From NCBI GenBank assembly GCA_946481355.1, contig CAMLNH010000001.1, forward strand, positions 1 through 27,463: a DNA stretch of 27,463 nucleotides, written 5' to 3'. This DNA comes from an uncultured Curvibacter sp. (GTDB lineage Bacteria > Pseudomonadota > Gammaproteobacteria > Burkholderiales > Burkholderiaceae). The position numbers and the translations under genes were made by a program. Position 1 is the stretch's first letter. Each line of letters begins with the position of its first letter. The notes below the pieces were generated by a model. That model ran no database searches and was not told the origin of the DNA. It saw nothing but the letters and a program-made list of their open reading frames with translations. Positions 1 to 27,463 of the stretch are shown one piece after another.

Positions 1-310
1 CGGCTTCACCGACGGCTTCTTCGAGACGGGCCTGAGCCCCTGGGACGTGGCCGCGGGTTCGCTGCTGGTCACCGAGGCCGGCGGCCTGGTGGGCAACTTC
101 ACAGGCGAGCCCGAGTTCATGGAGCACAAGGAATGCCTGGCCGGCAATCCGCGCATCTACGGCCAGCTCGTGCCCATCCTGCACAAGTACAGCAAGTTCG
201 CCGGCGCCGGGGAGAAAGCCCAGGCACGGCAGAACGCCGAGAAGCTCAGCCTGTCGGGCGCTGCAAGCAGCGAAACCGGCGACGAACGCGACCAGGGCAG
301 CTTCGAGTAA
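1..310 (+). CDS. suhB: Inositol-1-monophosphatase family protein, 3' part only
   Basis: This is the C-terminal part of an Mg2+-dependent phosphatase of the inositol monophosphatase family, which hydrolyses inositol-1-phosphate; E. coli SuhB also takes part in rRNA antitermination complexes. The reading frame is open from base 2 and its start lies outside the window. The family metal-binding motif WDVAAG is present, followed by the conserved LLVTEAGG and a final segment that includes NPRIYGQLVPIL. After that comes a hydrophilic tail of about 35 residues rich in Ala, Glu and Ser, longer than the E. coli protein as I recall it. The gene converges with the c-di-GMP gene, with 24 bases between the two stop codons. 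Family assignment is firm; the symbol rests on family similarity. Confidence 0.85.
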   Translation, partial: GFTDGFFETGLSPWDVAAGSLLVTEAGGLVGNFTGEPEFMEHKECLAGNPRIYGQLVPILHKYSKFAGAGEKAQARQNAEKLSLSGAASSETGDERDQGSFE

Positions 311-334
311 GCCGCTGCCCGGATCGGGGCCGCG

Positions 335-3301
335 CTAGGCAGGAACGACCGTGTGCCCGAGCGGCCCCGGTCGCCCGAACAGGTAGCCCTGGAACACGGT
401 GCAGCCGTTGTCCAGCAGGAACTGGCGCTGCCCCTCGCTCTCCACCCCCTCGGCCACGGCCTGCAGTTCCATGCTCTGGGCCAGGGCCAGGATGGTGCGC
501 ACGATGGCCGCATCGTTCGGGTCGGTCAGCACGTCGCGTACAAAGCCCTGGTCGATCTTGAGCTGGTCCAGCGGCAGACGCTTGAGGTAGCTCAGCGATG
601 AGTAGCCGGTGCCGAAGTCGTCCAGTGCAAAGCGCACACCACGCTCGCGCAACGCGCCCATCTTGCGAATCGCGTCCTCCACATCGGAGATCAGCACACT
701 CTCGGTCAGTTCGAGCTTGAGGCGCTGCGGGTCGGCGCCCGTCTCTTCCAGCACCGCCTGCACCTGGGCCACAAAATCGTTCTGGCGGAACTGGCGCGCG
801 CTCACGTTGACCGCCAGGCTCAGCTCACGCGTGGCCGGCTCACCGGCCCAGGCCACGAGCTGGCGGCAGGCCGTGCGCAGCACCCACTGGCCGATATTCA
901 GGATCAGGCCGCTCTGCTCGGCCAGGGCGATGAATTCGGCCGGCGAGACCAGGCCGCGCCGGGCGTGGCGCCAGCGCAGCAGGGCCTCATAGCCCAGGAT
1001 CCGGCTGCGCCCGTCGACCACGGGCTGGTAGTGCAGCAGCAGCTCTTCGCGCTGCAGGCCCATGCGCAGATCGGCGTCGAGCGCGGCGCGCGCGAGCACG
1101 GTGGCCTGCATCTGCGGGTCGAAGAAGCGCAGGGTGTTGCGCCCGGCCGCCTTGGCCTGGTACATGGCCACGTCGGCCCGCTTGAGCAGCTCGTCCACCC
1201 CCAGGATGGCGCCGGAGAACAGCGTGATGCCGATGCTGGGCGAGCTGCTGTGCTGGCGCCCCACCAGCTCGTAGGGCGCGTTGAGACGGTTGAGGATCTT
1301 CTCGGCCACCAGCTCGGCCTGGCGCGCAGCATCGGTGTCGCTCTCGTTGAGGTCTTCGAGCATCACCACGAACTCGTCGCCGCCAAAGCGCGCGGCCGTG
1401 TCGCCCTCGCGCAGGCAGGACACCAGGCGCAGGGCCACCTGTTCCAGCAGCAGGTCACCCACATCGTGGCCCAGGGTGTCGTTGAGGTCCTTGAAGTTGT
1501 CCAGATCGATGAAGAGCAGCGCGCCATAGCGCTTGCTGCGCGCACTCGTGACCTGGGCGTGAGCCAGCCGGTCCATCAGCAGACGGCGGTTGGGCAGACC
1601 GGTCAGCGTGTCGTAGAAGGCCAGACGCTGGGTCTCGTCTTCGGCGCGCTTGCGCTTGCTGATGTCGCGCCCGATACCCCGGTAACCCTTGAAGACGCCC
1701 CGCTCATCGAAGAAGGGCGCCCCGCTGACCGCGACCCAGTAGATCTGGCCTTCAGCGTCCAGGCGCTGCATCTCCAGGTCACGAAAGGGCTGGTGCGATT
1801 CGAGCGCCCGGCGGTGCAGGGCCCAGTCCTCCTCGCCCAGGTTCAAGGCCCCGAGCTCCCAGCGTGTCTTGCCGATGCTGTCGGCCTGGGTCATGATGGA
1901 CTTGCCCTCGCGGTAACCGGCAAAGCTCGTGAAGCGGAACTGATCGTCGATTTCCCAGTACCAGTCGGACGACAGGTCAGTCAGGCTGCGAAAGCGTGCC
2001 TCGCTCTCCTGCAGGCGCTGCTCGGCCAGCTTGCTCTCGGTGATGTCGCGCACCGCACCATAAGAGGCCAGCTTGCCGTCGGCCTCGCGCACCGTGACCG
2101 AATTGCCGCGCACCCAGCGCGTGCCGCCCTCGGGCTGGCGCACGCGGAACTCGTGCTGCCAGACCCCGCCGTCGCGGTGCGCGGCGCGCATGGACACGAA
2201 CAGCGCGGGCAAGTCCTCGGGCTCGATCGACGCGAACAGCGTGCGCGCGTCCTGGCGCACGGCCTCGGGTGTGACGTGGAACATGCCCCGCACGCTCTCG
2301 TTGATGAAAGGAAAGCTCACATGGCCGTCCTCGCGCTGCTGGTACTGGAACAGCACGTCGGGCACGCGGCTCGTGAGCTTCTCGATGAACTCCAGCTTCT
2401 CCTGCAAGGCCAGCGCCGTCTGCATCTCGGCGGTCACGTCCATCACCACGCCAAAGTCGGTGATGCTGCCGTCGCTGTTCTGGTGCCGGCGCATGCGGCT
2501 GCGCCGCCAGTGGGTGCTGCCATCGGGCTGGACCGAACGGTATTCGACGATGCGCCCGTCCATGCTCTGGCGCGCGGCCAGGAAACCCGGCAGATCCTCC
2601 GGGTGGATGCGGCTACGCGCCTGGGACCGGGTCCGCAGGGAGCCGATCTTGTCGAAGTCGATGTTCTGCAGGCCGCCGGAGAAATGGACGGTCTCGCCGC
2701 CATCGCTCGTGCTCCAGTGGCCCACGCGCGCGAGTTCCTCGGTCAGCGTGTAGAGATCGAGCTGGGCCGCGAGCTTCTCGTTGGCATGCGCCAGCGCCAG
2801 CTCGCCCGCACGCAGCGACTCCTCGGCCATGCGCTCGGCCGTGACATCCTTGACGTACATCAGGATGTGCTTCTCGCCCGCCACGTCAATCAGCGTGCCG
2901 TTCAGACGCACCAGGCGCTTGCCCTTGTCCTTGAAGTAGACGATGGCGTCATGATCCCGCAGACGGCCGCCGACCTTCAGTTCGGTCAGCGCCGCATCGC
3001 GCGTGGCGTGATCAGGCCAATGGCCGATCTCCACCACCGTGTGGCCGATGACCTCTTCGCGCGTGAAACCCGTGAGCGCCAGCCACTCGCGGTTCACGTC
3101 GACGATCAGGCCGTCTCCCAGGCGCGACAGGCCGATGGCCTCGGGGCTGTCCTCGAAAGCGGCGGTGAACAGCAGCTCGGTGTGCCGACGCTGGCGCTCC
3201 AGCAGTTCCCAGTCGTGCTCACGGGCCTGCAGACGTGCCTGCGCCTCGCGCAGTTGCGCGCGCAAACGCGTGATCTCATCCTTGTCGTCAGCAGAACCCA
3301 T
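335..3301 (-). CDS. Multi-PAS sensor diguanylate cyclase/phosphodiesterase (GGDEF-EAL)
   Basis: This is a probable c-di-GMP turnover enzyme of about 988 residues. From the N-terminus it has a short coiled coil (about 10-45), four PAS-type sensor domains (about 45-160, 185-295, 305-425 and 435-555, some followed by PAC-like ends), a GGDEF domain (about 560-730) and an EAL domain (about 740-985). The cyclase motif GGDEF is intact at about 640-644, with an inhibitory-site RxxD (REGD) five residues before it. The EAL domain keeps its EALLRW, ELTES, DDFGTGYSSL, KIDQ and EGVES motifs. Both activities are therefore possible. No membrane segment is seen, so sensing is probably cytoplasmic. I chose the ATG at 3301; a GTG at 3322 would add 7 residues, and neither has a well-placed ribosome binding site. 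The ligand of the PAS domains is unknown. Confidence 0.93.
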   Translation of the reverse strand: MGSADDKDEITRLRAQLREAQARLQAREHDWELLERQRRHTELLFTAAFEDSPEAIGLSRLGDGLIVDVNREWLALTGFTREEVIGHTVVEIGHWPDHATRDAALTELKVGGRLRDHDAIVYFKDKGKRLVRLNGTLIDVAGEKHILMYVKDVTAERMAEESLRAGELALAHANEKLAAQLDLYTLTEELARVGHWSTSDGGETVHFSGGLQNIDFDKIGSLRTRSQARSRIHPEDLPGFLAARQSMDGRIVEYRSVQPDGSTHWRRSRMRRHQNSDGSITDFGVVMDVTAEMQTALALQEKLEFIEKLTSRVPDVLFQYQQREDGHVSFPFINESVRGMFHVTPEAVRQDARTLFASIEPEDLPALFVSMRAAHRDGGVWQHEFRVRQPEGGTRWVRGNSVTVREADGKLASYGAVRDITESKLAEQRLQESEARFRSLTDLSSDWYWEIDDQFRFTSFAGYREGKSIMTQADSIGKTRWELGALNLGEEDWALHRRALESHQPFRDLEMQRLDAEGQIYWVAVSGAPFFDERGVFKGYRGIGRDISKRKRAEDETQRLAFYDTLTGLPNRRLLMDRLAHAQVTSARSKRYGALLFIDLDNFKDLNDTLGHDVGDLLLEQVALRLVSCLREGDTAARFGGDEFVVMLEDLNESDTDAARQAELVAEKILNRLNAPYELVGRQHSSSPSIGITLFSGAILGVDELLKRADVAMYQAKAAGRNTLRFFDPQMQATVLARAALDADLRMGLQREELLLHYQPVVDGRSRILGYEALLRWRHARRGLVSPAEFIALAEQSGLILNIGQWVLRTACRQLVAWAGEPATRELSLAVNVSARQFRQNDFVAQVQAVLEETGADPQRLKLELTESVLISDVEDAIRKMGALRERGVRFALDDFGTGYSSLSYLKRLPLDQLKIDQGFVRDVLTDPNDAAIVRTILALAQSMELQAVAEGVESEGQRQFLLDNGCTVFQGYLFGRPGPLGHTVVPA

Positions 3302-3545
3302 GTGTGTCAGAAGGCACGCCACGACCGGTGGGCACCGCCTCCGTCGCCGCTCACGCGTGCATGGCGCATGTTAATCCACGGGCCGTGCGCCCCCAGGCGC
3401 TGGCAGGCCAAACAAACGGCAAAGCCGGTATTCCTTCCGTATCGCCGCGTCGGCGACCACCCATCCGGCCACAGGGGCATGCGCCAGACCCGTGGCAGGC
3501 GGCACGGGCAGGGACAGAGTCGCGGCTCATCGAGCCTACGGCACC

Positions 3546-3680
3546 ATGACCTCCCCTGGCCACCAAGGCGACAAACAGTCCCCGCCCAGCAAGCCCTCCA
3601 TCGCCAGCGACAAGTACATCGAACGCATGAGCCCGCTGTGCCGCGACGAGATCGGGGCGCTGCCGGCGGCAAAACCATGA
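3546..3680 (+). CDS. Possible small hypothetical protein (44 aa)
   Basis: This short open frame begins MTSPGHQGDKQ and ends in ALPAAKP. It has a hydrophilic, Lys/Ser/Pro-rich start and one Cys (PLCRDE), with no recognisable domain or membrane segment. It lies in the otherwise gene-free stretch between the divergent c-di-GMP gene (start 3301) and the DUF2237 gene (start 3720). Only a weak GAG-type ribosome binding site precedes it. It may be non-coding; apart from it I see no clear feature in 3302-3719. Confidence 0.25.
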   Translation: MTSPGHQGDKQSPPSKPSIASDKYIERMSPLCRDEIGALPAAKP

Positions 3681-3719
3681 TCCGATGCAGACTGATGTTT
3701 TGTCTTAAGCTCGCGACCC

Positions 3720-4100
3720 ATGACTGCGAAGAACGTCCTGGGCACGCCCCTCGTGCCCTGTTCCTACGACCCGCTCACCGGCTACTTCCGCGACGGCTGC
3801 TGCAACACCGATGCGCAGGACAGCGGCTCGCATGTGATCTGCACCCGCGTCACGCAAGCCTTCCTCGAGTTTTCGGTGGCGCGCGGTAACGACCTGGTGA
3901 CCCCGCGCCCCGAGTACCGCTTTCGCGGCCTGCAGCCGGGCGACCGCTGGTGCCTGTGCGCGCTGCGCTGGAAGGAGGCCTTCGAGGCCGGTGTGGCGCC
4001 GCCCGTGGTGCTGGAGAGCACGCATGCGCGCGCGCTGGACTACGTGAGCCTGGAGCAGCTGCGCGCCCACGAATACCTCCGCCAACCGAGCTCGCCATGA
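3720..4100 (+). CDS. DUF2237 family protein
   Basis: This 126-residue protein matches the conserved DUF2237 pattern from start to end: NVLGTPLVPCSYDPLTGYF, then RDGCCNT, HVICTRVT, SVARGNDLVTPRPEY, PGDRWCLCALRWKEA and PPVVLESTHARAL. The family is small, cytoplasmic and of unknown biochemical role. Its cysteines are conserved here (PCS, GCC, the CxC in WCLCA). Length is normal. The stop codon overlaps the start of the DUF3429 gene as ATGA, so the two are probably translated together. No strong ribosome binding site is visible before the ATG. Confidence 0.9.
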   Translation: MTAKNVLGTPLVPCSYDPLTGYFRDGCCNTDAQDSGSHVICTRVTQAFLEFSVARGNDLVTPRPEYRFRGLQPGDRWCLCALRWKEAFEAGVAPPVVLESTHARALDYVSLEQLRAHEYLRQPSSP

Positions 4101-4564
4101 ACCAGCCCCCACGTGTCGTTGCATTGCTGGGCTACGGCGGCCTGCTGCCCTTCGTCGTGGGTTGTCTGGGTCTGTGGCTCATGCCTTCGGGCCATGCGCT
4201 GTGGCAGACCGTGCTGCTGGGCTATGCCGCCATCATTCTGAGCTTTGTCGGCGCCCTGCACTGGGGTTTTGCCATGCATGCGGATGACACGGCCGCCACC
4301 CGGCTCTACAGCTGGAGCGTGGTGCCGGCCCTGCTGGGCTGGGTGGCCCTGCTGCTGCCCGGTGTGCTGCCCCTGCTGGGCAGCGACTTGCGTACAGGCA
4401 CCGTGCTCGCGGCCACCCTGCTCATCGTGGCCTACGCCGCACACTATCTGCAGGACCGGCGCCTGACGCGCCGGCAGGCGCTGCCCGCCTGGTACCTGCC
4501 GTTGCGCCTGCGCCTGAGCAGCGGTGCCGTGCTGGCCCTGGCCGTGCTGATCGCCCAGGCCTGA
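4097..4564 (+). CDS. DUF3429 family membrane protein
   Basis: This is an integral membrane protein of 155 residues beginning MNQPPRVVALLGYGGLLPF. About five hydrophobic helices are visible. The motif SFVGALHWGFAM in the second or third helix is typical of DUF3429, a family without assigned function. The start codon overlaps the DUF2237 stop (ATGA), which fixes the start well. The gene ends only 9 bases from the stop of the convergent AtzH-like gene, and a hairpin spans both stops. Confidence 0.88.
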   Translation: MNQPPRVVALLGYGGLLPFVVGCLGLWLMPSGHALWQTVLLGYAAIILSFVGALHWGFAMHADDTAATRLYSWSVVPALLGWVALLLPGVLPLLGSDLRTGTVLAATLLIVAYAAHYLQDRRLTRRQALPAWYLPLRLRLSSGAVLALAVLIAQA

Positions 4565-4577
4565 GCCGCCCGCTCAG
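4561..4577. terminator. Hairpin spanning two convergent stop codons
   Basis: CTGAGC and GCTCAG form a perfect 6-bp inverted repeat around a CGCCC loop. One arm contains the TGA of the DUF3429 gene and the other the TGA of the AtzH-like gene. It could act as a bidirectional transcription stop, but no T-run follows on either strand, so this role is uncertain. Confidence 0.4.
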
Positions 4578-4948
4578 CGGAGCAGACTCACATGCGCGGC
4601 CACCACGCGCCAGCCCGCGGGCGTGCGCATCCAGGTCTGGCTCTGGCGTCCCGTGGCCGTGCTGCCCTCACGGCGGAACTCGGTGTTGGCCGTGGCGAAG
4701 TCGCGGCCGTAGGTCGTGATCACCGTGTTGTAGATCTCGCGCATCAGCCCCGTGGCCGGCCGCCCCGCGCGAAATTCCTGGATGGCCTGGTAGCCGTAGA
4801 GGTTCTCGGTGGCGCCGTAGCGCAGGGTGTGCGGGCTGTTCCAGAACAGCTCGTCCAGCACCTCGACCTTGTTGTGCACCAGCGCGTCCTCGTAGCGGGC
4901 GAAGGCGGCCTGCACTTCGGCCAGCACCTCGGGCAGATTGATATCCAT
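4574..4948 (-). CDS. AtzH/HpxZ-like (DUF3225, NTF2-fold) protein
   Basis: This small NTF2-fold protein (124 aa from MDINLPEV) belongs to the AtzH/HpxZ group associated with amidases in N-heterocycle, biuret and oxalurate catabolism. The family hallmarks are visible: an N-terminal helix with FARYEDAL, then [17 protein letters not shown] and FRAGRP, and a C-terminal [20 protein letters not shown]. Tyr19 and Arg43 have the same 24-residue spacing as the catalytic Tyr/Arg pair that I recall for AtzH, so it may be an amide or carbamate hydrolase rather than an accessory factor. I chose the ATG at 4948 because AGGGA lies about 7 bases upstream. An ATG at 4966 would add 6 residues and would overlap the preceding transporter stop as ATGA. 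It is the last gene of the uptake operon. Confidence 0.85.
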
Positions 4949-4962
4949 GAGCGTTTCCCTGT

Positions 4963-7500
4963 TCATGCCGCGAGTTTGACCGATGCCGTCTCACCCAGAT
5001 AGGCCTGGGCCAGCGCCCCGTCGGCCGCGATCTGCGCCGCCGTGCCCTGGGCCACGATGCGCCCGCCCTCGATCACATAGGCGCGGTCGGCCAGCGCCAG
5101 CGCCAGACCGGCCATCTGGTCCACCAGCAAGAGCGTCATGCCCTCCTTGCGCAGCTGGTCCAGTGCGGCAAACAGCTCGGCAATGATCTTGGGCGCCAGG
5201 CCCAGCGAAGGCTCGTCCAACAGCAGGATGCGCGGGCGCGACATCAGCGCACGGGCAATCGCCAGCATCTGCTGTTCGCCACCCGAAAGCAGGCCAGCCC
5301 GCTGGTGCAGACGCTCGCGCAGGCGCGGGAAGCGCTGCAGCTGCTCCTCCACCCGCGCCTCGCGGTCCGCGGGCTGCAGGAAGGCGCCGAGGCGGATGTT
5401 GTCGAGCACGCTGAGCTCGGGGAAGACCTGGCGCCCCTCGGGCACCAGCACCACACCCTGGGCCACCACCTGCTCGGCACCCAGGTTCTTGAGCTCACGG
5501 CCTTCGAGGTGGATGCCGCCCTGCACGGGCCGGTGCAGACCGGCCAGCGCCTTCATCAGCGTGGACTTGCCCGCGCCATTGGCGCCCAGCAAAGCAACGA
5601 CCTCGCCCTGGCGCACCTGCAGGTCGATGCCGTGCAGCACGGGCTCGGCACCGTAACCGGCCACCAGCGCGCCCACACCCAGCATCTCAGGACGCTCGGT
5701 GGTGTCGGCGGCGCGGGGTCCGCTGCCCTCCAGCGACTCACCCAGATAGGCCTGCTGCACGGCCGGGTTGGCCTGCACCTCGGCGGGCGTGCCCACGGCC
5801 AGGCGCACGCCGGCGTCGAGCACCACCACCTGGTCGCTGATCCCCATCACCAGGGTCATGTCGTGTTCCACCAGCAGCACGGTCACGCCCGCGTCGGCAA
5901 TGCGGCGCAGCAGTGTGCCCAGACGTTCCTTGTCCTCACGCGAGAGGCCGGCTGCAGGCTCGTCGAGCAACAGCGCCTCGGGGTCGCTCGCGAGCGCGCG
6001 CGCAATCTCCACCAGGCGTCGGTCCACATGCGGCAGGTCGGCCGCCAGCGTGTCCGGTTGCCCCGTATAGCCACAGTACGCGATCAGCTCGCGGGCGCGT
6101 GTGGTGAGCGCCGGATCGACACGCCCCGCCGCGCCCAGCAGCGGGCCCAGGCGACCGCGGTGCATCGCCAGCACCACGTTGTCCAGCACACTCAGGGAGC
6201 CGAAGAGCTGCGAGGTCTGGTAGGTGCGCGCCACGCCGCGGCGCGCGATCTGCATCGCGCTCTGGCCGGTCAGGGGTAGATCACCCAGCGCAAAGGCACC
6301 GGCCGTGGGCAGGTAGAAGCCACCCAGCATATTGAGCGCGGTGGACTTGCCCGCGCCGTTGGGCCCGATCAGGCTGGTCACCGCCGCCGCAGGCGCGCTG
6401 AAGTGCAGGTCCGACACGGCGCGCACGCCGCCGAACTGCATGGTCAGGCCCTGGGCCGCGAGCGACTGGCGTGCACGCTGCGGCAGGCTCAGCGTCTCCA
6501 CCCGGGGCACCGCGGAACCGATCGGCGCCGCCGGCCACAGGCGCAGCTTGAGGCGCCGCGCCAGGCCCGCCACACCATCGGGCGCCACCCAGAGCACCAC
6601 GAGCAGCAGCACGCCGAAGAAGAGCAGACGATATTCCTCCATGCCGGCCAGCAGCTCGGGCAGCAGGCCCACGATGACCGCGCCCACCAGCGGACCGGCC
6701 ACCGAACCCGCGCCGCCGAGCATGACCACGAGCACAAAGAGGATGGACTGGATGAAGCCGAAGGTGTGCGGCGTGACAAAGCCCGAGAGCGGCGCAAACA
6801 GCGCCCCCGCCGCGGCCGCGCAGAGCGCGGAGACCGCAAAGGCCACGGTCTTGATCGCCAGCGGGTTCAGGCCGATGGATTCGGAAGCCGTCTCGGCATC
6901 GCGCACCGCGCGCATGGCCGCGCCCCAGGTGCCGCGCGAGAGCCAGGCATAGACCGCCAGCGCCAGGCCAGCAGCGGCGATGGCCAGCAGGGCCATGGCG
7001 CGCTCGCCCTGGGCCAGGCCGCCCAGCGCCGGGCCCGTGATGCCCATGATGCCGTTCTGTCCGCCCGTCAGCGCACCGGCCTCGACAATGCCGTGCTCGA
7101 CGATGAAGCCGAAGGCGATGGTGATCATCGCCAGATAAGGGCCCTTCACGCGCAGCGCGGGCAGCGCCAACAGCGCACCGCAGACCGCACCCAGCACGGC
7201 CGCCAGCGGCCAGGCCAGCCAGAAGCTCACCCCGGCCTTGCTGGTCAGGATGGCCACGGTGTAGGCCCCGATGGCATAGAAGCCCACGTGGCCGAAAGAC
7301 ATCTGGCCCGTGAGGCCGATGAGCACATTGAGGCCCACGCCCACGATGGCCAGCAGCGCCACCTGGGCCAGCACGAAGACCCAGTAGCCGTTGAGCGTGA
7401 GCGCCAGGCTGGCACCCAGGCCCAGCACCAGCATGAAGGCCAGAATCTGCAGCGGCGAGCCCAGACCCAGCAGGGCAACCTTCTTGTTCTTCATGGTCAT
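4963..7500 (-). CDS. LivM-LivG-LivF fusion: branched-chain amino acid-type ABC permease plus two ATPases
   Basis: One uninterrupted frame of 845 residues joins three transporter components that are normally separate. Residues about 1-315 are a LivM-like permease with many membrane helices and the family loop [19 protein letters not shown]. Residues about 345-590 are a LivG-like ATPase (Walker [10 protein letters not shown] at 379-387, [11 protein letters not shown]alker B, LLVEHD). Residues about 605-840 are a LivF-like ATPase (GANGAGKST at 639-647, LSGGEQQ signature at 738-744, LLLDEP). The first ATPase has LPHVD where LSxGQ is expected, so the two ATP sites may not be equivalent. The start ATG overlaps the LivH stop (ATGA) with GGAGG upstream. 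It probably imports the substrate delivered by the LivK-type protein. Confidence 0.93.
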
Positions 7501-8375
7501 ACCTTCTTCACCTCCGCACGGCCGAAGAGGCCGTTGGGCCGCCAGGCCAGCGCCGCGATCACGAGCGCGAAGGTCAGGATCTGCGTGTAGCCCGAGCCCA
7601 GGGTCGAGGTGATGGTCGCTTCCACCAGACCAACGATCAGCCCGGCAATCATCACGCCCCAGGCGCTGGTGATGCCGCCCAGGATGGCCACGGCAAAGGC
7701 CTTGAGGCCGAACAGCGTGCCCATGTCCGAATGCACATTCATCAGCGGCGCGATCAGCACGCCGGCAATGCCCGCGAACAGCGCGGAGAGTGCGAAGGCC
7801 AGCGCCACCGCGCGGCGGATCGGGATGCCCATGAGGCGCGCGGCCGCACGGTTCTGCACCACGGCCAACATGGCCGTGCCCCAGCGTGTGCGCCGTGAGA
7901 TGTAGTGCAGCACTGCGGCCAGCGCCAGGCCCACGACGGGGATCAGCAGCTGCAGCGGGTACACACCCAGACCCAGACCACCCACTTCCAGCGGCGACTG
8001 CGCCAGAGGCGACGGCAGGCTGCGCGGCTCCTTGCCGTAGGTGGCCATGACCAGGTTGTCGAGCACAATCCCCAGCGCCACCGTGGCCATGAGCCAGGCG
8101 TCCGAGCCGCGGTTCACGAAAGGACGCACCGCCAGCGCTTCCACCAGCAGACCATAGGCCGCACACAGGGCCAGGGCCAGCAGCACCGCTGCGTAGCCCG
8201 GCCAACCGAAGGTCTGCGCGAAGGTGTAGGTGAGCACCGCGCCCAGCATCATGGAGCTGCCCTGGGCAAAGTTGACCGTGCCGCTCACGGCATAGGTCAC
8301 GTAGAACCCCAGGGCCATGAGCCCGTACATGCTGCCCAGGCCCAGGCCGCTGACCAGCGCGGATAACACCAGCAT
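7497..8375 (-). CDS. LivH-type ABC transporter permease
   Basis: This 292-residue inner-membrane permease of the branched-chain amino acid/urea uptake class starts MLVLSALVSGLGLGSMYGL, a typical LivH beginning. It carries the family patterns GTVNFAQGSSMMLGA, the ABC-contacting loop (AVVQNRAAARLMGI) and LKAFAVAILGGI. About eight hydrophobic segments are visible. AGGAG lies about 9 bases before the ATG. It pairs with the LivM part of the downstream fusion, whose start overlaps its stop by 4 bases. The substrate cannot be read from the sequence. Confidence 0.93.
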   Translation of the reverse strand: MLVLSALVSGLGLGSMYGLMALGFYVTYAVSGTVNFAQGSSMMLGAVLTYTFAQTFGWPGYAAVLLALALCAAYGLLVEALAVRPFVNRGSDAWLMATVALGIVLDNLVMATYGKEPRSLPSPLAQSPLEVGGLGLGVYPLQLLIPVVGLALAAVLHYISRRTRWGTAMLAVVQNRAAARLMGIPIRRAVALAFALSALFAGIAGVLIAPLMNVHSDMGTLFGLKAFAVAILGGITSAWGVMIAGLIVGLVEATITSTLGSGYTQILTFALVIAALAWRPNGLFGRAEVKKV

Positions 8376-8405
8376 CGTCGCGTCTCCTCTTCTTTACCCA
8401 AAGAC

Positions 8406-9587
8406 TCAGTTCAGGCCCACGGGCACGATCTTGTTGTCGATGAACTGCGCCCAGACGTAGTCATCGGCCTGCACGGCGTCGTGTACGTCAGCGGTGAAGG
8501 GCTTGACGTAGGTCTTGATCAGGCCTTCGTACTTGTCGATCTTGTAGAAACCCTGGCGGATGTCCTCGCCCTTGGTGGAGCCGGCGGCCTGGATGGCCAG
8601 CGCCGTCAGGTGCACGCCGTCATAGGCATTGGCCACGCCCACGGCCGGGGAGATGTCGCCCGGACCCTTGACGTTGGGGTACTTGGCCATCATGGCCTTG
8701 ATCACGCGCTCACCCACGGGCGACTGCTTGCCGAAGAAGCTGTAGGTCTGCACGAAGTGCACGTCCTTACCCATGGGGCCAGCCAGCTCGGTGAAGCGGC
8801 CACCAGCCGGGCCCCAGTGCGAGACCACCGGTACCTTCCAGCCCATGCGCTCGAGCGACTTGACCACCTGGGCCGAGGGGCCGACGTTGCCCACCATGAA
8901 CAGCGTGTCGGCACCCGCGGCCTTCAGGCGCGTAAGTTGCGGCACCATGTCCACGTCGTTGCCTTCGAACTTCTCCACGCCGGCGGGCGTCACGTTCTTG
9001 GCGGCCATGGCGGCCTTGAGCCCTTTCTCGTTGCTCTCGCCCCAGGGGTTGTTCACGAGGATCAGGCCGGGCTTTTTGGTCTTGAAATTCTTCTGCGCGT
9101 AGGCCAGCATGCCCACGTCCACGATCTCGTCCACCGCAGACACGCGGAAGGCGAAGTTGGGGTTGGCACCGTTCTTGGTGATGCCCGTGCCTGCGGCCCA
9201 GGGGCCCATGAAGGGCACCTTCTCCTGGTTCATCAGCGGCACGATGGCCATGGACACCGGCGTGTCCAGGCCGCCGAAGACCACGGCCACCTTCTCGCGG
9301 TAGATGAGTTCGCGCGCGGCCACCACGCCCTTGGCGGGGTTGGCCTCGTCGTCGCGGCGCACCAGTTCCACCGGGCGGCCCAGCACGCCGCCCTTGGCGT
9401 TGATCTCGTCGATGGCGATCTGCATGCCGCGCGTGATGGCTTCGCCGGCCAGGGCCGACTGGCCCGAGAGCGCGGTGACCAGGCCGATCTTGATGGGTTC
9501 ACTGGCCAGCGCCGGCGTGGCAGCGGCCAGCGCCAGACCGGCAGCCAGCAGGGTACGGCGGCCGAAGGAGAAGGAAGTACGGGTCAT
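8406..9587 (-). CDS. LivK-type periplasmic substrate-binding protein
   Basis: This 393-residue binding protein for an ABC importer begins with an export signal that includes an arginine pair (FGRRTLLAAG) and a likely cleavage after TPALA, leaving SEPIKIGLVTALSG as the mature start. The twin Arg could mean Tat export, although Sec is also possible. The type I periplasmic fold of the Leu/Ile/Val group is clear (IAIDEINAKGGVLGRP, then VAVVFGG, MGPWAAGTG and PAVGVANAYDGV). The start at 9587 is fixed by AGGAG 8 bases upstream; an upstream in-frame extension to 9776 lacks this and reads through the promoter region. It heads the minus-strand operon LivK-LivH-LivMGF-AtzH-like and is divergent from the catabolic genes. 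The substrate is probably the compound processed by the neighbouring amidase and deacetylase-like enzymes. Confidence 0.9.
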   Translation of the reverse strand: MTRTSFSFGRRTLLAAGLALAAATPALASEPIKIGLVTALSGQSALAGEAITRGMQIAIDEINAKGGVLGRPVELVRRDDEANPAKGVVAARELIYREKVAVVFGGLDTPVSMAIVPLMNQEKVPFMGPWAAGTGITKNGANPNFAFRVSAVDEIVDVGMLAYAQKNFKTKKPGLILVNNPWGESNEKGLKAAMAAKNVTPAGVEKFEGNDVDMVPQLTRLKAAGADTLFMVGNVGPSAQVVKSLERMGWKVPVVSHWGPAGGRFTELAGPMGKDVHFVQTYSFFGKQSPVGERVIKAMMAKYPNVKGPGDISPAVGVANAYDGVHLTALAIQAAGSTKGEDIRQGFYKIDKYEGLIKTYVKPFTADVHDAVQADDYVWAQFIDNKIVPVGLN

Positions 9588-9814
9588 GGCAGGACTCCTG
9601 TAAAGGGGGTGGATGCGGGCAGGCCCGCGGGCCCCTTCTGCCATGCAAGGGCCGTGCCAGTGTCGCCATAGCGGATATTTCTTTGTATTCATTAAGATAT
9701 TCAGATTGTTGACAAGATGGCACACTCTTTGCACGCACTTGGATGGAACGCCCCCGGCGGCACCCGTCTGGTGCATGTGGCACCAAAGCGGGGAAGAAAC
9801 GAGAGGAACTGACC
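9588..9814. promoter_or_regulatory. Divergent promoter region between transport and catabolic operons
   Basis: The 227 bases between the two divergent start codons hold an AT-rich core (about 9665-9720) that stands out from the GC-rich surroundings. Visible elements are a consensus-like TTGACA (9709-9714) inside the small palindrome TTGTTGACAA (9706-9715), and two GATATT copies 22 bases apart (9674, 9696). No convincing -10 box pairs with the TTGACA, so exact promoters cannot be set. Confidence 0.5.
9769..9785. promoter_or_regulatory. Candidate operator, inverted repeat TGGTGC-N5-GCACCA
   Basis: TGGTGC and GCACCA are perfect 6-base inverted repeats separated by ATGTG, placed just upstream of the GAGAGGA ribosome binding site of the NTF2-like gene. 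GntR/FCD regulators bind short palindromes with TGGT/ACCA-type ends, and such a regulator is encoded at the end of this operon. The match to that regulator is an inference. Confidence 0.4.
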
Positions 9815-10225
9815 ATGTCCAGCACCAAGATGAGCCCCGGCGCCATCGTCGACGAGTACCTGCGCCTGCTGATGATCCCGGACCCGGCCGCGGCCAGCCA
9901 GTACGTGGCGCCCGGCCTGCAGATCCGCTTCACCGGCGGCCGCGCCATGAAAGTGCCCGCCGAATGCGCGGCCTTCAACGCCACGCGCTACCAGTGGGTG
10001 AAGAAGGCCATCGAGGCCACCGAAACCGTGGCCGGCGGCAGCGACGAGGAAACCATCGTCTACAGCCGCGGCACGCTCTACGGCGCCTGGCCCGACGGCA
10101 CGCCCTTCGAAGGCAACCGTTATGTGGACCGCTATGTCGTCAAGCAGGGCCTGATCACACAGATGGACGTCTGGAACGACAGCGCCGAGTGGCTGCTGGT
10201 GCGCGCCGGCCTGGCCACGTTGTGA
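9815..10225 (+). CDS. NTF2/SnoaL-like protein
   Basis: This 136-residue protein begins MSSTKMSPGAIVDEYLRLLM. It has the helix and strand pattern of the SnoaL/NTF2 fold: helical start, DPAAASQYVAPGLQIRFTGG, a central AFNATRYQWVKK, and the strand pair NRYVDRYVVKQGLITQMDVWNDSAEWLL. Such proteins are small hydrolases, isomerases or binding proteins; the reaction here is unknown. The ATG at 9815 is supported by GAGAGGA about 8 bases upstream. It is the first gene of the plus-strand catabolic operon and is followed 11 bases later by the deacetylase-like gene. It differs clearly from the AtzH-like protein at the other end of the cluster. Confidence 0.8.
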   Translation: MSSTKMSPGAIVDEYLRLLMIPDPAAASQYVAPGLQIRFTGGRAMKVPAECAAFNATRYQWVKKAIEATETVAGGSDEETIVYSRGTLYGAWPDGTPFEGNRYVDRYVVKQGLITQMDVWNDSAEWLLVRAGLATL

Positions 10226-10236
10226 GGTACAGCACC

Positions 10237-11160
10237 ATGCCGGCGATCTACCCTGGCCTCCTCCCCGACCACGGGCGCTTCCCCTACCGCCCCATCACGC
10301 AGCGCCCCGACTACCACTGGCCCGGCGGCGCCCGCCTGGCCGTCTACCTGGCGCTCAACATCGAACACTTCGCCTTCGGTGAAGGCCTGGGCGCCATGAT
10401 CGGCCCGGCCTCGCCCCAGCCCGATGTGCTCAACTACTCCTGGCGCGAATACGGCAACCGCGTGGGCGCCTGGCGCTGCCTGGCGCTGTTTAATCAGCTC
10501 AAGCTGCCCGCGGCCGCACTCATCAACACCGCGCTCTACGACCACTGCCCCGAACTCGTGGCCGCCTGCGCCGCGCGTGGCGACGAACTGGTGGGCCATG
10601 GCCACAGCAATGCCGAACGCCAGGGCGTGCTCGACGAAGAAGCCGAGCGCGAGCTGCTCGTGCTCTGCCGCGACCGCATGCGCGCGCGCAGCGGCACGGC
10701 GCCCGCGGGCTGGCTATCGCCCTGGATCAGCGAGAGCAAGCTCACGCCCGACCTGCTGGCCGAGACCGGCTACCGCTACACGCTCAACTGGTGCCACGAC
10801 GACCAGCCCGTGCGCATGAAGACGCGCAAGGGCCCGGGCCTGTGGTCCATCCCCTACCCGCAGGAGCTCAACGACATCCCCATGATCGTGGGCCGCCAGA
10901 TGGACGGCAAGGACTTCGCGCAGATGATCGTCGACAACTTCGACGAGATGCTGGAGCAGTCGCGCCAGCAGCCGCTGGTCATGGGTATTGCCCTGCACCC
11001 CTATCTGGTAGGCCAGCCCTACCGTCTGCGCCACCTGCGCCGCGCGCTGCAGCACCTGGCGGCCGCGCGGGACCGTGGAGAAGTGTGGTTTGCCACGCCC
11101 GGCGCCATCTGCCAGCACATGGATGCGCTGGCGCAGAAACACCCCGAGGTCATCGCATGA
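10237..11160 (+). CDS. Polysaccharide-deacetylase-fold hydrolase, allantoinase (PuuE)-like
   Basis: This 307-residue enzyme has the NodB/CE4 barrel fold in the version recruited for small cyclic amides such as allantoin (PuuE type) rather than polysaccharides. Visible features are the opening RPDYHWPGGARLAVYLALN, then NIEHF in the place of the usual TFDD motif (Glu43, His44), REYGNRVGAWR, GHGHSN (His121, His123), GWLSPW, and LHPYLVGQPYR near the end. Replacement of the canonical Asp-Asp and the HGHSN motif suggest altered or absent metal use. GAGG lies 9 bases before the ATG, and the stop overlaps the amidase start (ATGA). In context it probably opens a cyclic ureide, imide or lactam, or hydrolyses an amide, whose product goes to the amidase. 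Confidence 0.83.
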   Translation: MPAIYPGLLPDHGRFPYRPITQRPDYHWPGGARLAVYLALNIEHFAFGEGLGAMIGPASPQPDVLNYSWREYGNRVGAWRCLALFNQLKLPAAALINTALYDHCPELVAACAARGDELVGHGHSNAERQGVLDEEAERELLVLCRDRMRARSGTAPAGWLSPWISESKLTPDLLAETGYRYTLNWCHDDQPVRMKTRKGPGLWSIPYPQELNDIPMIVGRQMDGKDFAQMIVDNFDEMLEQSRQQPLVMGIALHPYLVGQPYRLRHLRRALQHLAAARDRGEVWFATPGAICQHMDALAQKHPEVIA

Positions 11161-12368
11161 ACGCCCCCCTGCCCTTCCCCATCAACGACACCGTCGGCGC
11201 CTGGGTGCCGCACGGGAAATTCACCGTCGCCGGCCAGGCCGGCGGCCCGCTCAGCGGCCTGCGCTTCGCGGCCAAGGACCTGTTCGACGTGGCCGGCCAT
11301 CCCACGGGCGCCGGCAACCCCAGCTGGCTCGCCACGCATCCCGTGCCCACGCAGCACAGCGCCGTCGTCGCGCAACTGCTGCAGGCCGGCGCCACCCTCA
11401 TGGGCAAGGTGCTCACCGACGAGCTGGCCTACAGCCTGCACGGCGACAACACGCACTACGGCACGCCCCTCAACACGCGCTACCCGGACCGCGTCACCGG
11501 GGGCTCCTCCAGCGGCTCGGCCGCCGCCGTCACCGCCGGCCTGGTGGACTTTGCGCTGGGCACCGACACCGGCGGCTCCACCCGTGTGCCCGCAAGCTAC
11601 TGCGGCCTCTGGGGCCTGCGCACCACGCACGGCCTGGTGTCGGCCCAGGGCCTGGTGCCCCTGCACCCCAGCTTCGACACCCCCACCTGGCTGGCGCAGG
11701 ACGCTGATGTGTTTGAACGTGTGGGCCGCGTGCTGCTGCCCAGCAGCCCCTACACCCCGCGCCGCCTGCTGCTGCCCCTGGACGCCTGGGAACTGGCCGA
11801 CGAGATCTTCCAGGCGCCGCTTCAGAAAGCGCGTGACGCCCTGGCCCACCGGCTCGCCTGCGTGCCCGAAGCTCTGCGCATCGCAAGCGACACGGGCCTG
11901 CCCGCTTGGCGCCAGACCTATGTGACGGCCGGCGCCTACGAGGGCTGGCAGGTGCACGGCGACTGGATCACGACCACCCAGCCCGTCTTCTCTCCGGCCA
12001 TCGCCGGCCGCTGGAAAGCCGCAAGCCAGGTCACGGCCGAGGCCGCGGCCGCCGCGCGCGCCACCCAGGCGCAGATCCGCGCGCAGGTGCACAACCTGCT
12101 GGGCACGGACGGCCTGCTGCTGCTGCCCTCGGCCGCCAGCCTGGCGCCGCTGCGCGATGCCGACCCCGCCGACGTGGACGCCGTGCGCCTGCGCACCATG
12201 GCCATCACCTGCATCGCGGGCCTGTGCGGCCTGCCGCAGATCAGCCTGCCGGTGCGCACCACGGGCGGTGACATACTAGGCGTCTCGCTGCTGGGACCGG
12301 CCGGCAGCGACCTGGCCCTGATTCAACTCGCACGCCGCCTGCATGCCCAAATCCAGTCCGTCTCGTAG
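11157..12368 (+). CDS. Amidase (amidase-signature family)
   Basis: This is a C-N hydrolase of 403 residues with the Ser-cis-Ser-Lys triad of the amidase-signature family: Lys40 in FAAKDLFDV, cis-Ser117 in GGSSSGS and nucleophile Ser141 in GTDTGGSTRVPA. The segments HYGTPLNTRYPDRVTGGSSS and PASYCGLWGLRTTHG resemble the short amidases of the plant AMI1 (indole-acetamide) group, shorter than GatA-type members. The start overlaps the previous stop (ATGA). Its 3' end overlaps the GntR gene by 26 bases. It probably hydrolyses a linear amide produced by the upstream enzyme, releasing ammonia; the true substrate is not visible. Confidence 0.9.
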   Translation: MNAPLPFPINDTVGAWVPHGKFTVAGQAGGPLSGLRFAAKDLFDVAGHPTGAGNPSWLATHPVPTQHSAVVAQLLQAGATLMGKVLTDELAYSLHGDNTHYGTPLNTRYPDRVTGGSSSGSAAAVTAGLVDFALGTDTGGSTRVPASYCGLWGLRTTHGLVSAQGLVPLHPSFDTPTWLAQDADVFERVGRVLLPSSPYTPRRLLLPLDAWELADEIFQAPLQKARDALAHRLACVPEALRIASDTGLPAWRQTYVTAGAYEGWQVHGDWITTTQPVFSPAIAGRWKAASQVTAEAAAAARATQAQIRAQVHNLLGTDGLLLLPSAASLAPLRDADPADVDAVRLRTMAITCIAGLCGLPQISLPVRTTGGDILGVSLLGPAGSDLALIQLARRLHAQIQSVS

Positions 12369-13122
12369 CACCAGCGCCCGCCCCGCGCGGCGCGCTCCGC
12401 CTCCACGCCAGCGCACGCCAGCGCCGCCCGTGGAGGACAGCGCCGAGGGCGACAGCGCAGACGTGGAGGCCCGCATCTACCGTGCCGTGTTCGAGAGCGT
12501 GATGAGCCAGCGCCTCAAGCCCGGCACCAAGCTGCCCGAGGCCCCGCTGTGCGAGCTCTTCGGCGTCAGCCGCTCCGTGGTGCGCAAGGTGCTGCAGAAG
12601 CTGGCGCACGACCACATCGTTCAGCTGCGCCCCAACCGCGGCGCCATCGTGGCCGTGCCCACGCGCGAGGAAACGCGCCAGATCTTCGAAGCGCGCCGCG
12701 CGCTGGAGGCCAGCATCGTGCGCCTGGTGACGGAACGCGCCACCGCAAGAGACCTCAAGGGCCTGCGCGAACAGCTGCGCGCCGAACACGAGGCCATGCA
12801 CCGCTTCGACCAGCCCGCCTGGGCCCGCCTGGCCAGTGCCTACCACCTGCGCCTGGCCGAACTCTCGGGCAATCCCATCCTGCAGCGTTACCTGGCCGAG
12901 ATCGTGTCGCGCTGCTCCCTCATCGTCGCCGTGCACCAACCGCCGGGCAATGCGGCCTGCGAACACGACGAACACGAACGCATCGTGGACTGCATCGCCA
13001 AGGGCGACGCCGAAGGCGCGGTGAAGCTCATGGACCAGCACCTGCGCGAGCTGGAAGAGCACCTGATGCTGGTGTCCCCGGGGGATGAGAAGAGTCTGGC
13101 GAAGTTGTTGGGGTTGGGGTGA
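12343..13122 (+). CDS. GntR-family (FCD/FadR subgroup) transcription regulator
   Basis: This 259-residue regulator starts with a basic, Pro/Arg-rich stretch of about 30 residues, then a winged helix-turn-helix (about 42-105; LKPGTKLPEAPLCELFGVS, RSVVRKVLQKL, RPNRGAIV) and an all-helical FCD ligand domain (about 115-245). The FCD metal site keeps the histidines in AYHLRLAEL, DEHERIVDCI and MDQHLRELEEHL, but the usual Asp/Asn four residues before the first His is not seen. It overlaps the amidase gene end, so it is co-transcribed with the pathway and probably senses a pathway compound and represses the divergent promoters. The ATG at 12343 is the first in frame. Confidence 0.92.
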   Translation: MPKSSPSRSTSARPARRAPPPRQRTPAPPVEDSAEGDSADVEARIYRAVFESVMSQRLKPGTKLPEAPLCELFGVSRSVVRKVLQKLAHDHIVQLRPNRGAIVAVPTREETRQIFEARRALEASIVRLVTERATARDLKGLREQLRAEHEAMHRFDQPAWARLASAYHLRLAELSGNPILQRYLAEIVSRCSLIVAVHQPPGNAACEHDEHERIVDCIAKGDAEGAVKLMDQHLRELEEHLMLVSPGDEKSLAKLLGLG

Positions 13123-13403
13123 CGTTGGACAAACCCGAAGGGATGGGACGGCAGCTCTGCGGCGGCTGCAGTCATTAGTATTGGCGATCGATGCGGCAAC
13201 TCTAACTAACCGGCTGCATTCAGTCTCTCGGACCAGCTTTAGATGCCAATCTTGATGACTGCTCGTCGAGATACAGCCATCGAACGCTTCTCTTGCGCAT
13301 GTTGGCTTGAAGGTAAAAGTGGACTACAACTGCGCCGCGATACTCCAGACACTGCCGCGATTCGTCATCATTTCTCGCTGAGCATCCACTCCGCACCGGC
13401 AAG
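13123..13403. other. Gene-free junction between catabolic cluster and lower-GC island
   Basis: Base composition drops here from the GC-rich style on the left. A weak hairpin (GCAGC 13151-13155, GCTGC 13165-13169) may end the GntR operon but has no T-run. A minus-strand frame that closes at 13239-13241 (ending RRAVIKIGI) looks faintly protein-like and could be a decayed remnant. I found no intact gene or transposase. It may mark the left edge of inserted DNA. Confidence 0.4.
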
Positions 13404-14147
13404 CTACATGGCCGCCGCATCAGAGCCTCTGAGAATCTCCGCGAGCATCTCCGCGGTACGCGAGTTCCTGTCGACTGTCACCCCATACATTATCGAAACT
13501 CGCGTACCAGGATTGGCAGGGTCACCGGCAACCTCCGCCCCGTAGATCGACATCTTCCATAGAGTTAACTTGGGGGAGTCGTTAGACTGGATCCCTTCAT
13601 ACCGGAATACACCCTGTCCCAGGTCGCAAGTAACACGATTCTTCGCATTGCCTGCAAAGAATCGGTCAAACGCGGCGGAGCCCTCCGGCCTAAGAAACGA
13701 TGCGCGAACGAAGATATCCGCATCAATGTCGAGTCCCCAATGGTGGCGAGTCAGCCCTTTGACGATGTATTCGCCAAGCTGCTCCAAGGAGCGGCTATCG
13801 AACGGCACTGTCATTTCCAGCGTCCATGGGGCCCCATTGATTGAACGAAAAACATAGCGAATGCCCGAGGCCAACATCCGATGAAACCGTTGATTCCTAG
13901 CTAGCCTCCCCTCCACCGCGAGCAGCGCCTCGGTCGCTCTTCCGTGCCGAGCCCCGAAGGGCATCAAGGCCGTCAGCGTGTGCTCCAGCCGGGACTTTTG
14001 GTTGTTGCATTCCCGGCACGCACCGACCTTGGGCAAATTGTCACGAAGGTCTTCTGGGAAGAAGCCTCGGGCGATGACATGATCGGCCGTTGACGCCTCC
14101 GCCGCGCAGCAATATGCACAAAGGCCACCCTTGAATGCCTTGCTCAC
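13404..14147 (-). CDS. HNH endonuclease family protein
   Basis: This 247-residue protein has an N-terminal HNH (beta-beta-alpha metal) nuclease module: Cys10-x2-Cys13, Asp22-His23 in TADHVIARGFFP, Asn37 in LRDNLP, and Cys44-x2-Cys47 followed by NNQKSRLEH. The two CxxC pairs would bind a structural zinc and the DH...N residues the catalytic metal. The remaining 180 or so residues match no family I know and may bind DNA or a partner. I chose the GTG at 14147, which overlaps the stop of the preceding gene (GTGA) with GGAGG 10 bases upstream; longer frames run inside the preceding gene. Composition is lower in GC than the flanks, suggesting transfer. Paired with a nuclease-like gene, it is a candidate restriction or defence protein. 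Confidence 0.75.
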   Translation of the reverse strand: MSKAFKGGLCAYCCAAEASTADHVIARGFFPEDLRDNLPKVGACRECNNQKSRLEHTLTALMPFGARHGRATEALLAVEGRLARNQRFHRMLASGIRYVFRSINGAPWTLEMTVPFDSRSLEQLGEYIVKGLTRHHWGLDIDADIFVRASFLRPEGSAAFDRFFAGNAKNRVTCDLGQGVFRYEGIQSNDSPKLTLWKMSIYGAEVAGDPANPGTRVSIMYGVTVDRNSRTAEMLAEILRGSDAAAM

Positions 14148-15004
14148 GACGGCACCGCCTCCAAGGCCGCGCGAATCTTGGCGATCCGATCGCCTTGCTC
14201 TCTCCCGATCGAAGACAGCGTCCAAAGCGTCGTCTGAGTATGAGTATTGAACCTCGTCGTCGACTCGACGATGTCGGCCAACGCTGTGGTCGACACCAGG
14301 AGGCCGTCGCATCTGCCATCGACAATGAATCGCTGCAGGCGCGCTTGGTTTCGGTCGATCACGTCTTGGTTGAGCTTGGCCAAGAAGTCGGATGCTCTGA
14401 TCTGGCTATGGCTTCGAAGCAGTGCGTTCGCGGGAGCCAGGTCGTCGAAGTTGATCGCAACCAGCCCAGGACATCCATATCTCTCGAGCTGCTTGACCCC
14501 CTTTCTGACTTGGCTCTCGATACCCCGCTCCGAGTAGACTTTCTTACACGCGATCGGATAAGGACCGAAACCAAAGTCGGCAATCAAATCCGGCGGATCT
14601 TCATGAATGGTCGGGACACCTCTTCGCTTCAAAAAACTCGCGAGGTCAAGCTCCCATAAGGCGTCCTTACCCATCGAGGGGTCGCGTCCAGAAATATCCA
14701 TGCCGTTGGAGCACATGCGACGAATGCACTCGGTCGCACCGGCATCTGACAAGCACGCGACGATAGCATCCGAAACTCGATTGGAGTGGGCAGCGGCCAT
14801 CAATCGCTTGAGCCAGTTCTTGTCGCTTCTGCCTGCATCCCAATCCCTTGCGAGAGCTTCTGCCTCGCGCAGGAGTTGAGCGAGAGCGCAATCGCGGTGC
14901 ATCTTGATACCTAGACCTGCGATGGCTTCTCGCGTAACGACGGCCTTCTCCGCGACCTGTTGATAGGTCCATGTCTGGTCGGGAGGATCCTTCTTTGCCG
15001 TCAT
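14144..15004 (-). CDS. Hypothetical protein with PD-(D/E)XK nuclease-like core
   Basis: This 286-residue protein has no certain family. The N-terminal half is helical (opening TWTYQQVAEKAVVTREAIAG). The region 112-175 resembles a PD-(D/E)XK nuclease: Glu118 in WELDLASFLKRRG, Asp139 in PPDLIADF, then YPIACKKVYS with Lys154, and a helix with Gln165 and Gln172. Where E-x-K is expected it reads A-C-K, so the second acid is missing or moved (Glu159 is nearby); activity is uncertain. The ATG at 15004 is preferred over a TTG at 15019; no strong ribosome binding site is seen. The HNH gene begins on its stop codon (GTGA), so the two are translationally coupled. Lower GC than surrounding genes suggests acquisition. 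Confidence 0.6.
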   Translation of the reverse strand: MTAKKDPPDQTWTYQQVAEKAVVTREAIAGLGIKMHRDCALAQLLREAEALARDWDAGRSDKNWLKRLMAAAHSNRVSDAIVACLSDAGATECIRRMCSNGMDISGRDPSMGKDALWELDLASFLKRRGVPTIHEDPPDLIADFGFGPYPIACKKVYSERGIESQVRKGVKQLERYGCPGLVAINFDDLAPANALLRSHSQIRASDFLAKLNQDVIDRNQARLQRFIVDGRCDGLLVSTTALADIVESTTRFNTHTQTTLWTLSSIGREQGDRIAKIRAALEAVPS

Positions 15005-15015
15005 TGGAAGCAGTC

Positions 15016-15120
15016 TCAAAATCGCCTTCGCATCAACCGATCAGACAATAGGGCCGTCCCTCGAGCCGCAATGAGGTTTGCTTTGGTTAGCAATGCAGCA
15101 GCAAGATTGTAGAACTCCAC
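15016..15120 (-). pseudogene. Probable remnant of a type I restriction HsdS C-terminus
   Basis: A 34-codon open frame just upstream of the nuclease pair reads as VEFYNLAAALLTK, then ANLIAARGTALLSDRLM and a basic end. The second part resembles the final coiled-coil helix of HsdS specificity subunits, which end in patterns such as NLRxxRDLLLPRLMSG. An in-frame TGA lies a short way upstream and nothing recognisable precedes it, so it would be a decayed tail, not a working gene. The likeness is by eye over about 18 residues. Confidence 0.35.
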
Positions 15121-15220
15121 AAAGTTCAGTGTTGGCGCCAGCAGTCAATAGCTTGCCAAGGTCGACCGACGACTGCAGCCAGCGTAAGGCCGGACTCCCA
15201 TGACTGAAAACACCAGCCTC

Positions 15221-16339
15221 TCAAGACCCCGCCGGAACCACCCGCAACACCCGCCCCTGCGGGCTGTCCGTCAGCAGATAGACCGCGCCATCCGGCCCCA
15301 CCCGCACGTCGCGCAGGCGTTCGCCCAGTTCCTGGAACAGCAGCTCCTGCGGGCCCGGCGTGCCATTGCTCATGGGCACCCGGCGCACGCTGCGCTCGGC
15401 CAGGGCGGCCACCAGGAAGCTGCCGCGCCAGGCGGGGAAGAGCGCGCCCTCGTACCAGGCCAAACCTGCCGGCGCGATGGAGGGCGTCCACTCCGTCAGC
15501 GGCTCGGTGATGCCGGACAGGCTGCGGTAGGGAGTGATGCGGGCATAGGTGTAGTCCACGCCGCCGGTGGTGAGGGGCCAGCCGTAGTTGGCGCCGGGCG
15601 CGAGGCGGTTGAGCTCATCGCCGCCGCGCGAGCCGTGTTCGTGCGCATAGGGCACGCCGTTCACCACCACCACGCCCTGCGGGTTGCGATGGCCGAGGCT
15701 GTAGATCTCGGGCAGGGCGCCCTCGCGGTTCACCAGGGGGTTGTCGGCGGGCACGCGGCCGTCGGGGTGGATGCGCAGGAACTTGCCCAGGTGGGTGTGC
15801 AGGCGCTGGGCGTCGGTGCGCTCCAGGTTGCCGTCGCCCATGCCAAAGAGCAGCGTGCCGTCCGGCAACCAGGCCATGCGGCCGCCGAAGTGTTGCGTGT
15901 CGGATTTGGCGGGTCTGGAGGTGAAGACGGGGCGCACGTCCTGCAGCTGGCGCCCGTCGAAGCGGGCGCTGGCCACGCGCAGGTGGTTGGCCTCGCGCGT
16001 GCCATGGGCGTAAGAGAGCCACAGGCGCTGGTTGTTGGCAAAGTCACGGTCGAGCAAAACGTCGAACAGGCCGGCCTGCCCCAGCGCCAGCACGGGCGGC
16101 ACGCCGGCCACGGGCTCGGCTCGTAATTGCAGGCGGCCATCCGCCCCGCGCTCGATCACACGCAAGCGGCCGGCACGCTCCGTCACCAGCAGGCTGCCAC
16201 CCGGCAGAAAGGCCAGCGACCAGGGGTGCACCAGGCCGCTGGCCACGGTCTCGACGCGGTAGGCCAGGGGCTGGGCCCCCGTCTGGGCCGGTGCGGCCAT
16301 GGCCAGTGCCGTCAGCAGCAGAGCGAGCAGGTATTTCAT
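15221..16339 (-). CDS. PQQ-dependent soluble aldose sugar dehydrogenase family, exported
   Basis: This 372-residue periplasmic six-blade propeller enzyme belongs to the soluble glucose/aldose dehydrogenase (YliI-like) family and probably oxidises aldoses with PQQ as cofactor. A signal peptide is clear (MKYLLALLLTALAMAAPAQT). The family motifs follow: LVHPWSLAFLPGGSLLVTER, LGQAGLFDVLLD, SDTQHFGGRMAWLPDGTLLF, GDGN, LGKFLRIHPDG, YSLGHRNPQGV and GGDELNRLAPGANYGWP. I chose the ATG at 16339 for its immediate signal peptide; MRAI could be added from 16351. No strong ribosome binding site is visible. Its start lies one base from that of the divergent membrane gene, so its promoter must lie within that gene. 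Confidence 0.9.
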   Translation of the reverse strand: MKYLLALLLTALAMAAPAQTGAQPLAYRVETVASGLVHPWSLAFLPGGSLLVTERAGRLRVIERGADGRLQLRAEPVAGVPPVLALGQAGLFDVLLDRDFANNQRLWLSYAHGTREANHLRVASARFDGRQLQDVRPVFTSRPAKSDTQHFGGRMAWLPDGTLLFGMGDGNLERTDAQRLHTHLGKFLRIHPDGRVPADNPLVNREGALPEIYSLGHRNPQGVVVVNGVPYAHEHGSRGGDELNRLAPGANYGWPLTTGGVDYTYARITPYRSLSGITEPLTEWTPSIAPAGLAWYEGALFPAWRGSFLVAALAERSVRRVPMSNGTPGPQELLFQELGERLRDVRVGPDGAVYLLTDSPQGRVLRVVPAGS

Positions 16340-16340
16340 A

Positions 16341-16829
16341 ATGGCACGCATGAACAACGATGCCCGCCATGATGCCCCAAGGCCCCGCTGGATGCGACGC
16401 GCAGGGCTGTTGCTGGGCGCCTGGGTGCTGGCCGCGGCCTGGGGCTCGGTGGTGCAGACGCACTGGAACCTGCGTGCGCTGGTGGACGTGGGTGTCAACA
16501 TCCCGGCGGGCGACTGGCTGCGGGTGATGGTGCAAGACCTGATGGGCTTTGCGCCAGTCTACGGCGGCATTCTGGCCGTGGGCTGGTTGGTGGCGCTGCC
16601 GGTGGCCAGCGGCCTAGCGCGCTGGTGGCCGGCCGGCCGCAGCACCCTGCTGGCCGCGGCCGCCGGGGTGGGCATGGTGGCTGCGGTGCGTGCGGTGGAC
16701 GCGGCCGCACCCATGCCGGTGTTCATCGACGCCACCCGGGGCCTTCCCGGTCTGCTGGCCATGGCGGTAGGCGCGGTGCTGGCGGGCTGGCTCTACGCCA
16801 CCTTATCTGCGCGGCTCTCGGCCCGCTGA
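16341..16829 (+). CDS. Small four-helix membrane protein of unknown function
   Basis: This protein has 162 residues, with four hydrophobic segments: about 20-40 (AGLLLGAWVLAAAWGSVVQT), 70-95, 105-125 and 138-158. The N-terminal end is basic (RHDAPRPRWMRR). I do not recognise the family. The start is either the ATG at 16341 (AGG 9 bases upstream) or 16350. It is divergent from the aldose dehydrogenase, with the two starts virtually touching, and ends before a gene-poor stretch with a decayed frame. It may be functionally linked to the dehydrogenase, but nothing in the sequence proves that. Confidence 0.7.
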   Translation: MARMNNDARHDAPRPRWMRRAGLLLGAWVLAAAWGSVVQTHWNLRALVDVGVNIPAGDWLRVMVQDLMGFAPVYGGILAVGWLVALPVASGLARWWPAGRSTLLAAAAGVGMVAAVRAVDAAAPMPVFIDATRGLPGLLAMAVGAVLAGWLYATLSARLSAR

Positions 16830-16871
16830 CCCTGCCCCATTTCATCAGGAGCCGTCAGCCCGCCGGCGCGC

Positions 16872-17138
16872 TCACCCCATCCCAAACTTCCGCCGGACAT
16901 CCGTCGGCGTCAGCCCGCTACGCTGCCGGAACTCGGATGTGCCATGCGTCGGCTCCGCATCGTCGCGGAGAAAGTCCAACACCGCAGCGCTCACGGTCTT
17001 TCGTCGCGACGGCTCCTCTCACCCGCCATTCGGCGGCACCCTGAAATTCTCGGTGATGCGCTTCTCGGCCCGCTCCAGCGCGGCGCCGACGTTCTCTCTT
17101 TGCCTGTACAGCCAGCGCAGGAAATTTTGCAGCGCCCT
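16872..17138 (-). pseudogene. Decayed coding remnant split by an in-frame TGA
   Basis: On the minus strand one frame reads as protein-like on both sides of a TGA at 17019-17021. Upstream it gives ALQNFLRWLYRQ then AALERAEKRITENFRVPPNG; downstream it gives AAVLDFLRDDAEPTHGTSEF then RQRSGLTPTDVRRKFGMG, ending at 16872. Both halves share helical, charged character, and the last part looks like a helix-turn-helix end. I do not recognise the family. The simplest reading is a truncated gene inactivated by a stop; a short 40-residue protein from a GTG at 16994 is the alternative. Apart from this, 16830-17283 holds no gene I can support. Confidence 0.4.
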
Positions 17139-17283
17139 ACTCTTACCTGTTCCTGCTGGTGGGTCTGTGGTCTCTGGGCTTGGACGGGGGATTTGCGGCG
17201 GATGTGGCATGGCAGACGAATGCTCGCGTCTGGTCTAACATCTGTAAAGTTGAATTCAATGAACATCCAGTTCATAAATCCTG

Positions 17284-18180
17284 ATGCGTAACCTCAACCT
17301 TGACCAGCTGCAGACGCTCATTGCCATCGCAGACCTGGGCACCTTCGCTGCTGCCGCGCAGGCCCTGCATCTGGCACCGCCCACGGTCAGCCTGCACATC
17401 AAGGAGCTGGAGGCGCGCATGGAGACCGATCTGGTGCTGCGCGGCAGAAGGCAGGCCGGGCTGACGCCGGCAGGTGAGGCGCTGGTGCAGGAGGGGCGCA
17501 AGCTGCTGTCGGCCAGTGATGATCTGGTGGAGCTGGTGCGGCGCCGGGCCAGCGGCCGTGAGGGCCTGGTGAAGGTGGGTGTCTCCGCCGGGGTCAGCAC
17601 ACGGCTGCTGCCCATGATGCTGGAAGCGCTGACGCGCAAGAACCCGGGCGTGGAGGTGAAGCTGGAGGCCGTGGGCTCGGCCGATGCGATGCTGCGCCTG
17701 AAGGCCGGCACGCTGGACATCGGCATCGTGGCCAGCCCTCAGCCTGCAGTCGCCGGCATCCGCCTGACACCTTGGCGCAATGACCCGATGGTGGCGCTGC
17801 TGCCGGCGTCATGGAAGGCGCCGCGACTGATCACGCCGCAGTGGCTGGCCGGGCAGCGCTGGGCGTCTTTCGCGCCGGCCACGCAGATGCACGGCCTGAT
17901 CTCGGCCTGGTTTGGCCAGGCCGGCTACAACCCGCGGCCTTTTCTGACGCTGAGCTATCCCGGCGCCCTCAAGAGCCTGGCGGCAGCCAGCCAAAGCGCC
18001 GCCCTGTTGCCGCTGGAGGAAGTGGAAGACCAGAAGCGTTCACCGCTGGTGCAGATCCGCCAGTTGAGCCCGAAGCTGATGCGTCCGATGGCCGTGGCCT
18101 ACCGCCCTGCGCCGGCGCCCAATGCAGCGGTCGCCTGCGTCCTGGAGGTCCTCGCGGCGTTTGGGAACCGGTCCCGTTAG
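17284..18180 (+). CDS. LysR-family transcription regulator
   Basis: This 298-residue regulator has an N-terminal winged helix-turn-helix (1-60: LDQLQTLIAIADLGTFAAAA, QALHLAPPTVSLHIKELEAR), a linker helix, and a periplasmic-binding-like effector domain (about 90-295) beginning LVKVGVSAGVSTRLLPMML. Length and architecture are normal for the family. No divergent target gene lies directly upstream; the nearest upstream sequence is a decayed frame. The ligand is unknown. It converges with the acetyltransferase gene with 9 bases between stop codons. The ATG at 17284 gives the usual LysR start, although its ribosome binding site is poor. Confidence 0.92.
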   Translation: MRNLNLDQLQTLIAIADLGTFAAAAQALHLAPPTVSLHIKELEARMETDLVLRGRRQAGLTPAGEALVQEGRKLLSASDDLVELVRRRASGREGLVKVGVSAGVSTRLLPMMLEALTRKNPGVEVKLEAVGSADAMLRLKAGTLDIGIVASPQPAVAGIRLTPWRNDPMVALLPASWKAPRLITPQWLAGQRWASFAPATQMHGLISAWFGQAGYNPRPFLTLSYPGALKSLAAASQSAALLPLEEVEDQKRSPLVQIRQLSPKLMRPMAVAYRPAPAPNAAVACVLEVLAAFGNRSR

Positions 18181-18189
18181 TCGCGACGA

Positions 18190-18645
18190 TCAGCCGCCGT
18201 CGCGGTGCAGCACCTGGCGGAAATACACGACGCGCTCGGTTTCAACAAAACCGAGCGCCTGGTGTACCTGGTGGCTCAGCGTGTTGTCGATGGCGGCGTC
18301 GGAGGCGATTTCCTGCACGCCTTGCGCAAGTGCCCAGGCAGCAACGGCCGCGAAGAGAGACCGGGCGACGCCGCTGCGCCGGTGAGCGGGCAACACGTAG
18401 ATGCCTTCCAGAAAGGCCGCCGGTGAACTTTGTGTGCCGTTCACGTAGTCGCTGCGGATCGAGGCCTCGATGAAGCCCAGAGCCTGGCCGGCGGCGTCGT
18501 AGGCGACGAACTGCGCGAACCGCTGCGGGGCGGCGAGGAATTCGGCCATCTCGGCCAGGTGCTCGGCATCCGACCCTTCTGGCCACAGCGCACGCCGAAG
18601 CGACAGCCAGCCGGCCTGTTCGGGCGAGGCGCACGGTTCGATCAT
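18190..18645 (-). CDS. GNAT acetyltransferase resembling aminoglycoside 6'-N-acetyltransferase AAC(6')
   Basis: This 151-residue enzyme of the GNAT fold uses acetyl-CoA to acetylate an amine. The pattern fits the short AAC(6')-I group of Acinetobacter type: ASIRSDYVNGT (62-71), EGIYVLPAHRRSGVARSLF (80-98, containing the acetyl-CoA loop RRSGVA), EIASDAAIDN (112-121), and LGFVETERVVYF (131-142). I chose the ATG at 18645 because GAGG lies 9 bases upstream; alternative starts at 18660 and 18666 add a few residues. No integron, insertion sequence or other resistance gene is near, so it looks chromosomal. Whether aminoglycosides are the true substrate cannot be told from the sequence. Confidence 0.85.
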   Translation of the reverse strand: MIEPCASPEQAGWLSLRRALWPEGSDAEHLAEMAEFLAAPQRFAQFVAYDAAGQALGFIEASIRSDYVNGTQSSPAAFLEGIYVLPAHRRSGVARSLFAAVAAWALAQGVQEIASDAAIDNTLSHQVHQALGFVETERVVYFRQVLHRDGG

Positions 18646-18678
18646 GACGACAGACCTCATTCGCACACTCCGCGAGGT

Positions 18679-19272
18679 CTACTTCTTCGCATCCAGATCC
18701 CGGCGAAACTTTGTCGCGGCCAGTTGCGCCGCCTTCACAGCCTGGATACCCACGTCCAGCCGGCGTCGTACTACCGAGGGATGCCATTTCCCCTGTTCGG
18801 ACTGAGCCAGCGCTTGCTGGAATTCAGTCAAGACTTGAGCCCGTGTCCGCAGGCCATAGGTCAGTGCGGATTCAATCTGCTCAGCATCATTGAGACGCAG
18901 CTCCGCCCCGACCTCGCGCACACTTTTGCTGAGCCGCATCACGACGCGAAGAAGCTCTGTGGAGAGCTGCTGGAGATACTGCCGCTCCTCAGCACTCGGA
19001 GGATTTTCTGGCACGCTGTCCAGAAGCACCACAGCGCTTGCCTCCAATGCATAGAGTTCCTTGCGCAGGCGATCGACCGCCCGAACCAGTTGGCCTCGCT
19101 TCTCAGTCTCTACGACCTTGTCGATCTGTTCATTGAGCTTGGCAAACCAGGAGACCATCTGCGACACCCCATCCAGGGGGTCCCAGTCTGCTTGTGCAAA
19201 AGAGGGTTGCGCCTGCGTCAAAGCTGCAACGGCAACCAGCACCATCCCGATAGCGCGGCGCACCGCTCTCAT
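18679..19272 (-). CDS. Exported helical protein of unknown function
   Basis: This protein has 197 residues, with a signal peptide (basic MRAVRRAIG, hydrophobic core, probable cleavage after Ala26 in PSFAQA). The mature part is almost wholly helical and charged, with regular heptad-like stretches (residues about 45-190), so a periplasmic coiled-coil or helical bundle is likely. I do not recognise the family. Its start overlaps the stop of the small membrane protein gene (ATGA), and GGGGGA lies 6 bases upstream. The pair is probably one operon with a structured leader. Confidence 0.75.
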   Translation of the reverse strand: MRAVRRAIGMVLVAVAALTQAQPSFAQADWDPLDGVSQMVSWFAKLNEQIDKVVETEKRGQLVRAVDRLRKELYALEASAVVLLDSVPENPPSAEERQYLQQLSTELLRVVMRLSKSVREVGAELRLNDAEQIESALTYGLRTRAQVLTEFQQALAQSEQGKWHPSVVRRRLDVGIQAVKAAQLAATKFRRDLDAKK

Positions 19273-19484
19273 TTCTCATCCCCCTTCAAAGACGTTGGCG
19301 ACCTGCGGCGTTTCTGGAGACGCTTGGCAATCACCGGAGAAATCAGGCCTGCAGCGATGATGACCGCTGCAATGGCCGGAAGGAAACGAAGCGCATCCGC
19401 ACCCACCCAGTCCATGCGGACCACCGCAAACGCGACTGCGAACACCAGAAGCAGCGCCGCGGCAACGGCAATTGACGTCTTCAT
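19269..19484 (-). CDS. Small two-helix membrane protein of unknown function
   Basis: This 71-residue protein starts with a hydrophobic helix (MKTSIAVAAALLLVFAVAFA), has a short loop MDWVGADALR, a second helix (FLPAIAAVIIAAGLIS), then a basic cytoplasmic end (AKRLQKRRR, ending KGDEK). I do not recognise it. The ATG at 19484 is chosen because the helix begins there; the frame upstream to 19541 runs through the structured leader. Its stop overlaps the start of the exported helical protein, suggesting coupled translation and a shared envelope role. Confidence 0.65.
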   Translation of the reverse strand: MKTSIAVAAALLLVFAVAFAVVRMDWVGADALRFLPAIAAVIIAAGLISPVIAKRLQKRRRSPTSLKGDEK

Positions 19485-19522
19485 GATTTTTGGTCTCTGG
19501 CTGGTGCAATCATCAGAACTGA

Positions 19523-19569
19523 CTGGTTGGAGACAGTCCATCTGTCCGGCTGATCAGGCCGTCAACCAG
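19523..19569. ncRNA. Compact three-way-junction RNA-like element
   Basis: CTGGTTG (19523-19529) pairs with CAACCAG (19563-19569), and G19530 can wobble with T19562. Inside are two adjacent hairpins that fill the space almost without gaps: GACAG-TCCAT-CTGTC (19532-19546) and CGGC-TGATCA-GGCCG (19547-19561, one bulged G). Only A19531 is left unpaired at the junction. The fold is possible on either strand. On the minus strand it would lie in the leader of the gene starting at 19484; on the plus strand it would precede a hairpin with a T-run, as in a small RNA. It matches no known RNA family I can name. Confidence 0.45.
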
Positions 19570-19595
19570 CAAGTTTCCCTGTGAACAGTTGATGC

Positions 19596-19619
19596 GACTG
19601 AGTTATATCAGTCTTTTTT
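19596..19619 (+). terminator. Hairpin followed by six T residues (plus strand)
   Basis: GACTGA and TCAGTC form a perfect 6-bp stem around GTTATA, directly followed by six T (19614-19619). This is the form of an intrinsic terminator on the plus strand, yet no plus-strand gene lies immediately before it. It would suit the 3' end of a small RNA starting near 19500. The same bases include a possible minus-strand promoter box. Confidence 0.45.
19602..19610 (-). promoter_or_regulatory. Possible extended -10 promoter box TGATATAAC
   Basis: On the minus strand the bases read TGATATAAC, close to the extended -10 form TGnTATAAT. Transcription from it would start near 19595 and give a leader of about 110 bases before the ATG at 19484, carrying the three-way-junction element. 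No good -35 box is seen, which extended -10 promoters can do without. Confidence 0.35.
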
Positions 19620-19719
19620 GTTCCGGCTTGCCTTACCGATCGCATGCAAAGTCATCTGAAGTCATGGCCAGTCGAAGTCTGTTAGGCGCTGACCGCTGCT
19701 GACTGTCAGCTGAAGCCTG

Positions 19720-20571
19720 CTAACGCGCCGACCCGCTGATCGCCCCCGCCCGCGGCTTCATCCCGCGCAGCGCCGGGAAGTCCGCCTTGCAGCGCACGCC
19801 GGCCGGCAGCGCCGACGCGGTGTTGGGCAGCTCCAGGCGCACGCCGAAGGTGCCGCTGGCGGCGTCGAAGACGCTGTCGACGATGGTGACGGTGGCCTTG
19901 TAGCTGCCGCCCAGGGCTTCGGGCGTGATGTCGGCGGTGCTCAGGCGCTTGATCTGGCCATAGGCCTCAATGGGCAGCACCACTTCCACGCGCAGCGGGC
20001 GCACCTGCGCGAGCTTGAGGATGGGCTTGCGGCCCGTGCCCGATTCGGCCAGGTCACCGGGGTTGAGCAGGCGATCCACCACCACGCCCTCAAAGGGGCT
20101 GCGCAGGGTGCGGCGGCTCAGCGCTTCCTGCGCCTGGCGGTATTCGAGGCGGGCCACTTCCAGCTCTTCCTGTGCCTCCTTGTAGGCGGACTCGGCCAGC
20201 AGCTTTTCGGCCTGGGCTTCGTCACGCGCCTGCGCGGCCACGAACTCCTTGCTGTGCAGTTCCTGCGAGCGTTCGTATTTCTTGCTGGTGTAGTCGAGCC
20301 GGTTCTTGGCCGACTGCAGGCGGCCGCTGACCTGGGCGCGGTATTTGGCCAGCTCCACGCTGGACTGTTCCACCGAAGAGTCGAGCTGCACCAGCACCTG
20401 GCCGGCGCGCACGCGGTCGCCGCGCTTGACCAGCACGTCGTGGATCACGCCTTCCACGGGGCTGCGCAGCTCTACGGTCTGGTTGGGTTCGATCAGGCAG
20501 TCATAGGGATTGGCCTGGGCGCTGCCCAGGGCGCAGGCCGCGAGGGCCAGCAGAGGCTTGTGTTTCATCAT
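19720..20571 (-). CDS. Exported HlyD/RND-type periplasmic adaptor protein
   Basis: This 283-residue membrane-fusion-type adaptor has a cleavable signal peptide (MMKHKPLLALAACALGSAQA, then NPYDC) in place of a membrane anchor. It has the split lipoyl domain (first half LRSPVEGVIHDVLVKRGDRV at about 35-65, second half LRSPFEGVVVDRLLNPGDL at about 157-178), a helical hairpin between them (about 70-155) and a C-terminal barrel. Such adaptors link an inner-membrane exporter to an outer-membrane channel. The ATG at 20571 (or 20568) follows AAAGGTGA and overlaps the stop of the SecA-like gene. It is the last gene of the SapC/SecA-like operon. No TolC-type gene follows within the window. Confidence 0.88.
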   Translation of the reverse strand: MMKHKPLLALAACALGSAQANPYDCLIEPNQTVELRSPVEGVIHDVLVKRGDRVRAGQVLVQLDSSVEQSSVELAKYRAQVSGRLQSAKNRLDYTSKKYERSQELHSKEFVAAQARDEAQAEKLLAESAYKEAQEELEVARLEYRQAQEALSRRTLRSPFEGVVVDRLLNPGDLAESGTGRKPILKLAQVRPLRVEVVLPIEAYGQIKRLSTADITPEALGGSYKATVTIVDSVFDAASGTFGVRLELPNTASALPAGVRCKADFPALRGMKPRAGAISGSAR

Positions 20572-22592
20572 TCACCTTTCCCTGTGAAGGCCAGCGACTG
20601 GTCGAGCTGGCGGTCCTGCTGGAGGTTGCTCAGGCGCACCGCGGTGTGGCGGCGCTCGGTCATCCACTGGGCCAGCCAGCGCAGCGCGGTGCTGGCCCCG
20701 GCGGGCAGACGCCGGCCTTCACTCAGCAGACGCTGCAGCAAGGCCGTGGGGCCGGGCACGGCGACGGTGAAGACCTCGTCTTCGAGCGAGACAATGGCCT
20801 GGCAGCTGCCAGCGTCGCCCTGGCGCGCGCTGCGGCCGAAGAGCTGGCGGTCCACGCGGCGCGAGTCGTGGAATTCGGTCAGGATGACGTGCAGGCCGCC
20901 GCGCGCGTCCACGCCCTCGCCGAGTTCGATGTCGGTGCCGCGGCCGGCCATGTTGGTGGCCACCGTCACGCGGCCGGCCTGGCCGGCTTCGGCCACCACG
21001 GCGGCTTCGTCGGCGTCCTGCTTGGCGTTGAGCAGGGCGTGGGCGATGCCGCGGGCCGTGAGCACGGCACTGATCTGCTCCGAGGCGCGCACCGAGCGCG
21101 TGCCGATGAGCACGGGCCGGCCCTGCGCCGCCAGGGCCTGGGCCGAGGCGGCCACGGCCTCCCACTTGGCCTGCAGCGTGGGCAGCAGCACGTCGGGCAG
21201 GTAGACGCGGCGCGAGGGGCGGTTGAGCGGCACGCGCACCACCTGCAGGCCGTAGACGGTGCGGATCTCGCGCGCGGCCTCGGCGGCGGTGCCCGTCATG
21301 CCCGAGAGGTGCAGGTAGCGGCGGAACAGGCGCTGGTAGGTCAGGCGCGCCAGGGTCTCGCGCCGCGGCGTGGGGGCCACGCCTTCCTTGGCCTCGATCA
21401 TCTGGTGCAGGCCGCGCTCCCAGGAGCGGTCGGGCATGAGGCGGCCGGTGGATTCGTCGACGATCTGCACCTTGTCCTCGGCCACCACGTACTGCTCGTC
21501 GCGGCGGTACAGGTGCAGCGCGGCCAGGGCCTGGCGCAGCCGTTCCTCGCGGGCCCGCGGCGAGGTCCAGACACCGCCCAGCGTCTCGGCGTGTGCCTCG
21601 GCGTAGTCGTCGAGCCGCGCCTGGCCGGCCTCGGTGAGCACCACGCGGTGGGCCTGCGGGTCCACGCGGTAGTCCTCGCCCTCTTCCAGCTCGGCCGCCA
21701 GCGCCAGGGCGGCGGTGCAGTCGGCCGTGTCTTCGGCGCCGCCGCGGCTGGCCGAGAGAATGAGCGGGGTGCGGGCTTCGTCGATGAAGACGCTGTCGGC
21801 CTCGTCGACCAGCGCGTAGTAGAGGCCGCGCATCACCAGCGCCTCTTCGCCCTCGGCCTGGCCCCGCAGCACGCGCGCGGCCTGGTGCAGGCGGCTGCCG
21901 CGGCCCTTGATGGCCACGCGATCGCGCAGGTAGTCGAAGGCCACTTCCTTGTTGGTGGCGTAGGTGATGTCCTGCGCATAGGCCGCGCGGCGCAGCGGCT
22001 TTTCCATGCCCTGCACGACCACGCCCACGCTCAGGCCCAGGAAGTCATAGAGCGGTTGCATCTTCTCGGCGTCGCGCCGAGCCAGGTAGTCGTTGACGGT
22101 GATGACGTGCACGGGGTAGCCAGCCAGGGCCACGGTGCAGGCCGGCAGCGTGGCGCAGAAGGTCTTGCCCTCGCCCGTGGCCATCTCGGCCAGGCGCCCG
22201 CGCAGCAGCGCATCACCGGCCATGAGCTGGCTGGCGAAGTGGCGCTGGCCCAGGCTTCGCGCAGCGGCCGAACGGATGAGCGCAAAGGTCTCGGCCACGA
22301 GCTCGGGGGTGTAGCCCTGGGCACGCAGGCGCGGGCGCAGGCTGGCGGCCAGGGCGCGCAGTGCGTCGTCGCCCAGCGCGTCCATGGCGTCAGAGCGGGA
22401 CAGCGCATCCTGCGCCACGCGGCGCATCACACGCAGGTCGCGCTGCAGCAGCTCGCGCAGCGGCGCGAGCAGGGTGCTGTCGAGCGCGAGCGCGGTGCGG
22501 TCGTGCCACTGCAGCTCGGGCCGTGCGCGTTCGGCATAGGGGCAGGCACGGGCCCAGTGCTGCGAGCTGTAGGGGAGCGCGAGGCTGGACAT
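20568..22592 (-). CDS. Short SecA-like translocase ATPase
   Basis: This 674-residue SecA homologue is distinct from the roughly 900-residue housekeeping form. It keeps both motor domains and the preprotein cross-linking region: Walker A MATGEGKT (137-144), TVNDYLARRDAE, TYATNKEVAFDYLRD, VDEADSVFIDEARTPLILS (262-280), GLHQMIEAKEGV, SGMTGTA (430-436), TNMAGRGTDIELG (546-558) and SRRVDRQLFGRSARQGDAGS (577-596). DEAD replaces the usual DEVD, and GRSARQGD the usual GRSGRQGD. The chain ends soon after motor domain 2, at the beginning of the scaffold helix, so most of the helical scaffold and wing domains and the zinc tail for SecB are absent. The start is the ATG at 22592, 14 bases after the M50 gene. 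It probably energises export of a specific partner. Confidence 0.9.
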   Translation of the reverse strand: MSSLALPYSSQHWARACPYAERARPELQWHDRTALALDSTLLAPLRELLQRDLRVMRRVAQDALSRSDAMDALGDDALRALAASLRPRLRAQGYTPELVAETFALIRSAAARSLGQRHFASQLMAGDALLRGRLAEMATGEGKTFCATLPACTVALAGYPVHVITVNDYLARRDAEKMQPLYDFLGLSVGVVVQGMEKPLRRAAYAQDITYATNKEVAFDYLRDRVAIKGRGSRLHQAARVLRGQAEGEEALVMRGLYYALVDEADSVFIDEARTPLILSASRGGAEDTADCTAALALAAELEEGEDYRVDPQAHRVVLTEAGQARLDDYAEAHAETLGGVWTSPRAREERLRQALAALHLYRRDEQYVVAEDKVQIVDESTGRLMPDRSWERGLHQMIEAKEGVAPTPRRETLARLTYQRLFRRYLHLSGMTGTAAEAAREIRTVYGLQVVRVPLNRPSRRVYLPDVLLPTLQAKWEAVAASAQALAAQGRPVLIGTRSVRASEQISAVLTARGIAHALLNAKQDADEAAVVAEAGQAGRVTVATNMAGRGTDIELGEGVDARGGLHVILTEFHDSRRVDRQLFGRSARQGDAGSCQAIVSLEDEVFTVAVPGPTALLQRLLSEGRRLPAGASTALRWLAQWMTERRHTAVRLSNLQQDRQLDQSLAFTGKGE

Positions 22593-22606
22593 GGTGAATG
22601 CCCCGT

Positions 22607-24766
22607 TCACACTTGGAAGTGCGAGAGGAAGAGGCGACGGATGTCGCGGTACCACTGCCGGGCCAGGGGCTCGGGCGGGTGTTCGAAGCGCGCGTGGATG
22701 CGTTCGCCGAAGTACACGGGCGGGATCTCGCCCGCGGGGCCGTCGGCCAGGGCCACGTCGAACTGGAAGGTGCGTTCCAGCGTGCGCGCGCCCTGGTTGT
22801 CGCGCGGGTCGATAGCCAGCCGGCCGCCGCCTTCGACGGAGAGCACGCGGCTGGGCAGGTATTCGTCGCCCCCGGGCACCTCGCGCTCCAGCCGGCCGGC
22901 CAGCACCTGCTCGGGCTGATGGGCCAGGCGCAGCTCCACGCCGCGCGTGGCGCCGCGCACCAGATCGGCTGCGTCCTGGCCCACTACCACACGCGCCAGC
23001 AGGCGCGGCTGGTCCAGCACATAGCCGAGCAGCTCGCCCTGGCGGTAGTGGCGGCCCGGCATGTCCTGCGCGCGGGCGACGACGAAGACGCCACTGGCCT
23101 GGGCGCGCACCTGCTGCTGCGCGAGCCGGCTCTCGCGGATAGCCAGGCTCTCTTCGGCCGCCTGCAGCTGCTCGCGGGCGATGGCGGCCTGGGCGCGGTC
23201 GGTGGAGAAATGCGCGCCGTGGATGGCGCGCAGCTCGGCCACACGGGCGCGAGCGCTGGCCACCTCGGCCTCCAACTCGGGGTTGTGCAGGGTCAGCAGC
23301 AGTTCGCCGGCCTGCACGTTGCTGCCCGGGCGCGCCACGAGTTCGACCACGAAGCCGCCCTGGCCCGCGCGCACCAGCGACTGCTGGGGCAGCCAGGCCA
23401 CGCCCTCGGCCAGGGTACGGAAAGGCATGGGCACGGCGAAGAGCAGCAGGGCCAGGCCGGCCAGCACGCCGCCGGTGACGCCCCAGACGCGGCGGCGATA
23501 GGGCAGCAGGCGCGGGCTGCTGCCCAGGTGTTTGACACCCTTGCCCAGGGGGATGAGCATCATGCTGGCCACGGCCCAGAAGGCCAGCAGCACGCCGATG
23601 AAGAAGAAGCCGCTGGCGATGAAGAGCGCGATGGCGATGGTGACGAAGACGCGGTAGAGGGTGGACAGCACGCCGTAGGCCGCCAGCCAGAGCTTGTCGG
23701 CGCGGCGGGTCTCGGCGGTCTCGGCCTCGCTCACGCCGAAGGCATAACGTTCGATCAGGTAGCCCCAGTAGCGCAGCGCGCGCTGCGCGAGGTTGGGCAT
23801 CTCGATCAGATCGGCCAGGATGTAATAGGCGTCGTAGCGCAGCAGCGGGTTGCCGTTGAAGACCAGGGTGGAGACGCCGGCCACGAGCATGACGTTGAAG
23901 AGCACGGCACGCAGGAAGGACGGCTCCAGCAGCAGCCAGGCATAGAAGGCCAGCGCGGCGATGAAGAGCTCCACCACCATGCCGGCCGCGCCCACGAGCG
24001 CGCGCTCGTACTTGTTCTTGAACACGCTGGAGGCCGAGGCCTCCACATAGGGCACGGGCATGAGCACGAGCAGCACCACGCCCAGGTCATGCACCTCGCC
24101 GCCGCCGCGCTTGACGGCCACCGCGTGGCCGAGCTCGTGCAGGACCTTGAGCGCAGGAAAGACCAGCAGCAGCATGAGCAGGTTGTCGGTGGCGAGCACG
24201 CGGTCGGCGAAGTTGCCGGTGAGCGCCTCCCACTGCGAGGGCAGCAGCAGCAGCGCGGGCAGCACCACGACCAGCCAGAGCAGGCCGCCCCAGCGGCTCC
24301 AGACCTTGTGGATCAGGGGCTGGAAGCGGTTGAGCAGCGCATCCGGGTCCCAGAGGTGGATGCGGATGGCCATGGGGTTGAGCCAGGACTTGCGCCGCGT
24401 CTGGCGCTCCTGCTTCTCGCCGCGCTCGAAGAGCTCGACCGCATCGGGCAGGGTGTCGCTCTGCAGCAGGTCGGCGCCGTGCAGCTGGCCGAGCAGGCGA
24501 ATCACCTCGTCCTGGCTGGGAGCGTCGTCACCGAGTTCGCGGTTGGCCAGCTCCCAGACCTGCTGCACGGTGCGCTGGCCGTCCATGGCGGCGATGAGGA
24601 AGCGCGCCGAGGGCGTGAAGCGGTGGATGCGATTGCTCACCGGGTCCTGCAGCAGGTACCAGAGCTCGCCGCGAAAGCGCATGCGGTGCAGCCGGGCATG
24701 GCCGCGCAGGCGCGGGCGCACACCGGCCACGCGGTACCAGTTGGTGGAGAGCATGGAGTCGCTCAT
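22607..24766 (-). CDS. PqqD-like / M50 zinc metalloprotease / lipoyl-domain membrane protein
   Basis: This 719-residue membrane protein resembles putative peptide zinc metalloproteases (YydH-like). Residues about 25-105 look like a PqqD-type winged domain (LWYLLQDPVSNRIHRFTPSA, then a helical end), the fold used for peptide recognition. Membrane segments follow, with the zinc site HELGH (210-214) and NPLLRYDAYYILADL (306-320, Asp312 as probable third ligand), both typical of site-2 proteases. Further helices (to about 455) lead to a HlyD-like part with a lipoyl half (LVRAGQGGFVVELVARPGSN) and a helical hairpin. The residues needed for protease activity are present. It starts 16 bases after the adaptor gene and ends 14 before the SecA-like gene. 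It probably cleaves or guides the exported substrate. Confidence 0.88.
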   Translation of the reverse strand: MSDSMLSTNWYRVAGVRPRLRGHARLHRMRFRGELWYLLQDPVSNRIHRFTPSARFLIAAMDGQRTVQQVWELANRELGDDAPSQDEVIRLLGQLHGADLLQSDTLPDAVELFERGEKQERQTRRKSWLNPMAIRIHLWDPDALLNRFQPLIHKVWSRWGGLLWLVVVLPALLLLPSQWEALTGNFADRVLATDNLLMLLLVFPALKVLHELGHAVAVKRGGGEVHDLGVVLLVLMPVPYVEASASSVFKNKYERALVGAAGMVVELFIAALAFYAWLLLEPSFLRAVLFNVMLVAGVSTLVFNGNPLLRYDAYYILADLIEMPNLAQRALRYWGYLIERYAFGVSEAETAETRRADKLWLAAYGVLSTLYRVFVTIAIALFIASGFFFIGVLLAFWAVASMMLIPLGKGVKHLGSSPRLLPYRRRVWGVTGGVLAGLALLLFAVPMPFRTLAEGVAWLPQQSLVRAGQGGFVVELVARPGSNVQAGELLLTLHNPELEAEVASARARVAELRAIHGAHFSTDRAQAAIAREQLQAAEESLAIRESRLAQQQVRAQASGVFVVARAQDMPGRHYRQGELLGYVLDQPRLLARVVVGQDAADLVRGATRGVELRLAHQPEQVLAGRLEREVPGGDEYLPSRVLSVEGGGRLAIDPRDNQGARTLERTFQFDVALADGPAGEIPPVYFGERIHARFEHPPEPLARQWYRDIRRLFLSHFQV

Positions 24767-24782
24767 GGTCGTTGCCCGCGCT

Positions 24783-26708
24783 TCAGCCGAACCACTTCCA
24801 GGCCCACAGGCGCAGCCAGTCGACGAAGGGATGCGTCCAGATCCAGATCAGGCGGCGCTCGCCGATCTCGACCTTGCCGATGCCTTCCAAGCCCGGGCGC
24901 AGCACGGCCGCCGAGGGATCGAGCCGGGCCTCGACGCGGAAATGGTTGCGCCCGTCCTGCGGCACCGAGATGGGGGTGATGCGCTCTACCGTGAAGGGCA
25001 GGCGTTCGTAAGGCAGGCCCGAGAGCGCGAGCTCGCCGCGCTGGCCCAGCTGCACATCGCCGATGTTGCGCTCGTCCACCTGCAGGATGACGCGGTAGGC
25101 GTCGAGCGGCGCCACCTCGAACAGCAGCTTGCCCTGCTCCACCGGCGAACCCAGTTGCTGGCTCAGGTCGCCCTGCACCACGATGCCGTCGAAGGGCGCA
25201 GTGACCAGGGCGCGCGCGATGCGCTCTTCGGTCAGCGTGAGCTGGGCGCGGGCCTGGTCAACCTGGGCCGAGGTCACGGCCATGGCCGCACGGTCCGACA
25301 CGGCCGCGGCCTGGCGGTAGCGGCGCTGGGCCTGCTCGACCTCGGCACGCCAGCGCAGCTGTTCGAGCTTGAGATCGCGGTCATCGAGCCGCGCCAGCGG
25401 CTGGCCCGCGCGCACGCGGTCGCCCGGGCGCACAAAGCTCTCGGCGACGAAGCCCTGGAAGGGCGCGGCCAGGGCGCGCTGCACCTCGCCCTCGACCACG
25501 GTCTTGGCTGAGACGCGGTAGGTGCCGTCGACCAGGCTGAAGAACAGCAGCACGGCCACGCCCAGTGCGGTCAGCAGCTTGAGGCCCGGGTGGTCGGGGC
25601 CGAAGAGGCTGGTGGCCGCATGGCGCCAGGCGGCCGTGACGCGTTCGCGCAGGCTGCGCTCCTGCTGGCGCTTGAGGTCGAGCACCGAGCCGAGCAGGGT
25701 GCCCAGGGCTTCGCAGAGCGCAATCTCTTCCTCGGCAAAGGGACGCTCGCGCGCACGCTCGAAGGTCAGCGCGCCCACCATGACACCGTCGTTGCGCAGC
25801 GGCACGGAGAGCACGGCGCTGTCCTGGCGCGCAGCCGAGAGCGCGGCGTGCGCCAGGCCGGGCACGCTGTCGCTCTGGCGCGGCGGGTGCACGACGGAGA
25901 GGTCGAGGTCCCAGACCTCGTCCATGGCCTCGGCCAGCAGGCGCACGAAGTCGGTCCGTGCGTCGAAGGTGGCGGTGTGCGAGATGGCCTGCACGCGCAC
26001 CGAGCCGCCCTGCTCGAAGCCCAGGGCCACGCGCTGGCAGTCCAGGCGTGCGGCCAGGTCGTTGACCACGGCCAGGCAGGCCGCGCCCAGGCGCTCTTCC
26101 TGCAGCGCGGTGGCCACGGTGTCGGTGGCCAGCGAGAGGCGCGTGACCAGCTGGCGCTCGCGCTGCACGAGCTGACGGCGGAAATGGTCGATGAGCCAGG
26201 CGCTGCCCCAGTGCAGCAGGCGCAAGGCGAGCTGTACCTCGGGCTCGGGCCGGGACGTGAGGTCCAGCACCACGGCGCCCTGCAGCTCGCCCTCGATCTC
26301 CAGCGGATAGGCCACGTGGGTGGCCAGGCTGGCCGTGCTGCCCTCGCCGGCCGCACCGGGCAGCACCACGCCGCGGCGCTGCGTGAGCGCGGCCTGCGCG
26401 GCCGGCCCGAGGTGCATGAGGTTGCGCCCGGCGTCGGGCCAGAAGGCGGCCGGCACGTAGCTGCGATCCGCTTCGGCCAGCAGCACCAAGGCGCCGCGCA
26501 CGCGCGGCACCTGCAGGCAGAGGATGGCCAGCCAGCTGGCGCAGAAGGCCCGGGTGTCGCTGGACTGGTTCAGCCCGGCCCAGGCCGATCCGTCGGCCGC
26601 GGCTGCGCTGGCCGAGGCTGCCGGCGATGCGGCAGACGATGCAGCGGCAATGCCGCCGCTGTCGGGGGCGGCGGTATCGGTGTGGGCGTAGATCGGTGCG
26701 CTGCTCAA
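24783..26708 (-). CDS. GAF-GAF-TM-HlyD adaptor fusion protein
   Basis: This 641-residue protein joins a cytoplasmic sensor to an export adaptor. After an Ala/Ser-rich start (12-40) there are two GAF-like domains (about 55-175 and 205-345), a helix, one membrane segment (LKLLTALGVAVLLFFSLV, about 376-393), then a HlyD part: first lipoyl half (AAPFQGFVAESFVRPGDRV, 414-432), helical hairpin (445-500), second half (VTAPFDGIVVQGDLSQQLG) and barrel domain, ending WAWKWFG. The only start that keeps the full frame is a TTG at 26708 with no ribosome binding site, directly after an in-frame TGA; the true start could lie further in. It is followed 16 bases later by the M50 gene. The GAF ligand is unknown. 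Confidence 0.85.
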   Translation of the reverse strand: MSSAPIYAHTDTAAPDSGGIAAASSAASPAASASAAAADGSAWAGLNQSSDTRAFCASWLAILCLQVPRVRGALVLLAEADRSYVPAAFWPDAGRNLMHLGPAAQAALTQRRGVVLPGAAGEGSTASLATHVAYPLEIEGELQGAVVLDLTSRPEPEVQLALRLLHWGSAWLIDHFRRQLVQRERQLVTRLSLATDTVATALQEERLGAACLAVVNDLAARLDCQRVALGFEQGGSVRVQAISHTATFDARTDFVRLLAEAMDEVWDLDLSVVHPPRQSDSVPGLAHAALSAARQDSAVLSVPLRNDGVMVGALTFERARERPFAEEEIALCEALGTLLGSVLDLKRQQERSLRERVTAAWRHAATSLFGPDHPGLKLLTALGVAVLLFFSLVDGTYRVSAKTVVEGEVQRALAAPFQGFVAESFVRPGDRVRAGQPLARLDDRDLKLEQLRWRAEVEQAQRRYRQAAAVSDRAAMAVTSAQVDQARAQLTLTEERIARALVTAPFDGIVVQGDLSQQLGSPVEQGKLLFEVAPLDAYRVILQVDERNIGDVQLGQRGELALSGLPYERLPFTVERITPISVPQDGRNHFRVEARLDPSAAVLRPGLEGIGKVEIGERRLIWIWTHPFVDWLRLWAWKWFG

Positions 26709-26773
26709 GAGGTCACGTCGGCGGTTGTCGGGGCGGCCCGGAATTCATCTCCCGTCTCCGGGCCGCGGGCATG

Positions 26774-26794
26774 GTGGGGCGAACCGCCCCCCAC
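26774..26794. other. Hairpin between the SapC and GAF-HlyD genes
   Basis: GTGGGGCG (26774-26781) can pair with CGCCCCCCAC (26785-26794) around a 3-base loop, with two bulged C. It sits in the 90-base gap between the SapC stop (26799) and the adaptor start. No T-run follows, so it is more likely an mRNA-processing or stability element, or a weak stop, than a full terminator. Confidence 0.35.
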
Positions 26795-26798
26795 GTGG

Positions 26799-27463
26799 TC
26801 AGCCGGAGGTGACGGCCGCGCCCTTGCGGCGACCGCTGGCCGCCGGCGCCGGTGCGGCGGCAGCTGCAGGGGCCGCGGCAGGCGCGGGGGGGTCTTCTGC
26901 CGGCGCGGCGGGCGACTCGGCGCGGCTGCGCACGAGACGGTCCTTGACGGCGTTGAAATTGCGCATGGACTGCAGGTGCAGGTAGAGCAGCTCCAGCTCG
27001 TCGGTGGCGGCCAGCTCGGCGAGCTTGTCACCGGGCAGCTTCTTGAGACGGGCACGGTCCACGACGTGGAAGCCGGTGAGCGTCATCTTCTCGCCCTGGG
27101 GCAGGGTGAACTGGGCCTGCATGGGCTCGACCAGATCGAGCGCCTTGAGCTTGGCGCAGAAGGCGCGCGTGCGCTCGAACTGCAGGCGGTATTCCTGCAG
27201 GAACTTGAGCACGTTGTCCACATAGGGTGTGGCCTTGCCGTCGGCACCGAACAGCGCCTGGCCCTTGCCCTGGTAGTTCAGGCCCTGGAAGGCCTCGTCC
27301 ACGCAGAGCGTGAAGGTCTTGTCGTCTTCGCTGGACGAGAAGACGAAGGGGTAGCGGCGGATGAAGGCGGGGATGTAGCTGGCCTTCCAGCTGTCGTCGT
27401 CGTTGACGTAGAGGTTCTCGTTCTTGCTCGCACCCAGGATGACCACGGGCACCAGTGCATCGC
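26799..27463 (-). CDS. SapC family protein, N-terminus outside the window
   Basis: The frame is open to the window end and gives 221 residues without the natural start. It matches the SapC family: LVPVVILGASKNENLYVNDD, then SYIPAFIRRYPFVF, CVDEAFQGLN, GKATPYVDNVLKFLQEY, RTRAFCAKLKALDLVEPMQA, FTLPQGEKMTLTGFHVVDR and ELELLYLHLQSMRNFNAV. SapC was named for the surface-layer locus of Campylobacter fetus; its biochemical role is unknown. Here it has a Pro/Ala-rich tail of about 40 residues ending in a basic GRRKGAAV, which I infer to be a flexible linker. About 65 N-terminal residues are likely missing. It is upstream of, and in the same direction as, the adaptor-M50-SecA-like-HlyD genes. Confidence 0.88.
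   Translation of the reverse strand, partial: DALVPVVILGASKNENLYVNDDDSWKASYIPAFIRRYPFVFSSSEDDKTFTLCVDEAFQGLNYQGKGQALFGADGKATPYVDNVLKFLQEYRLQFERTRAFCAKLKALDLVEPMQAQFTLPQGEKMTLTGFHVVDRARLKKLPGDKLAELAATDELELLYLHLQSMRNFNAVKDRLVRSRAESPAAPAEDPPAPAAAPAAAAAPAPAASGRRKGAAVTSG

Follow-up and report, generated by a model that had tools for sequence, protein, structure and literature searches.

A candidate ABC-less, type-1-like exporter of LEPR-tagged giant proteins combining a site-2-type protease, HlyD adaptors and a short SecA paralogue

The window, the 27,463-nucleotide stretch of Curvibacter DNA analysed here, contains one tight minus-strand operon encoding a SapC-family protein, a GAF-HlyD adaptor, a PqqD-like/M50/HlyD fusion protein, a short SecA paralogue and a further HlyD-type adaptor. 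The first-pass annotation described five same-strand genes, four of them overlapping or within 16 bases, and the spacing bears this out: gaps of 90 bases (SapC/GAF-HlyD) and 16 bases (GAF-HlyD/M50) are followed by overlaps of 49 bases (M50/SecA) and 4 bases (SecA/HlyD). The SapC-family protein (PF07277; 26799..27461, minus strand) matches the Pfam SapC model from profile position 53 (187.8 bits, 2.6e-55). Its gene is cut by the window end, with the 5' end outside, and the orthologue in the closest relative (L009) has 282 residues and 92% identity over the portion inside the window. We read this protein as a soluble helper. The GAF-HlyD adaptor of 641 residues (24783..26708, minus strand; Pfam GAF, HlyD_3 and HlyD_D23) has a Pfam GAF domain at residues 209-341 (25686..26084, minus strand) and, in a TM scan, a single strong TM-like stretch at residues 375-393. 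The last gene encodes a second HlyD-type periplasmic adaptor of 283 residues (19720..20571, minus strand), which is RND-adaptor-like (TIGR01730, 127.3 bits with a cut-off of 94.9). HlyD domains, as in the membrane fusion proteins of type 1 secretion systems (T1SS), are present in three operon proteins.

The fusion protein of 719 residues (22607..24766, minus strand), identified by Pfam, NCBIfam and motifs, has eight TM-like stretches by hydropathy. Its HELGH zinc motif (residues 210-214; 24125..24139, minus strand) and NGNPLLRYD motif (residues 304-312; 23831..23857, minus strand), the Asp of which we take to be a zinc ligand, are both intact, in agreement with the earlier reading of an intact site-2-type protease. 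The corresponding site-2 protease signatures, HExxH and NxNPxxxxD, are each found in 86/86 M50 ORFs longer than 650 residues. The proposed PqqD-like front domain (residues 38-101; 24464..24655, minus strand) and the M50 domain score below the Pfam cut-offs in the window protein alone (21.5 and 21.0 bits), but among 16 family members Pfam PqqD matches 13 and M50 all 16 at E <= 0.01. The best NCBIfam relative of the fusion is NF041824, at 143.3 bits with a cut-off of 300.

The short SecA paralogue (20568..22655, minus strand) has 695 residues when its start is taken at GTG, and the true start may be further downstream. It keeps the ATPase and preprotein domains of the SecA family (Pfam NBD1, preprotein cross-linking domain and NBD2) with a Walker A motif, GEGKT, at residues 161-165 (22161..22175, minus strand); Walker A and Walker B patterns occur in 75/75 complete short SecA ORFs. 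Aligned to the 918 positions of canonical SecA, with domain borders that we assumed for the comparison, the short form has a mean occupancy (n=75) of 0.60 at positions 651-675, 0.00 (rounded) at 676-900 and 0.01 at 901-918. It is almost empty past position 675 and therefore stops ahead of the two-helix finger, wing and C-tail, parts that define the canonical SecA translocase. Four SecA2 models also matched the protein, each with a score below its cut-off: TIGR03714 (474.8, cut-off 930), TIGR04397 (547.3, cut-off 1085), TIGR04221 (427, cut-off 725) and NF012136 (386.3, cut-off 1100).

An ABC exporter and an outer-membrane channel had been noted as missing from the window. Pfam and NCBIfam profiles identified no ABC exporter among the operon genes, and neither an ABC exporter nor a TolC gene was seen by eye among the other ORFs of the window, three of which were also run against Pfam. 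As no TolC-type channel gene was seen in the window, the proposed channel would be encoded elsewhere in this organism. The earlier suggestion of a TolC gene beyond the window fits the related loci, some of which contain one (15/88 by tblastn with two TolC queries).

The gene unit is widespread and represents more than a chance association. A SecA match was found in 84/88 loci anchored on the M50 protein, a set that includes 8 hand-picked plasmid loci (77/80 without them), so the outcome named beforehand as refuting, a lack of conserved co-occurrence in other genomes, was not observed. The GAF-HlyD gene lies immediately upstream of M50 in 78/81 loci with room, and the order GAF-HlyD - M50 - SecA is found again in Alpha-, Beta- and Gammaproteobacteria and in MAGs titled Desulfobulbaceae, Nitrospira and Rokubacteria. 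Strains with such loci include Methylorubrum rhodesianum DSM 5687, Thioclava pacifica DSM 10166 and Luteibacter rhizovicinus. Distances among the M50, SecA and GAF-HlyD proteins agree (Mantel r 0.91, 0/999 permutations). DUF3467 stands in place of SapC in other lineages; the models of both match no known fold, and the roles we assign to them are therefore guesses.

A giant repeat or RTX gene usually adjoins the unit. The giants of these loci are repeat- and RTX-rich and range from thousands to about 15,000 residues. The first-pass annotation had placed a possible cargo outside the window, and in L009 a giant RTX gene indeed lies directly upstream, ending 47 bases before SapC. ORFs of at least 1000 residues occur inside 8 kb in 45/75 loci with room, a count that includes three judged by their ends to be other genes (L031, L080, L083) and leaves out the giant annotated in L002. 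Of the 8 plasmids fetched, 6 have annotated giants measuring 12 to 39 kb beside the unit. Giants beside the SecA-containing unit carry an N-terminal LEPRxLLSAD-type tag, which is absent at the annotated start of the SecA-class giant in L142. The LEPR-XLL model (NF012209, E <= 0.01) matched in 33/36 genomes with the loci versus 0/14 controls; relatives reach its cut-off of 17 bits, and the cargo of the window organism itself lies outside the window. A LEPR frame and M50 share one contig in 25/33 genomes, with gaps, from coordinates typed by hand, of less than 8 kb (n=20), 10.6-11.6 kb (n=3) and 21.6 and 28.7 kb (n=2). A Sec signal peptide is hardly discernible at the giant N-termini, with a hydrophobic maximum (KD15) of at most 1.33 in 28/29; higher values are recorded for L098 (2.12) and L145 (1.75). 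Several SapC-group giants also have C-termini with a common NPNxxLR-like end.

Co-occurrence was also examined in 200 genomes of one order, taken from shared handles to be the same set in the LEPR, M50 and SecA searches. LEPR giants and M50 occur together in 21 genomes, M50 only in 5, LEPR only in 2 and neither in 172 (Fisher p 1e-21), and a second SecA and M50 together in 24, M50 only in 2, a second SecA only in 0 and neither in 174 (p 5e-29); because the compared genomes are related, these p-values overstate independence. The 5/26 M50 genomes in which LEPR had no match at E <= 0.001 are G051 (distant type, 28% identity), G088, G150, G189 and G217, and the LEPR-only genome G129 has a distant type of M50. 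The LEPR match in G130 was rejected as chance, as it sits in a 23-residue frame. At most five candidates per genome were scored for M50 and for SecA, so copy numbers are lower bounds; read in this way, G051, G052, G173, G176 and G189 have more copies of M50 than of additional SecA. Among 240 genomes of the Bradyrhizobium DOA9 class (250 requested), the M50 profile gave 9 matches, 8 of them weak (E 1e-66 to 1e-94), and the strong type is therefore patchy there; LEPR was found in 2 genomes, both among the 9.

A distant family, with M50 proteins 27-29% identical to that of the window, resembles the window unit in its M50-HlyD fusion, further adaptors, TolC and giants with a LEPR-like tag. Its gene set (M50-HlyD/HlyD/HlyD/TolC) adjoins giants of Ig-like, tandem-95 or DUF4347 type. 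It differs in that no annotated SecA, SapC or DUF3467 is present in the four plasmids fetched, and in its tag, LE[PA]Rx..D[AG]A, with [FY]D[AG]A where the SecA class has L[SN][AGS]D. Tag class tracks M50 class; on the more tentative reading given at the end, this sister class would show that leader and exporter split together. Within the main family, SecA is missing beside M50 in L006, L046 and L062, and also at G052:C2 in L127, where the giant bears the tag. Together with the distant family, these loci weigh against the reading favoured below, as they imply that the unit has no strict need of a SecA in cis. We found no published description of the distant family.

The link of the giants to the exporter unit is strong, and what the unit exports is probably one of these tagged giants rather than a small peptide. 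The earlier idea of a hybrid route dedicated to one particular protein or peptide is accordingly supported in part, by neighbourhood and co-occurrence, for a giant protein. We favour, as a fairly probable reading, that the operon is a dedicated ABC-less, type-1-like exporter of LEPRxLLSAD-tagged giants, with a motor derived from SecA feeding it. The cytosolic cargo would be kept or passed on by SapC (by DUF3467 in other lineages), and the M50-HlyD membrane protein would bind the tag of this cargo through its PqqD-like domain. The short SecA, without the parts that work in SecYEG, would then thread the chain into a complex that M50-HlyD and GAF-HlyD form in the inner membrane; the HlyD parts of both, with the separate HlyD protein, may build a duct across the periplasm to a channel of the TolC type, and the intact site-2 protease may cut off the tag or free the chain. 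This scheme, drawn from gene content and motifs, predicts a physical complex, tag recognition, outward transport energised by SecA, cleavage by the protease and a surface location of the cargo.

It is improbable that the dedicated SecA instead pushes the giant via SecYEG to the periplasm, with M50-HlyD, GAF-HlyD, HlyD and TolC acting in a second step. Characterised SecA paralogues do work with a SecY channel, and SecA-less relatives could rely on the housekeeping SecA, but the short SecA is almost empty past canonical position 675 and a clear hydrophobic signal is absent from 28/29 cargo N-termini. Slightly less probable still is that an ABC exporter encoded outside the locus carries out conventional type 1 secretion of the giant, which the operon only processes, senses or retains. 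RTX repeats are usual for type 1 substrates, and T1SS can carry cargo of more than 8000 residues according to the available part of a review (PMC8277102). Against this, an ABC-type ORF within 6 kb was found in only 2/87 loci (strict motif; ORFs kept by the ORF picker), the unit comes with adaptors, and in some loci with a TolC gene, and the conserved tag is N-terminal with a class that tracks M50 type. That efflux adaptors, SapC and a SecA paralogue are ordinary neighbours together by history, with no common function, is largely refuted and very improbable. Genes for HlyD and SapC are indeed frequent in other contexts, but a second SecA occurs in 0/174 M50-negative genomes of the order and the gene order recurs in the lineages listed above.

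The proposed SecA-fed exporter shares features with several known systems. Like T1SS (HlyB-HlyD-TolC; LapBCE; SiiCDF), it has HlyD adaptors, TolC in some loci and giant RTX or Ig-like repeat cargo with scant evidence of a Sec signal peptide; unlike them, it has, in place of an ABC exporter, an ATPase of the SecA type together with a membrane protein of the M50 family, and its giants carry their conserved tag at the N-terminus. As in accessory Sec (SecA2), a second SecA seems dedicated to particular proteins, but the window-type SecA is tied to HlyD/TolC and truncated. Site-2-type RiPP proteases (daptide HExxH, YydH/LiaK) likewise combine a PqqD-like part with an M50 core; the window protein falls far below the NF041824 cut-off, has an extra HlyD domain and has a giant partner, not a small peptide. 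The sapDEF genes of Campylobacter fetus are T1SS genes, and we know of no M50 or SecA at its sapCDEF S-layer locus. That locus includes a gene of the same name, sapC, and is called essential for the S-layer in the available part of PMC4943207.

The exporter is not described in the available parts of PMC4943207, PMC10868602, PMC9611531, PMC12153261, PMC5018854 and PMC8277102, and we found no description of it, nor an export route for LEPR-XLL giants, in the open-access literature outside preprints. We suggest tentatively that it could be a categorically new machine, in which a SecA-derived ATPase independent of SecYEG moves proteins as long as about 15,000 residues in a single step through a conduit of site-2 protease, HlyD and TolC, with an RRE-like PqqD domain reading the N-terminal LEPRxLLSAD leader as in RiPP enzymes. 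Few bacterial proteins are larger than the LEPR-XLL giants. The energised parts named in the available portion of one review are ABC, RND and MFS (PMC8277102); a SecA motor joined to HlyD and TolC would, if true, be a new way of energising a tripartite exporter, and a SecA working without the two-helix finger would reveal which SecA parts are required for chain movement.

The five-gene order proposed in the first-pass annotation was confirmed, with all genes on the minus strand; the first three are spaced by 90 and then 16 bases, after which neighbours overlap by 49 and 4 bases. Domain searches likewise agree with its naming of the products as SapC (truncated by the window end), GAF plus HlyD, PqqD-like plus M50 plus HlyD (M50-HlyD), SecA and HlyD. 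PqqD and M50 scores in the window's own M50-HlyD are below Pfam cut-offs; in the family (Pfam, E <= 0.01) PqqD was detected in 13 and M50 in all 16 of 16 members. Downstream of the operon, a small minus-strand ORF (18679-19272) has no family matches and no relatives among the 88 loci described below. Elsewhere in the window, 4963-9776 (minus) appears by eye to be an ordinary ABC importer operon for branched-chain amino acids, binding protein included.

To assemble related loci, M50-HlyD was used as bait. A tblastn search matched 71 plasmid records; in 16 of them the match covered 80% of the query or more, and eight of these 16, chosen after their annotation had been seen, were fetched; an M50-HlyD alignment scanned over one genome per species confirmed at least 570 relatives, and the best 80 were kept. 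Counting tblastn matches (E <= 1e-4) at any position within these 88 loci, SecA was matched in 84 (77 of the best 80 genome loci alone), DUF3467 in 30, SapC in 18, both of the latter in two, and TolC in 15. Of the 81 loci with enough upstream sequence, 78 have GAF-HlyD immediately upstream of M50, and a SecA-labelled ORF lies within 1.6 kb downstream in 75/82; L072, with no ORF labelled M50, was left out of these counts, and the L023 sequence stops just past M50. Among the seven loci missing the downstream ORF, three (L006, L046, L062) have no SecA match anywhere in the locus and four (L011, L022, L033, L040) have a match with the ORF broken or lost in ORF picking. Sequence distances of M50, SecA and GAF-HlyD correlate (Mantel r 0.91, 64 sets), as expected of a co-inherited unit, with species history also contributing. 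A strict motif search of the picked ORFs in 87 loci gave only two ABC-type ORFs within 6 kb of M50 (L027 11285-13072 and L035 16475-18271), both in MAGs titled Sulfuritalea.

Residues 71-630 of the window SecA align to positions 16-550 of a PDB SecA chain, which we take to be that of B. subtilis. The window's short SecA and 74 complete ORFs from the loci, 75 sequences in all, were aligned with three housekeeping SecAs; they span the ATPase and preprotein domains and peter out before position 676 of the 918 canonical ones. On the domain borders we assume, they have no two-helix finger, wing or C-tail. Of seven whose ends were inspected, six terminate three to four residues after LAF[ST]G. Because these two domains are kept and Walker A and B patterns occur in all 75, ATP hydrolysis and chain binding can be expected. 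Catalysis by M50 appears to be under selection, since HExxH and NxNPxxxxD are retained in 86/86 M50 ORFs longer than 650 aa; the protein also carries eight TM-like stretches and a C-terminal HlyD part. PqqD folds serve RiPP enzymes as leader-binding elements. SapC and DUF3467 mostly occupy the same operon position in different lineages, and the models of both failed to match any known fold; our guess is that they are cytosolic helpers. Ramlibacter paludis (L011 6399-8064) has a tandem pair of SapC genes between cargo and GAF-HlyD, and in Alisedimentitalea (NZ_CP123586.1 183557-184354) a divergent SapC gene lies on the giant's far side, with the rest of the unit downstream of the giant.

It is highly probable that the unit is linked to giant proteins as its cargo. 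Annotated giant genes of 12 to 39 kb adjoin it in six of the eight plasmids, and 45 of the 75 loci with room have an ORF of 1000 aa or more within 8 kb, a count that includes L031, L080 and L083 (likely other genes, judging by ORF ends), that missed the annotated giant of L002 and that draws on many short contigs. In L009, the closest relative, whose M50 is 96% identical to the window's, the giant is read in two frames of 2474 and 6534 aa, which overlap and together span ~3.8-30.8 kb of the contig, and it stops 47 bases ahead of SapC; the portion within L009 has 17 Pfam RTX stretches and, near its end, a weak metalloprotease-like stretch (E 0.017). Because this giant adjoins SapC, the window operon's own predicted cargo gene very probably lies just past base 27463. 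Giants of the SapC group (L009, L010, L011, L012, L013, L016) share a C-terminus like DFVNH...RNPNAxLRVxI, possibly a second signal, and the ends differ in other groups.

The giants bear the NCBIfam LEPR-XLL motif (NF012209), which was found (E <= 0.01) in 33 of 36 genomes holding unit loci, drawn from 37 of the best 80 genome loci, versus 0/14 controls, in open frames reaching 15,161 aa. Frame and M50 could be placed on one contig, by its length or by coordinates, in 25/33 genomes, separated by less than 8 kb in 20, by 10.6-11.6 kb in three, and by 21.6 kb (G001, the gap occupied by a second frame of its giant) and 28.7 kb (G010, M50 itself split) in two. The motif lies 20 to 120 residues past the first possible start, and the tag's commonest letters are E-A-L-E-P-R-[VL]-L-L-S-A-D, with Asp in 29/29.

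Co-occurrence was also counted in 200 genomes from the order to which Ramlibacter paludis belongs, presumably Burkholderiales. At cut-offs of E <= 0.001 (LEPR), 1e-50 (M50) and 1e-100 (second SecA), LEPR occurred in 23 and M50 in 26, the two together in 21 while 172 had neither, and a second SecA in 24, all M50-positive, and in 0/174 M50-negative genomes. Co-occurrence p-values were 1e-21 (LEPR/M50) and 5e-29 (second SecA/M50), the genomes being related and the trials not independent, and genomes with more M50 copies tended to have more extra SecA copies (Spearman 0.75). The exceptions to LEPR/M50 pairing fit in part: G129, lacking a close M50, has a distant one ~4 kb beyond a giant's frame that bears another tag, the G130 match sits in a 23-aa frame and the G051 M50 is of distant type; G088, G150, G189 and G217 stay as exceptions.

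Four fetched plasmids (Kosakonia, Azospirillum, Variovorax, Niveispirillum) carry a sister class of M50-HlyD, 27-29% identical to the window's, in TolC - HlyD - HlyD - M50-HlyD operons adjoining Ig-like, tandem-95 or DUF4347 giants and with no annotated SecA nearby. Its tags read LEPRMMFDAA, LEPRMLFDGA, LEARYMFDAA, LEPRLMYDAA, LEPRLLFDGA and LEARIAFDAA (the Azospirillum giant has none at its start), versus LEPRxLLSAD or LLNAD in four of five SecA-class plasmid giants read. That tag class and exporter class change together is the best sign that exporter parts may read the tag; by analogy with RiPP enzymes, the PqqD-like domain might, at a guess, bind it. The sister class also argues against an absolute need for SecA, being driven by something else, perhaps housekeeping SecA or proton-motive force. 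Thalassospira (L006) has an M50 inside the SecA-class branch with no SecA beside it and LLSAD kept; the giant of G052:C2 (L127) is tagged EPRIMYSAD, with no SecA found at the locus. Small 'tail fiber' proteins of ~200 aa near SecA-less M50-HlyD loci are annotated at L128 10062-12169, with similar ones seen by eye in L132 and L133.

Passages of a major review (PMC8277102) name three kinds of energised component for tripartite machines, ABC, RND and MFS, and those of PMC10868602 and PMC9611531 that contain the term LEPR-XLL mention a giant protein or transcript; we found no account of the system in the published open-access literature searched. One rival has the giant pass SecYEG first; the short SecA lacks the part thought to drive chains into SecYEG, and a simple hydrophobicity scan found no Sec-like signal in 28/29 cargo N-termini, the exception being L098 (hydrophobicity 2.12). 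The other has a distant ABC exporter carry the giant; the unit itself contains none, and in this differs from type 1 secretion. Nor does the unit belong with accessory Sec systems, as its SecA passes no SecA2 model. One-step, tagged, SecA-fed, HlyD/TolC-bridged export is the most likely reading, with the chances about even that the one-step route runs via M50-HlyD, and, although by its parts it is not a type 1 system, the unit may well work like one.
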